A stretch of 64,000 nt of DNA from Burkholderia sp. 9120 (GTDB lineage: Bacteria > Pseudomonadota > Gammaproteobacteria > Burkholderiales > Burkholderiaceae). Location of the stretch: the NCBI RefSeq assembly GCF_000745015.1, contig NZ_JQNA01000002.1, positions 3,906,001-3,970,000 on the forward strand. Reading direction: 5' to 3'. Positions 1 through 64,000 of the stretch are shown here, piece by piece. The position numbers were made by a program, and so were the translations under genes. A model generated the notes under the pieces. It saw only the letters and a list, made by a program, of their open reading frames with translations, had not been told where the DNA came from and searched no databases. Within the stretch, counting starts at the first letter, position 1, and the number at the start of each line of letters is the position of its first letter.

Positions 1-1170
1 GCGGCAACCCCCGCGCAGCACGCGAAGACCGCCGAACATATCGTCTACAACGTCGAGGCGTTGAATCAGCTGTTCAACCAGGTGCTCGATCTCGCGCGGC
101 TCGAAAGCGGCGTGACACAGGTGATCCGGCTACATTTCCGGCTGGCCGAACTGTTCGAGCGGGTCGGCAGCCAGTATCGTCCGCAGGCGGCGGCCAAAGG
201 TCTCGCGCTGCGGATCGCGCCGACCACGATGATCGTGCACGACGATCCGGTGTTGCTGGAGCGCGTGCTGAGCAATCTGCTGTCCAACGCGGTGCGTTAT
301 ACCGAGGACGGCGCGATCTGGTTGGGCTTTCGGCGCGCGGGACGCGAGTCGGGCGGCTTTGTCGAGGTGCGCGATTCGGGCATCGGCATTCCGGCGGAGG
401 AGCACGAGCAGGTCTTCGAAGAGTTCTATCAGGTCGCCAATCCGCAGCGCGACGCGCGCCAGGGGCATGGGCTCGGCCTGCCGACGGTGAAGCGGCTGGT
501 CGAAATGCTCGGCGGCGAACTGCGTTTGCGTTCGGCGCCGGGGCGCGGGTCCGTGTTTCGTTTTTCGGTGCAGGCGGGCGAGGCGGGCGGGATTGTCGCG
601 AGCCTGAACGAAACGGTGGCGGGCGGTCCTTCGGCGCAGGGGCGGCGCGTGCTGTGCATCGACGACGATCCGTCGATCCTCGAAGGCCTCGCCAGTCTGC
701 TCGCGCGCTGGGGTTGCGACGTGCGCGGCACTCGCGACGAGGTCGACGCGCTCGCGGTGCTCGAAACGGGTTTCGTGCCGGATGCGGTGCTGTGCGATTA
801 CCAGTTGGCGAATCACCGCACCGGCGCGCAGGCGCTGACTGCCGTGCGGCATGTGCTGGCGCGCGCGGGGCACGACAACATCGTGACTTTGCTGATCACG
901 GGGGATATGGCGTCGGCGGAACTGGCGGCGTTGGCGCTGCAGGGGATTCCGGTGTTGCATAAGCCGGTGACCCCCGCGCGCTTGCGGCGCACGCTGGAAA
1001 TGCTGTGGCAGCAGGCGGAACTGGATAAGGGGCGGGCGACGGCCGCGCGGGCGTTGCGCGCGGACGGCATGGACGAGGTGGATGGACTGGCCGTTAAAGC
1101 AGAGAGCTGGAGCGCCAACGGCGCGATACGGGAGGCGGCGAACGGTCCGCCGGACGAAGCGAGGATCTGA
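1..1170 (+). CDS. Hybrid sensor histidine kinase, C-terminal part (5' end outside window)
   Basis: The reading frame is open from base 1, so the N-terminus and the phospho-acceptor His lie upstream of the window. What remains is the end of the dimerisation helix (LDLARLESG), then a HATPase_c domain with N-box (SNLLSNAVRYT), G1 (DSGIGIP) and G2 (GHGLGL) motifs, and a C-terminal receiver domain starting with an acidic cluster (CIDDDPS). The receiver Asp is in LCDYQLA, at bases 796-798. The protein autophosphorylates and passes phosphate through its own receiver. It converges on the LuxR-type regulator at 1270-2049, a likely partner by position only. The signal it senses cannot be told because the sensory part is missing. 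Confidence 0.9.
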   Translation, partial: AATPAQHAKTAEHIVYNVEALNQLFNQVLDLARLESGVTQVIRLHFRLAELFERVGSQYRPQAAAKGLALRIAPTTMIVHDDPVLLERVLSNLLSNAVRYTEDGAIWLGFRRAGRESGGFVEVRDSGIGIPAEEHEQVFEEFYQVANPQRDARQGHGLGLPTVKRLVEMLGGELRLRSAPGRGSVFRFSVQAGEAGGIVASLNETVAGGPSAQGRRVLCIDDDPSILEGLASLLARWGCDVRGTRDEVDALAVLETGFVPDAVLCDYQLANHRTGAQALTAVRHVLARAGHDNIVTLLITGDMASAELAALALQGIPVLHKPVTPARLRRTLEMLWQQAELDKGRATAARALRADGMDEVDGLAVKAESWSANGAIREAANGPPDEARI

Positions 1171-1220
1171 AGGCCTGCAGCTCGCTGCGACACGCTGCAA
1201 GTCAAACACTACATAGCAAA

Positions 1221-1242
1221 CGGGCGGCGCAAGCGCCGCCCG
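1221..1242. terminator. Hairpin between convergent kinase and regulator genes
   Basis: Ten-base perfect arms (CGGGCGGCGC and GCGCCGCCCG) separated by AA, in the 99 bp between the stop codons of two convergent genes. There is no clear T-run, so it may be a factor-assisted or bidirectional terminator hairpin. Confidence 0.5.
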
Positions 1243-1269
1243 TCGTCAGTTCGTCACCGTCAGGCTCTG

Positions 1270-2049
1270 CTACAACGTTTTCCCCGCTTCCAGCCAGCCG
1301 TTGATCACCGCGATCGCCGTCGACCGGTTATGCACGCCGAGCGCCCGGAAGATCACCGACAGATGCACCTTCACCGTGCCTTCGGCGACGCCCAGATCGC
1401 GCGCGATCATCTTGTTGGTCCAGCCGCGATGCACGAGCCGCATGATGTCCTGCTGACGCGGCGACAGGTTCTCCAGCAAATGCTGCTGATGCGGTTGCAG
1501 CGACGGGATCTGCGTGATCGGTTCCGTGACGCCGGAGACGCCGGACGTTGGCGCGGCAGCCTGAGCGACTGACGACGCAGCGGCGCCTTGCAGCGCCATC
1601 TCGGCCGACGCATCGGCATGCACCGGGCTCGCCTTGGTCTCGCGCGAACCGAGCAGGCTCAGCGCTTCCATCGGCACATACGCGCCGCCCGACAGCACCA
1701 GTTCGATTGCCTTGAGCATCACGCTGGCAGGCTGCCGCTTCGGCACGAAACCGAGCGCGCCGGCGGCCAGCACCGCGCGCATTTCGTCGGGCGATTCTTC
1801 GGCGGACAGCACGACCACCGGCAACGCGGGGTTCGCCTTCAACAGCACCTCGAGCGACGACGCGCCGCTCATGCCGGGCATATGCAGATCGACGATCGCG
1901 AGATCGTGATCGGCGTCGGGACGCGCGGCGGTGGCGAGGGTTTCCCAGCTATCGGCTTCGTCGAACTGGGCGTCGGGGTCGAGCCCCCGCAGCATGCCTT
2001 TGACGCCTTGCCTGATCAGTTCATGGTCGTCGGCCACAAGAAACTTCAT
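1270..2049 (-). CDS. LuxR/NarL-type response regulator
   Basis: 259 aa. The receiver domain spans residues 1-120, with acidic D7/D8, phospho-acceptor D54 in AIVDLHMPG and a conserved Lys in the VPKRQ loop. A Ser/Ala/Gln-rich linker follows. The C-terminal LuxR helix-turn-helix starts at LSPRQQDIMRLV and includes the recognition region GVAEGTVKVHLS. The start was placed at ATG 2049 because the reverse strand has GGAGAC just upstream and the receiver domain begins directly there, although the frame stays open further upstream. It probably acts as a DNA-binding output regulator phosphorylated by a hybrid kinase such as the one at 1-1170. Target genes are unknown. Confidence 0.92.
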   Translation of the reverse strand: MKFLVADDHELIRQGVKGMLRGLDPDAQFDEADSWETLATAARPDADHDLAIVDLHMPGMSGASSLEVLLKANPALPVVVLSAEESPDEMRAVLAAGALGFVPKRQPASVMLKAIELVLSGGAYVPMEALSLLGSRETKASPVHADASAEMALQGAAASSVAQAAAPTSGVSGVTEPITQIPSLQPHQQHLLENLSPRQQDIMRLVHRGWTNKMIARDLGVAEGTVKVHLSVIFRALGVHNRSTAIAVINGWLEAGKTL

Positions 2050-2378
2050 GATGTCTCCGCGAGTCGGGCCTGCGCGTGATGGACTACCGCCGTGGTCGGG
2101 TTTCGTTTTACTTCTATTGTCGTGAATCGCATCATTGCCGGCTATCCCGCGATCATAAGCCCGCCGGCGGCGCGCGGCGTGTTCCGCCGTGCCGCGCCGC
2201 CAACTTTCTATTTGTAGGATCGCCGGGTGCGCCCATGCACCGCGTTTTGTATGAGGCTGGTCTCCCGCGCATCGGTTCCGGCTTGCTAGGTAGACGAGCA
2301 GGTCACGCCATTTTTTAAGCAAAGCAGGCAGGATGCCGAAGGTTATGCGCATCGGCTTAACCTGCGCGAATAGGGCTT
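2050..2378. other. Intergenic region without a recognised gene
   Basis: Lies between the start of the LuxR-type regulator and the end of the cyd operon, both on the minus strand. It must hold the regulator promoter. No convincing coding frame or strong repeat was seen. Confidence 0.5.
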
Positions 2379-2600
2379 CTATTTGACGGCGAACAGCGTC
2401 GCATTCATCAGAAGCTTGAACGCGAAACCGAGCGACATCGCCGAGCCCACGCCGAAGCACCACAGCGCGACGAACCACAGCCAGCCGGGCAGTGTGCGCG
2501 CCGCCGGCCGCCGGCTTGCGGCAATGCCGCTGTCGTCGTTGCCGGCATTGCCAATGCTGCCGGCCTGTAGCCGCTTAGTGATAGTGATGTTGGTCGCCAT
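2379..2600 (-). CDS. Small membrane protein of the cytochrome bd operon (DUF2474/CydX-like)
   Basis: 73 aa with a single hydrophobic helix at about residues 39-66 (begins GWLWFVALWCFGVG). It overlaps the 3' end of cydB by 26 bp, so it is translated as part of the cyd operon. Small one-helix proteins (CydX/YbgT, or DUF2474 in cyanide-insensitive oxidase operons) stabilise or accompany bd-type oxidases. The W-F-V-x-L-W pattern fits the DUF2474 type better than classical CydX, by memory of the family. The N-terminal 38 residues are hydrophilic and poorly conserved in appearance. Confidence 0.75.
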   Translation of the reverse strand: MATNITITKRLQAGSIGNAGNDDSGIAASRRPAARTLPGWLWFVALWCFGVGSAMSLGFAFKLLMNATLFAVK

Positions 2601-3579
2601 GACTCACCTTGCCGCGAAATACCCAGTAACCCAGCGTCGTATAGCCGAGGATGATCGGCAGAATCACCGCCGCGCCGACCAGCGTGAACATCTGGCTCGA
2701 ACGCGGGGCGGCCGCTTCCCACAACGTCATGCTCGACGGAATCGCATACGGCCACAGGCTCACCAGCAGCCCCACGTAGCCGAGCAGCACCAGCAGCAGC
2801 GCCAGCGCGAACGGCGTGTTGTGATGCCGGTCGCGCACCGCGCGATACATGAAGAACGCGCACACCGCCACGAGGAACGGCACCGGCAGCAGACGGTAGA
2901 ACAGGTTGTCGTGGAACCAGCGCTGCGCGATGGTCGGGTCCTGCAGCGGCGTCCACAGACTGACCATCGCGATGAAGCCGAGCAGCACCAGCGTCAGCGG
3001 CCACACCACGCGATGCAGACGGCGTTGCAGATCGCCTTCGGTCTTCGCCACCAGCCAGCAGCAGCCGAGCAGCGCATAGGTCACCACCAGTCCGAGACCC
3101 GTCAGCAGGCTGAATGGCGTGAGCCAGCCGAAGGCGTCGCCGGCATAGGCGCCGTCGATCACCGGAATGCCTTGCAGGAACGCGCCCAGCGCGATGCCCT
3201 GGAAGAACGTCGCGCCCGCCGAACCGCCGATGAACGCGAGATCCCACAGGTGCTTGGTGCGATTCGCCTTGGCGCGGATCTCGAACGACACGCCGCGGAA
3301 GATCAGACACACCAGCATGAAGATCAGCGGCAGATAGAGCGCGGACAGCACGGTCGAATACACCGCCGGAAACACCGCGAACAAACCGGCGCCGCCGAGC
3401 ACCAGCCAGGTTTCATTGCCGTCCCACACCGGCGCGACGGTGTTCATCATCAGGTCGCGCTCTTTCTCGTCGGGAAAGAACGGGAAGATGATGCCGATCC
3501 CCAGATCGAAGCCGTCCAGCACCACATACATGAACAGGCCCAGCGCGATGATCGCGGCCCACACTACGGTTACGTCCAT
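2575..3579 (-). CDS. cydB: Cytochrome bd-type quinol oxidase subunit II
   Basis: 334 aa, normal length for CydB. The N-terminus (VLDGFDLGIGIIFPFF) and the later GNETWLVLGG segment are family signatures, and about eight to nine membrane helices are visible. It forms the heterodimer with CydA in the inner membrane that oxidises quinol and reduces O2 to water without pumping protons. It lies 46 bp downstream of cydA and overlaps the small DUF2474-like gene at its 3' end, giving an operon order cydA-cydB-DUF2474. The type is discussed at cydA. Confidence 0.95.
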   Translation of the reverse strand: MDVTVVWAAIIALGLFMYVVLDGFDLGIGIIFPFFPDEKERDLMMNTVAPVWDGNETWLVLGGAGLFAVFPAVYSTVLSALYLPLIFMLVCLIFRGVSFEIRAKANRTKHLWDLAFIGGSAGATFFQGIALGAFLQGIPVIDGAYAGDAFGWLTPFSLLTGLGLVVTYALLGCCWLVAKTEGDLQRRLHRVVWPLTLVLLGFIAMVSLWTPLQDPTIAQRWFHDNLFYRLLPVPFLVAVCAFFMYRAVRDRHHNTPFALALLLVLLGYVGLLVSLWPYAIPSSMTLWEAAAPRSSQMFTLVGAAVILPIILGYTTLGYWVFRGKVSHGDQHHYH

Positions 3580-3625
3580 TGTCTTTCTCGCTTTTGGTGT
3601 CGCAAATGATGCGTGAAGGTCGGGC

Positions 3626-5038
3626 TCAGGCGGCGTCGATCATCTGATCGACGGCGGAGAGCGGGCGGCGCGCGGTCTGATTCGGCGTGGGATACGGCAC
3701 GCCGTTCGGTGTCTGGCCAGGCAGCGCCGGACCCGAGCGCATCAGCTTGAGCATGTAGTAGACGCCGGTGCCGAACACGAGGAAGTACACGACCACGAAG
3801 GTCATCAGCGAAATGCCGACCTGCTGGGTGGTCAACGGCGAGACGGCCTGCGACGTGCGCATCACGCCGTACACGACCCACGGCTGACGTCCGGCTTCGG
3901 TGGTGACCCAGCCGGCCAGCAGCGAAATAAAGCCGGTCGGGCCCATGGCGAGCACGCAACGCTGGAACCACTTCGATTCGAACAGGCGTTCACGGCGGCG
4001 CAGCACCCACGCGACGATCGACATCAGAATCATCAGCGTGCCGAGGCCGGCCATGATCCGGAAACTCCAGAACACCACTGTCGAGTTCGGCCGGTCTTGC
4101 GGCGGGAATTCCTTGAGGCCGCGAATTTCGCCGTCCCAGCTATGCGTGAGGATCAGGCTGCCCAGATGCGGAATCGACACCGCGTAGCGCGTGGTTTCGG
4201 CCTGCATGTCGGGAATGCCGAACAGGTTCAGCGCGGTGCCGCCTTTCTCGGTTTCCCACAGACCTTCGATCGCCGCGATCTTGGCCGGCTGATACTTGCG
4301 CGTATTCAGGCCGTGCTGATCGCCGACCACCGCCTGAATCGGCGTGAGGATCAGCAGCAGCCACAGTGCCATCGAGAACATCTTTTTGACGGCCGGATCG
4401 CGCCGGCCGCGCAGCAGGTGCCACGCACCCACGGCCGCCACCACCAGCCCGGCGACGATGAACGCGGCGAGCGCCATATGCGCAAGCCGGTACGGGAACG
4501 ACGGATTGAAAATGATCTTGAACCAGTCGAGCGGCACGACGCGGCCGTTGACGACTTCGAAGCCTTGCGGCGTTTGCATCCAGCTATTGGACGCGAGAAT
4601 CCAGAAGGTCGAGATCAGCGTGCCGACTGCCACCATCAGCGTGGCGCCGAAGTGGGCGCGCGGACTCACGCGCTGCCAGCCGAACAGCATGATGCCGAGG
4701 AAGCCCGCTTCGAGGAAGAACGCGGTCATGACCTCGTACATCAGCAGCGGCCCGGTGACGGGGCCGGCGAAACTGGAGAAGCCCGACCAGTTGGTGCCGA
4801 ACTGATAGCTCATCACCACGCCGGAGACGACGCCCATACCGAAGGCGACTGCGAAGATCTTCGACCAGAACAGGCAAAGATCTTTGTAGTACGCCTTGCC
4901 GGTTTTGAGCCAGCGCCATTCGAGCACGGCAATGAAGCTGGCGAGGCCGATGCTGAGCGCCGGGAACACGATGTGAAACGAGACGGTAAACGCAAACTGG
5001 ATGCGGGCGAGATCGAATGCCGATATTGCGGAGTTCAT
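3626..5038 (-). CDS. cydA: Cytochrome bd-type quinol oxidase subunit I (cyanide-insensitive type)
   Basis: 470 aa. Haem and proton-path residues are visible: H22 in the first helix (VSFHIVFPALS), the paired Glu in MYEVMTAFFLEAGF, a His in LAHMALAAF and the Met of VVYGVMRTSQ. The quinol loop is short and carries GLKEFPPQDRPN, typical of the short-Q-loop (CioA) group rather than the long-loop E. coli CydA. It should be the quinol-oxidising subunit used at low oxygen or under respiratory inhibition. Only a weak ribosome site precedes ATG 5038. A perfect FNR/ANR box lies 177 bp upstream, suggesting oxygen-responsive expression. The alternative symbol would be cioA. Confidence 0.95.
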   Translation of the reverse strand: MNSAISAFDLARIQFAFTVSFHIVFPALSIGLASFIAVLEWRWLKTGKAYYKDLCLFWSKIFAVAFGMGVVSGVVMSYQFGTNWSGFSSFAGPVTGPLLMYEVMTAFFLEAGFLGIMLFGWQRVSPRAHFGATLMVAVGTLISTFWILASNSWMQTPQGFEVVNGRVVPLDWFKIIFNPSFPYRLAHMALAAFIVAGLVVAAVGAWHLLRGRRDPAVKKMFSMALWLLLILTPIQAVVGDQHGLNTRKYQPAKIAAIEGLWETEKGGTALNLFGIPDMQAETTRYAVSIPHLGSLILTHSWDGEIRGLKEFPPQDRPNSTVVFWSFRIMAGLGTLMILMSIVAWVLRRRERLFESKWFQRCVLAMGPTGFISLLAGWVTTEAGRQPWVVYGVMRTSQAVSPLTTQQVGISLMTFVVVYFLVFGTGVYYMLKLMRSGPALPGQTPNGVPYPTPNQTARRPLSAVDQMIDAA

Positions 5039-5448
5039 GAGCGTGAAGGGCGTGAGGCCCGCGGAGGCGGACTACGCGCGTCGACCGGTGTCGGTGCGCA
5101 CTGCTGGGCAGATGGGCGAAGCGTAGGGGATCGGCAGATTTCGTGCTGCGATGCGACATGCGTCAAAAAACCACCTTGTTTTACGGCGATTTTCAATTTT
5201 GAGACAGCAAGTTATTGATAGGTATCAAGTTTTCCTGAATGTGCCGGGAGGCGCGTTTTGACGCGCCGTCGTGAAACTGCGGCAATCGACCGCGCTGCAG
5301 CAGGCGGTGAATGCGGCGGCGCGCTGAGGCAAGCGCCCCAGGTGTTTCCCCGCAGCCGGCTTGACTTCAATAATTCTTGAGCATAAAGTTTTATTCATGC
5401 ACAGGAATTAATCGCCACTGCCTTCAGCGGTCATTCAGGAGACAAGCC
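5039..5448. other. Divergent promoter region of the cyd operon and the CoA-transferase gene
   Basis: 410 bp without a convincing gene. It holds the FNR/ANR box at 5215-5228 inside an AT-richer stretch (about 5165-5240). The ribosome site for the plus-strand gene is near 5437-5443. Confidence 0.6.
5215..5228. promoter_or_regulatory. FNR/ANR-type operator
   Basis: TTGAT-AGGT-ATCAA matches the FNR/ANR consensus TTGAT-N4-ATCAA at every fixed position. If used as a class II activator site for the minus strand it would put the cydA transcript start near 5180, leaving a leader of about 140 nt. It could also affect the divergent plus-strand gene. Confidence 0.75.
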
Positions 5449-6594
5449 TTGCTCAATCTCACGCCGGGTTCACTCGCGGGACTTCGCGTTATCGATCTGT
5501 CACGCGTGCTGGGCGGTCCGTACTGCACGCAGATCCTCGCTGACCACGGCGCCGAGGTGATCAAGGTCGAGCCGCCCGACGGCGACGAAACGCGCACCTG
5601 GGGGCCGCCGTTCGAAGGCGACACGGCGTCGTATTTCATCGGCGTGAATCGCAACAAGCTGGGCGTGGCGCTCGATCTGCGCCAGCCCGCCGAGCGCGAC
5701 AAGCTGCTGCACTTACTCGAAACCGCCGACGTGCTGGTCGAGAACTTCAAGATCGGCACGCTGGAGCGCTGGGGGCTCGGCTACGAGACGTTGCGCGCGC
5801 GCTTTCCGCGGCTCGTGCATTGCCGGGTGTCCGGTTTTGGCGCCGATGGTCCGCTCGGCGCGTTGCCGGGCTACGACGCGGCGGTCCAGGCGCTGACCGG
5901 TCTGATGAGCGTGAACGGCGAGGCGGGCGGCGCGCCGTTGCGCGTCGGCGTGCCGATCGTCGATCTCGTCACCGGCCTGAATGCGGCGCTCGGCATCCTG
6001 ATGGCGTTGCGTGAGCGCGAGACGAGCGGGCAGGGCCAGTTCGTCGAGTCGACGCTGTTCGACAGCGCGTTGTCGATCCTGCATCCGCATACGCCGAACT
6101 GGTTCTACTCGGGCCAGGAGCCGCAGCGCACCGGTAACGCGCATCCGAACATCACGCCGTACGACATGTTCCATACGGGTAGCGTCGATATCTTTCTGGC
6201 GGTGGGCAATAACGCGCAATTCGCGGGACTGTGCGCGGTGATCGATGCGCAGGCGCTGGTCGACGATCCGCGTTTTGCCAGCAACCGCGAGCGCAGTGCG
6301 CACCGGCGTGAATTGCGCGCGGAGCTGGAGCAGCGCTTCGCGTCGTGGCAAGGGGAATTGCTCGCCGATACGCTGATCCGGCGCGGCGTGCCGTGCGCGC
6401 CGGTGCTCGGACTCGGCGCGGCGCTGGAGCATCCGCACACCGCGCATCGGGCGATGCGGGTGGAGCTCGGCTCGTACCGTGGCATTGCGTCGCCGATCAA
6501 GCTGAGCCGCACGCCGGCCACTTATCGCAGCACGCCGCCCGGGTTGAACGAACACGCTGAGCAGGTGTTCGGCAAACCGCACGCCGACGATTGA
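5449..6594 (+). CDS. CaiB/BaiF family CoA-transferase
   Basis: 381 aa. Class III CoA-transferase signatures: GLRVIDLSRVLGGPY at the N-terminus, ADHGAEVIKVEPP, and the catalytic Asp in PGYDAAVQA (about residue 143). The family moves CoA between carboxylic acids, usually from succinyl-CoA or acetyl-CoA to a new acid. TTG 5449 was chosen as start because CAGGAGAC lies just upstream and the protein then begins in the normal place; an ATG at 5377 in frame lacks this site and adds 24 unrelated residues. Followed by a CitMHS transporter, an acyl-CoA dehydrogenase and an IclR regulator in the same direction, so it probably activates an imported acid. The substrate is not evident. Confidence 0.9.
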   Translation: MLNLTPGSLAGLRVIDLSRVLGGPYCTQILADHGAEVIKVEPPDGDETRTWGPPFEGDTASYFIGVNRNKLGVALDLRQPAERDKLLHLLETADVLVENFKIGTLERWGLGYETLRARFPRLVHCRVSGFGADGPLGALPGYDAAVQALTGLMSVNGEAGGAPLRVGVPIVDLVTGLNAALGILMALRERETSGQGQFVESTLFDSALSILHPHTPNWFYSGQEPQRTGNAHPNITPYDMFHTGSVDIFLAVGNNAQFAGLCAVIDAQALVDDPRFASNRERSAHRRELRAELEQRFASWQGELLADTLIRRGVPCAPVLGLGAALEHPHTAHRAMRVELGSYRGIASPIKLSRTPATYRSTPPGLNEHAEQVFGKPHADD

Positions 6595-6703
6595 GGTCGC
6601 CACTTCATTCGCGTTTCGCTTTACCCGCGCTTCACCCGCGCTTCATCTGAAGCCATTCCCGTCGAAACCATAAAGAGCGGCCGCGTGCCGCCAAGGAGAC
6701 AGC

Positions 6704-6814
6704 ATGTGCACGAATCGCGCAGGACGGCGCTCGCCGCCGGCTTTTAACGCTTCCTCGATTGCGCCGACTGCGAGCGCGTTCCGTGCGCGAGGAGCCGCGT
6801 CATGCTCGCGCTGA
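6704..6814 (+). CDS. Possible 36-residue leader peptide upstream of the CitMHS transporter
   Basis: An ATG at 6704 (MCTNRAGRRSPPAF...) sits behind a strong AAGGAGAC site and runs for 36 codons in a different frame, ending 13 bases inside the transporter gene. Such an arrangement could couple or attenuate transporter translation. It is Ser/Ala/Arg-rich with no membrane segment. No homologue is known to me, and chance remains a real alternative. Confidence 0.35.
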   Translation: MCTNRAGRRSPPAFNASSIAPTASAFRARGAASCSR

Positions 6815-8103
6815 TCGGCACCGTCGCGATCGTCGCGCTGTTCGGCCTGATCATCACGAAGCGCCTGTCGCCGCTCGTCGCGTTGATCGTCGTGCCGATC
6901 GTGGCGGCGCTCGCGGCAGGCTTCGGGCTCTCGACCGCCAAATACATCGTGCACGGCGTGCAGAACATCGGGCCGGTGGCCGGCATGTTCGTGTTCGCGA
7001 TTCTGTTTTTCGGGATCCTGACCGATGCCGGCATGCTCGATCCGATCATCAACGGCGTGTTGCGGGTGGTCGGCTGTCACCCCACGCGGATCGTGATGGG
7101 CTCCGCGTTGCTTGCGCTGCTGATTCACCTCGACGGTTCCGGCGCGGTGACGTTTCTCGTCACGCTGCCCGCGATGCTGCCGCTCTACACGCGCCTCGGC
7201 ATCGATAAACGGATTCTGGCCTGCGTCGCGTCGATGGCGGCGGGCGTGAATTTTCTGCCCTGGGTCGGGCCGATGCTGCGCGCGTCCGCCGCCTTGCATA
7301 TTCCCGGCACGGCGATTTTTTATCCGATGCTGCCGGTGCAGATCGTCGGGCTGGTGTTCGTATTCGGCAGCGCGTACTGGCTCGGCAAACGCGAGGAAAA
7401 GCGCCTCGGGCTCGACCGCGCGAGCGCTGCAGCGGTGGCGGTAACGCCGCGTGAACTGAGCGCCGAAGAGCAGGTGTTGCGCCGGCCGGGCCGCTTCTGG
7501 ATCAACCTCGCACTGACACTGTTCGTGCTGGTCACGCTGGTGTCGGGCATTGTCGATCCGATGGTGATGTTCATGCTCGGCACGGTAGCCGCACTGATCA
7601 TCAATTATCCGGACGTCAAGCAACAGCGCGAGCGCATCGACGCCCACGCCAAAGCTGCGCTGATGATGGCCAGCGTGCTGCTCGCGGCGGGCGCGTTCAC
7701 CGGCATCATGTCCGGCACCGGCATGCTCACCGCGATGGCGCAGGTGCTCGTGCAACAGGTGCCGGTCGAACACGCGCGCCATATGCCGTTCGTGCTCGGG
7801 CTCGTGTCGATGCCGCTCAGCCTGCTATTCGATCCCGACTCGTTCTATTTCGGCATCCTGCCGGTGCTCGCCGAGAGCGGCAAGCTGCTCGGCGTGCCGC
7901 CCGTGCAGATGGCGCAGGCCGCCTTGCTCGGACAGATGACCACCGGTTTCCCGGTCAGTCCGCTCACGCCGGCCACGTTTCTGATTGTCGGCCTGACCGG
8001 CGTCGAACTCGCCGAACATCAGAAATTCACCATTCCCTTTCTCTTCGCCGCCACGGTCATCATGGTGTTCACCGCGGTGCTGGTCGGCGTGTTTCCGCTC
8101 TGA
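6802..8103 (+). CDS. CitMHS-family organic acid transporter
   Basis: 433 aa with about 11-12 membrane helices, resembling the citrate-metal:H+ symporter family (CitMHS). Visible features are GLIITKRLSPLVALIVVPI at the N-terminus, FFGILTDAGMLDPI, HLDGSGAVTF and the late LTPATFLIVGL segment. ATG 6802 follows GAGGAG. Members import citrate, or related di- and tricarboxylates, often as metal complexes. The neighbouring CoA-transferase and acyl-CoA dehydrogenase suggest the imported acid is turned into a CoA thioester and oxidised; citrate itself would not need that route, so another acid is likely. Confidence 0.85.
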   Translation: MLALIGTVAIVALFGLIITKRLSPLVALIVVPIVAALAAGFGLSTAKYIVHGVQNIGPVAGMFVFAILFFGILTDAGMLDPIINGVLRVVGCHPTRIVMGSALLALLIHLDGSGAVTFLVTLPAMLPLYTRLGIDKRILACVASMAAGVNFLPWVGPMLRASAALHIPGTAIFYPMLPVQIVGLVFVFGSAYWLGKREEKRLGLDRASAAAVAVTPRELSAEEQVLRRPGRFWINLALTLFVLVTLVSGIVDPMVMFMLGTVAALIINYPDVKQQRERIDAHAKAALMMASVLLAAGAFTGIMSGTGMLTAMAQVLVQQVPVEHARHMPFVLGLVSMPLSLLFDPDSFYFGILPVLAESGKLLGVPPVQMAQAALLGQMTTGFPVSPLTPATFLIVGLTGVELAEHQKFTIPFLFAATVIMVFTAVLVGVFPL

Positions 8104-8154
8104 GCCGGCTGCTCGAAGGGCGGCGGCTTAAAGGGTTTTACCAAGGACGTTGAT

Positions 8155-9321
8155 ATGAATTTCGATCTCACCGAAGACCAGCTCTCGATCCAGGCCGCGA
8201 TCGAAAAGCTCTGCGAAAAATACGATGACGAGTACTGGCTCGCGCGCGATCGCGACGGCGGCTTTCCGCACGACTTTCATCGCACGCTGGCCGACGCGGG
8301 CTGGCTCGGCATTGCGATGTCGCCGGACTACGGCGGCTCGGGCCTCGGCATGACCGAAGCGGCGCTGATGATGCGCACCATCAGCGGCTCGGGCGCGGGG
8401 TTGTCGGGGGCGTCGGCGGTGCATATGAATATCTTCGGCTTGAACCCCGTGCAGGTATTCGGCAACGACGCGCAGAAGCGCCGCTTCCTGCCGCCGCTGA
8501 TCGACGGCCGCGACAAGGCCTGCTTCGCGGTCACCGAACCGGACGCTGGTCTCGACACCACGCATCTGAAAACCCAGGCCGTGCGCGACGGCGACCACTA
8601 CGTGCTGACCGGCCGCAAGATCTGGATCTCGACCGCGCAGGTGGCGAGCAAGATGCTGATCATCGCGCGCACTACGCCATTGGAGCAGTGCGCGAAACCG
8701 ACCGACGGCCTCACGCTGTTCTATACGGATCTGGATCGCGAGCGCGTGGAAGTGCGCGAGATCGAGAAGATGGGCCGCAAGGCGGTCGATTCGAACATGC
8801 TGTTCATCGACAATCTGCGGGTGCCGGTTGAAGACCGTATCGGCGACGAAGGCGCGGGCTTTCGCTATCTGTTGCACGGCCTGAACCCGGAGCGGATTCT
8901 GATCGCCGCCGAAGCGATCGGCCTCGGTCAGGCGGCACTGAAGCGCGCCACGCAATATGCGAAGGAGCGCGTGGTGTTCGGACGGCCGATCGGCCAGAAC
9001 CAGGGCATTCAGCATCCGCTCGCGCAGGCATGGATGCAACTCGAAGCGGCCAATCTGATGGTGTTCAAGGCGGCCGCGTTGTACGACGCCGGTCAGCCGT
9101 GCGGCGCAGAAGCCAACGCCGCCAAATACCTCGCCGCCGAAGCCGCGTTCCAGTCGTGTCAGACGGCGATCGCCACGCTCGGCGGGATGGGTTACGCGAA
9201 GGAATATCACGTCGAACGCTATCTGCGGGAGTGTATGATTCCGAGGCTCGCGCCCGTGAGTCCGCAGATGATTCTGTGTTTCATCGCGGAGAAAGTCCTG
9301 GGCCTGCCGAAGTCGTATTGA
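8155..9321 (+). CDS. Acyl-CoA dehydrogenase, isovaleryl/long-chain-like catalytic Glu position
   Basis: 388 aa, standard length. Signatures are FAVTEPDAG in the FAD/acyl region, a middle beta domain, and the C-terminal helix GGMGYAKEYHVERYLRE. The usual catalytic Glu of the YEGT motif is missing: the aligned stretch is RLAPVSPQ with Pro367. A Glu at 246 in GLNPERIL matches the alternative catalytic position used by isovaleryl-CoA and long-chain acyl-CoA dehydrogenases. It should introduce a C2-C3 double bond into an acyl-CoA, passing electrons to ETF. It lies 51 bp after the transporter gene and probably shares its operon. Confidence 0.9.
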   Translation: MNFDLTEDQLSIQAAIEKLCEKYDDEYWLARDRDGGFPHDFHRTLADAGWLGIAMSPDYGGSGLGMTEAALMMRTISGSGAGLSGASAVHMNIFGLNPVQVFGNDAQKRRFLPPLIDGRDKACFAVTEPDAGLDTTHLKTQAVRDGDHYVLTGRKIWISTAQVASKMLIIARTTPLEQCAKPTDGLTLFYTDLDRERVEVREIEKMGRKAVDSNMLFIDNLRVPVEDRIGDEGAGFRYLLHGLNPERILIAAEAIGLGQAALKRATQYAKERVVFGRPIGQNQGIQHPLAQAWMQLEAANLMVFKAAALYDAGQPCGAEANAAKYLAAEAAFQSCQTAIATLGGMGYAKEYHVERYLRECMIPRLAPVSPQMILCFIAEKVLGLPKSY

Positions 9322-9338
9322 AGTCTCTCCCAATCGCC

Positions 9339-10097
9339 ATGGATGTCAAACTCGTTGCCCGCACGCTGGACCTGTTCGAACTGTTTGCTGTCGAGCAACG
9401 GCCGCTGCCGCTCACCGAGCTGGCGCGTTTGCTGAACGTACCGATGTCGAGCTGCCTCGCGCTGGCTCGCACGCTGGTGAGCCGCGGCTATCTCTACGAA
9501 GTCAGAAAGCGCGGCGGCTACTATCCGACCCGGCGTTTGCAGATGCTTGCGAGCGCAATCAACGCGGTCGATCCGATTGTCGAGATGGTGCATCCGCGGC
9601 TGGTTCAATTGCGCGACGCAAGCGGTGAGACTACCGTGCTCGGCAAGATTCAAGGCACGGCGGTGGTGTATCTCGACGTGGTGGAATCCACCAAGGCGAT
9701 TCGCTATACGCGTGCGCCCGGCGAGTTGCGGCCCTTGCATGCGAACTCGATCGGCAAGGCGATTTTCGGCGAACTGGATGCGGCGGCGCAGCAGGCGCTC
9801 GGCGCGCAATTGTCGTTCGACCACTTCACCGCCGCGACGGTCGCCGATCTGCCCGCGCTGATTGCGCAGGCCGCGGCGGCCAAAGCGCAAGGCTGGTGCG
9901 CCAATCTCGGCGAAAGCGCGCCGGAGTTGTCGGCGGTGGCCGTGGCAGTGACGATAGGCGGCGACCTGTACGGGTTGTCGGTGGTGGGTCCGACCGAGCG
10001 CATCCAGAAAGATCAGAACGCCCACGCCGCGGAATTGATGCGCGTGAAACAGGCGATCGAAGCGCAGGAGTCGGAGCCGCAGGAACCCCAGGCGTAG
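9339..10097 (+). CDS. IclR-family transcriptional regulator
   Basis: 252 aa. An N-terminal winged helix-turn-helix (ARTLDLFELFAVEQRPLPL, then LLNVPMSSCLALARTL) is followed by the IclR effector domain ending near GLSVVGPTERIQ. The start is placed at ATG 9339, where the HTH begins; a TTG at 9318 overlapping the stop of the preceding gene is also possible. It is 17 bp downstream of the acyl-CoA dehydrogenase gene, so it is likely co-transcribed with, and controls, the CoA-transferase/CitMHS/dehydrogenase operon in response to its substrate. Confidence 0.88.
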   Translation: MDVKLVARTLDLFELFAVEQRPLPLTELARLLNVPMSSCLALARTLVSRGYLYEVRKRGGYYPTRRLQMLASAINAVDPIVEMVHPRLVQLRDASGETTVLGKIQGTAVVYLDVVESTKAIRYTRAPGELRPLHANSIGKAIFGELDAAAQQALGAQLSFDHFTAATVADLPALIAQAAAAKAQGWCANLGESAPELSAVAVAVTIGGDLYGLSVVGPTERIQKDQNAHAAELMRVKQAIEAQESEPQEPQA

Positions 10098-10471
10098 CCC
10101 GCTTCGTCTTCAACCGACAATCACACCACCCGAACCGACTTTCTGCCTGGCCGCGCGGTAGTCAATGCGGCCGTTTACCTCTACCATGCAGGCAGCCAAA
10201 CGGCAGCGTTCCTCCGTTGAACGCGCGCTCCGCAATTCATGAGCGTGACGCCGTGGCGATTCCACCATCGATTCCCGTTATTCGCTTCGAATAGTCATGT
10301 CGAGGCGCCCTTGAGATTCATCGGCGCTTCGCGCATCCGTCATAGAACTGTAGGGCGCGGGGCATACGGTGCCGGTAAGGGCATCGCGTCGGCGCGCCGC
10401 ACGAACGGTTTGAACGAGCACGCTTCATCCCCCTGCCGGCAACGGCAGACTTCACCAAAAGGAGTCAGCAG
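10098..10471. other. Intergenic region upstream of the alpha/beta hydrolase
   Basis: No gene recognised. A 15-base inverted repeat TATTCG-CTT-CGAATA at 10279-10293 is the only clear structure and could be an operator. The ribosome site AAAGGAGTC lies just before the next gene. Confidence 0.45.
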
Positions 10472-11293
10472 ATGAGCACGATCAAGACGAAAGACGGTAC
10501 GGACATTTTCTACAAGGATTGGGGCAAGGGCCGCCCGGTTGTGTTCTCGCACGGCTGGCCGTTGACGGCGGACGCGTGGGACGCGCAAATGCTGTTTCTC
10601 GGCAGCAAAGGGTTCCGCGTGATCGCGCACGACCGCCGCGGTCATGGCCGTTCGGCGCAACCGTGGGACGGCAACGACATGGACACCTACGCCGACGACC
10701 TCGCGGCGCTGATCGAGCATCTCGACCTGCAGGACGCGACGCTCGTCGGCCATTCGACCGGCGGTGGGGAAGTGGCGCATTACATCGGCCGGCATGGCAC
10801 GCAGCGGGTGGCGAAGGCCGTGCTGATCGGCGCGGTGCCGCCGCTGATGCTGAAAACGGAAGGCAATCCTATCGGCCTGCCGATCGATGTGTTCGACGGT
10901 ATCCGCAAAGGCGTGGTGGACGACCGCTCGCAGTTTTTCAAGGATCTGGCGGTGCCGTTCCACGGCTATAACCGTCCGAACGCGAAGGTCTCGCAAGGCG
11001 TGATCGATTCGTTCTGGCGTCAAGGCATGGCCGGTTCGATCAAAGGCCTGTACGACTGCATCAAGCAGTTCTCCGAAGTCGATTACACGGAAGACCTGAA
11101 GAAGATCGACGTGCCGACGCTGGTGCTGCATGGCGACGACGACCAGATCGTGCCGATCGACGCGGCGGGACGGCAGACGGCGAAGATCGTGAAGAACGCC
11201 ACGCTGAAGGTGTATGCGGGCGGACAGCACGGTATGTGTGTCGTCGAGGCCGATAAGGTGAATGCCGATTTGCTGGAGTTTATCGGCTCGTAA
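10472..11293 (+). CDS. Alpha/beta hydrolase, non-haem chloroperoxidase type
   Basis: 273 aa, typical length. Features are the oxyanion [10 protein letters not shown] segment, the nucleophile elbow GHSTGGGE (S95), an acid in HGDDDQIVP and the final His in GGQHGM. This subgroup (Cpo/Bpo-like) is known for cofactor-free haloperoxidase/perhydrolase activity but physiologically often acts as an esterase. A strong AAAGGAG site precedes ATG 10472. It stands alone between unrelated genes, so its substrate is not indicated. Confidence 0.9.
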
Positions 11294-11418
11294 GTGCGGA
11301 GAAGCGGGCGCGGGGTTGTGGGGCCGCGTCCGCGGAGTTTGCTGGTTTCAGCGGCCGATCAACGGCTCATGTCCCGGCACCCCTGCGTGCTGGTTCGCAC
11401 GGACAGCCGCTCAGCCGC

Positions 11419-12039
11419 TCAGACCGTCGGCCAGCCAATACGCGCCGCGCGCCGCAGCGAAGAGCGCACCACCAGGCGGTGAAACGGCGCGATCGCGAGA
11501 ATATAAAAACGCCCGAGGCCGTTGTGGCAATGCACGACGGTCGAGAGGATCAGATAGCGCGACTGAGCGCCGTCCGACTCGCGCGTTTGCTGCAGCACGG
11601 ACACCCGGAAATCCAGATGGTTGTCGTTCTCGCCGAGAATGATCTCGCTCGCGCTGCGCGTGTAGATTCTGAAAAATTCGACGCGTTCGCACGAGCCCGG
11701 CGAGGTCTCGGTGCGCAACTGCCGCGTCGTCTTGAGCCCGAAGCGGCCAACGATCGCATCGCGCAAGCTCATCAACTTGCCCACCCAGCCCGCCTGATGC
11801 TCGAACAGAAAGCGCGCGAGCAGTTCGGGATCGTCGATGGCGTTGTCCGGCAGGCGGACCGCGTACGCGTCGGCGAGGTCCGGCGTGTGGTACAGACCGC
11901 TGACGGCGGATTCCACCGGCACGGCGACGGGGAGCACAGAGCTAAGGGCGTTGGGCATGGTGACGTGCTGCGCTGAAAAGTAGTCGGGCGCGAAGGGCGC
12001 GTTTGCTCCCGCGGCGGTGTATTGCGCGTTGCGCAACAC
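11419..12039 (-). CDS. DUF2867-family protein
   Basis: 206 aa, likely cytosolic. The family pattern is seen in [14 protein letters not shown], a central [19 protein letters not shown] and the C-terminal [24 protein letters not shown]2867 proteins resemble SRPBCC/lipid-binding-like modules and are often fused to NAD(P)-binding domains, but no function is established to my knowledge. The start at GTG 12039 has no good ribosome site; ATG 11958 is an alternative. Converges with the preceding hydrolase. Confidence 0.75.
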
Positions 12040-12379
12040 AGGGCGGTCTTGCTTGAGCGCACTCAGTCTACTCGCGGTTGCGTGCCGCCGGCTTGAACCG
12101 AAACGACATGAGGCGGGCAGGTGGTGGATTTTTGCCGAAAAATCACCGCCTTAGTTATATGACGTCACATAAATTGATTGAACGTATCTCGTTGTTTATC
12201 AAATAGAAATTCTTGTTGTCTATAGCAGAATAAGGGTAAGTGCCTGGTTGAAATCTGGTCTCCGTTCGTCGATAGTACGTTATCGTACAACTAAGACGAA
12301 GATTCGTAGGCGAAACAGCCGCGCTTCTACCGCAGGTTGTCATCCAGCCAGATCGCGCGCGGCGCAGTAAAGGAACCTT
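12040..12379. other. Divergent promoter region upstream of uronate dehydrogenase 1
   Basis: Markedly AT-richer than its surroundings from about 12145 to 12300. It contains the 8-base palindrome TGACGTCA (12160-12167) and the operator-like inverted repeat at 12275-12288. A 62-codon minus-strand frame here has no ribosome site or recognisable motif and was not called. Confidence 0.6.
12275..12288. promoter_or_regulatory. Uronate-regulon operator candidate (site A)
   Basis: GTACG-TTAT-CGTAC, a perfect five-base inverted repeat with a four-base spacer, 92 bp upstream of uronate dehydrogenase 1. It is the best copy of the motif repeated at 18964, 19082, 25783, 25885 and 29657. A probable site for the FadR-family regulator at 22412-23155. 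Confidence 0.7.
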
Positions 12380-13228
12380 ATGAAGAAGATTGCCCTGAGT
12401 GGCGCCGGTGGTCAGCTAGGCGCCGTGGTGCGCGCGGCGTGGGTCGCACGCGGTACGCCGTTGCGTTCGGCCGCGGGCTCGAAGCCGCTTACGCCGCTGC
12501 TGGATGGCGAGGACGTGATGCACGGCGATCTGCGCGACCCGGCGATCGTCGATCGTCTGCTGGACGGTGTGGATGTGCTGATTCATTTCGCGGGGACCAG
12601 CGTGGAGCGTCCGCTGCCCGAAATCATCGACAACAATCTGCGCGCGCTGGTCGAAGTCTACGAAGGCGCGCGCCGCCAAGGCGTGCGGCGCATCGTGTTC
12701 GCCAGTTCGAATCACGCGATCGGCATGTACCCGGTCACCGAGCATCTCGAACTCGACTGCGCGCTGCGTCCGGACGGTTTCTACGGCCTGAGCAAGGTGT
12801 GGGGCGAAGCGCTGGCGCGCATGTACTGGGACAAGCACGGTATCGAAAGCATTTGCGTGCGGATCGGCAGTTGCCTCGAGCGGCCGACCGAGCCGCGCCA
12901 TCTGAGCACCTGGTTCGGTCATCGCGATCTGCTGCATTTTCTCGACCGTTGCGTCGACGCGGAAGAGGTCGGCTTCCTGACGATCTGGGGCGTGTCCGCC
13001 AACACGCGTAGCTGGTGGGACAACAGCGGCGCCGAGCGTCTGGGCTATCAGCCGACGCAGGACGCCGAAGCCTTCGCCGAACAGATTCTCGCGCGTCCGA
13101 ATCCGCTCGATGCGTTGGGTCAGCGCTTCCAGGGCGGTAGCTTCGTCGGTATCGACTATTCGCGCAAGGACGAGGGCGCCGGTTCCGATCGTTCCGGTTC
13201 GGCCGCGTCAGCAGCCCGGCCCGTTTGA
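12380..13228 (+). CDS. udh: Uronate dehydrogenase (paralogue 1)
   Basis: 282 aa, extended SDR fold. NAD-binding GAGGQLG at 8-14, FASSNHAIG, and catalytic Y135/K139 in FYGLSK. The late segment WGVSANTRSWWDNS closely resembles characterised Agrobacterium-type Udh by memory. The enzyme oxidises D-galacturonate or D-glucuronate at C1 to the aldarolactone with NAD+. AAAGGA precedes the ATG. It is followed 28 bp later by an MFS uronate-type transporter, and the pair is preceded by operator site A. A second, more divergent Udh is at 27586-28428. The C-terminal about 15 residues (Ser/Gly-rich) are additional. Confidence 0.87.
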   Translation: MKKIALSGAGGQLGAVVRAAWVARGTPLRSAAGSKPLTPLLDGEDVMHGDLRDPAIVDRLLDGVDVLIHFAGTSVERPLPEIIDNNLRALVEVYEGARRQGVRRIVFASSNHAIGMYPVTEHLELDCALRPDGFYGLSKVWGEALARMYWDKHGIESICVRIGSCLERPTEPRHLSTWFGHRDLLHFLDRCVDAEEVGFLTIWGVSANTRSWWDNSGAERLGYQPTQDAEAFAEQILARPNPLDALGQRFQGGSFVGIDYSRKDEGAGSDRSGSAASAARPV

Positions 13229-13256
13229 GCGGTCAGAGAGTCGAGGAGACGTAGTC

Positions 13257-14555
13257 ATGAAAATCAAGGGCATCCGCTGGTGGATGGTCAGTCTGGTCGC
13301 GGCCGGACTCATCATCAATTACCTCGCGCGCAATACGTTGTCGGTAGCGGCGCCGACGTTGATGAAGGATCTCAACATCACCACCGCGCAGTACGCGAAC
13401 GTGGTGGTCGCGTGGCAGCTCTGTTACGCGTTCATGCAGCCGGTCGCGGGCTTCGTGCTCGATACCGTCGGCACCAAACTTGGTTTCGCGGTGTTCGCGC
13501 TGGCGTGGTCGCTGGCATGCGCCGCGGCGGCGTGGTCGACCGGTTGGCGCAGCCTGGCGTTCTTTCGCGGCGTGCTCGGTCTGGCCGAGGCGGCCGGCAT
13601 TCCGGCTGGCGTGAAGGCAACCAGCGAATGGTTTCCCGCCAAAGAACGCTCAGTCGCGATCGGCTGGTTCAACATCGGTTCGTCGATCGGTGCGCTGCTG
13701 GCGCCGCCGCTGGTGGTGTGGGCGTTGTTGCACGGCGAGTGGCAACTGGCGTTCGTGATCGTCGGCGTGGCGGGGATCGTCTGGAGCGTACTGTGGATGG
13801 TGCTCTACAAGCATCCGCGCCAGCAGAAGCTGCTGGGCGATGCGGAACGCGACTACATTCTGAGCGGCCAGGAAGCGAAGCATAGCGACGATGTCGGCGC
13901 CGTGAAGCGCAGCCGCTTCGCGATGCTCGGCAGCCGCGATTTCTGGGCGATCGGCATTCCGCGCATTCTGTCCGAGCCGGCATGGCAGACCTTCAACGCA
14001 TGGATTCCGCTGTACATGATGACCGAGCGTCACATGAACCTGAAGGAAGTCGCGCTGTATGCGTGGATGCCGTTCCTCGCCGCGGATATCGGTTGCGTGC
14101 TCGGCGGCTATCTGAGCCCGCTGTTTCACAAGTACGCGAAGGTCTCGCTGTTCACGTCGCGCAAGCTGGTGTTCGTGGTCGGCGCGCTGTGCATGATCGG
14201 ACCGGCGTGCGTGGGTCTGGTCGCGAGTCCTTACGCGGCGGTGGCGTTGCTGTGCGTTGGTGGCTTCGCGCATCAGACCTTGTCGGGTGCGCTGTACGCG
14301 ATCACGTCGGATATGTTTGGCAAGAACGAAGTCGCTACTGCAACCGGCATGGGCGGCATGGCGGGCTATCTCGGCGCCGCAGCGTTTACCGCGCTGTTCG
14401 GTGTGCTGGTGACCCGGATCGGTTACAGCCCGTTGTTCGTCGTGCTGGCGGTGTTCGATATCGTGGCCGCCGGTGTGGTTTGCCTGCTGGCGAAGAGCCC
14501 CGAAAAAGCGCCGCCCGAGCCGCATTGGGCGGCCGCGGGAGCGGTGGCGAAGTGA
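13257..14555 (+). CDS. MFS transporter, hexuronate (ExuT-like) type
   Basis: 432 aa with 12 predicted membrane helices. The start IRWWMVSLVAAGLIINYLA and the NTLSVAAPTLMKDL segment are typical of the anion:cation symporter group that includes ExuT. ATG 13257 follows GAGGAGAC and the gene is 28 bp after udh 1. It most likely brings in galacturonate and/or glucuronate released by the polygalacturonase encoded next to it. A strong terminator follows. Confidence 0.85.
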   Translation: MKIKGIRWWMVSLVAAGLIINYLARNTLSVAAPTLMKDLNITTAQYANVVVAWQLCYAFMQPVAGFVLDTVGTKLGFAVFALAWSLACAAAAWSTGWRSLAFFRGVLGLAEAAGIPAGVKATSEWFPAKERSVAIGWFNIGSSIGALLAPPLVVWALLHGEWQLAFVIVGVAGIVWSVLWMVLYKHPRQQKLLGDAERDYILSGQEAKHSDDVGAVKRSRFAMLGSRDFWAIGIPRILSEPAWQTFNAWIPLYMMTERHMNLKEVALYAWMPFLAADIGCVLGGYLSPLFHKYAKVSLFTSRKLVFVVGALCMIGPACVGLVASPYAAVALLCVGGFAHQTLSGALYAITSDMFGKNEVATATGMGGMAGYLGAAAFTALFGVLVTRIGYSPLFVVLAVFDIVAAGVVCLLAKSPEKAPPEPHWAAAGAVAK

Positions 14556-14576
14556 TTTACGTGCGGAAGTAAAAAA

Positions 14577-14606
14577 TGGGACGCCAGAAGGCGTCCCATT
14601 TTTTTT
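14577..14606. terminator. Bidirectional rho-independent terminator
   Basis: Perfect nine-base arms TGGGACGCC / GGCGTCCCA with an AGAA loop, preceded by six A and followed by eight T. It ends the udh-MFS operon on the plus strand and can also end the polygalacturonase transcript from the minus strand. Confidence 0.95.
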
Positions 14607-14635
14607 GCCGTAGCGGCGAGTTGAACCGGTTGAGC

Positions 14636-14667
14636 GGGAGGCGGGAGGCGGGGTGCGGGGTGCGGGG
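14636..14667 (+). repeat. G-rich 7-bp tandem repeat, potential G-quadruplex
   Basis: Five G-runs of three or four bases (14636-38, 14643-45, 14650-53, 14657-60, 14664-67) separated by three or four bases, with a 7-bp period. It lies between the bidirectional terminator and the stop of the polygalacturonase gene. The G-rich strand is the plus strand. Confidence 0.6.
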
Positions 14668-14748
14668 TGCGGTGAAGCCAACACGTTGCGCCCGCATCGA
14701 AACAACATGCGGTCCGCGGCAGCCTGCACGCCGCGGACCGCGTAATCG

Positions 14749-16944
14749 TCAGCCTGTCAGCGCGCCGTTATACGTCACACCGGCGATCACCACGTTGCTC
14801 AACGTGATGGATTTCACGTTGTCCACGAAGAGCGGTCCCGGCACGGTGGCCGATACCGGTCCTGTGCAGATCGGCGTGCCGAGGTTGCAGTTCGAGATGG
14901 TCACGCCGGTGATTGGCGGTACGGTGGGGATGGGCAACGGACCGTTGTAGTCCGCGGCCACCGGACCCTGTGCGACGATCGCCTGAAAGCACGAACCCGA
15001 CGTCGCCGTGAAGCCCGACGTCAACGCGTAGCTCACCGCACCCGACGTATTGGTCGCGTTCACGTTCGAGATGTTGACGTTGTTGATCGTCGCCGGGTTC
15101 CAGCGCACCGCGTCGCCTGAGGGGCTGTAATCGCAGTCGAACGTGATCAGGCCGCCTTGGCCCGTCGACGGGTTGGCCGCGAGACCGACCGTGCCGGTGC
15201 CGGCGACCGAACCCGGATACGCCGCGCCGAGCGCGCCGCCGCCGTATTTGCCGGTCAGATTCACGCCGTTGGGCAGCGTGACGCCGTTGATCCACACGTT
15301 GTTGATAAACCCGCCACGGTTCATGTTGGTCTTGAAGCGAAGCGCGATGTTCAGCGGATTGCTCGCCCAGTTCGCGTTCTGCATGGTCAGATTGCGGGCG
15401 TAGACGTTCTGCACGCCCGCGCTCATTTCGCTGCCGATCGTGAGACCGCCATGGCCGCTTTGCATCGTGCAGTTCTGGACCACGATGTTCTGCATCGGCC
15501 CGTACTGCGTGTCGAGACACTTGCCGGACTTGATCGCGATGCAGTCGTCGCCGGTATTGAACTGGACGTTCTGCACCAGCACGTAGTTGCAGGCGTCCGG
15601 ATCGAAACCGTCGTTGTTCGGGCCGATACTGTCCGCGAACACGCCGTCGATCAGCACGTTCGTGCAATCGGTCGGATGATGCTGCCAGAACGGCGTGTTC
15701 TGCGTGTGATAGTTCTGCAGCAACACGTTCGTGCAACCGATGAACTCGACCATGCACGGCCGCAGAAAATGGCCGAGACCGAAGACGCGATTCAGCACCG
15801 GCACACCGAGTTCCGACAGCGCCGGCAAATAGTTCTGATCCTGATTCCAGCCGGACGCGGTGAGCAGCGTCATCAGCGTCGTCGTGGTGCCGTCCTGATT
15901 CGTGAACGAGACGTTGGCCTGCGGATTCGTGATCTGCGCGGCGGGTAAACTCGTCAGCGCGGTGTTGCCCGGATAGGTGGCGCCGTTGGCCGAGTAGGCG
16001 GTGGTGCCCGTATTCGCGTCGGCTTGCGAAACCGGTGCGCCGCCCGAAGCCGGTTTCACGTAACCGTACTCGCCGCTGGTGCCTTTGAAGGTCCACCAGC
16101 ACGATGTGGGCGCCTTGGTGCTCAACTGCATCGGCGTCATCGACTGACCGTTGAGGACGCAGGTGTTGTCGTCGGCGGTCAGTGCGATGTTGGTCTGCTG
16201 GTACGCATAGATCGGCGCACCGAAGTTCAGGCAGTCGTTGGCCTGCCAGCGCGACCAGTACAGATTGCCGTTCGCCGTCGTGTACGGACCGCTCTTCGCA
16301 TAGTCGACCGGGTTGGGGCTGAAATAGATCGTGCAACCCGAGCTCAGATGGAAATTCACGTTGCTCAGCAGCACGATCGGGCCGCCGCAATACCAGTTGC
16401 CGGCCGGCACCACGACGCGGCCGCCGCCGGCCGCATGCGCCGCCTGAATCGCGGCATTGAACGCGGCGTACGAATCGTAGACCGTGTCCGTCATGTCGTA
16501 CGGCACCATGATCGTCGAGCCCGGGCTTTGCGGCGAAGCCGCGGCCTGCGTACCGGTCACCCAGGGAATCGTGCCGCCTGGCCATGCGCTGGCCTGAATC
16601 AACGCGGACGCCTGCAGCGTGCGCGCGCCATAGCTCGTCACCTGGAAATCGACCGCCGGGAACATCGACGTCGTGATGCTGGCGAGCTTGTTGATGATCA
16701 CGGTTGCCTGGCCGGTCGGCCCCCAGATCGGGTCCGCCGCCGCGACCGGTGCGCTCGACGCCGGTGTCGTGGAACCCAGCGAACCGCTGCCGCCGCCGCA
16801 TCCGGGCAGGGTCGCGAACAGGCCCGCGCCCGCGGAAGTTCCTGCGAACACGAGAAATGAGCGTCGCTTGGGGGAATTCAGTGTGTCCTGTTCGCGGATT
16901 TTCGATGTCGCCGGGTCGCCGCTGTTTTTATCGTGGATGGCCAC
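14749..16944 (-). CDS. Glycoside hydrolase family 28 polygalacturonase, Tat/lipoprotein signal
   Basis: 731 aa. The N-terminus has a twin-Arg motif KRRSFL (26-31), a hydrophobic stretch and a lipobox-like LPGC (Cys49) followed by Gly/Ser-rich linker, so it is probably exported folded and possibly lipid-anchored. The right-handed beta-helix carries the GH28 set: NDGFD (D445), GDDC (D466/D467), GHG (H498) and RFK (R536/K538). It hydrolyses alpha-1,4 galacturonan (pectate), probably giving galacturonate or oligomers. GTG 16944 was chosen because AAGGAGAC lies upstream; an ATG at 16971 would include this site. Its long N-terminal part (before about residue 130) is larger than in simple GH28 enzymes. 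Confidence 0.9.
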   Translation of the reverse strand: MAIHDKNSGDPATSKIREQDTLNSPKRRSFLVFAGTSAGAGLFATLPGCGGGSGSLGSTTPASSAPVAAADPIWGPTGQATVIINKLASITTSMFPAVDFQVTSYGARTLQASALIQASAWPGGTIPWVTGTQAAASPQSPGSTIMVPYDMTDTVYDSYAAFNAAIQAAHAAGGGRVVVPAGNWYCGGPIVLLSNVNFHLSSGCTIYFSPNPVDYAKSGPYTTANGNLYWSRWQANDCLNFGAPIYAYQQTNIALTADDNTCVLNGQSMTPMQLSTKAPTSCWWTFKGTSGEYGYVKPASGGAPVSQADANTGTTAYSANGATYPGNTALTSLPAAQITNPQANVSFTNQDGTTTTLMTLLTASGWNQDQNYLPALSELGVPVLNRVFGLGHFLRPCMVEFIGCTNVLLQNYHTQNTPFWQHHPTDCTNVLIDGVFADSIGPNNDGFDPDACNYVLVQNVQFNTGDDCIAIKSGKCLDTQYGPMQNIVVQNCTMQSGHGGLTIGSEMSAGVQNVYARNLTMQNANWASNPLNIALRFKTNMNRGGFINNVWINGVTLPNGVNLTGKYGGGALGAAYPGSVAGTGTVGLAANPSTGQGGLITFDCDYSPSGDAVRWNPATINNVNISNVNATNTSGAVSYALTSGFTATSGSCFQAIVAQGPVAADYNGPLPIPTVPPITGVTISNCNLGTPICTGPVSATVPGPLFVDNVKSITLSNVVIAGVTYNGALTG

Positions 16945-17012
16945 GGATGTCTCCTTGCCCTGTGCGGGCATCTGCTAGTCATGTTTGAGGGGATGAGGAT
17001 CGTTGCTTCGGC

Positions 17013-17024
17013 GGAAGCGCTTTC
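17013..17024. promoter_or_regulatory. Possible operator in the polygalacturonase promoter
   Basis: GGAAGCGCTTTC is a near-perfect palindrome about 70 bp upstream of the polygalacturonase start, of the CG-centred kind used by LacI-family regulators. A weak copy of the uronate-regulon motif follows at 17053-17066 (GTAAG-AACG-CTTTA). No LacI gene is in the window. Confidence 0.3.
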
Positions 17025-17148
17025 TTGTTATCAGTGATCCTGACTAGTTGTTGTAAGAACGCTTTAGCGAAAAAAGCCGCGCGCACCGATCCATCCTGTC
17101 TATTGGCATAGAACAGGAGGAGCGGTGCTACGGGTCAGGACTTGCGGC

Positions 17149-18042
17149 TTAAGCGACCGGCTGGCCGATTTCGTGATTGGCCAGAATTTCGAGCGCGCGG
17201 ACCATCGCGGAGTGGTCCCACGCCTTGCCGCCGTGCGCCACGCAGGCGTTGAACAACGCCTGGCAGGTGGCGGTATTGGGCAGCGACACACCGAGCGCCT
17301 GCGCGGTCGAAAGCGCGAGGTTCAGATCCTTCTGGTGCAGTTCGATCCGGAAGCCCGGGTCGAAGCTGCGTTTGGTCATGCGTTCGCCGTGCACTTCGAG
17401 AATGCGCGACGACGCGAAGCCGCCCATCAGCGCTTCGCGCACGCGCGCCGGATCGACGCCGGCTTTCGAGGCGAGCAGCAGCGCTTCGCCGACGGCTTCG
17501 ATCGTTGCCGCGACGATCACCTGATTCGCCACCTTGCACACCTGGCCGGCGCCGACCGCGCCGATCAGCGTGACGTTCTTGCCCATCATGTCGAACAGCG
17601 GCTTGACGCTGTCGAAGCTCGCGCTTTCGCCGCCCACCATGATGGTCAGCGAGCCGGCCTTGGCGCCGACTTCGCCGCCCGACACCGGCGCGTCCAGATA
17701 GTCCGCGCCGCGCTCGCGCACGCAGGCCGCGAACTCGCGGGTGGCCATCGGCGAAATCGAGCTCATGTCGACCACGGTTTGTCCCGCGCGCAACGCGTCG
17801 GCGAGACCCTGTTCGCCGAACAGTACGCGTTCGACGTCCGGCGTATCCGGCACCATGATGAAAATCACGTCGGCCTGCGCGGCGACCGCGGCCGGGCTGT
17901 CACACGCGACGGCGCCGGCCTGGGCGAGATCGTCGGGCACGCCGCTGCGCGTGAAGGCGGCGAGTGGGACGCCGTTCTTGAGAAGGTTGGCGGCCATGGG
18001 CTTGCCCATGATGCCGAGTCCGATAAAGCCTGCTTTTTGCAT
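17149..18042 (-). CDS. garR: 2-hydroxy-3-oxopropionate (tartronate semialdehyde) reductase
   Basis: 297 aa, beta-hydroxyacid dehydrogenase family. NAD(P) motif GFIGLGIMGKPMA at the N-terminus, substrate motif DAPVSGGEVGA, and the catalytic Lys region GAGQVCKVANQ. It reduces tartronate semialdehyde to D-glycerate. ATG 18042 was preferred over 18063 because GGGAG precedes it. It lies 32 bp downstream of the GarL-type aldolase, which makes the semialdehyde, so the two form an operon. Glyoxylate-route reductases (GlxR) have the same signature, but the context supports GarR. Confidence 0.9.
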   Translation of the reverse strand: MQKAGFIGLGIMGKPMAANLLKNGVPLAAFTRSGVPDDLAQAGAVACDSPAAVAAQADVIFIMVPDTPDVERVLFGEQGLADALRAGQTVVDMSSISPMATREFAACVRERGADYLDAPVSGGEVGAKAGSLTIMVGGESASFDSVKPLFDMMGKNVTLIGAVGAGQVCKVANQVIVAATIEAVGEALLLASKAGVDPARVREALMGGFASSRILEVHGERMTKRSFDPGFRIELHQKDLNLALSTAQALGVSLPNTATCQALFNACVAHGGKAWDHSAMVRALEILANHEIGQPVA

Positions 18043-18074
18043 GGAGTGCTCCCAAGAGGTCATGGCGGCCGTGG

Positions 18075-18875
18075 TTATGCCTGGCCTGCCTGTTTCTGCA
18101 TGAAGTGGTGTTGAACCGTCTGCGCGGCGTTTTTCAGCAGCCCGATGTCCGCGCAGACCGCGATCACGCGGCAGCCCATCGCGAGATACCGTTCGGCGTC
18201 GGCCTGAGCCGGCGCGAGGATGCCGCTGGCTTTGCCCACGGCCTGCGCGCGTTCGAACACGTGCGCGATCGCCTGTTGCACGTCCGGATGGTTCGGGTTG
18301 CCGAGGTGGCCGTACGCGGCCGCGAGGTCGGACGGGCCGACGAACACGGCGTCGACGCCGTCGACCGCGAGAATCGCGTCGATCGCGTCGACGGCTTTGC
18401 GGCTTTCGATCTGCACGACGACGCAGACGTTGTCGTTGGCGATCTGGAAGTAGTCGGCCACGGTCGCGTAGCGATTGCCTCGCTGGCTCACCGACACGCC
18501 GCGAATGCCTTGCGGCGGATAACGCGTCGCGGCCACGGCGCGGGCCGCGTCGTCGGCGCTGTCGACGAACGGCACCAGGAAGTTCGAGAAGCCGCTGTCG
18601 AGCAGCCGTTTGATAAACACGCTGTCGTTAGCCGGCGGCCGCACGACCGGCGCGCTCGCGCTGTCCTTGAGCGCCATCAACTGGGGGATCAGCGTGAGGA
18701 CGTCGTTGGGCGCGTGTTCGGCGTCCAGCAGCATCCAGTCGAAACCGATAATGCCGAGCAATTCCGTGACGACCGGACTCGCCAGCGACGCCCAGCAGCC
18801 GATCAGGGTGTCGCCTGCGCGAACGGCGCGGCGGAAACTGTTAGGTAAGGCCTGGTAGGGCGCGACGGCGGGCAT
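18075..18875 (-). CDS. garL: HpcH/HpaI-family aldolase, 5-keto-4-deoxy-glucarate aldolase type
   Basis: 266 aa, TIM-barrel class II aldolase. Motifs are [15 protein letters not shown], metal-binding Glu in [11 protein letters not shown] and Asp in [10 protein letters not shown]. It probably cleaves 5-keto-4-deoxy-D-glucarate into pyruvate and tartronate semialdehyde. ATG 18875 follows CAGGAGATA; the frame is open 15 codons further. The garR gene is directly downstream. Promoter site B lies 89 bp upstream. Close relatives act on other 2-keto-3-deoxy acids, so the assignment rests partly on context. Confidence 0.87.
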
Positions 18876-18963
18876 GGGATATCTCCTGAAACGGCGATGA
18901 ATCGGGCAAGCTCCGGCCAACGACCCGTCCAGTGAGCAGAACTCAGGCGATGCCGCTTGAGTT

Positions 18964-18977
18964 ATAGGTCGTCGTAT
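18964..18977. promoter_or_regulatory. Uronate-regulon operator candidate (site B)
   Basis: ATAGG-TCGT-CGTAT, one mismatch from a perfect inverted repeat, in the divergent region between garL and the semialdehyde dehydrogenase. It is the copy nearer to garL. Confidence 0.6.
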
Positions 18978-19081
18978 GTCTAAAAGCAGATTAGCATTGA
19001 GCCTCTATGTTGTAACGGCCACGTATACCCGAATTCGCCGGAGTAATGGTAGTTCCGGTTGCGTGCAACCCTCTCCATGTT

Positions 19082-19095
19082 GTAGGATAACTTAT
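19082..19095. promoter_or_regulatory. Uronate-regulon operator candidate (site C)
   Basis: GTAGG-ATAA-CTTAT preceded by TT, 30 bp upstream of the semialdehyde dehydrogenase ATG. Its first half contains TAGGAT, which could serve as the -10 element, so binding would block transcription. Confidence 0.55.
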
Positions 19096-19124
19096 ATCTA
19101 CGGCAGTCTTTTAAGGAAAGCGAA

Positions 19125-20708
19125 ATGTCCATTACCGGCGAAATGCTGATCGGTCGTCACGCCGTGCGCGGCGAGGAAAAGTCCCTGCATGCGTTCAATC
19201 CTGCCACGGGTGCCGACATCGCGGAGCCGGTTTTCGGCGGCGCTTCGGTGGCTGATGTCGGACGAGCCTGCGAACTCGCGCAACAGGCGTTCGAGCCGTA
19301 CCGGCATTTGCCGCTGACGGTACGCGCCGAGTTTCTCGAACGCATTGCCGACGGCATCACGGCGCTGGGCGACGCGCTGATCGAGCGCGCGCAGCAGGAG
19401 TCGGGGCTGCCGAAGGCGCGTCTCGAAGGCGAGCGCGGCCGCACGACGGGTCAGCTCAAGCTGTTCGCGCAAGTGGTGCGTGCCGGGCAATGGCTTGACG
19501 CAACGCTCGATTCGCCGTTGCCGGAGCGCAAGCCGCTGCCGCGCTCCGATCTGCGGATGCAAAAGATTGCGCTCGGCCCGGTCGCGGTGTTCGGCGCCAG
19601 CAATTTCCCGTTGGCGTTTTCGGTGGCGGGTGGTGATACCGCGGCGGCGCTCGCGGCCGGTTGCCCGGTGGTGGTGAAGGCGCATCCGGCGCATCTGGGC
19701 ACCTCGGAGATGGTCGGCCGGGTGATCCAGCGCGTCGCGCAGGACATGGAATTGCCCGAGGGCGTGTTCTCGCTGGTCGTCGGTGCGGGGAATGCGATCG
19801 GCGAAGCGCTGGTTGCGCATCCGGCGATCAAGGCCGTGGGCTTCACCGGTTCGCGCGCGGGCGGTGTGGCGCTGATGCGTATCGCGGCGGCGCGTGCGGA
19901 GCCGATTCCGGTCTACGCCGAAATGAGCAGCATCAACCCGGTGTTTCTGCTGTCGAACGCGCTGGCTGAGCGCGGCGAAAGCATCGCGCGTGGGTTTGTC
20001 GATTCGCTGGTGCTCGGCGCCGGGCAGTTTTGTACCAACCCGGGTCTGGCGATTGCCGTCGACGGCGACGCGCTCAAGAGTTTCGTCGCCACGGCGTCCA
20101 GCGCATTGAGCGGCAAGCCGGCGCAGACCATGCTCACGTCCGGCATTCATGCGGCTTATCAAGCAGGCGAAGGCAGGCTGGCGGGAACCCAGGGCGTGGA
20201 GGCCGTGGCGCATGGCGTCGACGCAACCGGCCCGACGCAGGCGTGCGCCGCGTTGTTCGTGACCGACGCGCAGACGTTCCTCGCCACCCCGGCGCTGGAA
20301 GACGAAGTGTTCGGACCCACCTCGACGATCGTGCGTTGCAAGGACGAGCAGGAAATGCTCGCCGTGGCCGAGCATGTGGAAGGACAACTGACGGCCACGT
20401 TGCAGATGGATCGCGCGGATCTCGCGGCGGCGCACAAGCTGGTGCCGATTCTGGAACGCAAGGCCGGGCGGATTCTGGTGAACGGTTTCCCGACCGGCGT
20501 CGAGGTCTCGCATGCCATGGTGCATGGCGGCCCGTTCCCGGCGACCTCGGATAGTCGCGCGACGTCGGTGGGCACGACGTCGATCGAACGATTCCTGCGG
20601 CCGGTGTGCTACCAGGATTTCCCGGCGGAATTGCTGCCTGAGGCATTGGCCGATGCGAATCCGCTGGATTTGTGGCGTCGCCGCGATGGGGAGATTACGC
20701 GGAGTTGA
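19125..20708 (+). CDS. 2-oxoglutarate (ketoglutarate) semialdehyde dehydrogenase
   Basis: 527 aa aldehyde dehydrogenase. Catalytic Cys303 is in GQFCTNPG, and general base Glu266 in [10 protein letters not shown]. The segments [20 protein letters not shown] and [11 protein letters not shown] are typical of the KGSADH branch. It oxidises 2,5-dioxopentanoate, the KdgD product, to 2-oxoglutarate with NAD(P)+. AAGGAAAG precedes the ATG. It is divergent from garL-garR with operator sites B and C between them, so both branches of keto-deoxy-glucarate breakdown share a control region. Confidence 0.93.
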
Positions 20709-20758
20709 GCAGTTGGCGTCGGTGTTCTTGCCGCGGTCTCCGCGGCAAGTCGCCGACG

Positions 20759-22120
20759 CTAGCGCGGTCGCCCCTTATCGATCCACGCCTGCGTTTTCGT
20801 CATTGGCATGCGATAGCGGGCGCAGTTGTACGCCTCGAGGTGCGCCAGTTCGGTGTTCAACATGGCGTTGAACGCCGCGCTATCGATCTGGGGAATCCCC
20901 GCCGCTTCGATCGCCTGAGCGAGCGTGGAACCGAAAAAAACGATCTGCCGGATCGCCTCGCCCAGGTGTTCGCGATAACGGGCCCGCAACGGGTCCGGCC
21001 CACCCATCGACTCGACAATGACCTGATATTTGTCGATCGAGCGGCGGTAGGTCCAGTCGAACAATTCGACCGCGAGCGACGCATCGAGCCGTTCGTAGAC
21101 GCCAAGCATCGCTAGCGCGTAGTCGGTTTGTTCCACGTCCAGAAACGACAGCGGCGCGCAGTTCGACAGCATGAGCGGCATGTTGGCGCTCAGGCGGCTG
21201 GTGCGCTTATTGCCGTCCACGAAGGGCTGCAGATACGCCAGGTTCACCCACAGAAAGAACGCGGCTTCGACCGGATTGTGAACGCGCGTTGCCTTGTCGA
21301 CGATTTGCCGAAGCATCTCTTCCAGCAGGTTGGGAACCTGAGAGGGCAGATACACCGAGCCGTGAATGTTGACGATCTTGCTGCGGATCGCGCCAAGATC
21401 CGCCGGGTCCTGCAACAGATCGCGCATCAGCAGACTCTGCAGATTGCGCACGACGGGCACGGTCATGCCCTCGGTGGGCACCGCGTCCACCATGAATTCG
21501 ATCGCTTCCTTGTGGTTCAGCAGCATGGTCGCGTCGCGGTCGTCGCTCTCGGAGCGGCCGCGTTCAAACAGTTCGCGGGTGTCCAGCCGGCTTTTGCGGT
21601 TCCCCTCCAACCGTGACGAGGACCAGGACAGGTCGATGAGCAATTGCTCCAGCACCTTGCGGGCATAGGTGCCGGCAGGTTGCTGATCCTTCGATTTGCC
21701 TTTTTCCTGAAGCTGCGCTGCCAGCGCCGCAGGGAGCAGGCTGCTCACGTTCGGCTGATAGCCGTCGACGAAAACGCGTTGATAGGAAACGGGCTTACGG
21801 GTGCCGAGGGGAGCGGACAGCGCAGCGACGAGTTCCGTGGACCGATAGCACCAGGCGGGTGAGTCTCGTGCCTCCTGCTGATCGTGCGCGATCGTGGGGG
21901 CGGGGGTGGAGCGGGGCGAAATCCGGTAGGTAACCGACCGGCCGGCCCCGTTCCGTTCGAGTACGCCCGTTGCGACGAGCCGTGCCAAGGCACGGTTCAC
22001 GGTGGGCCTGGGACGGTTCACCTGCGCCTGGATGGCGCCGGCGGAAACGCCCGTCGCGCCCGCTTCGAGTTCTCGCGCAATGTATTCGACGATGAGGTTC
22101 AAGGACGGCTGGGCGGGCAT
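20759..22120 (-). CDS. Fic-domain protein with N-terminal winged helix and variant catalytic motif
   Basis: 453 aa. Residues 1-70 form a winged helix-turn-helix (VSAGAIQAQVNRPRPTVNRAL). A Fic domain follows with an N-terminal inhibitory motif S168-xxx-E172-G (SSRLEGN) and the Fic loop QPFVDGNKRTSR, where Gln298 replaces the catalytic His of HPFxxGNGR. The loop otherwise keeps the phosphate-binding residues. Fic enzymes transfer AMP or similar groups; without the His this one may be inactive or work differently. Helix-turn-helix Fic proteins with Gln here form a known-looking subgroup. It has no strong ribosome site and sits behind a cluster of TGATAAG palindromes, suggesting self-regulation. 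It interrupts the uronate locus and appears unrelated to it. Confidence 0.88.
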   Translation of the reverse strand: MPAQPSLNLIVEYIARELEAGATGVSAGAIQAQVNRPRPTVNRALARLVATGVLERNGAGRSVTYRISPRSTPAPTIAHDQQEARDSPAWCYRSTELVAALSAPLGTRKPVSYQRVFVDGYQPNVSSLLPAALAAQLQEKGKSKDQQPAGTYARKVLEQLLIDLSWSSSRLEGNRKSRLDTRELFERGRSESDDRDATMLLNHKEAIEFMVDAVPTEGMTVPVVRNLQSLLMRDLLQDPADLGAIRSKIVNIHGSVYLPSQVPNLLEEMLRQIVDKATRVHNPVEAAFFLWVNLAYLQPFVDGNKRTSRLSANMPLMLSNCAPLSFLDVEQTDYALAMLGVYERLDASLAVELFDWTYRRSIDKYQVIVESMGGPDPLRARYREHLGEAIRQIVFFGSTLAQAIEAAGIPQIDSAAFNAMLNTELAHLEAYNCARYRMPMTKTQAWIDKGRPR

Positions 22121-22133
22121 GACGATGTGTAGG

Positions 22134-22240
22134 TGATAAGCTTATCAATATCTTATCACTTGAGTGATAAGAAAAGTTAATCTTGATAAGATATGCATAA
22201 TCCTATCACTTGAGTGATGAGATTAATTCTGAGTGATAGG
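22134..22240. promoter_or_regulatory. Cluster of TGATAAG/CTTATCA palindromes upstream of the Fic gene
   Basis: Perfect palindrome TGATAAGCTTATCA at 22134-22147; inverted repeats CTTATCACT-TG-AGTGATAAG at 22152-22171 and CCTATCACT-TG-AGTGATGAG at 22202-22221, exactly 50 bp apart; and a half copy TGAGTGATAGG at 22230-22240. The DNA is strikingly AT-rich for this genome. Probably the operator array for the winged-helix Fic protein. Confidence 0.7.
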
Positions 22241-22345
22241 ATTACGGGCAACCTTATCAACATCTTGATGTGATTTTGAGAAGCGTTGCTTGCGGGCCAC
22301 CTTACGCGATCAAGCGACACCCCACACCGCCCGCCAAAACAAAAA

Positions 22346-22381
22346 GCCCGTGATTTCGTTGTCGAAATCACGGGCTTTTTT
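22346..22381. terminator. Bidirectional rho-independent terminator
   Basis: Thirteen-base perfect arms GCCCGTGATTTCG / CGAAATCACGGGC with a TTGT loop, A-rich on the left and followed by six T. It ends the FadR-family regulator transcript from the minus strand and shields the Fic promoter. Confidence 0.95.
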
Positions 22382-22411
22382 ATCACCACCAGAGCCGCCA
22401 GAGCGAACGCC

Positions 22412-23155
22412 TCAGCTATTCGCCTCAGCCGTCTCATTTGCCCGTCGCAGCCGCTCGCGGCTGTTCGACAGATGCATACGCATTGCCGCGCGCGCGCCTT
22501 CCGCGTCGTGCCGGGTGATTGCTTCGAGAATGCTCTCGTGTTCGAGATTGACCAGCGACAGATACGCGTCCGGTTCCGCGCGAGCAATGCCCGCCGAGTC
22601 GAGGCGGTTGCGCGGAATCAGCGCGCTGCCCATCTGCGTCAGGATGTCGACGAAGTAGCGGTTGCCGGTGGCGCGTGCCACCGAGATATGAAACTGCAAG
22701 TCGGCGTCGACGCTATCCAACCCGTTGTGACGCGTGGCCTCGATTGCGTCGAGCGCGGTGCGCATGCGAGCGAGGTCGTCCGGTTTGGCGCGTTGCGCGG
22801 CCAGTCCGGCGCATTCCGTTTCCAGGCTGATACGCAGCTCCAGAATCGACAATACGTCGCGCAACGTCGTGGCGGGCACCATGTCGATGCCCAGCTTTTC
22901 GCGCTGCGGCTCCAGCACGAAGCTGCCGATACCGTGACGCGTTTCGATGACCTTGCCCGCCTGCAGGCGGGAAATCGCCTCGCGAATCACGGTGCGGCTC
23001 ACGCTCAGCGTGACCATCAACTGCGATTCGGTCGGCAGTTTGTCGCCGGGCTTCAAGGCGTTGGACGCGATCTGCTCGGTGACGTAGCTGACGACGAACT
23101 CGGCCAGATTGCGAGCGCGTCGCGGCGGTGCCGCGGATGCCAGTGGTGTAGCCAT
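22412..23155 (-). CDS. FadR-subfamily GntR regulator of the uronate/aldarate locus
   Basis: 247 aa. N-terminal winged helix with GDKLPTESQLMVTLSVSRTV and REAISRLQAGKVIETRHGIGSF, then an all-helical FCD effector domain (ELRISLETECAGLAAQ, DLQFHISVARATGN, HESILEAITRHDAEGA) that often binds a metal and an organic acid. It lies amid galacturonate and galactarate genes and is the only FadR-family gene there. A FadR-family regulator of such regulons is known as GguR from comparative work (from memory). I infer that it binds the (A/G)TA(C/G)G-N4-CGTA(C/T) sites. It ends at a strong terminator. Confidence 0.88.
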   Translation of the reverse strand: MATPLASAAPPRRARNLAEFVVSYVTEQIASNALKPGDKLPTESQLMVTLSVSRTVIREAISRLQAGKVIETRHGIGSFVLEPQREKLGIDMVPATTLRDVLSILELRISLETECAGLAAQRAKPDDLARMRTALDAIEATRHNGLDSVDADLQFHISVARATGNRYFVDILTQMGSALIPRNRLDSAGIARAEPDAYLSLVNLEHESILEAITRHDAEGARAAMRMHLSNSRERLRRANETAEANS

Positions 23156-23192
23156 CGAAAACGCCCCTTAAATCAGATAGTTGCAGATACTT

Positions 23193-23222
23193 GTACGTCT
23201 CATTATACCGTCGTCTGACGAC
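23193..23222. promoter_or_regulatory. Possible autoregulatory site of the FadR-family regulator
   Basis: A half-match to the regulon motif (TTGTACG, 23191-23197) is followed by the perfect palindrome GTCGTC-T-GACGAC at 23210-23222, 38-67 bp upstream of the regulator start. The match to the other sites is incomplete. Confidence 0.4.
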
Positions 23223-23353
23223 TGATTATATAAACACCAGATCATTTTCGGAATCGCCGCCATCACCGCCGTCGAAGCTCGCTTTTTCAAGCCTGGCGGG
23301 GCGGCGGCGCGTATGACGCCGCCGCCGTGGAAGTACGATAACCGCCCGCCAGG

Positions 23354-24703
23354 CTAGCCCGGGCTCAACTCGACTCGCCGGATATCTTTCACGATCACCA
23401 GATAGCTGAACACGGTCAGCAGCGCATTCACGCCGACGAACACCAGCGCGCCGTTGAACGAGCCGGTCGTCGCCACGAGGTAGCCGATCACGATCGGCGT
23501 GACGATGCCCGCCACGTTGCCGAACATATTGAAGATCGCGCCCGACAGCCCGAGCGCTTCCTTCGGCGACGTATCCGCGACGACTGCCCAGCCGAGCGCG
23601 CCGATGCCTTTGCCGAAGAACGCGAGCGACATCAGCGCGACGACGATCCAGTCGGTCGACACATAGTTACAGCCGATGATGCACACCGACAGCAGCATGC
23701 CGCCCACAATCGGCACCTTGCGCGCGACGGTCAGCGAATGGCCGCGGCGGATCAGCCCGTCCGACAGAATGCCGCCGAGCACGCCGCCGGAGAAACCGCA
23801 GATCGCCGGCAACGACGCGACCAGACCCGCATGCAGAATCGTCATGCCGCGCGCCTGCACGAGGTAGATCGGAAACCACGTCAGGAAGAAGTAGGTCAGC
23901 ACGTTGATGCAGTACTGCGCGAGATACACGCCAAGCAGCATGCGGTTGCTGAGCAGTTGACGCACCAGGAACCAGCCGCCGGCCTGGGCGAGATCGTCGG
24001 GCCGGGTTTTTTTGTGGCCGTTCACCACGCCGCCGCCTTGTTCGATGTAGTCGAGTTCGGCGCGCGACACGCGCGGATGGTCGGCCGGGTTCTTCATCAC
24101 CTTCAGCCACGTGAGGGCGAGCAGCAGCCCGGTCACGCCCATCACGAGATACACCATGTGCCAGCCGAAGGCGTGGGTGAGCCACGCCATCAGCGGCGTG
24201 AACACGACCGCCGCGAAGTATTGCGCCGAATTGAAAATAGCCGACGCCGTGCCGCGTTCCGTGGTGGGGAACCAGCTCGCCACCACCTTCGCATTGGCCG
24301 GAAACGCCGGCGATTCCGCCACGCCCATCGCGAAGCGCAGCACGAACAGCGCGGTAATGGCGGCGGCCGCGCTGCCCAGCAAGCCGATCGTGCCTTGCAG
24401 CAGCGTGAAGAGCGACCAGAAGAAAATGCTCGCCGCGTAGACGCGCCGTGCGCCGAAGCGATCCAGCAGCCAGCCGGCCGGCAGTTGCGACAGCACATAG
24501 GCCCAACTGAACGCGGAGAAGATGTAACCCATCCGGATCGCGTCGAGGCCGAACTCGCCGCGCATCGCCGAGCCGGTGATCGACAGCGTCGCGCGGTCCG
24601 CGTAGTTGAAGGTGGTGATCAGAAAGATCAGCAGCAGGATCGCGTAGCGGACCTTCGTGCGTTTCGCGGCGTGGGCGGAACTCGCCATCCGGCTCATTTC
24701 CAT
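23354..24703 (-). CDS. gudP: MFS transporter for galactarate/glucarate (GudP/GarP-like)
   Basis: 449 aa, 12 membrane helices. It closely resembles E. coli GarP/GudP by memory: TTFNYADRATLSITG, MGYIFSAFSWAYVLSQLPAG, ERGTASAIFNSAQYF and FFLTWFPIYLVQARGM. It imports aldarates by proton symport. ATG 24703 was preferred over 24709 because AGGAG would abut the latter. It lies downstream of kdgD on the same strand with a terminator-like hairpin in between. Confidence 0.92.
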   Translation of the reverse strand: MEMSRMASSAHAAKRTKVRYAILLLIFLITTFNYADRATLSITGSAMRGEFGLDAIRMGYIFSAFSWAYVLSQLPAGWLLDRFGARRVYAASIFFWSLFTLLQGTIGLLGSAAAAITALFVLRFAMGVAESPAFPANAKVVASWFPTTERGTASAIFNSAQYFAAVVFTPLMAWLTHAFGWHMVYLVMGVTGLLLALTWLKVMKNPADHPRVSRAELDYIEQGGGVVNGHKKTRPDDLAQAGGWFLVRQLLSNRMLLGVYLAQYCINVLTYFFLTWFPIYLVQARGMTILHAGLVASLPAICGFSGGVLGGILSDGLIRRGHSLTVARKVPIVGGMLLSVCIIGCNYVSTDWIVVALMSLAFFGKGIGALGWAVVADTSPKEALGLSGAIFNMFGNVAGIVTPIVIGYLVATTGSFNGALVFVGVNALLTVFSYLVIVKDIRRVELSPG

Positions 24704-24754
24704 CGTCATCTCCTGAATCGTTATGCGGGCGGCGCGCTGCCGCGCTATGAAAAA

Positions 24755-24781
24755 CGCCCGGCGACGTTACCGTCCCGGGCG
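24755..24781 (-). terminator. Terminator-like hairpin between kdgD and gudP
   Basis: Read on the minus strand: CGCCCGG, a 13-base loop region, CCGGGCG, then TTTTT. It can end or attenuate the kdgD transcript before gudP. Confidence 0.7.
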
Positions 24782-24810
24782 CTTCTGGCAATCGACAATC
24801 AAGCGCGCAA

Positions 24811-25728
24811 TTACTGCGGGCCGAGCGTCTTGATCAGCGCGTCGAGCTTCGCCATTTCTTCTTCGTTCAGATCGGTCAGCGGTGCGCGCACCGGGCCGGC
24901 GCTGTGGCCGACGAGCTTCGCGCCCGCCTTCACAATGCTGACCGCGTAACCCGCGCGACGGTTGCGGATCGCCAGATACGGCAGGAAGAATTCGTCGATC
25001 AGCTTGCCGACGGTTGCGTGATCGTCCGTGGCGATCGCGCGGTAGAAGTCCATCGCGGTCTTCGGAATGAAGTTGAACACCGCCGACGAATACACCGGCA
25101 CGCCCAGCGCCTTATAGGCCGCCGCATAGACTTCGGCGGTCGGCAGGCCGCCGAGGTACGAGAAACGGTCGCCCAGACGGCGGCGGATCGTCACCATGTT
25201 TTCGATCTCGCCCACGCCGTCCTTGAAGCCGATCAGGTTCGGGCAGCGCTCGGCCAGCCCTTCCAGCATGTCGGCGTTAAGCTTGGAGTTGGCGCGGTTG
25301 TAAATGATCACGCCCATGTTCGGCACGGACTTGCAGACCTCTTCGGCGTGCGCGGCGATGCCTTCCTGGCAGGCTTCGGTCAGGTAGTGCGGCATCAGCA
25401 GAACGCCGTTCGCGCCGTGACGTTCGGCTTCTTTCGCGTAAGCGATCGCGACGCGCGTCGGGCCGCCCGCGCCGGCCAGGATCGGCACCTTGCCTTTGCA
25501 GACTTCGGCGGCGGTGCGCACCACGTTCGAGTAATCGTCGTGCGTGAGCGAGAAGAATTCACCCGTGCCGCCGGCCACGAACAGCGCCGACGCGCCGTAC
25601 GGCGCGAGCCATTCGAGGCGCTCGGCATAGGTGTCGGCGCGGAAATCGCCTTGTTCGTCGAAGTCGGTGACGGGGAAGGAGAGAAGGCCTTCCGAAACGA
25701 TCTGCTTGAGTTCCTGCGGTGTCGTCAT
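24811..25728 (-). CDS. kdgD: 5-dehydro-4-deoxyglucarate dehydratase (decarboxylating)
   Basis: 305 aa, DHDPS/NAL aldolase family. Schiff-base Lys169 in [10 protein letters not shown], the Tyr in [11 protein letters not shown], and [17 protein letters not shown] are typical of KdgD. It dehydrates and decarboxylates 5-dehydro-4-deoxy-D-glucarate to 2,5-dioxopentanoate, CO2 and water. The start is ATG 25728, with only a weak GGAT site. It is divergent from garD, which makes its substrate, with operators E and F between them. Confidence 0.95.
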
Positions 25729-25782
25729 GATGAGTATCCAGGGCGGCGGTGTGAGGTTGATGTGTCGAAATGGAGATTTCTT

Positions 25783-25796
25783 ATACGTCATCGTAC
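25783..25796. promoter_or_regulatory. Uronate-regulon operator candidate (site E)
   Basis: ATACG-TCAT-CGTAC followed by AAC, 55 bp upstream of kdgD. Near-perfect copy of the regulon motif. Confidence 0.65.
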
Positions 25797-25884
25797 AACA
25801 ACAAATCGTCTAACTCAACGGGGTTTTCGCGGCATAATGCACGCCATAGGGTAAATACGGAACATCCACGCAATCTTTCATGTT

Positions 25885-25898
25885 GTAGGATGACGTAT
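25885..25898. promoter_or_regulatory. Uronate-regulon operator candidate (site F)
   Basis: GTAGG-ATGA-CGTAT preceded by TT, 46 bp upstream of garD. It shares CATGTTGTAGGAT with the site upstream of the semialdehyde dehydrogenase gene (site C). Confidence 0.65.
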
Positions 25899-25943
25899 GA
25901 ATAGCTGGCGCAGTGCGCGTGCAGCGCCATGAGGATCGATGCA

Positions 25944-27533
25944 ATGGAACAATCTCCGCTCTACATTCGCGTTCACCCCAATGACAATGTCGCGATCGTC
26001 GTCAATGACGGCGGTCTGGGCGAGGGCGCCGTTTTCCCCGACGGCATTGCGTTGCGCGAACGCGTGCCGCAAGGCCATAAGGTCGCGCTGGCCGATCTGG
26101 CCGAAGGCGACGAGGTGATCCGCTATAACGTGGTGATCGGCTACGCGCTGAAGGCGTTGCCCAGGGGTAGCTGGATCAACGAGCACGTGATCCGCATGCC
26201 GAGCCCGCCCGGACTCGACGACCTGCCGATCGCCACCATCAAGGCGCCGGAGATGCCGCCGCTCGAAGGCTTCACGTTCGAGGGTTATCGCAATGCGGAC
26301 GGCTCGGTCGGCTCGCGCAACATTCTGGCGATCACGACCACCGTGCAATGTGTGGCCGACGTGGTGCAGCATGCGGTCACGCGCATCAAGGCCGACTTGC
26401 TGCCGCGCTATCCGAATGTCGACGACGTGGTGAGCCTCGGCCATACCTACGGCTGCGGCGTCGCGATCGACGCGCCCGACGCGATGGTGCCGATCCGCAC
26501 CGTGCGCAACATCAGCCTGAATCCGAACTTCGGCGGCGAGGTGATGATGGTCAGCCTCGGTTGCGAGAAGTTGCAGCCTGAACGTCTGATGCCGCCGGGC
26601 ACGATTCCGATCGCGGCGGCCGCGAACGTCGCGGAAATCGCCGACATCGGCGACGTCGAGGCCGATCTGAACGGCGACGTCGTGGTGCTGCAGGACGACG
26701 CGCACGTCGGCTTCCAGTCGATGATCGACTCGATCATGAGAATGGCCGAGGGCCATCTGAAGCGCCTGAACAATCGCCGTCGCGAGACGTGTCCCGCGGC
26801 CGATCTGGTGATCGGCGTGCAGTGCGGCGGCAGCGACGCGTTCTCCGGGCTGACCGCGAATCCCGCCGTGGGCTTCGCGACCGACCTGCTGGTGCGAGCC
26901 GGCGCGACGGTGATGTTCTCCGAAGTCACCGAAGTGCGCGACGGCGTCGATCAACTGACGGCGCGCGCGGCCAATGCGGACGTGGCCGCGGCGATCATCC
27001 GCGAAATGCAGTGGTACGACGATTATCTGAAGCGCGGCGGCGCGGACCGCAGCGCCAACACCACGCCCGGCAACAAGAAGGGCGGGCTGTCGAACATCGT
27101 CGAAAAGGCGATGGGCTCGATCATCAAGTCGGGCAATTCGGCGATTTCCGGCGTGTTGTCGCCGGGCGAAAAGGTCCGCCAGAAAGGGCTGATTTACGCG
27201 GCCACGCCGGCCAGCGATTTCATCTGCGGCACGCTGCAGGTGGCCGCCGGTATCAATCTGCACGTGTTCACCACGGGCCGTGGCACGCCGTACAGCCTCG
27301 CCGAAGTGCCCGTCATCAAGGTCGCGACGCGCTCCGATCTGGCGCGCCGCTGGCACGATCTGATGGACATCAACGCCGGCACGATCGCCACCGGCGCGGC
27401 GAGTATCGAAGACGTGGGCTGGGAACTGTTCCGGCTGATGCTCGACGTCGCCAGCGGACGCAAGCAGACCTGCGCGGAAAAACTCAAGCTCCACAATGCG
27501 TTGACGCTGTTCAATCCGGCGCCGGTGACCTGA
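25944..27533 (+). CDS. garD: Galactarate dehydratase
   Basis: 529 aa, close to E. coli GarD (523). It shows [16 protein letters not shown] at the N-terminal SAF-like domain, IPRGSWI-type [34 protein letters not shown] and [12 protein letters not shown]. It removes water from galactarate to give 5-keto-4-deoxy-D-glucarate. ATG 25944 has GAGGAT upstream; ATG 25929 is the longer choice. It leads an operon with udh 2 and the lactonase, so the same transcript makes galactarate from galacturonate and consumes it. Confidence 0.95.
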
Positions 27534-27585
27534 GCGGCCGGGCGTCGCCTGGCTGGCTTCAGCGCAATCACACTCCTATCAAGAC

Positions 27586-28428
27586 ATGACCGACTCGAAT
27601 CCTGCTCACTCCGCCGCACAGAAACCCTTCCGCCGTCTGCTGTTGACCGGCGCCGCCGGCAACCTCGGCCAGCAGTTGCGCGGCGCGCTCGCCGCGTGGG
27701 CCGACGTCGTGCGCGTCACCGACATCGCGCCGCTCGGCGAGGTAGCGGCGCACGAAGAAGCGTCGATTGTCGATCTCGCCGACGAAGCCGCGGTACTCGC
27801 GCTGCTGGAAGGCGTCGACGCGGTGATTCATCTCGGCGGCATTTCCGTCGAGGCGCCGTTCGAAGATCTGCTCGAAGCGAATATTCGCGGCCTCTACAAC
27901 CTGTATTCGGCGGCGCAGAAGCAGGGCGTGAAGCGCATCGTCTACGCAAGCTCGAATCACGCGGTGGGCTTTCATCCGGTGACCGAAGTGGTGGATATCG
28001 ATGCGCCGCTGCGCCCCGATACCCTGTACGGCGTGACGAAGTGCTTCGGCGAATCGCTGTCGCGCTATTACTTCGATCGCTTCGGGCTCGAGACCGTGTG
28101 CCTGCGGATCGGTTCGTCGTTCGAGCAGCCGAAGAATCCGCGCATGCTCGTCACTTTTCTCAGCTATCGCGACTTTATCGAGCTGGTGCGCTGCTCGCTG
28201 TTCACCAATCGTGTGGGCCATGCGATCGTCTACGGCGTGTCGGATAACCGCACCAAGTGGGTCGACAACACGAAGGCCGCGTTCCTCGGTTTTCGGCCGC
28301 AGGACAGCTCGGTCGAATTCGAGCATCTGTTTCCGGTCAGCGCGCCGACCGCCGATCTCGACGATCCGACCCAGCGTTTCCAGGGCGGCGCGTTCATACT
28401 CGCCGGTCCAATGGAGCCGAAGCGATGA
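27586..28428 (+). CDS. udh: Uronate dehydrogenase (paralogue 2)
   Basis: 280 aa extended SDR. NAD motif TGAAGNLGQQL, HLGGISVEAPFEDLL, YASSNHAVGFHPVTE and catalytic Y148/K152 in LYGVTK. It oxidises D-galacturonate/D-glucuronate to the 1,5-lactone of the aldarate. It lies 52 bp after garD, and its stop overlaps the lactonase start (ATGA at 28425-28428), so the lactone product is handed to the next enzyme. Its motifs are closer to characterised Udh around HLGGISVE than paralogue 1 is, while paralogue 1 is closer in the WWDNS region. Confidence 0.93.
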   Translation: MTDSNPAHSAAQKPFRRLLLTGAAGNLGQQLRGALAAWADVVRVTDIAPLGEVAAHEEASIVDLADEAAVLALLEGVDAVIHLGGISVEAPFEDLLEANIRGLYNLYSAAQKQGVKRIVYASSNHAVGFHPVTEVVDIDAPLRPDTLYGVTKCFGESLSRYYFDRFGLETVCLRIGSSFEQPKNPRMLVTFLSYRDFIELVRCSLFTNRVGHAIVYGVSDNRTKWVDNTKAAFLGFRPQDSSVEFEHLFPVSAPTADLDDPTQRFQGGAFILAGPMEPKR

Positions 28429-29360
28429 GCGCCACGGCGGCCAATCCCAACGTTGAGCGTGTCGAGGCAGCGGGCGAGGCGCCCGCGATGGTCGGCGAAA
28501 GTCCGGTGTGGCGGGCGGCGGAGCAGGCGCTGTACTGGGTCGATATCCCCGCGCAAAAGATCGTGCGCCTGGCGGTAGAGGCGGGCCAGCGCTCCGAGTG
28601 GTGCTTACCGGAGAAGGTCGCCTGTATCGCGTTCGATCGTCACGGCACCGTGCTGGCCGGTTGCGAGACGGGGCTGTTCGCCGTCACGCTGAGCGAAACC
28701 GCAACGGCCGACGGTCGATCGCTTCAGGTCGAAACGCGCCGGCTCGCCGCGCCTTCTTTCGCCTGCGGCGACATGCGTTTCAACGACGGCCGTTGTGATC
28801 GCCAGGGACGCTTCTGGTCGGGCACGATGGTGCAGGACATGTCGCTGGCGAATCCGGCCGGCGCGCTGTATCGCTTCGACGAGCACGGTGTGTTGTCCGC
28901 GCCGGTGATCGATGCGCTGATCACGCAAAACGGTCTGGCGTGGTCGCCGGATGGCGCGACCATGTACCTGTCGGACTCGCATCCGCTGCGCCGCCAGATC
29001 TGGGCATTCGATTACGACGTCGACGCCGGCGAGCCGCGCAACCGGCGCGTGTTCGCCGATCTGAATCACTACATGGGCCGTCCCGACGGCGCCGCGGTCG
29101 ACGCCGACGGCTGCTACTGGATTTGCGCCAACGACGCGGGCCGGCTGTTGCGCTTCACGCCGCAAGGCAAGCTGGATCGCGAGATCGTCGTGCCGGCCAT
29201 CAAGCCGGCCATGTGCGCGTTCGGCGGACGCGATCTCGATACGCTGTTCGTCACCTCGATCCGGCCCGCAACGGGCGCGAGCGAGCACGACGGCCACCTG
29301 TTCGCCGTGCGTCCCGGCGTCACCGGGCTGCCGGAACCGGAATACGCCGGCGTCCTGTAA
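28425..29360 (+). CDS. uxuL: SMP-30/gluconolactonase-family aldarolactonase (UxuL type)
   Basis: 311 aa six-bladed beta-propeller. Signatures are GESPVWRAAEQALYWVDIP (metal Glu), MRFNDGRCDRQGRFWSGTM, TQNGLAWSPDGATMYLSDS (metal Asn and Asp) and GRPDGAAVDADGCYW. It hydrolyses the aldarolactone produced by Udh to galactarate or glucarate. The name UxuL is used for such lactonases in hexuronate regulons (from memory). The ATG overlaps the udh stop by four bases, indicating translational coupling. A hairpin at 29380-29405 follows. Confidence 0.85.
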   Translation: MSATAANPNVERVEAAGEAPAMVGESPVWRAAEQALYWVDIPAQKIVRLAVEAGQRSEWCLPEKVACIAFDRHGTVLAGCETGLFAVTLSETATADGRSLQVETRRLAAPSFACGDMRFNDGRCDRQGRFWSGTMVQDMSLANPAGALYRFDEHGVLSAPVIDALITQNGLAWSPDGATMYLSDSHPLRRQIWAFDYDVDAGEPRNRRVFADLNHYMGRPDGAAVDADGCYWICANDAGRLLRFTPQGKLDREIVVPAIKPAMCAFGGRDLDTLFVTSIRPATGASEHDGHLFAVRPGVTGLPEPEYAGVL

Positions 29361-29379
29361 GCGACACCGTAAGCGTGAC

Positions 29380-29405
29380 GCGCCGGCATGACTCCATGCC
29401 GGCGC
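29380..29405. terminator. Hairpin after the garD-udh-uxuL operon
   Basis: Eleven-base perfect arms GCGCCGGCATG / CATGCCGGCGC with an ACTC loop, 20 bp after the uxuL stop. There is no proper T-run, so termination may be partial. Confidence 0.55.
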
Positions 29406-29656
29406 ACTTCTCTGCACTCACTTCAATTCATCACTCGTCGTATAACTATGTGGCTTTGCTGCCACATTCGCGCCATATTCATTCCGCCTTTCCCTACGAA
29501 GAAACAGAGCGTCACGAGACGCCTTTCCGCCTTCGTCATCCCAGTCCCAGCACCCATAAGGCCTTGGCGTTGCGGTACTTGAGTCATCTCTGCCGGCTAT
29601 CTCAATTCTGCGGGTAAATACCGTCTGTACAACTCAAACTGCGTTTTATAGACTTC

Positions 29657-29670
29657 GTATGTCGTCGTAC
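29657..29670. promoter_or_regulatory. Uronate-regulon operator candidate (site G)
   Basis: GTATG-TCGT-CGTAC followed by AAC, 330 bp upstream of dctP. One mismatch from a perfect inverted repeat. The distance implies a long leader or a promoter near 29690. Confidence 0.6.
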
Positions 29671-29741
29671 AACATACAAGTCCAAACAAATTCCTTTCTC
29701 GAATTTAAGGACAACAGCGGGACAAGGCGGCCGCTGCGTGA

Positions 29742-30992
<1,251 letters not shown>

Positions 30993-31035
30993 GGCTTGCG
31001 GCTTGGATGTTGCGCGGAGCTTGACGGTCACAGTG

Positions 31036-31071
31036 GGAAAAGCCTGGCAGAAGAATCTGCTGGGCATTTCC
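31036..31071 (+). other. Intercistronic hairpin between dctP and dctQ
   Basis: Sixteen-base arms with an AGAA tetraloop (31052-31055), one mismatch and two possible G-U pairs. No T-run. Such hairpins often protect the upstream message, giving more binding protein than membrane subunits. Confidence 0.55.
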
Positions 31072-31174
31072 ACCGTCCGCGCACGTCACGTCACGTCACG
31101 CCGTGCCGCGTGAAAGCAGTCGACATGAATGGCTGATTTACTAAAGACAGGTCCGCGGTAAAAGGATGGGGTCA

Positions 31175-31654
31175 ATGAGATTCATAAAGCGCCCAAATGA
31201 TTTTCTGTTTCACGCGCTGGTTATCGTGGCGTCGGTGAGTCTTGCCGTGCTCAGCCTGCTCGTGATCTATAGCGTCGTGATGCGCTACGTTTTCAACGAC
31301 GCACCCGATTTCGTCGAGCCCATCGCGCTGCTGCTGGTGATCGTCATCGCCATGTTCGGCGCCGCGCTGAAAGTGCGCGAGGGCGGCCACATCGGGCTCG
31401 ATTCGCTGGTCACGAAGCTGCCGCCGAAAGGGCAGGTCATGGCGGCCGCGTTTCAACATCTTTGTCTGATCGCATTGGCCGTGGCGATTTTCTTCGGCTG
31501 TCTGCAAATGGCCGAAACCACCATGGAAGACCGGATTCCGATTCTCGGTTTGCCCGAAGGCGTGCGCTACTGCATTCCGGTCGTTGCCAGCGTTTGCATT
31601 GCCTTGTTCTCGCTCGAGAACCTGCTCGCGCTTTTCGTCAAGAAACACAACTAG
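31175..31654 (+). CDS. dctQ: TRAP transporter small membrane subunit (DctQ family)
   Basis: 159 aa with four membrane helices, and the family pattern VVMRYVFNDAPDFVEPIALLL and REGGHIGLDSL. It is the accessory membrane partner of DctM. ATG 31175 is preferred: AAAGG lies nine bases upstream, whereas ATG 31166 overlaps that site. The DctM gene starts eight bases after its stop. Confidence 0.92.
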   Translation: MRFIKRPNDFLFHALVIVASVSLAVLSLLVIYSVVMRYVFNDAPDFVEPIALLLVIVIAMFGAALKVREGGHIGLDSLVTKLPPKGQVMAAAFQHLCLIALAVAIFFGCLQMAETTMEDRIPILGLPEGVRYCIPVVASVCIALFSLENLLALFVKKHN

Positions 31655-31661
31655 AGCAATC

Positions 31662-33014
31662 ATGGAACTTGCCATTCTCGCCGTCAGTTTCCTCGTCTTT
31701 CTCGTTCTCGGGGTTCCTGTTTCGTTCGCGTTGGGACTCTCGTGCGTCCTGACTTATCTGTACGAAGGCCTGCCCGCGGCCACCGCCATGCAGGCGATGA
31801 TTTCGGGCATCAACGGCTTTTCGTTTCTCGCGGTGCCGTTCTTCATTCTGTCCGGTGAGTTGATGCTGCACGGCGGCATCGCCGACCGCATCCTGCGTTT
31901 CGCGCAAGCGGCCGTCGGGCATTTCCGCGGCGGCCTCGGTATGGCCAACGTGGTGGCCTGCACGCTGTTCGGCGGGGTGTCCGGTTCTCCGTCGGCGGAT
32001 ACGTCGGCCATGGGCGGCGTGGTCATTCCGTTGATGAAGCGCGAAGGCTACAGCGCGGCCTATGCGGTCAACGTGACGACCCATTCGTCGCTGGTGGGCG
32101 CGTTGATGCCGACCTCGACGAACATGATCATCTACGCGTTCGCGGCCCAGGGCATTACGGGCACGTTGAACGGTCACCAGATGAGCGGCGTGTCGATCGG
32201 CGATCTGCTGTTCTCCGGTCTGCTGCCGGTGCTGTGGGTGATGGGCTTCGTGCTGCTCGCCGCGTACTGGCAAGCGGTCAAGTACGGTTATCCGCGCCGT
32301 CCCGACGGTTCGACCGAACTGCAGAAATTCCCCGGCTGGTACGCGGTGGGCCGAACCTTCGTCGGCGCCGTGCCCGGCTTGATGGTGATCGCGATCATTC
32401 TGTTCTGCGTCGCCAAGGGCATTGCGACCGCGACCGAAGCCGCGGCGATCGCCGTGTTCTATTCGCTGGTGCTGACCGTCGTCGTGTATCGCTCGATGAC
32501 GATGAAGAAGCTCTTCCACGCACTCTCGAAAGCGGCGAAGACGACCGGCGTGGTGCTGCTGCTGATCGGCGTGTCGAACATGCTGCGTTACCAGATGGCC
32601 TATCTGGAGATTCCGGACGCGATCGAACGCATGCTCGACGGCGCGACCAGCATGCCGTGGCTGATGCTGCTGTACATCAACCTGCTGCAGGTTTTCCTGG
32701 GCACGTTCGTCGATATGGCGGCGCACATCCTGATCACGACGCCGCTGTTCCTGCCGATGGCGATGCATGCCGGCGTGGGGCCGGTGCAGTTCGGCATCAT
32801 GATTCTGCTGAACTGTTCGTTGGGCCTCGTGCATCCGCCGATCGGCTCTGTGCAGTTCATCGGCTGCGCGATCGGCAACGTGTCGATCGGCGAGACCACC
32901 AAGGTGGCGTGGCCGTACTACCTGGCCATTTTCAGCGCGATCAACATCGTCACCTACGTACCGATGTTTTCCACCTGGCTGCCGAGCCTGATCAATGGCC
33001 ATCCGGTGTTCTGA
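31662..33014 (+). CDS. dctM: TRAP transporter large membrane subunit (DctM family)
   Basis: 450 aa with about 12 membrane helices. Typical stretches are SFLAVPFFILSGELMLHGGIADRI, GGVSGSPSADTSAMG, THSSLVGALMPTSTNMIIYA and LGLVHPPIGSVQFIG. It forms the sodium- or proton-coupled channel taking substrate from DctP. A GC-rich hairpin (33036-33056) separates it from the porin gene. Confidence 0.94.
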   Translation: MELAILAVSFLVFLVLGVPVSFALGLSCVLTYLYEGLPAATAMQAMISGINGFSFLAVPFFILSGELMLHGGIADRILRFAQAAVGHFRGGLGMANVVACTLFGGVSGSPSADTSAMGGVVIPLMKREGYSAAYAVNVTTHSSLVGALMPTSTNMIIYAFAAQGITGTLNGHQMSGVSIGDLLFSGLLPVLWVMGFVLLAAYWQAVKYGYPRRPDGSTELQKFPGWYAVGRTFVGAVPGLMVIAIILFCVAKGIATATEAAAIAVFYSLVLTVVVYRSMTMKKLFHALSKAAKTTGVVLLLIGVSNMLRYQMAYLEIPDAIERMLDGATSMPWLMLLYINLLQVFLGTFVDMAAHILITTPLFLPMAMHAGVGPVQFGIMILLNCSLGLVHPPIGSVQFIGCAIGNVSIGETTKVAWPYYLAIFSAINIVTYVPMFSTWLPSLINGHPVF

Positions 33015-33035
33015 GCAGACTCACATTCACACTCA

Positions 33036-33056
33036 GCGGCGCCCGCGCGGCGCCGC
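33036..33056 (+). terminator. GC-rich hairpin between dctM and the porin gene
   Basis: Eight-base perfect arms GCGGCGCC / GGCGCCGC with a CGCGC loop, 22 bp after the dctM stop. No T-run; partial terminator or mRNA stability element. Confidence 0.45.
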
Positions 33057-33090
33057 GAATCAAAAAATAATTTTCAACAGAGGAGCACAC

Positions 33091-34290
33091 ATGAAAAAGG
33101 CACTAGCAACTTCTGCACTTGGGTTGGTCGCCCTTGGCGCGCACGCTCAGAGCAGCGTGACGTTGTACGGGATCGTCGATACCGGAATCGGTTATCAGAG
33201 CAGTCAGACGTCGCTCGGGTCGACCTCGGGCGGCCGCTCGGCGGTCAAGATGGTCAACGGGATCTGGGCGGGTAGCCGCTTCGGTTTGAAGGGCGGCGAG
33301 GATCTGGGCGGCGGCACCAAGGCGATCTTCCAGCTGGAAGAGGGCTTCAACAGCGCGACCGGCGCGCAGAGCGTTTCCGGTCTGGCGTTCAACCGCCAGG
33401 CTTATGTGGGCGTCGCCAACGCCACCTACGGTACGTTGACGGCCGGCCGCCAGTACACCTCGTACTACACGCTGCTGTCGCCGTATAGCCCGACCACGTG
33501 GCTGACCGGCGCCTACGGCGCGCACCCGGGCGATATCGATTCGCTCGACACGTTGTACCGCGCGAACAATTCGCTGGTGTACACGTCGCCGAATTTCTAC
33601 GGGTTCACGGCGAGCGGTTCGTACTCGCTGGGCGGCGTGGCAGGCAGCCTGAATGCCGGTTCGACGTGGAGCGCGGCGCTGCAATATATTACCGGTCCGT
33701 TCGGTATCGCGGTGGGCTTCCAGCGCATCAACAACTCGACGCCGGGCGGCGGTGCGTGGGGCGCGGATTCCACGACGTCGAACGCGGGCGCGCAGGCGGG
33801 TGTGTCGGGCATCAACAACGGCTACCAGAAATCGGCGGCGCAGCAGCGCGTGGCCGTGACCGGCGGTTACGCGTTCAGCTCGTCATGGGACGTGTCGTTC
33901 TCGTACTCGAACGTGCAGTACGTGGCGGGCATCAACTCGCCGTTCCACACCACCGCGATCTTCAATACGGGCGGCGCGGTGCTGCACTACCGTCCGGTGA
34001 CGGCGCTGGATCTGGCCGCTGGCTATAGCTACACGCGCGCCACGCAGGCGAACGGCATTACGAGTTCGGCGCGTTATCAGCAGTTCAACCTGTCGCAGTA
34101 CTACAGCCTCTCCAAGCGCACCGGCCTGTACGCGCTCGAGGCGTATCAGCGCGCGGCCGGCCAGACGCTGGCGACGAACGGCACCAGCATCATCAACGCA
34201 ACGGCCGATATCGGCGACGGTCAGAACGGCGCGCCGTCGTCGTCACGCAGCCAGTTCGCTGCGGGCGTGGGTATCATCCACAAGTTCTAA
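33091..34290 (+). CDS. Outer-membrane porin (OmpC-like, Gram-negative porin type)
   Basis: 399 aa. Signal peptide MKKALATSALGLVALGAHA, then SSVTLYGIVDTGIGYQSS, the usual start of Burkholderia trimeric porins. GSRFGLKGGEDLGGG and the final aromatic residue (GIIHKF) are barrel signatures recognised by the BAM machinery. AGGAG precedes ATG 33091. Its place 76 bp after dctM suggests it admits the uronate or aldarate taken up by the TRAP system. Confidence 0.92.
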   Translation: MKKALATSALGLVALGAHAQSSVTLYGIVDTGIGYQSSQTSLGSTSGGRSAVKMVNGIWAGSRFGLKGGEDLGGGTKAIFQLEEGFNSATGAQSVSGLAFNRQAYVGVANATYGTLTAGRQYTSYYTLLSPYSPTTWLTGAYGAHPGDIDSLDTLYRANNSLVYTSPNFYGFTASGSYSLGGVAGSLNAGSTWSAALQYITGPFGIAVGFQRINNSTPGGGAWGADSTTSNAGAQAGVSGINNGYQKSAAQQRVAVTGGYAFSSSWDVSFSYSNVQYVAGINSPFHTTAIFNTGGAVLHYRPVTALDLAAGYSYTRATQANGITSSARYQQFNLSQYYSLSKRTGLYALEAYQRAAGQTLATNGTSIINATADIGDGQNGAPSSSRSQFAAGVGIIHKF

Positions 34291-34344
34291 ATGGGTTGGG
34301 TGATTGCGGCGTAGGGGCGTAGTGATTTTACGTTTCACGCCGCT

Positions 34345-34375
34345 GCGGCGACGCGTGTCAGACACGCGTCGCCGC
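34345..34375. repeat. 31-bp near-perfect palindrome after the porin gene
   Basis: Fifteen-base arms GCGGCGACGCGTGTC / GACACGCGTCGCCGC around a single A, 54 bp after the porin stop. It lacks a T-run. Possibly a terminator hairpin or stability element for the porin transcript. Confidence 0.6.
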
Positions 34376-34441
34376 GCTGTATTGACTGCGCGTGCAATGC
34401 GCGCGGAATTCTGGACGACGGCTCAGGTGCTCACGCAACCT

Positions 34442-34633
34442 TCACGCATCCGCGTCCGACCACAAACGACCCCCCGTTGCCCAGTTTTCGCGTTTCACGT
34501 CGGTCAAAATAATGTCCACCGAATTCGGCTCGACGTTGAGCGACTCGCAGGTCGCCTTCGTGATGGCTTCGACGAACTGGCGTTTCTGTTCCACTGTGCG
34601 GCCTTCGAAAAGTTCGATATGAAACGTGGGCAT
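34442..34633 (-). CDS. 4-oxalocrotonate tautomerase family protein
   Basis: 63 aa. It starts MPTFHIELFEGRT, so the catalytic Pro is residue 1 after Met removal; EQKRQFVEAITKA is the family helix. Short 4-OT proteins are hexameric and isomerise 2-hydroxydienoates or related keto-enol pairs. GGAG precedes the ATG. It is 86 bp downstream of the class II aldolase on the same strand. Its substrate is not indicated; the catalytic Arg11-type position is replaced by a neighbouring Arg (GRT). Confidence 0.85.
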   Translation of the reverse strand: MPTFHIELFEGRTVEQKRQFVEAITKATCESLNVEPNSVDIILTDVKRENWATGGRLWSDADA

Positions 34634-34719
34634 GACATGACTCCGTTAAAGAATTGAGTTGACGCGGGCGGCTTGGCGCTATTTTCGTGGTGATTTCAGC
34701 GGCGACTTCAGTGCCGACT

Positions 34720-35496
34720 TCAGTGCCGATAAGCGCGATCGATTCGGTCGAGCTTGCGCAGTAACGCCGGCCATTCAAGCGCGCCTTCAATCGCGCCGCC
34801 GTCGTAGAGTTGCTCGGCCGTACGCGCGGCGACCGCATCGCTCGGCACCACGAGTTCCGCGCCGCATGCTTGCGCCTGCAACTGGATTTCGCATGCCTTG
34901 AGCAGTGTCGCCATCAGCACATAAGCTTCGGCCACGGTGCGGCCGGCGGTCAGCGTGCCGTGGTTGCGCAACAGCATGGCGGGTTTGTCGGCGAGATGCG
35001 CGACGAGACGCTCGCCCTCGGCCGGTGAGAACGCGAGGCCTTCGTAGTCGTGGTAAGCGAGCTGCCCGTAAAAGCGCAGCGCATGCTGCGACGCGGGCAG
35101 CAAGCCGGCCGGCTGCGTCGACACCGCCACGCCGGCCGTATTGTGCAGATGCATCACGCAGAACGCGTCGGCGCGCGCCGCGTGGACGGCGGCGTGCAGC
35201 GCGAAGCCGGTCGCATTCACCGGATGCTCGCTCGTGCCGATAATGTTGCCGTCGATATCGATCTTCACGAGGTTCGACGCGCACACTTCGTCGAACGCGA
35301 GGCCGAACGGGTTGATCAGAAAGTGGCCCGGTTCGCCGGGCACGCTGGCCGAGATATGCGTGTAGATCAGATCGTCCCAGCCGTTGAGGGCGGCGAGACG
35401 ATAGGCGGCAGCGAGGTCGACGCGAGTCTGTTGCTCCGCGTCGGACAGCGGTCCTGTTTCGGCGAGACGGCCCGCGGGGGCATGAGTGAAAGACAT
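34720..35496 (-). CDS. Class II aldolase/adducin family protein
   Basis: 258 aa. Metal-binding His pair in MHLHNTAG and third His in LLRNHGTLTAGRT are present; NGWDDLIYTHISASVP and FLINPFGLAFDEV are typical. Family members cleave or decarboxylate phosphorylated sugars and keto acids, but many have unknown roles. ATG 35496 was chosen because TGGAGAC precedes it. It lies 18 bp downstream of a urea-transporter-like gene and upstream of the tautomerase. Confidence 0.87.
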   Translation of the reverse strand: MSFTHAPAGRLAETGPLSDAEQQTRVDLAAAYRLAALNGWDDLIYTHISASVPGEPGHFLINPFGLAFDEVCASNLVKIDIDGNIIGTSEHPVNATGFALHAAVHAARADAFCVMHLHNTAGVAVSTQPAGLLPASQHALRFYGQLAYHDYEGLAFSPAEGERLVAHLADKPAMLLRNHGTLTAGRTVAEAYVLMATLLKACEIQLQAQACGAELVVPSDAVAARTAEQLYDGGAIEGALEWPALLRKLDRIDRAYRH

Positions 35497-35514
35497 GTTT
35501 GTCTCCAGTCCCAT

Positions 35515-36432
35515 TCAAGAGAGTTGCTGAGAGGGATCGATGCGTTCCATCGCTTTTCGCGCCATGACACGCCGCGTGAAGCGATGCCGGAACCCCTGCA
35601 CGCTCCAGCTCGCGAGCACGAACGGCGCCGTCATGGCCGGCCAGCCGAAATAGCTCGCGACCGCCTGCAACAGCACCGCGACGCCCACGCCGCTCAGCGT
35701 TGCCGCGGCGCCGCAATCGGCCAGCGCGATCGCGGTCAGCGCGCCGTTGAATCCTAACAGGCCCGCGTCGAGCGAACTCGCCGTGGCGCCGAGCAACACG
35801 TGCGCCATGCTGGCGAGCGCGCCGCCGATCAGCGCCCACAGCGCGTGCCTGCGTGACGCCGCGGCGATCCCGATCAGCACGAGCAGGCCCGCTAATGCGC
35901 CGGAGCCGAAGCCGGGTTGTGCGAGCGCGCCGAGTAGGCCGTTGATCCATTGCGTCGCGATGAACGGTTGCGCGAGCGCCTGGGTCGCGACGGGTGTGGC
36001 GCTCGTCATCATCGGCAGCCAAAGCCATGTGACGATCAGAAACGGGCTGGAGAACACGCCTAAGCCGTGCGCGCGCAGCCGGCGCGACCAGGGTTCGAGA
36101 CACCACGCTGTCGCCGTGGCGGCGAGAATCGCCACCGCGGTGGCGGTCGCGTTGTCGGCGATGAAATTGAACGCGGCGAGACCCGCCAGCGCGCCGTTGA
36201 AGCCGTGCAGCCCGTCGCGCGTATCGGCTTCACGATAGCCTGCCAGCACGGCGCTCACGTTGGCCGCGGTCGCGCCCATCAGCGCTGCGCAGGCGAGGCG
36301 CGGGTCGGCCAGCAGCCACCCGGCGAGCAGACACGCACCGGTGAACGCATTCGGCTGCAGCACGATCTGGCCGAGGCTGCGCAACAGTGTGCGCAGAGCG
36401 GCGGATTTTGCTTGGGTCGAGGCGGCGTGCAT
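35515..36432 (-). CDS. Urea transporter (UT/Yut family)
   Basis: 305 aa, about ten membrane helices arranged as two similar halves, each with a GFNGAL signature (HGFNGALAGLA and LGFNGALTAIAL), the selectivity region of urea channels. LGQIVLQPNAFTGACLLAG is the usual start. Members let urea cross the inner membrane passively. No urease genes are nearby. The start could also be GTG 36471; neither has a good ribosome site. Confidence 0.85.
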   Translation of the reverse strand: MHAASTQAKSAALRTLLRSLGQIVLQPNAFTGACLLAGWLLADPRLACAALMGATAANVSAVLAGYREADTRDGLHGFNGALAGLAAFNFIADNATATAVAILAATATAWCLEPWSRRLRAHGLGVFSSPFLIVTWLWLPMMTSATPVATQALAQPFIATQWINGLLGALAQPGFGSGALAGLLVLIGIAAASRRHALWALIGGALASMAHVLLGATASSLDAGLLGFNGALTAIALADCGAAATLSGVGVAVLLQAVASYFGWPAMTAPFVLASWSVQGFRHRFTRRVMARKAMERIDPSQQLS

Positions 36433-36734
36433 GGTTTGAGAGCGGTATGAAGTCGACGACGCGCGCGACACGACGCTTGAGCGTCAGGTGCGAGCCAGGC
36501 CGGTAAGGAGCGGAACCGCGAGCATAGGCTAGCCGCGGCGCTGCGGGCATCGCGAGGCGTTGATAGTGGCTATTTGCGACACCTCGCCCGGTGTGTGGGC
36601 GCGTGGCGAGTTGTGTCGGCGAACCGAAAGCTTTCGCGCTAGGATAAGCAACCCCAGAACCCGGCGAGTACGTGGCCAATACACGGCGCAAACCCCACGC
36701 ATGCGGGCCAGGCCGTTTCACGAGGAGACAGACA
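36433..36734. other. Divergent promoter region
   Basis: Between the urea transporter and the glycolipid-binding-like gene. No gene or clear operator seen. CGAGGAGAC at its right end is the ribosome site of the next gene. Confidence 0.45.
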
Positions 36735-37289
36735 ATGCGCGAATTACGATGGACGTCGGAAGAGGACGAAGGAATCGAACATCTAACGTTCGACGCCCGC
36801 GACGACGGCTTCGCGGTGGAAAGCGTGGTGGTGGGACAGCGCTACGGCAAGGCATACGGATTGCACTACACGGTGCGCTGCGACGCGCAATGGCGCACCA
36901 CGCATGCGTGGCTGAAGATCGTCGGCGGCGGCGAACTGGAATTGCACGGCGACGGCCAGGGCCGTTGGCGCGACGGTCACGGCCTCGTGCTGAGCGCACT
37001 CGACGGTTGCATCGACATCGACATTGCGGCCACGCCGTACACCAATACGCTGCCGATCCGCCGTCTGCAATTGGCGCAAGGCGAGCGTCAGCCGATTTCG
37101 GTGGCGTATATCTCGACGCCGGATTTGCAGGTCACGCGCGCCGAGCAGGCGTATTCGTGCATCGCGTTGAACAAGGCGTATCGCTACGAAGGCCTGTTCC
37201 GCAACTTCACGGCGAACCTGACGGTGGACGAAGACGGCCTCGTGATCGACTATCCGACGCTGTTCACACGCCTGCCGCGCGAGCATTGA
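36735..37289 (+). CDS. Putative glycolipid-binding family protein (DUF1089-like)
   Basis: 184 aa, no signal peptide. It begins LRWTSEEDEGIEHLTF; GLHYTVRCDAQWRTTHAWLKI, GCIDIDIAATPYTNTLPIRRL and the C-terminal AYRYEGLFRNFTANLTVDED match the family typified by Pseudomonas PA1994, which has a fold like lipoprotein-localisation proteins. A biochemical role is not established. ATG 36735 follows GAGGAGAC. The last 26 bases overlap the end of the convergent hydrolase gene. Confidence 0.82.
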   Translation: MRELRWTSEEDEGIEHLTFDARDDGFAVESVVVGQRYGKAYGLHYTVRCDAQWRTTHAWLKIVGGGELELHGDGQGRWRDGHGLVLSALDGCIDIDIAATPYTNTLPIRRLQLAQGERQPISVAYISTPDLQVTRAEQAYSCIALNKAYRYEGLFRNFTANLTVDEDGLVIDYPTLFTRLPREH

Positions 37290-38262
37290 CCGTCGCGCTG
37301 GGTGTCTCGTTGAGCGTCTCGTCAAGGCCGAGGCCGGTGCGCTGCTGCGCGACAAAGCTTTCGATAATCGCGGCGATCCGTTCGGGCTCGCGCAGCACGA
37401 CCCAATGGCCCGCATCGATCTCCGTGCGCCGATACGAGCCGAGCCATCCCTCCAGCCCGAGCGATAGCGCCGGCCCGACATAGCGGTCGCGCAACGGCAC
37501 GATGAAATGCACCGGCGCACGCGCATGGCGCGAGCGCGGCCGCAGCAGCTTGTCGATGAAATTCGCGCGATACAGATTCAGACCGTTGAGCGCGTTGCGC
37601 ATTTGCGCGGGATCGCGCTCAGGGCGCACGCGTTCGGTCACGCGCAGCCACAGCGGCCAGCAGCGTGCGCCACCCGCGCGCCACACCAGTTCCGGCAGCC
37701 ATGGCAGATGGAAAAAGAAAATGTACCAGGACTTGAGCGTTTGCCGCACACCGCTGCCGAACGGCCGCTTGACGGGTTGATGCGCCGGTTGATCCGTCAA
37801 CTGCTGCGTTAACTGCTGTGTTAACTGCGCACCATCGCCCCCGCGCAAGCCGAGCGACGCGTGATCGAGGCACGGCCCGGAGATCGACGTATACGACGCG
37901 ATACGGCCTTTGAACGCCGGATCGGTCACCGCCTCCCAGCTCTGAATCGATCCCCAGTCGTGGCCGACCAGATGAAACGGCCGCGTGCCGCAGGTTGCGT
38001 CGGCAACCGCCGCCAGATCCGCGGCCAGCCGTTCGAGCCGGTAAGCGCCGCGCGTGGCCGGCGCCTCGGAGGCGCCCGCGCCGCGCACGTCGTAGCTGAT
38101 GACGCGGTAGCGCGCATCCAGTTGCGCGCGCACCGGTTCCCATACCGCGGCCGAATCGGGATAGCCGTGCACCAGCACGATCGGCGGTGCGTCGCGCGGC
38201 CCGCTGACGTAGACCGCGAGCCGCACGTCGCCGGCCACGACCGACAGCGTGTCGCGTATCAC
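37264..38262 (-). CDS. Alpha/beta hydrolase, epoxide hydrolase/dehalogenase-like
   Basis: 332 aa. Features are VLVHGYPDSAAVWEPV, the nucleophile elbow LVGHDWGS (Asp nucleophile, as in epoxide hydrolases and dehalogenases) and the late His in DAGHWVV. The start is taken at GTG 38262, which overlaps a TGA (GTGA) in the likely ancestral frame of the upstream gene; ATG 38316 is the longer choice. A 12-bp tandem repeat at 37797-37828 encodes QLTQ repeats in the cap region. It is the last gene of the monooxygenase operon and may open an epoxide or ester made by it. Confidence 0.85.
   Translation of the reverse strand: MIRDTLSVVAGDVRLAVYVSGPRDAPPIVLVHGYPDSAAVWEPVRAQLDARYRVISYDVRGAGASEAPATRGAYRLERLAADLAAVADATCGTRPFHLVGHDWGSIQSWEAVTDPAFKGRIASYTSISGPCLDHASLGLRGGDGAQLTQQLTQQLTDQPAHQPVKRPFGSGVRQTLKSWYIFFFHLPWLPELVWRAGGARCWPLWLRVTERVRPERDPAQMRNALNGLNLYRANFIDKLLRPRSRHARAPVHFIVPLRDRYVGPALSLGLEGWLGSYRRTEIDAGHWVVLREPERIAAIIESFVAQQRTGLGLDETLNETPSATVNARAAGV
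37797..37828 (-). repeat. 12-bp tandem repeat inside the hydrolase gene
   Basis: Nearly three copies of a 12-base unit (ttaactgctgtg and variants) encode QLTQ-QLTQ-QLT. It adds whole codons, so the frame is kept. Confidence 0.7.
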
Positions 38263-39139
38263 GCGGCCGCCTGCGCGGCGCGTCGCGCGGCCTTGCGGGT
38301 GCTCGGGCGCTTGCATTGGTGGCGTCGACGGCGGCGACGAGACCGTCGATCCGCGCCAGTTGCGCGCGATTGTCGTGATCCCACGGATGGAAGCCGGGCC
38401 GGAAAAAGCTCAGCCATTCGCCGGCAATACGCGGAAACACGCCATGACGTGGACCGTACAGATATTTGACGACGCGCCACATGCCGCGAAGGTGGCCGCC
38501 GCGTTTGCGGTCGGCGATCAGCAGGCGCAGATGGAAATCGAACACGATCAGCCAGAACGTGAAGGTGGTGGCCAGCATGGTGCCGGTGCGCAGCAGATAA
38601 CGGCCGAGGCCCGGTTTAAGCACGGTGTTCCACACGTCGTACGAAACGGCCTTGTGCTCGGTTTCTTCCAGCGCGTGCCAGGTCCACATCTGCGCATAGC
38701 CTTCCACCGAGCCGCCGACGCGCGTCGCGTCTTCCAGCAGCAGGGCCGCCAGCATCGCGGTGTAGTGTTCGAGGCAGACGGTGACGGCGAGCTGATACGA
38801 ATGTGGCAGCACTTTGCGGCCGAAATTGAGGATCGCCCACAGCCGCTTGTCGAGCTTGTGCGCCGGCAGCCCGGCTTCCTGCAGCAGGTCGTTGTATTCG
38901 ATGTGCTCGCGCGTATGCATGGCTTCCTGGCCGATGAAGCCGAGCACCTGTTTTTTCAGCACGGGGTCGTCGATCTGGTCGCGATAGTTGCGCACGCTAT
39001 CCATGAAGAAACGCTCGCCCGCCGGGAATAGCAGCGACAGCGCGTTGAAGAAGTGTGTCACATGCGAGCCTTGCACATGCCAGTCGCAGGCACGTTCCGG
39101 CGGCAGATTGAAACGAAGGTCGCGGCGAACCGGCATCAT
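38259..39139 (-). CDS. Metal-dependent hydrolase family protein with a disturbed 3' end
   Basis: About 293 aa of recognisable protein. It opens PVRRDLRFNLPPERACDWH, then GQEAMHTREHIEYNDLL and WHALEETEHKAVSYDVW, with paired Glu/His residues as in di-iron-like helical proteins (family often named metal-dependent hydrolase). ATG 39139 follows AAGGAG. Past PWDHDNRAQLARIDGL the frame does not stop but runs open to 37619 through the next gene. A one-base change near 38300-38350 would instead lead to KAARRAAQAAA and a TGA at 38259 that overlaps the hydrolase start. So a one-base deletion, real or a sequencing error, is likely. Membership of the monooxygenase operon suggests a part in hydrophobic-compound metabolism. 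Confidence 0.75.
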
Positions 39140-39197
39140 GGCCTTTCTCCTTGTGATCCTGGGTTTGCTGTCGAAGCGGTTGATGGGGTAACGCGCG

Positions 39198-40106
39198 TCA
39201 TACACGCTTGCCGTCGATCTGCGCGGCGCGGCGCGCGCGTTTTTCCGCGATGCGCTTCATCCGGCGCGCCTGCATGACGACCAGCGCCTGATACGCCGCC
39301 GGCAAGGTGCGCGCGAGCCAGTCGGCGGCGCGCGCGTCGCGCCCGATCAGCACGCGCCGCTTGTTCTTGCGCACGCCGTCGAGAATCACGCGGGCGGCTT
39401 CGTCGGCGGTGGTGATGAAGAACTTCTCGAAGTCGTCCTTGCCTTGCTGTTCGTTTTCCAGCATGAAGCCGACCATGTTGGGCGCGATCCGGCTCGATTG
39501 CGCGATGCCCGTGTGAATGCCGCCGGGATGCACGCAGGTCGCCGACACGCCGCACTTCATCAGATCGAGTTCCTGGCGCAGCGATTCGGTAAAACCGCGC
39601 ACCGCGAATTTGGTGGCGTTGTAGCCGCTCATGCCCGGCTGCGCGAACAACCCGAATACGCTCGACGTATTGACGATATGGCCCGCGCCCGACGCCTTGA
39701 TATACGGCAGAAACGCTTTCGTGCCGTGCACCACGCCCCAGAAGTTGACGCCGACGATCCACTCGAGATCGGCGTAATCCATGCCTTCGATCGTGCTCGA
39801 CAGCGCCACGCCCGCGTTGTTGAACACGAGATTGACGCGCCGATGCTGCGCGGCCGTTTCCGCGGCCCAGTCGAGCATCGCGGCGCGGTCCGCGACGTCG
39901 AGCACGCGCGTGGTGATGAGTAGCGGCGCGCCGACAATCTGCGGCGCGGCGGCTTGCGCGAGTTGCGCGGTTTCGGCGAGGCTCGCGGCATTGCGGTCGG
40001 CGAGGGCGAGATGGCAGCCTTCGCGCGCCAGTTGAATCGCGAGCGAGCGGCCCATGCCCGAGCCTGCGCCGGTGATGGCGGCGACCCTGTCGGTGAAGTT
40101 CTTCAT
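39198..40106 (-). CDS. Short-chain dehydrogenase/reductase
   Basis: 302 aa. NAD(P) motif TGAGSGMGRSLA, NNAGVALSS, the catalytic Ser in NTSSVFGLF and Tyr/Lys in YNATK. Adds a C-terminal basic extension (RARRAAQIDGKRV). ATG 40106 follows AGGAGATAA. It oxidises alcohols or reduces ketones; beside a Baeyer-Villiger-type monooxygenase it could supply the ketone. Same operon as the genes on both sides. Confidence 0.9.
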   Translation of the reverse strand: MKNFTDRVAAITGAGSGMGRSLAIQLAREGCHLALADRNAASLAETAQLAQAAAPQIVGAPLLITTRVLDVADRAAMLDWAAETAAQHRRVNLVFNNAGVALSSTIEGMDYADLEWIVGVNFWGVVHGTKAFLPYIKASGAGHIVNTSSVFGLFAQPGMSGYNATKFAVRGFTESLRQELDLMKCGVSATCVHPGGIHTGIAQSSRIAPNMVGFMLENEQQGKDDFEKFFITTADEAARVILDGVRKNKRRVLIGRDARAADWLARTLPAAYQALVVMQARRMKRIAEKRARRAAQIDGKRV

Positions 40107-40170
40107 TGGCTTATCTCCTGTGGGCCGAGCCGGCGTTTCGGCGCTGACCTGAGTCCCATGCAAGCTGGTT

Positions 40171-40212
40171 TGTCGTTGTCGTTGTCGTTGTCGCTGTCGC
40201 TGTCGCTGTCGC
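40171..40212 (+). repeat. Hexanucleotide tandem repeat (TGTCGT/TGTCGC)n
   Basis: Seven hexamers: three TGTCGT then four TGTCGC, followed by a partial copy. It lies between the SDR start and the monooxygenase stop, that is, in the intercistronic space of the operon 65 bp upstream of the SDR ATG. Copy number could vary by slippage. Confidence 0.85.
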
Positions 40213-40220
40213 TGTGTCGC

Positions 40221-41828
40221 TCAGGTCGCTTCCGCCGACGCGGCAACCGGCGCATTCTTCGGCGTTTGCATCGGCTCGTGCGTCGGCGTATGCATCGCCA
40301 CACCAACCGGCTGCTGCGCCGGCGCATACGCGACGTAATCGTCCATGCTGAAGGTGCTCGTGGCCTGGCGGAATTTGTACGCAAACCCCGGCCACAGCGT
40401 GGTGTTCTTGCCGGTCTTCGGATCGAGATACCAGCTCTTGCAGCCGCCGGTCGACCAGATCGCGCGGCCGAGCTTCTGCTGGATGCGCTCGTTATAGGCG
40501 CGCTCCACCTGCGGGCGCACTTCGATCGCGGCGGCGCGTTCGGCGTTCATCGTCTTCAGCGCGCGCAGGATGTACTCGACCTGCGACTCGATCATGAACA
40601 CCATCGAGTTGTGGCCGAGGCCGGTGTTCGGACCCACCACCATGAAGAAGTTCGGATAGCCCGGCAACGCCGTGCCCAGATACGCATGCGCGCCGTCGCG
40701 CCATGTATCGACGATATCGACGCCGCCACGCCCGAGCACCACGCCCGGCGGAAACGGATCGGCGACCTGGAAGCCGGTGCCGAAGATCAGGCAGTCGGCC
40801 GGGTGGAGCGCGCCATCTGTCGTGATCACCGCGTCTTCCTCGATCCGGGCGATGCCGGTGGTGGTCACCGCCACGTTCTGGCGCGACAGCGCGGGGAAGT
40901 AGTCGTTGGAAATCAGCACGCGCTTGCAGCCCATCGTGTAGTTCGGCGTCAGCGTGGCGCGCAGTTGCGGGTCGGGCACCTGGCGGCGCAGATGTCGTTC
41001 GGCGACTTTCTGCGCGGTTTTCATCAGCGACGGATGAATCGCGAAACCGAGCGCCCGCGATTCGAGCATGCAGTACAGCGCCGAGCGCATGATTTTCTGC
41101 GTGAACGGCAGATGTCTGAAGAGCCACTGTTCGAGCGGCTTCACCGGACGGTCGGCCTTCGGCATGATCCACGGCGGCGTGCGCTGGAACAGTTCCAGAT
41201 GCGCGACGCGCGGCGCGATCTGCGGCACGAACTGGATCGCGCTCGCGCCGGTGCCGATCACGGCGACACGTTTGCCGTCGAGCGGATAACCGTGGTCCCA
41301 TTGCTGCGAATGGAACGTCTTGCCGCGAAATTTTTCGATCCCCGGAATGTCGGGCAGGGCCGCGCGCGAGAGGCCGCCCATCGCCGAAATCAGCACGCGC
41401 GCGGACCATTGCTGGCCGTTCGCGAAGCTCAGTTGCCAGCGGTGGCGCGTCTCGTCGTAGATCGCGCTCGCCAGTTCATGGCCAAAGCGCAAATGACGCT
41501 GAACGCCGAAGCGCTGCGCGCATTCTTCCATGTATCCGCGAATTTCCGGCTGGCGCGCGAACATGCGGGTCCAGTGCGGATTCGGGGCGAAGGAGAACGA
41601 ATAGACGTGCGATTGGACGTCGCAGGCGCAACCGGGATAGTGGTTGTCGCGCCAGGTGCCGCCGACCGACGCGGCCTTTTCCGCGATGATGAAATCGGTC
41701 AGGCCGGCTTGCCGCAGGCGAATCGCCATGCCGAGCCCCGCAAAGCCGGAGCCGATGATGGCGATGTCGGTATCGACCGGCGCGGATGGGTCAACGGCGG
41801 CTTCGTGGGGCGTCATGCGTGCGTTCAT
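40221..41828 (-). CDS. Flavin-dependent Baeyer-Villiger-type monooxygenase
   Basis: 535 aa. FAD motif IIGSGFAGLGMA (about 24-35), GGTWRDNHYPGCACDV, the Baeyer-Villiger fingerprint FRGKTFHSQQW and NADPH motif IGTGASAIQF are all present. It inserts oxygen into ketones to give esters or lactones, using NADPH and O2. AAAGGAGAC precedes ATG 41828. It leads a minus-strand operon with SDR, metal-dependent hydrolase and alpha/beta hydrolase, consistent with ketone oxidation followed by ester hydrolysis. A perfect inverted repeat lies 30 bp upstream. Confidence 0.92.
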   Translation of the reverse strand: MNARMTPHEAAVDPSAPVDTDIAIIGSGFAGLGMAIRLRQAGLTDFIIAEKAASVGGTWRDNHYPGCACDVQSHVYSFSFAPNPHWTRMFARQPEIRGYMEECAQRFGVQRHLRFGHELASAIYDETRHRWQLSFANGQQWSARVLISAMGGLSRAALPDIPGIEKFRGKTFHSQQWDHGYPLDGKRVAVIGTGASAIQFVPQIAPRVAHLELFQRTPPWIMPKADRPVKPLEQWLFRHLPFTQKIMRSALYCMLESRALGFAIHPSLMKTAQKVAERHLRRQVPDPQLRATLTPNYTMGCKRVLISNDYFPALSRQNVAVTTTGIARIEEDAVITTDGALHPADCLIFGTGFQVADPFPPGVVLGRGGVDIVDTWRDGAHAYLGTALPGYPNFFMVVGPNTGLGHNSMVFMIESQVEYILRALKTMNAERAAAIEVRPQVERAYNERIQQKLGRAIWSTGGCKSWYLDPKTGKNTTLWPGFAYKFRQATSTFSMDDYVAYAPAQQPVGVAMHTPTHEPMQTPKNAPVAASAEAT

Positions 41829-41857
41829 CCGATCCGTCTCCTTTTTACCGTCTTAAC

Positions 41858-41879
41858 TGTTACATTGGTTGATGTAACA
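41858..41879. promoter_or_regulatory. Operator candidate of the monooxygenase operon
   Basis: TGTTACAT-N6-ATGTAACA, perfect eight-base arms, 30-51 bp upstream of the monooxygenase ATG. Typical of a dimeric TetR-like or MerR-like site. The MerR-family gene at 43216-44067 is the nearest candidate regulator. Confidence 0.7.
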
Positions 41880-41959
41880 ATAGAGGCTGGTAACGGATGA
41901 CGCAAGAAGCCGGTTAGATGTCCGGCTCTAGGAGCGGCCGCACGCCGCGCTCGATGGGT

Positions 41960-42958
41960 CTATTTCGCCGCGAGCGCCGCCGTGGCAACGGGGTTCTGCC
42001 AGACGGCGTCCTTCACGACGATTTTTTGCGGGATCAGGTGAGCGCCGTAGAAGGCATCCGCGACGCCTTGCTGCGAGCGGACGATGTCGTCGGTGACGAC
42101 CGTGGTGCCGTACGGATAGCGGCGCACCCAGGTTTCGACCAGCTTCTGATCGAGGCCGACCTTCGGCGCGATCAGCGCGGCGGTTTCCACCGGATGCGCG
42201 TTGACCCACAGGCTGGCCGCGCGCAATTGCCCGAGAATCGCGCCGACCACCTCGGGGTGCTGCTGGGCGAAGTCGCGGGTGGTTTCGTAGAAGTTGTAGG
42301 GGCCGTTGAGACCCGCGTAGTCCGCCAGCGTGCGCGCCTTCAACGCCTGCTGCGCGGACGCGTAGTACGGGTCCCAGATTACCCACGCATCGACGCTGCC
42401 GCTTTCGAACGCCGCGCGCGCGTCGGCGGGGGCCAGGTAGACCGGACGAACGTCTTCGTAACGCAGGCCGGCTTTTTTCAGCGCTTCGAGCAGCAGGTAG
42501 TTCGAGCTTGATCCTTTCTGCAGCGCGACCCGTTTGCCTTTGAGATCGGCAACGTTGCGCAGCGTCGAATCGCTTCTCACCAGAATCGCTTCCGCGTGCT
42601 CGCCGGACGGCTCCGCGCCGACATAGACGAAGCGCACGCCGCCGGCCTGTGCGAACACCGGCGGTGGCGCGCCGGTATAGCCGAAGTCGACGCTGTTCGA
42701 GTTCAGCGCTTCGAGCAGTTGCGGCCCCGCCGGAAATTCGAACCACTTGATGCTGTAGCCGAGCGGCTTGAGCCGTTCGTCGAGCGAGCCCTGGGCTTTC
42801 AGTATCGCGAGCAGGCCGGACTTCTGGTAGCCGATGCGCAGGACCCTGGCGGTGTCGTTGCCGACCGGCTGCGCGGCGGCGTTAAAGGTGGTGAAGGTGG
42901 TGAATGCCGTCAGCAACGCGGCGGCGACGTGAAGCGGAAAACGGGCGTGACGGGGCAT
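41960..42958 (-). CDS. Sulfonate/nitrate-type ABC solute-binding protein, orphan
   Basis: 332 aa with a signal peptide ending near FNAAA. RIGYQKSGLLAILKAQGSLDERL, WFEFPAGPQLLEALNSNSVDFGYTG and the EHAEAILVRSDS region are typical of SsuA-type binding proteins. It should bind an aliphatic sulfonate or similar small anion. ATG 42958 follows GGAGATTC; 42973 is possible. No permease or ATPase gene is adjacent, so it must share a transporter encoded elsewhere, or the operon was broken up. Confidence 0.87.
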   Translation of the reverse strand: MPRHARFPLHVAAALLTAFTTFTTFNAAAQPVGNDTARVLRIGYQKSGLLAILKAQGSLDERLKPLGYSIKWFEFPAGPQLLEALNSNSVDFGYTGAPPPVFAQAGGVRFVYVGAEPSGEHAEAILVRSDSTLRNVADLKGKRVALQKGSSSNYLLLEALKKAGLRYEDVRPVYLAPADARAAFESGSVDAWVIWDPYYASAQQALKARTLADYAGLNGPYNFYETTRDFAQQHPEVVGAILGQLRAASLWVNAHPVETAALIAPKVGLDQKLVETWVRRYPYGTTVVTDDIVRSQQGVADAFYGAHLIPQKIVVKDAVWQNPVATAALAAK

Positions 42959-43215
42959 GCGGCGAATCTCCATGTCTTGCGATTGTGATGTCGCCGGCCG
43001 TGCGTCGTCAGCGTGGTCCGCGCGCACGCGAGTCATCTGACAGCAGGTGACGTGACGTGCAGGGACGCGCAAGCGCTGGGAAACACGTCGCGGCGACGGT
43101 CAAGGATCGTCGCATGGACGCGGCGCGCTACCAACGAAGCAATGGAGATTTGAATATGACGCGCGAGGCACCGAGGTGGTGAGGCCGCACATAGCGTGTG
43201 ACGTGCGGCGTGCAG

Positions 43216-44067
43216 TTACTTTTTCGGCTTGTCCGCTTTCCCAGCGGCGCCGTCGGCGGGATGGCCCAGCTTCTTTTCCATGATCGCCGCGACGCGGTCG
43301 CCGAGGTAGTCGCCGGAGGCGTCTTCGAGCGCGCGGTTCATTTCGCTTTCCACCAGCACCATGGCGAGCGGCCGCACGCGCCAGATCGCGTCGACCAGCG
43401 CGGGCACGTCGGCGGGCGGCGGCAACGCGTCGGCGTCGTAGCGATCCAGTTGGTGGACCACCAGATCCACCAGCGCTTTGGCGACCGCCTGAAAATGCGG
43501 CCGGGCGATGCCGACGGCGTCGAGCAGATCGGCGAGCGGAATGCCTTCCTTCGCCATGGTGGCGCCGGCGGCCAGCGCCGTGGGATTGCCCGACACGAAC
43601 GAGAGGCCGTGACGTTCCAGCAGACCGAGTTCGACCGCTTTGCCGAGCGCGCTCGGCGTGGCCTTGTCGCCGAACATTTGCAGCAGTTCGATCAGCGAGT
43701 ATTTCTTCGGACGCTCACGCGACCAGCGGCCGCCGATCGCGGTTTCCAGACCGAGGATCGAACGCAGATCGTGGCCTTCGTCGACGGCCATGATCAGGTC
43801 TTGAATGTTCGCCAGCGTGTAGCCGCGAGTCAGCAGGTGATTGATCAGCTTCAGACGCGACACGTGGGTGTCGTCGTACACGCCGACCCGGCCGCGCTTT
43901 TCCGGCGGCGCGAGCAGGCCCCGGTCCTGATAGGCGCGCACGTTGCGCACCGTGGTGTCGGTGACGCGCGCGAGTTCGTCGACGGTGTATTCGTTGCGCG
44001 GCGCTGGGCTGGCCGCGACGTTGGCGTCGGCGGGCGAGGGCGGGACGGAGGGCGGCGTGTTGGGCAT
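43216..44067 (-). CDS. MerR-family transcriptional regulator
   Basis: 283 aa. The N-terminal MerR winged helix (EYTVDELARVTDTTVRNVRAYQDRGLL) is followed by a long helix and a C-terminal domain of unknown ligand with a basic tail. It has no metal-binding Cys pattern. It could control the monooxygenase operon 1.4 kb away (operator at 41858-41879) but this is inference from position only. Confidence 0.85.
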   Translation of the reverse strand: MPNTPPSVPPSPADANVAASPAPRNEYTVDELARVTDTTVRNVRAYQDRGLLAPPEKRGRVGVYDDTHVSRLKLINHLLTRGYTLANIQDLIMAVDEGHDLRSILGLETAIGGRWSRERPKKYSLIELLQMFGDKATPSALGKAVELGLLERHGLSFVSGNPTALAAGATMAKEGIPLADLLDAVGIARPHFQAVAKALVDLVVHQLDRYDADALPPPADVPALVDAIWRVRPLAMVLVESEMNRALEDASGDYLGDRVAAIMEKKLGHPADGAAGKADKPKK

Positions 44068-44130
44068 GGGCGGATTTTAACGCGGCCGTCGGCGCGGCCG
44101 CCAGCGTGGCAGTGCGTCATGTTGTGTCAT

Positions 44131-44150
44131 GGCGCGTGATGGCGCGTGAT
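44131..44150 (+). repeat. Tandem 10-bp direct repeat
   Basis: GGCGCGTGAT twice in direct succession in the gap upstream of the MerR gene and downstream of the protease gene. No role evident. Confidence 0.5.
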
Positions 44151-44181
44151 GGGAGCGAGCGGCGCGCGTTTGTGGCGACGC

Positions 44182-45276
44182 TTACTCCAGGTAGGATCGA
44201 ATCAGTTTTTCATTGGCGTCGGAGTAGTCATAGCAATTGGATCGTAAATCGACCGGCGCCGCGAGCATGATCGTTTCGCACCACCAGCCGTTGTATCGGA
44301 CTTCGGCGTTTTCATGGGTTGCGCTCAGCATGTGGCCGAATTCGTGGGCGAGAGTTTGACGGCTGCTAGCACTTGCAATGCCGTAGTCGCCGCCCTGCAG
44401 GGCTATTCCTGCCGTGCTGCTGCTTATCAGATTGTGCGTGAAGAGGAGGAATTTGCTATCGACGTCGATCTCCTGCGGGATCTGGGCGCGCACGAGTGCC
44501 AGCCACTCGAGGAGTTTCCTGCTGGGGTCGTCGCCCGCATAGGCAAAGTCGGTGATGCCGGGAAGGTTGCGGCGAATATCGACGGTCATGGTGCGCCCAG
44601 CAGGCAGCAAGGCTTCAATGAGCCCAATCCACCAGCTCAGGTGATCGTTGAGCGCGACGTTTTTGGCGTCGTCGTGAACGAAGATGACGAAATACCATTC
44701 AAGGGTGTCGCGAATGCCGCTCCTCGCCTTCGGACGGTCGCCGGTAGTCGATTCCGGTGTGGTTTCAATCGGTGCAAGCACGATGTCGCGAACGGTTTCG
44801 CTCGTGGCCGGCTGCGTGAGAACGCGTATCTCGGGGTGGGGTTTTGGGGTGGCGTAGCTGATGGTGTACGCGTCGGAGTGGGGCGCCGCGTTGACAAAAA
44901 TATCCAGGCGGTCCGCGTAGCGGGTAAAGATCGCCGGATAGCCGTCGACCTTGCCGCGGTACAGCGCGGCCTCGCTATCGTCCGAATAAATCAGCTTGAC
45001 CGGCATGCGCGTGTCGACATGCATGATCGCGGCGGCGCGCGTCGCATCGGTACGCGCGGCGCTCTGAGCCGGCAGCTCGCCGCGTAACCCGACCGGCAAT
45101 CCACGAGCGACCGCGCCGTCGAAGTCCGTTACCGTGGACGCGACGCTGTTTCCCGCCGCAGCCAGCAGGCACATCAGCAGCAAAAACACGAGAGCCGCCG
45201 CGAAGCGTGAACGACGTGCGTCGACGCTGGGCGTCGAGCGCATCGGATGCTGGCATAAAAAAGGGAGATGGGGCAC
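44182..45276 (-). CDS. Secreted metzincin-type zinc metalloprotease, family unassigned
   Basis: 364 aa. A hydrophobic signal segment lies at about residues 24-46. The C-terminal part has the extended zinc motif HEFGHMLSATH (H311, E312, H315, H321) and a likely Met-turn in CETIML. The long N-terminal part (residues 50-250) contains no domain I recognise. The start is GTG 45276 with AGGAG upstream; an ATG 33 bases later is weaker. It is expected to act in the periplasm or outside the cell. No inhibitor or secretion genes are adjacent. Confidence 0.75.
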   Translation of the reverse strand: MPHLPFLCQHPMRSTPSVDARRSRFAAALVFLLLMCLLAAAGNSVASTVTDFDGAVARGLPVGLRGELPAQSAARTDATRAAAIMHVDTRMPVKLIYSDDSEAALYRGKVDGYPAIFTRYADRLDIFVNAAPHSDAYTISYATPKPHPEIRVLTQPATSETVRDIVLAPIETTPESTTGDRPKARSGIRDTLEWYFVIFVHDDAKNVALNDHLSWWIGLIEALLPAGRTMTVDIRRNLPGITDFAYAGDDPSRKLLEWLALVRAQIPQEIDVDSKFLLFTHNLISSSTAGIALQGGDYGIASASSRQTLAHEFGHMLSATHENAEVRYNGWWCETIMLAAPVDLRSNCYDYSDANEKLIRSYLE

Positions 45277-45432
45277 GGCGCGCTCCTGAATGTCGAGGTC
45301 ACGTCGATTCCTTTGAAGCGGAAATCGACCCTCGCGCGCGCTGCTTCTCGTTGGCGCCGCGAGTCACCTCGAAATTAGGCGCAGCGATGCCATGCGTCCA
45401 GTGACAAGGCGACGCGAGCGCTTCAGCTGCCC

Positions 45433-46038
45433 CTACGCGACGTCGTCCGGCGCCGTCGAATCGCCCACGCCGAGCTTGCGCTGCATCAGCGTGGTATCGA
45501 GCCAGCGGCCATGCTTGAAGCCGACCGCCTTCAATGTGCCGGTCAATTCGAATCCCAACTGCGTATGCAGCGACAACGAGCCGCCGCTGCCGCCGTCGGC
45601 GATCACGGCGACCATCTGACGCCATGGCCCGGTTTCGCAGCGCTCGATCAGCGCTTCGAGCAGGATGCGACCGAGGCCTCGGCCGCGATACGCGTCGTTC
45701 ACATAGATCGAATCTTCGATCGTGTTGCGATATGCGGCGCGCGGCCGGTAAGGCGTCGCGTAGCAATAGCCGGCGACTTCGCCGTCGATCTCGGCAACCA
45801 TATACGGCAGCCCGTGACTGCGCACCGACGTGAGCCGCGTGCGCAGATCGTCGACGGAAGGCGGCGTTTCTTCGAACGAGGCGACGCCGGTCAGTACATG
45901 GTGCGCGTAGATCGCCTGAATCGCGGGCAGATCGGCTTCGGTGGCGTCGCGAATCAGCGGTGCGTTCAATGGTGCATTCGGCGGCGCGGTCGCATCCGAT
46001 GCGGCAGGCGTGGAGGGCGCGGGGCGGGTGGTGCTCAT
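45433..46038 (-). CDS. GNAT N-acetyltransferase, phosphinothricin acetyltransferase-like
   Basis: 201 aa. After a 28-residue Pro/Ala-rich lead, IRDATEADLPAIQAIYAHHV, TGVASFEETPPS, EDSIYVNDAYRGRGLGRILLEALI (acetyl-CoA P-loop) and LHTQLGFELTGTL match the Pat/Bar-like branch. Such enzymes acetylate amino acid analogues such as methionine sulfoximine or phosphinothricin. The true substrate is unknown. Confidence 0.88.
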   Translation of the reverse strand: MSTTRPAPSTPAASDATAPPNAPLNAPLIRDATEADLPAIQAIYAHHVLTGVASFEETPPSVDDLRTRLTSVRSHGLPYMVAEIDGEVAGYCYATPYRPRAAYRNTIEDSIYVNDAYRGRGLGRILLEALIERCETGPWRQMVAVIADGGSGGSLSLHTQLGFELTGTLKAVGFKHGRWLDTTLMQRKLGVGDSTAPDDVA

Positions 46039-46158
46039 ACGAGTTCCTGTCGTGGCCGTTGGAATGTAATACGTTTGACTATGCCCGCCGCGCGCGCGGA
46101 TTTGAAGCGAGTCAAAAATCGCGATCGCGTATGGCCGCTATACGTGTGGCGATAACCG

Positions 46159-46380
46159 TCAGTTATGCGAGTACGTGTCCGGCTGTTTCACATGGCCACG
46201 ATGACGCTTCTGATGTTGAGTCTTGTGCTTCGGGCTGGTCCTGGATTGCGCGGCGGCGCCATGGTCGTTACCGGCCGGCAACGAGCTCTGGCCTTCGCCG
46301 AAGCGGAAAGTTTGCGAGGTTTGAGCGTACGCGCCGGCGGACAGCGTCAACGCGGCGACGAGGCAAAGCGACAATTTCAT
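46159..46380 (-). CDS. Small exported basic protein, unknown function
   Basis: 73 aa. A clear signal peptide (MKLSLCLVAALTLSAGAYA) leaves a mature part of about 54 residues rich in His, Lys, Gln and Ser (SPKHKTQHQKRHRGHV). AGGAGG precedes the ATG at good spacing, which supports a real gene. It resembles no family known to me; the basic, His-rich tail could bind metal, nucleic acid or cell-surface polyanions. Confidence 0.7.
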   Translation of the reverse strand: MKLSLCLVAALTLSAGAYAQTSQTFRFGEGQSSLPAGNDHGAAAQSRTSPKHKTQHQKRHRGHVKQPDTYSHN

Positions 46381-46507
46381 GAATCCTCCTTCGGAACGAG
46401 CCGCAGAGGATACCCGGTTTGCAACGGACCGGTCGATTCGGTCGGGTCGGTTGATTGACCGCAACACGCGCGAATACCCGCGAATACGCGCCAATACGCC
46501 GAACACG

Positions 46508-47400
46508 TCAAAGATCGAACTGGTCGAATTCGCTTTGCAGTTCGCGGTTACGGGCGACGCGCTCGTCGATACCCGGCCCGAGCCGTTCGACGATCGCCGA
46601 AATCAGCAGATTGAACAGGCACGTGAGCGGCGCGAGCGAATCCCAGAACTGACCGACATCGGTTTTCACCTGCAGCAGGTCGCCGTCGAATTCGCGCGCC
46701 CACGGACAATAGATATCGGTGACCAGCGCGAACGGCAAACCGCGTCGCGTGGCCGCTTCGCAATAGCGGCGCGCGACCTTCGAATAGGCGCGCGTGTCGG
46801 TGACGATCAGATACGGCGATTTGAAATCCGAGTTCAGCGAATCGACATACGAGCCCGACATGCCGTCGGAATAGAACACGCGCGGGCGCAGATATTCGAG
46901 GTAGCTATAGAACGCGTTGCTGATACCGCGCGTGGATTGAATGCCGAGAATGTAGACGGCGTCAGCGGTTGCGATGCGATCGGCGACCCGCGCGAAGGCG
47001 GGTGATTGCGCGAGCTGGTAGACATGCTGGATCGCGCCGACTTCGAGTTCGAGCGAATGGGCGAGCGCCGGGTTCGGCGTTGCAGGACTACTCGTGTGCG
47101 GCGCGGCTTCGTCGTGCTGGCCGGCGCCGCGGCGGAACGCGTCGAGCCGGTCGGTGATCAGCCACGGACGCTCCTGCGCGCCGCGCAGTTCGCGTTTCAG
47201 ATCGTCGAGGTTCTGATAGCCGATGCTGCGCAGAAAGCGCCCACCGAAATGCCGCTGGTGCCGGCTTGCTGGGCGATCTGATCGGCGGTTTCGAGGCCGA
47301 GCCGGTCGAGATTGGCCAGCATATAACTGGCGACGCGTTTGGAGGTCGGCGTGAGTTCGGCAAAGCGGGCTTCGACGGTTTGGGTAAAAGCGGTCGGCAT
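46508..47400 (-). pseudogene. RpiR-family regulator, frameshifted
   Basis: The N-terminal HTH domain (PTAFTQTVEARFAELTPTSK to QAGTSGISVG) is in one frame, and the rest (RFLRSIGYQNLDDLKRELRG, then a SIS domain with ILGIQSTRGISNAF and VTDTRAYSKVA) is in another. The break lies near 47238-47242, where one missing base within a GC run would restore the join. So it is either a natural frameshift, with loss of a sugar-phosphate-type regulator, or a sequence error. The HTH start is ATG 47400. It is upstream of nothing in its own direction. Confidence 0.82.
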
Positions 47401-47499
47401 CGTGGTTGCGGCGCAAGGCGGTGGTGGGTCGGTCGCCGGAATGATGACATAGTCGACCGGCCGCCGGCATCGCATTGCGTCGATTCGCGGGGGCTCCCG

Positions 47500-48387
47500 T
47501 CAGACCGCGGGCCGCGCCGGCGCAGCTCGCGCGAAGCGCCGGGCGCCCGCCACGCAGGCCACCACCACGACGGTGACGAGGATCATCGCGAGCGGGACCT
47601 CTTCATGCAACAGCAAGCCGGCCAGCAGCAGGCCGAAGAACGGCTGCAGCAGTTGCAGCTGACCGACGCCGGCAATGCCGCCGAGCGCGAGGCCGCGATA
47701 CCAGAACACGAAACCGATCAGCATGCTGAACAGCGACACATACGCGAGGCCCCACAGCGCGGCGTGACTGACGCCGTTGAACGACGCGGGCCGCGTCCAC
47801 CACGCGAGCGGCAGCATCAGCGGCAACGACAGCACCAGCGCCCAGGAAATCACCTGCCAGCCGCCGAGGTGGCGCGACAGGCGCGCGCCTTCGGCATAGC
47901 CTAGCCCGCAGACGATGATCGCGGCCAGCATCAGCGCATCGCCGACCGGCGACGCGTCGATGCCGTGACGCAACGCGAATGCCACCACCGCGCTGCTACC
48001 GAGCGCGGAGAAGACCCAGAACGCCGGCTGCGGACGCTCGCCGCCGCGCAGCACGCCGAAGATCGCGGTAGCGAGCGGCAGCAGGCCGACGAACACCACT
48101 GCATGCGCCGCGTTCACGTGACGCAGCGCGAGCGCCGTCAGCAACGGAAAGCCGACCACCACGCCGAGCGCGACGACCACCAGCGGAATCAGATCGCGAC
48201 GTGCGGGGCGGGACTGGCGGAACACCAGCAATAACAGCAGACCGAGCGTACCCGCAATGGTCGCGCGGGCAACGGTCAGGAACACCGGGTCGAGACCTTG
48301 CACGGCGATGCGGGTGGCCGGCAGCGAGCCGCTGAAGATCAGCACGCCGATCATGCCGCTTAGCCAGCCGTTGGTTGTCTTGTCCAT
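47500..48387 (-). CDS. EamA/DMT-family transporter
   Basis: 295 aa with ten membrane helices in two EamA repeats (SGSLPATRIAVQGLDPVFLTVARA and LFSMLIGFVFWYRGLALGG). Usually exports amino acids or metabolites. Start is ATG 48387, the first Met ahead of helix 1. It is divergent from a MocR-type regulator with repeated GTAC elements between them, so it is probably its target. Confidence 0.9.
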   Translation of the reverse strand: MDKTTNGWLSGMIGVLIFSGSLPATRIAVQGLDPVFLTVARATIAGTLGLLLLLVFRQSRPARRDLIPLVVVALGVVVGFPLLTALALRHVNAAHAVVFVGLLPLATAIFGVLRGGERPQPAFWVFSALGSSAVVAFALRHGIDASPVGDALMLAAIIVCGLGYAEGARLSRHLGGWQVISWALVLSLPLMLPLAWWTRPASFNGVSHAALWGLAYVSLFSMLIGFVFWYRGLALGGIAGVGQLQLLQPFFGLLLAGLLLHEEVPLAMILVTVVVVACVAGARRFARAAPARPAV

Positions 48388-48460
48388 CGAAAGTATCCGT
48401 GCAAAGGCGAATGAAGGACATAGCATCCGCTTTTGCGCCGTAAAGGGTAAGCTACGCATC

Positions 48461-48484
48461 AGTACAATTCGTACAAACTGTACT
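48461..48484. promoter_or_regulatory. Operator candidate of the MocR regulator
   Basis: Inverted AGTACA (48461-48466) and TGTACT (48479-48484) with a further GTACA between them, and another AGTACA at 48496-48502 before the regulator start. This spaced direct/inverted arrangement is typical of MocR sites. Confidence 0.6.
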
Positions 48485-48502
48485 TACTGTGGAGCAGTAC
48501 AG

Positions 48503-49936
48503 ATGGCGGAAAGCGAGAGTAACCGTGCGGCCTCGGGCACGCGTGTCGGCACGGTGATGGACAGTCTGCGCGAGCGTATTGCGAGCCGCTCGCTGATGCC
48601 GGGCGCGCGCGTGCCGTCGATCCGCGCGATGACGGAAACGCTCGGCGTGTCGAAGTCGACGGTGGTGGAGGCCTACGACCGGCTGGTCGCGGAAGGCGCG
48701 ATCGTCGCGCGGCGCGGCTCGGGGTTTTTCGTGTCGGGTCACGCGCCGCCGCTCGCGCTCGCCGATCTCGGGCCGCGTCTCGATCGCGAGGTCGATCCGC
48801 TGTGGCTCACGCGTCAGTCGTTGCAAGCGGGTGCGAAGGTACTGAAGCCGGGTTGCGGCTGGATGCCGCCGTCCTGGTTGCCGGAAGACGGCGTGCGCCG
48901 CGCGTTGCGGGCCGTGGCGCGCGATCCGCAGGCGCCGCTGGCCGAATACGCCAGTCCGTACGGCCTGCCGGCGCTGCGTCAGCAACTGGCGTGGCGGCTC
49001 GCGCAGCATGGCGTCGACGCGCCGCCGGAGCAGATCGTACTGACCGACAGCGGCACGCACTCGCTCGATCTGGTGTGCCGGTTCCTGCTCGAACCGGGCG
49101 ACACCGTGCTGATCGACGACCCGTGCTACTTCAACTTCCAGGCATTGTTGCGCGCGCACCGTGCGCGGATCGTCGGCGTGCCTTATACGCCGTCCGGTCC
49201 CGATCTGGCGGCGTTCGAGCGGGCGCTGATCGAGCATCGCCCGCGGCTCTATGTGACCAATTCGGCGATCCACAATCCAACCGGCGCGACGCTGGCGCCG
49301 GCCGTCGCGCACCGGGTGCTGAAGCTGGCGGGCGAACACGATCTGCTGATCGTCGAGGACGACATCTTCGCCGATTTCGAAGACGAAGCCGCGCCGCGGC
49401 TTGCCGCGTTCGACGGGCTCGCGCGGGTGGTGTCGATCGGCAGTTTTTCGAAGACGCTGTCCGCGGCGGCGCGTTGCGGCTACATCGCCGCGCGCCCCGA
49501 ATGGGTGGAATCGTTGATCGATCTGAAGCTGGCTACCTCGTTCGGGAATGGCCAACTCAACGCGAGCGTCGTGCACCGGTTGCTGGTGGACGGAACGTAC
49601 CGGCGTCATCTGGAGTCGATGCGTGCGAAGCTTGCCGATGCGATGGGCGAGACGATCCGGCGGCTCGGCTACGCGGGCCTCGATATCTGGACCCGGCCAC
49701 GCGCCGGCATGTTTGCGTGGGCGCGTCTGCCCGATGCGCTCGACGCGGCCGATATCGCGCGTCATGCGCTGGAGGCGGGGGTGGTGTTCGCGCCGGGCAA
49801 TGTGTTCAGCGCGTCCCAATCGGCGGCCGGGTTTTTGCGCTTTAACGTGTCACAGTGCAATCGCCCGAAGGTCTACGAAGTGCTGCAACGCGCGATGGAA
49901 GCCACGTCCGTTTCCCGGCAGCAAGCGCTCGCCTGA
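48503..49936 (+). CDS. MocR-type GntR regulator with aminotransferase domain
   Basis: 477 aa. An N-terminal GntR winged helix (PGARVPSIRAMTETLGVSKSTVVEAY) is joined to a fold-type I aminotransferase domain; PLP Lys317 is in GSFSKTLSAAARCGY, and NSAIHNPTGATL is the usual Asn/Pro region. MocR proteins use PLP as a sensor cofactor. GGAG precedes ATG 48503. Divergent from the EamA transporter, which it probably controls. Confidence 0.92.
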   Translation: MAESESNRAASGTRVGTVMDSLRERIASRSLMPGARVPSIRAMTETLGVSKSTVVEAYDRLVAEGAIVARRGSGFFVSGHAPPLALADLGPRLDREVDPLWLTRQSLQAGAKVLKPGCGWMPPSWLPEDGVRRALRAVARDPQAPLAEYASPYGLPALRQQLAWRLAQHGVDAPPEQIVLTDSGTHSLDLVCRFLLEPGDTVLIDDPCYFNFQALLRAHRARIVGVPYTPSGPDLAAFERALIEHRPRLYVTNSAIHNPTGATLAPAVAHRVLKLAGEHDLLIVEDDIFADFEDEAAPRLAAFDGLARVVSIGSFSKTLSAAARCGYIAARPEWVESLIDLKLATSFGNGQLNASVVHRLLVDGTYRRHLESMRAKLADAMGETIRRLGYAGLDIWTRPRAGMFAWARLPDALDAADIARHALEAGVVFAPGNVFSASQSAAGFLRFNVSQCNRPKVYEVLQRAMEATSVSRQQALA

Positions 49937-49980
49937 TTCGCGTGCGCGCCGCGCCGCTGCGTTTCGTTTCGCCCAGCCCG

Positions 49981-51054
49981 CTACTTGCACAGCAGAAGCA
50001 GGCGCTCCTGATCCGTGCAGGTAGAGCGCGGTTTCTGCACGGCCTGCGTCGCCGCCGCGTTCATCGCCGCGCTCTTGTTGGTGAGACACGCGCGCAAATG
50101 CTTCTCGACCGGCGCGTAGTATTTCCATCCGCGCACGAGGGTGGGCAGTTCGAGCTTCACCTGCTTCCACTTGGGATGCCCGTGTTCCTGCAGATTGTCG
50201 AAGTTCGCGCACAGCGAATCGGCGAAGCGGTTCAGATTGACGACGGTATCGCGCAGCCCGTAGTCGTAGGTGACGAGAAACGCCTTGACGGTCAGCGTGG
50301 GCGTATCTTCTTTAATCCAGTTCGGGTAGCTGCTGGCGCGGATCGTCGCGGGGAAGTAGGTCTGTTTGGCGCGCGCGGTCTCCGGCGCGGCGGGATCGGC
50401 GCGCAGCAGGCGGAGCTGGTTCAGCAACTCGGGATTCATGTCGTTGAACAGTTTCGCCGGCTGTCCGACCACGATGATCGCCACATCCACTTTCTTGACG
50501 ATCAGCGCGGCCAGCGCGTCTTCGTTGCTCAGGTGCTGGATGTTCTGCTCGGGAATCGGCTGGCCGAACATCAGGTGATAGAGCGTGGTGGCCGATTGCG
50601 CGGTGCCGCTGCCGAGCAGGCCGACGCTGATGGTTTTGTCCTTGATGTCGGCGAAGGTTTTCATCGGCGAATCCGCCCGCACCACGACGTTAATTTCTTC
50701 GTCGTAGAGCGGCATGATGAGGCGCAGCGGCCGGATCGCGGTGCCGGCGTCGGCATTGCCCGCGTTGGCCATGTCGAGGTACGCCTGATACACGTCGGAC
50801 TGCACCAGCGCGAGCTTCACGCCGGACTCGAAGCGCATGCGCTGCACGTTCTCGGCCGAACCCTTCGACGCCATCACTTCCAGGTCGATGCCCGCCGGCT
50901 GCGCCACCCATTTCGACAGATCCTGACCGATCTGGATATACGTGCCGCGCTCCGGACCGGTGACGATCTTGTAGTGCGTGGGCTCCGCGCAAACCAGAGA
51001 AGACATGACCAGCAGCGCCAGCCCCAGCCATCCCGCCAGAAGTCTCTTCAGCAT
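49981..51054 (-). CDS. TAXI-family TRAP solute-binding protein, orphan
   Basis: 357 aa with a signal peptide (cleavage after SSLVCA). TGPERGTYIQIGQDLSKWV, VMASKGSAENVQRMRFESGVKLALVQSDV and DKTISVGLLGSGT are typical of TAXI binding proteins. It has extra C-terminal Cys residues (CLTNKS, STCTDQ, LLCK). No TRAP membrane subunit is adjacent. The ligand is unknown; some TAXI proteins bind glutamate or small acids. Confidence 0.87.
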   Translation of the reverse strand: MLKRLLAGWLGLALLVMSSLVCAEPTHYKIVTGPERGTYIQIGQDLSKWVAQPAGIDLEVMASKGSAENVQRMRFESGVKLALVQSDVYQAYLDMANAGNADAGTAIRPLRLIMPLYDEEINVVVRADSPMKTFADIKDKTISVGLLGSGTAQSATTLYHLMFGQPIPEQNIQHLSNEDALAALIVKKVDVAIIVVGQPAKLFNDMNPELLNQLRLLRADPAAPETARAKQTYFPATIRASSYPNWIKEDTPTLTVKAFLVTYDYGLRDTVVNLNRFADSLCANFDNLQEHGHPKWKQVKLELPTLVRGWKYYAPVEKHLRACLTNKSAAMNAAATQAVQKPRSTCTDQERLLLLCK

Positions 51055-51259
51055 GGTCTCTCTACCTATCGGTCAGATTCGTCCCGCTTCCCGCGTCGGC
51101 GCGCGTGAAGCACCATTGAGCCGGTTTGCCCTGGCATGATCGCTGCATCGCGCGGGTCGTGTCCGTCTGTTGCCGCTCAGAGCGGCGCGATCCAGCGACT
51201 GCCTGGCAGTGAAGGGTGGCAGTGAAGTCCACCGTGTCTTTCGGTATCCCAACGATTCG

Positions 51260-52279
51260 TTACTGGGTAGCGGTCGCAGCGTGCGAATTCAGCGGCGCCC
51301 AGCCGGTCTCCCGAATCACGCGCTCAAGGATGATCTTCGCCGTGTCGTTGCCGGTGTCGATGGTGAGCGCCTCGTTGGCATGCTGACGCGCGCAAGGCCA
51401 GGACTGTTGAGCGACGCAGGTTTGCGCTGCCTGCAAGGCGGCGTCGCGGCGCGCGGTCAGCGGGCGCAATTCGGTCGCGAGATCCTGGGCGTCGGCGTTG
51501 CCCGGCTGCAGCGTTTGCGCGGCGCCGAGCGCGGCTTGTGCCGTCGACAGGTCGTTGGCGCGGAAGGCGAGGCGCGCCGCCTGCACGGCTTGCGTGGCGT
51601 CGCGGAACTGCGGCGCCGGTTTGACGGGCGCCGCGGCGAGCGGCTGCGCAGCCGGTGCGGTCGGAAAGATCTGGGTGGATCGGACGTTGGCGCCTGGTGC
51701 GGCGGGCGTGTTCGCGGCGCTCGGTTGGGCCGGTTTGGCCGGTTGCGGCGTATAAGGCGCGATCGTGCCGGTTGTGGTTCTGGCGTCCTGCGTTGCGTCG
51801 GCGCTTTGATCGTTGCCGCCGTTTTGCGAATCGCGATTGTCGCCGAATAGTGCATACGCGCCAGCCACCAGGCCGATGACGACAAGCACGCCGACGATGA
51901 GTAAAGTGGTTCGGCGATTGGGCAGCGCGGCGCTGCGCTTCGACTCGGGCAAATCGGTCAGCGGCGGCGCCGGCGGATGCGTGGCCACGATCGCCGGGGT
52001 GTGCATCGCGGCTTCGCCGGGCAGCGATCCGCTCGCGCTCGCGCTGTGCGCGGCGAGATCCGGTTCAGCCGATGCGGCCGGGTCGAAACCGTTTTTCTGC
52101 ACCACCTTATTCATTGCGCTCGCGCGGCTGCCGGGAATCACGGCACGCTTGTGCGGACCGCCTTCGAGCGGGTGCACCGCGCCGCAATACGGGCAATAGT
52201 CGACTTGCCGGTACAGTGCGCCGCCGCAGCGTTTGCACGGTGTCGGAAAACTGTGGCCGGTGACGGTCTGGGTGGCCAT
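51260..52279 (-). CDS. Zinc-ribbon membrane protein with C-terminal helical repeats
   Basis: 339 aa. A zinc ribbon (C15, C18, C29, C32) opens the protein; a disordered Pro/Ala/Ser stretch follows, then one membrane helix at about 124-145, a second Pro/Ala-rich stretch and a C-terminal TPR-like part with FRANDLSTAQAALGAAQTL and DAALQAAQTCVAQQ. The topology suggests a cytosolic ribbon and periplasmic helical domain. No known function. ATG 52279 has AGGTGG upstream. Confidence 0.7.
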   Translation of the reverse strand: MATQTVTGHSFPTPCKRCGGALYRQVDYCPYCGAVHPLEGGPHKRAVIPGSRASAMNKVVQKNGFDPAASAEPDLAAHSASASGSLPGEAAMHTPAIVATHPPAPPLTDLPESKRSAALPNRRTTLLIVGVLVVIGLVAGAYALFGDNRDSQNGGNDQSADATQDARTTTGTIAPYTPQPAKPAQPSAANTPAAPGANVRSTQIFPTAPAAQPLAAAPVKPAPQFRDATQAVQAARLAFRANDLSTAQAALGAAQTLQPGNADAQDLATELRPLTARRDAALQAAQTCVAQQSWPCARQHANEALTIDTGNDTAKIILERVIRETGWAPLNSHAATATQ

Positions 52280-52570
52280 GCTGAGGACCCACCTGAGGAA
52301 AACGATGCCGTTACGGCATGCTCCGGATCGTATTGAAGCGGCAGCCAGATCCGCGGAAATCACGATCCACATGCGCCGGAGAGTCTAGGGCCGCAAACTC
52401 GCGCTTGCGCTGCCGCTGCTCGCAATATGTGGCGTTTTAAATGGCACGTCAATCGACGTTCGCACCTATCCTGTGTGCGTTAGCGAACATTTGTAGGTAC
52501 GACGAAATACCGTGCATGTTGGCAGGACGAACGGGCGCGTAGTTTTTTCATTTTAGGAGCGCGCTGAAGA

Positions 52571-54178
<1,608 letters not shown>

Positions 54179-54871
54179 ATGGCAAGGATTCCGTCAGATA
54201 AGCAGGAAGCGAAGGGGGCGCCGCAGCCCGCGCGGCGCCCAGGCCGTCCGTCAGGCACCGCGCGCGGCCCGGAGCAGCGCAGCCGCCTGCTCGACGCGGC
54301 GCTCGTGCTGTTCGCGCGGCAGGGCATCGTCGATACCACGCTCGGGGAAATTGCCCGCGAGGCGGGCTTCACGCCGGCCATGATGCATTACTACTTCAAG
54401 ACCCGCGATCAACTGCTCGACGTGCTCATCGACGAACGCTTCGCGCCGTTGCGCGTGGGTCTCGGCGTGCCGTTTCAGGAAAACCCCGACGATCCGGTCG
54501 CCGCGATCACGCAACTCGCGCGGCGGATCGTGCAGGTGGCGACCGATCATCCGTGGTTCCCGTCGCTGTGGGTGCGCGAAGTGATCAGCGACGGCGGCCT
54601 GCTGCGTCAGCGCATGCAGGAGCGCTTCGGCAACACGCACCAGAAGGCTTCTCTGGCGGCGATCGCGCGCTGGCAGGAGGAGGGGCGTCTGAACGCGGAA
54701 CTGGAGCCTGCGCTCGTGTTCGTCACGTTGCTGGGATTGACGATTCTGCCGCTGGCCGCGTCGAAGATGTGGCGCAACGATCCTGTGCGCAGCAAGATCG
54801 GCGGCGAGGAGATCGCGCGGCATGCGGTCGCGCTGCTGGTGCGAGGGATCGGACCGCAGAAAACGGAGTGA
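54179..54871 (+). CDS. TetR-family transcriptional regulator
   Basis: 230 aa. A basic Pro-rich lead (ARRPGRPSGTARG) precedes the HTH (LLDAALVLFARQGIVDTTLGEIAREAGFTPAMMHYYFKTRDQLLD). The C-terminal ligand domain is all helical. The start at ATG 54179 has no nearby ribosome site; the AGGAGAC at about 54146-54152 would fit a start a little further upstream, but no standard start codon lies there. It probably represses the divergent DHA2 exporter and itself. Confidence 0.9.
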   Translation: MARIPSDKQEAKGAPQPARRPGRPSGTARGPEQRSRLLDAALVLFARQGIVDTTLGEIAREAGFTPAMMHYYFKTRDQLLDVLIDERFAPLRVGLGVPFQENPDDPVAAITQLARRIVQVATDHPWFPSLWVREVISDGGLLRQRMQERFGNTHQKASLAAIARWQEEGRLNAELEPALVFVTLLGLTILPLAASKMWRNDPVRSKIGGEEIARHAVALLVRGIGPQKTE

Positions 54872-55228
54872 TGTGTTGTGTGGGTTGTGTGCGTTGCGGG
54901 GTGAGCCCCCAGGTCCGTCGCGGCACGCTACGTGCTACCACTCGTGTGAAAGTGAACGCCGCGTGCGCCGGGAAGCGCGCGGGGCGCCGCAGAAGAACAG
55001 GAATGGCGGAACGGACGCCGTGCCGGGAACGCCGTGCTGATGGAACTGGCACGCGTTGCGGTGGCGGATCGGAAGTGTCGGCATCGGGTTGCCGGAATAG
55101 CGGCGCCGAAAGCCGGTTTTTCATTGGCGTGCAATTTTGGCGCGTTACTGTGCGCGCGAGTTGGCGGGGTCGCGATGTTTCAATCGTCGATCCGCGTGAA
55201 ACTCGGCGCGCGAAATCGAGTCGGAACC
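54872..55228. other. Intergenic region without a recognised gene
   Basis: 357 bp between the TetR gene and the receiver-domain protein, same strand. It starts GT-rich and ends at the next start codon; no coding frame of convincing quality, repeat or strong hairpin was found. Confidence 0.4.
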
Positions 55229-55741
55229 ATGAACAGCGACACCGCAGCCGCGCAAATCGGCGGCACGCAGCAGAACGATACATTGGCCACATCTGACGGC
55301 CTAACCGGTTTTTTAGAGCAACAACAGAAAATGAACGGAGCATTGAGACTCGATCAGGCCACGATCGTGCTCGTCGAAGACGACCCGGACAGCCGGGAGT
55401 CGTTGACCTTGTTACTCGAAGCGGAAGGCGCGCAGGTCTGCGCCGTTGCGGATGCGGAAGAGGGCGTCGAAGCGGCCTTGCGGCTGTTGCCGGATGCCGT
55501 GGTCTGCGACCTCGATTTGCCGGCCATGGACGGTTTCTACCTGATCCAGCGGCTGCGCGATCACGAGATTCGCGGCGATCACGCGCCTGCGGTGGCGGTG
55601 GCGCTCACGGGTCATACCGACGAAGCCTACCGCTTGCGCAGCATCGGCGAGGGTTTCCAGCATTTCATGACCAAACCCGCTTTGCCCGACGATCTCGTGA
55701 CGCTGCTGCACGACGCGATCGACGCGCGCGCGGCGGGCTAA
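55229..55741 (+). CDS. Single-domain response regulator with N-terminal extension
   Basis: 170 aa. Receiver domain from about residue 43: TIVLVEDDPDSRESL, phospho-Asp in AVVCDLDLPAMDG, and Lys in FMTKPALPDD. No output domain, so it works by protein interaction or as a phosphate relay. The first 40 residues are polar (a start at ATG 55331 would remove most of them). No kinase gene is adjacent. Its receiver could serve one of the hybrid kinases in the window. Confidence 0.85.
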   Translation: MNSDTAAAQIGGTQQNDTLATSDGLTGFLEQQQKMNGALRLDQATIVLVEDDPDSRESLTLLLEAEGAQVCAVADAEEGVEAALRLLPDAVVCDLDLPAMDGFYLIQRLRDHEIRGDHAPAVAVALTGHTDEAYRLRSIGEGFQHFMTKPALPDDLVTLLHDAIDARAAG

Positions 55742-55841
55742 ACAGGTTCATGCCGGGTTGATCGACGGTTGGCGTTTCGGCGCCGTTTCGGTGCCTCCGG
55801 CCGTGACGGCCGCGAAGTCCGTGTGGATCGGGAGGGCCGTG

Positions 55842-56411
55842 CTATTTAGCGGCGACAGCCGCCGCTGAACTCGCCGCGGCTTCTGCTTCCACCGCCTGGC
55901 ACGCGGAACACAATCCCTTCAATTCGATTTCATCGCTGGCGAGGCGGTAGCCCGCGTCTTCGATCTGCGCGACGAGCGCCTGACGCAGTTTCGGCTGATG
56001 CAGTTCGGTCACGTTGCCGCACTGCTGGCAGACCACGAGAATGCCGTGCTGGCACTGCGTCAGATCGTGGCACACCGTGAAGGCGTTGATCGATTCGATC
56101 CGATGCACGAGCCCGGCGGTCAGCAGGAAATCCAGCGCCCGGTACACCGTGGGCGGCGCCGAGCCCGGATGGATCTGGCGCATGTCGTCGAGCAACGAAT
56201 AGGCCTTGGTGGCGCGGCCGGAATTCAGCAGCAATTCAAGCACTTTGCGGCGAATCGGCGTGAGTTTTTCGCCGCGTTCGCGGCAATATTCGTCTGCGAG
56301 CGTCAGCGCGGCTTCCTGCGAAGCGCCGTGCGTGTGCCCCGGCTCATGGGCATGCGCAGTGGCGGCGGAGGGGGCTTTGGCGGCGAGCGCGGCGGGCTTG
56401 GCGGTCTTCAT
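55842..56411 (-). CDS. zur: Zinc uptake regulator (Zur, Fur family)
   Basis: 189 aa. A His-rich lead (HAHEPGHTHG) precedes the winged helix (LTPIRRKVLELLL, PPTVYRALDFLLTAGLVHRIES). The structural zinc Cys pairs are CQQC and CSAC. The YRALDFLL and HRIES segments match E. coli Zur rather than Fur, by memory. It represses zinc-uptake genes when zinc is bound. No zinc transporter gene is in this window. The His-rich start and Ala-rich end are extra. Confidence 0.85.
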   Translation of the reverse strand: MKTAKPAALAAKAPSAATAHAHEPGHTHGASQEAALTLADEYCRERGEKLTPIRRKVLELLLNSGRATKAYSLLDDMRQIHPGSAPPTVYRALDFLLTAGLVHRIESINAFTVCHDLTQCQHGILVVCQQCGNVTELHQPKLRQALVAQIEDAGYRLASDEIELKGLCSACQAVEAEAAASSAAAVAAK

Positions 56412-56548
56412 ACGTCGATTATAAAGGTCAGCGCGCCGCGCCGTGCTGGGTGCTCACGATGTGCCCGGCGGCGCGCTCACGCGATGCGAGCCGGCCAACG
56501 TCGGCCGGCTCTTCGCTGTCGAGCGACGCTCCGTAGCTCAGCCGCGGC

Positions 56549-57175
56549 TCAGGTCAGCGGAAAATCAATGTACTTCTTGAAACCCGTGCGCGTCGCAAGA
56601 CGCGAATACCAGCGCTCCAGATTCGGCAGCGCCGGGCGCTCCACGCCGTCGAGCCCGAACCAGCGTTTCGCGTACGCGCCGATCACGATATCGGCCAGCG
56701 TGAACTTCTCGCCTTCGAGGAAAAAGCGCGCCTGCAGATGGTTGTCCAGCGTGCGCCACAGCGCGGTGACCGCGGCGAAATCGGTAGCGAGTTTGGCGTT
56801 GTCGCGCTCGGCCGCCGGCGTGCGCACGAGCGCCCAGAACACCGGACGCTCAGCGGGCTGCAGCGTGGACAGCGACCAGTCCAGCCAACGATCGACACTC
56901 GCGCGGACCTTCGGCTCGGCCGGATACAGCAGGCTCGCTTCACCGTATTGCAGCACCAGATAACGCAGGATCGCGTTCGATTCCCACAGCACGAAGTCGT
57001 CGTCGACCAGCGTCGGAATCTTGCCGGTCGGGTTCATCGCGAGATAGTCGGCCTCGTTGTTGCGGCCGAATTGCAGACCCGCGTCGATGCGCTCGTACGG
57101 CAGCACCAGTTCATCGCAACACCACAACACCTTCTGGACGTTGACCGAGTTGGTGCGTCCCCAGATCGTAATCAT
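56549..57175 (-). CDS. Glutathione S-transferase
   Basis: 208 aa. The thioredoxin-like N-domain has TIWGRTNSVNVQKVLW (catalytic Ser/Asn type) and the glutathione-binding cis-Pro and NPTGKIPTLVDDDFVLWESNAILRYL. The helical C-domain ends FKKYIDFPLT. AAAGGAT precedes ATG 57175; the frame stays open much further upstream without protein-like features. Substrate unknown. Confidence 0.92.
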   Translation of the reverse strand: MITIWGRTNSVNVQKVLWCCDELVLPYERIDAGLQFGRNNEADYLAMNPTGKIPTLVDDDFVLWESNAILRYLVLQYGEASLLYPAEPKVRASVDRWLDWSLSTLQPAERPVFWALVRTPAAERDNAKLATDFAAVTALWRTLDNHLQARFFLEGEKFTLADIVIGAYAKRWFGLDGVERPALPNLERWYSRLATRTGFKKYIDFPLT

Positions 57176-57340
57176 CCGGTCAATCCTTTTCTTGGCAAAG
57201 TTGGCAAGCCGCGCCGGCTGCGCGGCGTTCAGCCGGTAACGATACACGATGCGCGCGCCTTTGCGGAGCGCGGGTGAAGCCGTTCGGCAATTCCCACGCG
57301 TTGCGTACAATGGCCGCTCCCGAATACGACGAGGCACCGG

Positions 57341-59026
57341 ATGGCCCGCATTGTCCCCGACGACTGGAAGAGCCTCGCCGCCACCGGCGCGGCGGCCCGC
57401 GAACGCGAAACCCTCGCGCTGCTGGAAACAGCGCTGTCCGATGACTACACCGTTTATCACGGCGTGCACTGGACGCGCCTGAACCAGAATTTTTCGGTGT
57501 TCGGCGAGGCCGACTTCGTGATCGTCAGTCCCGCTGGGCGCGTGATGATCGTCGAACAGAAAACGGGGTTTCTGCGCGAGACGTCGAAAGGGCTCGTCAA
57601 GGTGCATCTGCAGACCGAGCGCAATGTGGCGATCGCGCTCGCGCACACCGTCGAGGGATTGCACCGGCGTCTCACCGCGGCGTTCGGCGCGGGCACCTAT
57701 TTCGTCGAGGAACTGCTGTACTGCCCGGATCATGTCGTCAAAGACGCGTCGATTGCCGGCGTGAATCCCGCGCGTATCGTCGACGCGACGCGCAAGGACC
57801 GGCTCGCGGCGGTGATTCGCGAGGCGTTGCCGGTGGACGAAGCACGCCTTGCCTGCGCGCCGAAAATCCACCATTTTCTCGCCGACGAACTCGCGCTCAC
57901 GCCCGACGCGAGCGCGCTGGTCGGCCAGGCCGGCACGCTCGTCACGCGCCTCGCGGGCGGTCTCGCCACCTGGGCGCGGCGGCTCGAATTCGCGCCGTTC
58001 CGCCTGCGGGTGATCGGCACGGCCGGCTCCGGCAAGACGCAACTCGCGGTGCAGGTCATGAAAGACGCGGTGGCGCGCGGGCAGCGGCCTTTGTACGTGT
58101 GCTTCAACCGGCCGCTGGCGGACCACATCGTGCGGGTCGCGCCGCCCGAGGCGAAGGTGGCGAACTATCACCAGCTGTGCGACTGGATTGCGCGCGACGC
58201 GGGCCGCGAGCCGGACTTCCAGGCCGGCGACGTCTTCAATCAGCTCGAAACGACGTTCGCTGACACGCCTATCGACGCGCGCTGGCAATTCGACGTGCTG
58301 ATCGTCGATGAAGGTCAGGACTTCCAGCAACCGTGGGTCGCGGCGCTCGAACGCCTGCTGCGTCCCGGCGCCGCGTGGTGGTGGCTCGAAGATCCGCTGC
58401 AGAATCTGTACATGCGTGAACCGGTGGCGCTGCCCGGCTGGACCACGCTGAAGGAAACCACCAACTACCGCAGCCCGCGCGACATTCTCGACTATGTGCG
58501 CGATGTGGTCGGCGGCTCGGTGCCGGTCGCGGCGGCGCTCGCGTCGGGCAGTCCGTTCGACGGCTCCGATATTTCGCTATCGGTCTACGACGAAGCGAAC
58601 GCCGCCGAAGGCAGCATCGACGCCACCAAGCGCGCGATCACGCAGGCGTTGTCGCTCGGCTTTCGCAAACAGGACATCGTGGTGCTGTCGTTTCGCGGCC
58701 GCGAAGGGTCGGCGATGAGCGCGCTGGATCATCTCGGCCCGCACCGGCTGCGCAGTTTCACCGGCAAATACGATCTGTTCGGCAACCCGGAGTATCGCGA
58801 AGGCGACGTGCTGTTCGAGTCGATCTATCGCTTCAAGGGGCAGGCGGCGCCGTGCGTGATTTTCACCGAGGTCGACTTCGATACATTCGACGAGCGGATC
58901 GCGCGCAAGCTGTTCGTCGGCGCAACACGCGCGACGATGAAGCTGATCATGGTCGCCTCGCAGCGGGCCGCGCGGCATCTGCACTTGCGCGACGGCAAGG
59001 AAGCGCGAGACGCGAAAGACAGCTAG
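57341..59026 (+). CDS. NERD-domain nuclease-like protein with SF1 helicase module
   Basis: 561 aa. Residues 20-140 form a NERD domain, with D58 and E72-x-K74 (ADFVIV, IVEQKTG) in the PD-(D/E)xK style. A UvrD-like ATPase follows: Walker A GTAGSGKT (226-233), Walker B VDEGQDF (323-329), the ETTNYRSPRDI motif and the final VGATRATMKLIMVAS motif VI. It is shorter than UvrD and lacks large 2B insertions. It may process DNA or RNA ends. GAGG precedes ATG 57341. One base separates its stop from the stop of the convergent PRTase-HAD gene. Confidence 0.87.
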   Translation: MARIVPDDWKSLAATGAAARERETLALLETALSDDYTVYHGVHWTRLNQNFSVFGEADFVIVSPAGRVMIVEQKTGFLRETSKGLVKVHLQTERNVAIALAHTVEGLHRRLTAAFGAGTYFVEELLYCPDHVVKDASIAGVNPARIVDATRKDRLAAVIREALPVDEARLACAPKIHHFLADELALTPDASALVGQAGTLVTRLAGGLATWARRLEFAPFRLRVIGTAGSGKTQLAVQVMKDAVARGQRPLYVCFNRPLADHIVRVAPPEAKVANYHQLCDWIARDAGREPDFQAGDVFNQLETTFADTPIDARWQFDVLIVDEGQDFQQPWVAALERLLRPGAAWWWLEDPLQNLYMREPVALPGWTTLKETTNYRSPRDILDYVRDVVGGSVPVAAALASGSPFDGSDISLSVYDEANAAEGSIDATKRAITQALSLGFRKQDIVVLSFRGREGSAMSALDHLGPHRLRSFTGKYDLFGNPEYREGDVLFESIYRFKGQAAPCVIFTEVDFDTFDERIARKLFVGATRATMKLIMVASQRAARHLHLRDGKEARDAKDS

Positions 59027-59027
59027 T

Positions 59028-59975
59028 TCAGTGCCACGCGCGCGCACCGACCAGCATGCCGGTTTGCATCTGTGCGTCCCACCAGATCACGCGCAGCAAC
59101 GGCGCTTGTTGCGCGATCAACAATGCCTGCACCGGGTCGCTCTCGACAAAATGCGTGACGCCGCCGCGCAATGCGGCGGCCGCCTTATGAGCGGCGGCGC
59201 CGGCGGAACTTTCGTCGTGCGTGCCGGGCGTGCGCATGACCAGTTGCAGATGCCCGAAACCGTGCCGCTTCAACCACACCTCGGTGCGCGCGCGGTCCAG
59301 TTCCGGCCGGCCGGTGATGATCGTGCGAACGCGTTGCAGATCGATATCCGGCAGCTCGTCGAACGGCAGCAGCGCGTCGCGTTCTTCAAGCGCGGCGGCC
59401 AGGTCTTCATCGTAGCGGGCGAGCGGCACGTCGGGCAGCAGAATGCCGTCGAGGTCGATCGCGTACGTCGCGTATTCGTGGTCTTCCGCCATTGCAGGTG
59501 CGGCGCCGGCTTCGACGCGCGCCCAGTCGTCGCGATAACGCTCGGTGTACGCCTGGCGCTCCCACGGAAACAGCGCGAAGTAGCCGCGCGCGTCGATCGC
59601 GTAGTCGGGTTGCGCGCGGCTCAGGTCGTCCACTGCGCCGGTCAGTGTTCTGACGTCGAGCCCATGTTGCTGCAGAAACGCGATGCAGTCCGTCAGCGTG
59701 AAACCGCGTCCGGCGATGTCCTCGCATAACAGCACGCGCGAACCCGCAGGCGGGATCGGCAGCGTCGAATCCCAGGCCACCGTGCGCGACTGCCGGTCAT
59801 AGCGCAAAAACGCCACCGGCGTGCCGACCGCATGCGACACCATCAACGCAAGCGGCGCACCGCCGCGCAGAATGCCGATCGCGAGCGTAAAACGCTCCGC
59901 CAGCAACGCGGGTTGCAACGACTCGATCCAGTGATCGAGCTGTTCGTACGTCAAGGGCAAAACCGGCTTGTTCAT
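59028..59975 (-). CDS. Phosphoribosyltransferase-HAD fusion protein
   Basis: 315 aa. The N-terminal PRTase has ILRGGAPLALMVSHAVG and the PRPP loop VLLCEDIAGRGFTLTDC (81-97). The C-terminal half resembles a HAD hydrolase, with DLDGILLPD (D174, D176), IITGRPELDR (motif II) and a late VESDPVQ. This pairing occurs in some tellurite-resistance/stress gene clusters by memory. No ter genes are present here. It could salvage or make a nucleotide-like compound. Function not known. Confidence 0.8.
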   Translation of the reverse strand: MNKPVLPLTYEQLDHWIESLQPALLAERFTLAIGILRGGAPLALMVSHAVGTPVAFLRYDRQSRTVAWDSTLPIPPAGSRVLLCEDIAGRGFTLTDCIAFLQQHGLDVRTLTGAVDDLSRAQPDYAIDARGYFALFPWERQAYTERYRDDWARVEAGAAPAMAEDHEYATYAIDLDGILLPDVPLARYDEDLAAALEERDALLPFDELPDIDLQRVRTIITGRPELDRARTEVWLKRHGFGHLQLVMRTPGTHDESSAGAAAHKAAAALRGGVTHFVESDPVQALLIAQQAPLLRVIWWDAQMQTGMLVGARAWH

Positions 59976-60194
59976 GACTCTTTGGGGGCGCTGTCGAGCG
60001 CATATGGGACGAGTGTCTCCGAGGCGATGCGGCGTCCGGCGTCGAGCGCAGCGGCGGGGCCTCGTTTTTGAGACAGAGAATTTTGGCGATATTATGCATG
60101 CGGTTCAACGATTGCGCGTCGGGGTGACGCGCGTCACCGGCGTGGCGCCGCAGAGCGCCGCCCGCAAGAAACAGATAACGGAATAGAAAAACAG

Positions 60195-60779
60195 ATGACC
60201 AAGGCGATCGTAACGGCGCAGGGTAGAACTGCCGTCCATAGAAACACGCGTAGCAGCGCGCACATCGGTGCGCGCTGGGCGAGTGGCCTGATGTTCGCGC
60301 TGGCCGGGTTCGGCGCGCATGCGCAACCGGCGTCGGCGCCATCCGCGCCATTGGCACCTTTAACGCTCGACGTGACGGGCAAGATCGGCAAGACTACCGA
60401 TGCTGCGCACCGCGTGTATCACTTCACGGAGGCGCAACTGCTCGCGCTGCCGGTCCACTCGATCACCACCGCCACCACATGGACGCCGCGCTCCACCTTC
60501 ACAGGACCGCTGCTGGCGGATATTCTGAAGGCGGTCGGCGCGACCGGCAGCGAGGTCGAGATCCATACGCTCGACGACTACACCTACAGCGTGCCGGTGT
60601 CCGACTGCGATCGCTACGGCGTGGTCGTTGCATACAGCATGAACGGCCGGCGCCTGAAGATCAGCGACTTCGGGCCGCTGTTTCTCATCTATCCGCGCGA
60701 TGCGTTTCCCGATGAACTCACGGGCGCCTCGGGCGATTCGAAATTCGTATGGCAGATCAAGGCACTCATCGTCAAATAG
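60195..60779 (+). CDS. Periplasmic molybdopterin-domain-like protein lacking the Mo-ligand Cys (PruR-like)
   Basis: 194 aa with a signal peptide (hydrophobic part 30-42, cleavage after GAHA). It matches the sulfite-oxidase-type molybdopterin domain: LTLDVTGKI, FTEAQLLALP, FTGPLLADILKAVGA, YSVPVSDCDRYGVVVAYSMNGRRL and the RDAFPDE end. In true enzymes the Cys ligand sits in RCVEAW-type sequence; here it reads TTATTW (91-96), so a Mo centre is unlikely. Such proteins, for example PruR of Agrobacterium (from memory), bind pterins and control a membrane sensor. The next gene, a hybrid kinase, overlaps its 3' end by 31 bases, suggesting it is that partner. Confidence 0.8.
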   Translation: MTKAIVTAQGRTAVHRNTRSSAHIGARWASGLMFALAGFGAHAQPASAPSAPLAPLTLDVTGKIGKTTDAAHRVYHFTEAQLLALPVHSITTATTWTPRSTFTGPLLADILKAVGATGSEVEIHTLDDYTYSVPVSDCDRYGVVVAYSMNGRRLKISDFGPLFLIYPRDAFPDELTGASGDSKFVWQIKALIVK

Positions 60780-62611
60780 TGCGCCGTCCGTGGCGCCGTG
60801 TTCTTTACGTGCTGATCTGGCTAACCGCGCTCGCGGCGCCGGCCGGCGCGATCGGCTACCTGCTGTATGCGAACCTGCTGAACCCGCGCACCACCGAGCA
60901 ATTGACCGGCACGTACGACGGTTTCTACTGGGACGCCGCGCAACTGCAAATCGCTTACGCGCGTTTCGAGAATCAGTTGCTGCTGTATCAATCGGGTGTC
61001 GACGACGACTATCAGCGGCTGGTGCTGCGCTATGAGTTGCTGCAATCGAAGCTGCACGTGATGGCCGGTTCGACGCGCCGCCTGACCACGCAACTGACGC
61101 TGCTGCAACGCCAGCTCGACGAAATCAGATCGCTCGACCATGTGCTCGCCGACTTTCAGCCTGAAGTCGAGGCGTTGCAGACAGACCGCACTCAAGCCAA
61201 TCAGATCGTCGCCGAATTGCGCGAGCATTGGAACGAGGTCAACGATCTCGCGCTGAGCCGCCGCTTCGCCGACGTCGCCGATCGCGAAGCGATGAACCGC
61301 GATTTCATCGACAAACGCCGCATGCTGTTCGCCGGTGGGATGTTGCTGCTGTTGCTGTCGGCGGCCGCGACGCTGTTGCTGGTGCTCAACGGCCGGCGCC
61401 GCACGCGTCTGATGCATCAGCAGCATGCGGCGCTCGAGGCCGAACACCAGGCGAGCCGCGCGGCGCGCGAGGCGAGTCTCGCCAAAGACGCGTTCCTCGG
61501 CATGATCAGCCACGAACTGCGCACGCCGTTGCATGCGATCGTTTCCTCGATCGAACTGCTGGGCTTCAACTATCACTCCGAGGCCGACCGCAAGGTGATC
61601 CAGCGGCTCGAAACCGCGGGACGGCATCTCGAAGCGCAGATGAAAGACCTCACCGACTACGCGCGCCTGGGCGCCGGCAAGCTCGAATTGCGGCATGAGC
61701 ATTTCGAGCCGCGCGAGCTGCTGGCGTCGATTATCGACGAGCATGCCATGTCGGCCGAGGCGCGCGGCCTGCGGCTCGAAAGCGAGGTGAGCGGCATGAG
61801 CGGTCTGGTCGATTCCGATCCGCACCGGATCCGCCAGATCGTCAACAACCTGGTCACCAACGCGATCCGCTATACCGAGACCGGCACCGTGCGGGTGCAA
61901 TTGAAGCGGCGGCCCGCGGTGCTGATTTTCGTTGTCAGCGATACCGGGCCGGGCGTGCCGCATGCGCAGATTCCGCTGATCTTCCAGGAGTTCACGCAAC
62001 TGGACGGCTCGCGCACGCGTCGCTTTGAAGGGGCGGGCATGGGGCTGACCATCGTGCAGGGGCTGGTGAAACTGTTCGGCGGCACCGTCGACGTGGCGAG
62101 CACGGTCGGCGAGGGCACCACCTTCACCGTGACGATTCCGGTCGCGGCGGTGGCCGTGGCCGGGCCGCCGGGCGTGCCGGCGCACACCGAGCCGGGCGGC
62201 GCGCGCCCCTGCGTGCTGATCGTCGACGACAATCGGCTGATCCGCGAATCGCTCAGCGAAATGGTCGCGCATATGGAGTTCGACGCGCACGCGGTCGGCA
62301 ACGCCGACGCCGCGCTCGCCTGGCTCGACGCGCGCCGCTGCGACGTGGTGCTACTCGATCTGCATATGCCGGAGCGCGACGGCTACACGTTTCTGGCGGA
62401 CTTCGCCGGGAGGAACGGGCCGTCGTCGGGCGTGCCGGTGATCGTGGTCAGCGCGTATGCGCCGGAGCCGGAAGCAACAGGAAAAGCCGGAGACGAAACA
62501 GAGAGAGAAGCCGGCGCGCAGCCGTTCTTCGAAGCGTTATTAAAGCCGGTACATTACGAAGATCTGCGCAACGCGTTGCAGCGTGCGTTGGCGTCGCGGC
62601 ATACGGTGTAA
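60749..62611 (+). CDS. Hybrid sensor histidine kinase, partner of the molybdopterin-like protein
   Basis: 620 aa. Membrane helix 1 at about 18-42, a periplasmic mainly helical region (43-190), helix 2 at about 192-214. HisKA H255 in FLGMISHELRTPLH, N-box VNNLVTNAIRYT, G1 DTGPGVP, G2 GAGMGLTIV, then a receiver with D537 in VVLLDLHMP. It overlaps the upstream gene, so the pair is translationally coupled; the periplasmic domain may read the pterin-like protein. It faces the BetR-REC gene at 62701-63555, a likely phosphorelay target. Confidence 0.93.
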   Translation: MADQGTHRQIVRRPWRRVLYVLIWLTALAAPAGAIGYLLYANLLNPRTTEQLTGTYDGFYWDAAQLQIAYARFENQLLLYQSGVDDDYQRLVLRYELLQSKLHVMAGSTRRLTTQLTLLQRQLDEIRSLDHVLADFQPEVEALQTDRTQANQIVAELREHWNEVNDLALSRRFADVADREAMNRDFIDKRRMLFAGGMLLLLLSAAATLLLVLNGRRRTRLMHQQHAALEAEHQASRAAREASLAKDAFLGMISHELRTPLHAIVSSIELLGFNYHSEADRKVIQRLETAGRHLEAQMKDLTDYARLGAGKLELRHEHFEPRELLASIIDEHAMSAEARGLRLESEVSGMSGLVDSDPHRIRQIVNNLVTNAIRYTETGTVRVQLKRRPAVLIFVVSDTGPGVPHAQIPLIFQEFTQLDGSRTRRFEGAGMGLTIVQGLVKLFGGTVDVASTVGEGTTFTVTIPVAAVAVAGPPGVPAHTEPGGARPCVLIVDDNRLIRESLSEMVAHMEFDAHAVGNADAALAWLDARRCDVVLLDLHMPERDGYTFLADFAGRNGPSSGVPVIVVSAYAPEPEATGKAGDETEREAGAQPFFEALLKPVHYEDLRNALQRALASRHTV

Positions 62612-62700
62612 AGCGGCGCTGCCGGCGCGCGAAGTAGAGATGGGCTCAACCTGAGCACGCACCTTCAGCCCGCTGGCGGCGCGTTCGGCGCTACGGGCGG

Positions 62701-63555
62701 TTACGGACGATTAAGCCGCTTGGAGAGGTCGGCGACCAGGATCGCCATGCGCGCGGGCTTTTCGTAGCACGCGACGTCGTAATTGCGGATCACCTGGCTG
62801 ATCTCCGATTCGCTGGCCTTGCCGGTCAGCAGCTCGCCGGTCAGCACGAAGATCGGCGCGTCCGGATTTTCCGACGCGCGTATCGCGCGAATCGCCGCCG
62901 CCGAAGTCTGCGAGCCGAACAGCCAGTCGATCACCACGCCGTCGAACACCTGCGTTTGCAGTTGCTCGGTGAAGGCCGCGAGTCCGTAGATCGCAACCGC
63001 CGTGAAGCCGCTACGCTCCAGATAGTCGCGCAGGTTGTCGGCGCTGGCCTGATCGTCGTCGACCACCGCGATGGCCGGTTTGTCGGTTTCGGCGCGGCGC
63101 GGATAGATCTCGATCTTGTGGACTTCGTACGCGCTTTGATACAGCGTGCCGTCGTGCCGCGCTACGCGCCATTGGCCGAGCCGCGAATAGGCGACGAATT
63201 CCGGCCGGCTGCCCGCTTCGAGCGCGGCGCCCACCCAGGCGGTGCACGCCAGTTCGATCGCGCCGATGCTGAAGATGGCTTCCTGGGCGATCGCGCCGAC
63301 CATGCCCGGATCGAGCGATTGCGCGCCGAACAGTTGCGCGGCCGGTTCGCCGTATACCTCGGCGACTTTCTTGATCTGCGACAAGGTCCAGGGACTGTTG
63401 CCGCGCAGCTTGCGGTGCCCCTGGGAAAAACTCAGATCGAGAATCCGGCATAGCTCCGTGGTTTGCTGGCGCTTGCCGATTCCGTGACGGCTCATCAACT
63501 CGCGCACGCGCTCGGCGACTGCGATGGAGTCAGGTGAGTGTGTTTCGTTGGCCAT
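62701..63555 (-). CDS. BetR-domain DNA-binding protein with C-terminal receiver domain
   Basis: 284 aa. The N-terminal BetR-type helix-turn-helix (AVAERVRELMSRHGIGKRQQ, LDLSFSQGHRKLRG, PWTLSQIKKVAEVYGEP) is followed by a middle region (90-155) and a receiver domain (160-280) with D210 in VVIDWLFG. Having the DNA-binding domain before the receiver is opposite to most regulators. ATG 63555 is the first Met before the HTH. It faces the hybrid kinase at 60749-62611, a probable partner. A long hairpin lies 59 bp upstream of its start. Confidence 0.85.
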   Translation of the reverse strand: MANETHSPDSIAVAERVRELMSRHGIGKRQQTTELCRILDLSFSQGHRKLRGNSPWTLSQIKKVAEVYGEPAAQLFGAQSLDPGMVGAIAQEAIFSIGAIELACTAWVGAALEAGSRPEFVAYSRLGQWRVARHDGTLYQSAYEVHKIEIYPRRAETDKPAIAVVDDDQASADNLRDYLERSGFTAVAIYGLAAFTEQLQTQVFDGVVIDWLFGSQTSAAAIRAIRASENPDAPIFVLTGELLTGKASESEISQVIRNYDVACYEKPARMAILVADLSKRLNRP

Positions 63556-64000
63556 ACTGCGTGAGAATCCCCGTCTTGAAGGGTGCTGTGGAGTGCGGCC
63601 CGACAGGTGCAAGGGGCCCATGCACATTCAGTGTGCATGGGCCCGTCCACTTGAGGGACAGCAAATGTACCGTAAAAAGTTTCGCGGTCTGTGTTTTTGT
63701 GTGGCCGCCACCAGGTCCGTCTTTGCGCGAGTCGAAACGGATCGGTACAACGGCTTTTTATGCAATTTGAATCAAGTTCATTTTACCGATTAAACCGTTC
63801 CGCATCCTTAGAGAAATAACTCGGATACCTCTTTTGCCGCGGCATTGGCGTGATCTGAATGTGATAGGCGGGACAAAACTCGCGTGGCGGCATCTGGTGT
63901 GCCAGCACAGGGCACGCCCGCCACTTCGCGCCAATTTATGCCAACTCGCGCCGCACGGACAGCGTCCCACTTATTTATGTCGCCGACATTTTCTCGAGCT
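63556..64000. other. Non-coding region at the window end
   Basis: Contains the palindrome at 63614-63644 and an AT-richer stretch at 63660-63840 that probably holds the BetR-REC promoter. A 70-codon minus-strand frame at 63758-63970 shows no ribosome site or motif and was not called. Confidence 0.45.
63614..63644. promoter_or_regulatory. Perfect 13-bp inverted repeat upstream of the BetR-REC gene
   Basis: GGGCCCATGCACA / TGTGCATGGGCCC with a five-base loop, 59 bp upstream of the ATG. It is long enough to act as an RNA hairpin in the leader or as an operator for a dimeric regulator. No T-run follows on either strand. Confidence 0.65.

Follow-up and report, generated by a model that had tools for sequence, protein, structure and literature searches.

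Within a 64,000-nucleotide stretch of the genome of the soil bacterium Burkholderia sp. 9120 (the window), a gene for a sulfite-oxidase-type protein runs into a hybrid histidine kinase gene, with a gene for a BetR-REC regulator facing them on the opposite strand. Do these three genes form one signalling pathway, and what would such a pathway sense? In the best reading, the locus is a chromosomal form of a pterin-responsive system. We consider it likely that the genes encode a two-component system that responds to a pterin and has a transcription factor of its own; we class it as a variant of PruR-DTB, and its pterin binding, phosphotransfer and targets are what we infer.

The predicted pterin-binding protein

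The 194-residue product of 60195..60779 (plus strand) is, as judged from its sequence, a PruR-type protein, predicted to bind a pterin and to have a sulfite-oxidase fold minus the molybdenum-ligand cysteine. A Pfam search matched it to PF00174 (Oxidored_molyb) with 34.9 bits, against a cut-off of 24, and its solved relatives are 7rkb, 7kos/7kou, 7kom and 7kp2 (E 1e-19 to 1.1e-12). Three of the four best are titled pterin-binding protein, one of these "putative"; according to a review available in part (PMC13259868), 7KOS is the PruR of Agrobacterium tumefaciens and 7KP2 that of Vibrio cholerae.

The PF00174 match exceeds its cut-off and would fit a working molybdenum oxidoreductase, but we regard this as extremely improbable. 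In the segment from Thr92 to Trp96 (60468..60482, plus strand; alignment A6) the tryptophan is kept, and Thr92 of SITTATTW falls in the column of the ligand cysteine of RLRCVEGW and RHICIEGW, from SUOX-type proteins of the same genome; on this alignment we rejected an active molybdo-enzyme. The sole cysteine, C138, lies away from this column, and the solved relatives likewise have no cysteine there (alignment A1). The loss of the ligand, first noticed in a sequence-only reading of this DNA, is thus borne out by the alignment.

The pterin-site residues of A. tumefaciens PruR are Tyr104 and Trp160, according to the available text of PMC13259868. Tyr129 (60579..60581, plus strand) matches the former through the 7kos row of alignment A1, and Trp186 (60750..60752, plus strand), invariant in alignments A1 and A3, was taken as the match of the latter; across the PruR class of the window, the Tyr129 position holds Tyr or Phe. 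The surroundings of the pocket differ: in the context TLDDY, Asp replaces Asn102 of A. tumefaciens PruR, and the pocket-adjacent RDKGP of the solved relatives (Arg in 4/4, Lys in 3/4) reads SDFGP, with Ser and Phe. These differences would suit a protein that senses something else than a free pterin or serves as an unliganded co-receptor, all the more as the true ligand is described as unsettled even for A. tumefaciens PruR in the part of PMC13259868 available. Such a role is nevertheless unlikely in view of the invariant Trp186 and the aromatic residue at Tyr129, and one of the homologous plasmid sets described below includes a gene that encodes the motif TGX3RXG of pteridine reductases.

Residues ~1-43, inspected by eye only, show a hydrophobic stretch with an AHA end, and the protein is probably exported by means of this putative N-terminal signal peptide. 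Once exported, it would bind a pterin, probably a reduced one, in the truncated sulfite-oxidase pocket, as its homologues suggest. The genome also encodes a PRK09134 reductase, scoring above the curated cut-off. We take PRK09134 to be the PruA-type reductase family, and its presence in the genome is a likeness to the PruR-DcpA system of A. tumefaciens.

The kinase and its candidate regulator

The kinase gene (60749..62611, plus strand; 620 aa, with HisKA, HATPase_c and Response_reg matches) lies downstream of pruR and is coupled to it by an overlap of exactly 31 bases (60749..60779, plus strand), as the earlier reading had it. Its product is laid out as a transmembrane helix, a periplasmic helical domain, a second transmembrane helix, HisKA (His255), HATPase and REC (Asp537), with no HPt match in the Pfam search. 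TorS is its best NCBIfam model, scoring below that model's cut-off; in being TorS-like the kinase resembles those of PruR-DTB, which are TorS/BaeS-like. In TorT-TorS and LuxP-LuxQ, too, a hybrid kinase is controlled at its sensor by a periplasmic binding protein; TorT and LuxP, however, have periplasmic-binding-protein folds, unlike the PruR of the window, and the known partners of these systems are TorR or LuxU-LuxO rather than a BetR-REC protein.

The predicted periplasmic sensor domain (60878..61318, plus strand; residues ~44-190, with bounds estimated from the structure model) has 10-residue blocks between positions 61 and 170 at pLDDT 67-87, within a kinase model of modest overall quality (pLDDT 70, pTM 0.34). 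A sequence profile of the kinase N-terminus retrieved 25 solved matches, all weak (E 0.04 or worse). According to the available text of PMC13259868, DTB sensors carry a WX7E motif. In the window kinase W61 is followed by Ala69 in place of the Glu, and we therefore place this kinase as a variant of PruR-DTB. The motif, scored as a match anywhere in residues 26-130 at 30 loci of which 3 were unreadable, occurs in 19/23 readable PruR partners without BetR-REC and in 0/4 with it.

The regulator is encoded on the minus strand, convergent with the kinase, and both of its domains were matched as the earlier reading had proposed: BetR (PF08667) with 181.2 bits and Response_reg (PF00072) with 33.9 bits, on the frame 62701..63627. 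This ORF opens at 63627; since most close homologues among the matches listed are 284 aa long, the start likely lies at 63555, in agreement with the earlier placement, giving a putative DNA-binding response regulator of 284 aa at 62701..63555. In its receiver, the acidic pair D171 and D172 is nearly invariant and D215, T244 and K271 invariant (alignment A2), Asp215 being the phosphoacceptor; Cys109 is invariant as well (numbering of the 289-aa form, from 63570). The phosphotransfer residues of kinase and regulator are kept in the alignments.

The structure model of the regulator, also of modest quality (pLDDT 82, pTM 0.48), has a helical N-terminal domain, and two relatives encoded on plasmids (L107 and L109) give a weak Cro/C1-type HTH match, below cut-off. 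Fold searches returned almost only receivers and kinase cores among the matches listed, and in a sequence profile the best 60 of 109 solved matches all hit the receiver part. A search of 50,697 phage records (threshold E 1e-5) gave no match to the BetR-REC protein.

Taken together, a pathway may be envisaged along the lines of PruR-DcpA. Pterin-loaded PruR would dock on the periplasmic helical domain of the kinase and shift its kinase/phosphatase balance, and phosphate would pass from His255 to Asp215 of the regulator, either directly or with the kinase's own receiver as brake or way-station. The helical N-terminal domain of the regulator, which is HTH-like, would then contact DNA, perhaps close to the regulator's own promoter. 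This chain from PruR-like sensor through kinase to BetR-REC fits the homologues, the pocket residues and the conserved trio, but the kinase deviates from WX7E.

A palindrome scan of upstream regions yielded one weak candidate operator, TTGATTCAAATTGCATAAAA (63756..63775, minus strand). Palindromes of the type TTTTGATGC-N5-GCATCAAAA with at most 4 mismatches occur in 26/69 upstream regions, including that of the window with its 4 mismatches, against 0.2 expected from a mononucleotide shuffle; this enrichment is weak because the regions are related. A degenerate pattern, drawn to include the window site, has that site as its single match in the genome. The candidate is not common to the plasmids, which counts against the best reading: among 21 plasmid, Burkholderia-type and other regions, only one AT-rich region (L089) reaches 4 mismatches. 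A 31-base inverted repeat at 63614-63644, also upstream of the BetR-REC gene, was rejected as operator, being absent from 68/68 other upstream regions.

Conservation of the trio and relation to known systems

The 31-base overlap recurs in 68/71 related loci by tblastn alignment; in the other three at least one of the two ends failed to align. In three of these 68 (L067, L070 and L071) the kinase frame runs into a stop after 8 codons on translation, so that the kinase start must lie later there. In 68/71 Paraburkholderia/Caballeronia loci the convergent neighbour of the pruR-kinase pair is BetR-REC, and for the 68 loci where BetR-REC was matched, median identity to the window proteins is 75% for PruR, 85% for the kinase and 93% for BetR-REC. 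The conservation of the locus is well beyond chance, and the three genes are a conserved, co-inherited set. Loss of the pair as neighbours, named beforehand as an outcome that would refute the proposal, is excluded.

Across a 398-genome sample of the phylum, PruR-like genes were found in 65 genomes and strong BetR-REC matches in 4, all of one family; in each of these 4, a BetR-REC copy has a PruR match within ~2 kb. In a PruR tree of 51 rows, the 25 BetR-linked rows all fall on one side of a single branch (support 100/98), and BetR linkage changes once on the tree compared with 17.2 times in shuffles; for 23 rows the "no BetR-REC" label comes from a genome sample in which at most 6 candidates were scored per genome.

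Could BetR-REC be a mere syntenic neighbour, the kinase serving another regulator or HPt protein that lies elsewhere? In the window the BetR-REC gene is convergent to the kinase gene, not in one operon with it, and the kinase, being a hybrid, carries a receiver itself and has no HPt match. Moreover, Burkholderia-type genomes (L093 and L099) retain a BetR-REC orthologue (71%) next to the same helicase, and the stretch read there contains no PruR-kinase, so BetR-REC may have an independent role. The explanation still appears quite unlikely to us: the PruR tree divides by BetR linkage, and unrelated plasmids again have BetR-REC next to PruR-kinase, in several gene orders. In addition, two plasmid-encoded kinases (L094 and L107) have no receiver by Pfam and are still accompanied by BetR-REC, which favours direct transfer from kinase to BetR-REC. 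With BetR-REC as a candidate dedicated regulator, phosphotransfer and target genes become directly testable.

How does this trio compare with what has been described? Going by the available text of PMC13259868, PruR-DcpA of A. tumefaciens shares with the window a SUOX-fold protein without the molybdenum-ligand cysteine, whose gene lies just upstream of, and joined to, the gene of a regulator that sits in the membrane and has a periplasmic domain. The DcpA output, however, is GGDEF/EAL, whereas the window output is a histidine kinase plus a DNA-binding regulator, and the kinase sensor lacks the WX7E Glu. Control of c-di-GMP by pterin signalling is documented. Also described are the PruR-kinase pairs in print as "PruR-DTB" (PMC13259868, section 8 of the available text), two-gene units in which a TorS-like hybrid kinase comes after PruR. 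Since these are already published, the pairing of PruR with a kinase is not new, and of the "unusual combination" announced by the sequence-only reading it is the third partner, BetR-REC, that we did not find in print. The window class differs from PruR-DTB, as far as the available text describes it, in this partner, in the absent WX7E Glu, in its separate PruR clade and in lying often near plasmid transfer genes. The words "response regulator" and "BetR" are absent from the available text of PMC13259868, which assigns the kinase-linked PruR pairs no response regulator, and among the matches listed in our literature searches no paper joined BetR-REC with PruR, or pterins with conjugation.

Sets on plasmids

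Unrelated plasmids from Enterobacterales, Burkholderiales and Rhizobium carry homologous PruR-kinase-BetR-REC sets. The trio is complete in 20/24 plasmid regions (12/15 fetched by PruR match and 8/9 by BetR-REC match), a selection of our own that includes near-copies (L087/L097, L096/L111 and L092/L104/L105/L106).

For 12/18 annotated plasmid sets, T4SS or relaxosome genes are no more than a few genes away, with MPF_I, MPF_F and MPF_T types all represented. We tentatively propose, at somewhat less than even confidence, that a mobile pterin-sensing module has been placed repeatedly at the transfer operons of conjugative plasmids with unrelated transfer machines, where pterins of neighbouring cells, met outside the cell, or else the redox state of the host cell itself would time transfer; the Paraburkholderia chromosomal set would be a relative serving another regulon. 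Should this link hold, plasmid transfer would have a new kind of cue in a diffusible pterin.

It is also conceivable, though rather unlikely, that the plasmid sets control a surface or stress function carried along with them as a fourth gene (GT9-like, GNAT or reductase) and not conjugation. A GT9-like gene indeed accompanies several sets, 5/18 (L091, L107, L108, L109 and L114) lack a transfer gene among their nearest few neighbours, and in another (L103) the transfer genes begin some 3-4 kb away. Yet the fourth gene varies between sets while the trio does not, and the proximity to transfer genes spans three MPF types.

Host counts from the two plasmid searches match for some genera and differ for others (Salmonella 29 vs 35, Rhizobium 21 vs 11, Paraburkholderia 13 vs 6), an observation that we counted against the best reading. 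Two types of set were found in one place, at 80% of their length or more, in 129 and 211 plasmid records.

The gene set in the window

In the window (G000:C2:3906001-3970000, part of a two-contig, 8.46 Mb genome), an ORF for a 194-aa, probably exported protein with a PF00174 domain match (60195-60779, + strand) is followed by the ORF of a 620-aa hybrid histidine kinase (60749-62611, + strand), with HisKA, HATPase_c and receiver domains. The two genes share 31 bases, and a BetR-REC gene is convergent to both (62701-63627, - strand, likely start 63555), its product combining a BetR domain of 181 bits with a receiver; the sequence-only reading had described both the overlap and the opposite strand correctly.

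That reading also held that the sulfite-oxidase-type protein had lost its Mo-ligand Cys, and alignment with SUOX-type proteins of the same genome bears this out, with Thr92 in the ligand-Cys column and Trp96 retained. No NCBIfam model was found for the protein at E 0.1. A PDB sequence search (E up to 1) gave eight matches, the top four (E 1e-19 to 1.1e-12) all lying inside residues 50-193; among these, 7rkb and 7kos/7kou are titled 'Pterin Binding Protein' and 7kom 'Oxidored_molyb domain-containing protein', with 7kp2 titled 'Putative Pterin Binding Protein', and putative sulfite oxidases rank behind the top four at E only about 0.1. Some orthologues (e.g. proteins P0002 and P0026) carry the NCBI name 'putative pterin-binding protein'. 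The pterin-site residues Tyr104 and Trp160 of PruR, named in the review PMC13259868, have by our own reading of the alignment their counterparts in Tyr129 and Trp186, and the Asn102 position holds Asp, as also in 'groups C and D' of that review. In the RDKGP segment near the pocket, Arg is found in four of four and Lys in three of four solved relatives; the window protein has Ser and Phe there. The genome also encodes a lone PruR-like protein (L007:1204-1800, G000:C2:5113886), with no regulator gene within the stretch read.

The best NCBIfam model for the kinase is TorS, under its cut-off, and His255, Asp537 and Lys599 are invariant in a 15-row alignment of its close relatives. Its structure model (pLDDT 70, pTM 0.34) places helices 58-82, 88-110, 116-142 and then 149 onward between the membrane segments, and the periplasmic part is therefore predicted to be a helical domain.

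Besides the BetR-REC protein, the genome has no frame that matches BetR over its full length; two further frames (182 aa) match about half of the BetR model at 26-28 bits, slightly above the cut-off of 21.6. The structure model of BetR-REC (pLDDT 82, pTM 0.48) consists of a helical N-terminal domain (13-81), a five-strand domain (94-154) and the receiver. In the 289-aa numbering from 63570, Asp215 (the phosphoacceptor), Trp216, Thr244, Lys271 and Cys109 are invariant in 16 diverse members. Cys109 (63244-63246) sits in the middle five-strand domain and could be structural, metal-binding or redox-active. An inverted repeat with 13-base arms 5' of the BetR-REC start (63614-63644) was discarded as a candidate operator, being missing from the other 68 related upstream regions scanned. 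A type VI secretion cluster (TssL/DotU, TssK, TssB, TssC; L098:12292-18264) lies to the right of the window, starting ~6.7 kb beyond the BetR-REC gene.

Conservation and phylogeny

The sequence-only reading depended on the pair being conserved as neighbours, and such conservation was found. Scanning named genomes turned up 71 related loci, every one labelled Paraburkholderia, Caballeronia or Burkholderia, and a convergent BetR-REC gene follows the pair in 68 of them (median gap 76 bases between matched gene ends); of the other three, L059 and L076 reach the contig end first and L078 is from a symbiont MAG. The helicase upstream is also kept in most of the 71 loci, so synteny by itself would be no proof of a BetR-REC partnership. 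In two regions (L099:7231-8085 and, in B. arboris, L093:6917-7864) a BetR-REC orthologue adjoins a NERD helicase with no PruR-kinase pair beside it, and the Burkholderia-type genome of L099 carries a second complete set, in line (L100). The pair may have been lost from these two places, or the regulator may have a second role.

Strong BetR-REC matches, 5 copies in all, occur in 4 genomes of a 398-genome phylum sample, all of them from one family, and one more genome gives a weak match to the receiver only; PruR-like genes occur in 65 genomes of this sample. At order level, BetR-REC was found in 4 of 399. In an unrooted PruR tree of 51 rows, whose sampling is biased toward sets we had already found, the 25 BetR-linked rows all fall on one side of one branch (support 100/98). 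BetR linkage requires 1 change on this tree; shuffling gave a mean of 17.2, and none of 500 shuffles came out as low. The window PruR falls inside a set of 19 rows (98/96), among rows from plasmids and chromosomes.

Plasmid sets and their possible link to conjugation

As queries against 72,556 plasmid records, PruR matched 646 and BetR-REC 470. Host counts (PruR/BetR-REC) agree for Klebsiella (265/262), Escherichia (57/57) and Shigella (15/15) and differ for Salmonella (29/35), Serratia (23/27), Rhizobium (21/11) and Paraburkholderia (13/6); Pseudosulfitobacter has 62 records for PruR and, among the hosts named, none for BetR-REC. In 24 hand-picked regions, the trio of PruR, kinase and BetR-REC is complete in 12 of 15 taken from PruR matches (exceptions: Labrenzia, Agrobacterium pusense and Aminobacter, of which the Aminobacter region holds a PruR-DcpA pair) and in 8 of 9 taken from BetR-REC matches (exception: B. 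arboris L093). In all 18 annotated trios, the HTH protein next door is homologous to BetR-REC (E 8.2e-20 or better against the window protein); the other two of the 20, from Rhizobium CB3171 (L095) and Caballeronia (L158), carry no annotation, and tblastn was used to read them. The seven Enterobacterales regions have the in-line order BetR-REC, fourth gene, PruR, kinase, and in the remaining eleven annotated trios BetR-REC is convergent to the pair. The fourth gene of plasmid sets differs, being GT9-like, unnamed, GNAT or, on a Pandoraea plasmid, SDR. A GT9 (heptosyltransferase-like) gene accompanies L089, L092, L104, L105 and L106, and more weakly L088.

By annotation, T4SS or relaxosome genes lie a few genes from 12 of the 18 annotated trios. 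Of these, L087 and L097 are typed MPF_I, L089 and L094 MPF_F (the set facing TraY/TraA and adjoining TraM), and L090, L096 and L111 MPF_T; VirB-type or mating-pair genes are close in L088, L092, L104, L105 and L106. Transfer genes begin ~3-4 kb off in L103, and no T4SS or relaxosome genes are annotated that close in L091, L107, L108, L109 and L114, nor any transfer genes within the stretches read of the three regions without BetR-REC. Two enterobacterial set types match 139 and 221 records, respectively; at least 80% of the set lies at a single site in 129 and 211 of these, and 136 and 218 are typed conjugative.

Relation to known PruR systems

A WX7E motif is reported for DcpA and DTB sensors in PMC13259868. 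We calibrated this pattern on 30 loci that a PruR search across the phylum had yielded; 27 of the partners were readable, and it was present in 19 of 23 partners without BetR-REC and 0 of 4 with it. The window kinase has W61 and then Ala69, lacking the Glu, and among 17 aligned BetR-linked plasmid kinases Glu occupies this place only in two from Rhizobium, one of which is without the Trp. The Labrenzia kinase, with no BetR-REC alongside, likewise lacks the Glu. The window set resembles PruR-DTB in joining PruR to a DTB-like kinase but differs in that this kinase fails WX7E and a candidate dedicated regulator, BetR-REC, is present; it is a PruR member with these features.

Beyond the gene set, residues, conservation, linkage and phylogeny established here, a signal path may be proposed. 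By analogy with PruR-DcpA, pterin-loaded PruR would act on the periplasmic domain of the kinase; His255 of the kinase would pass phosphate to BetR-REC. Two plasmid kinases (L094, L107) have no receiver by Pfam and still keep BetR-REC, which favours direct transfer from kinase to regulator. The sequence-only reading had called this combination unusual. Its PruR-kinase half is already published; the BetR-REC partner, like this clade and the plasmid-transfer location, was not found in print in our literature searches.

The window genome encodes a PRK09134 protein over cut-off, a family that we take to be that of PruA. On the Pandoraea plasmid pPO70-2, the SDR gene (L090:9314-10096) lies within the PruR-kinase-BetR-REC set, next to virB-type genes, and the top models for its product are PRK09134 and PRK09135 'pteridine reductase', both under cut-off. 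Its TGAAKRSG and YTVGK match the motifs TGX3RXG and YX3K, the Arg of the former being specific to pteridine reductases according to PMC13259868. On the Aminobacter plasmid, a divergent 6-carboxytetrahydropterin synthase gene adjoins the PruR-DcpA (EAL) pair (L113:5288-5659 and 5878-8836).
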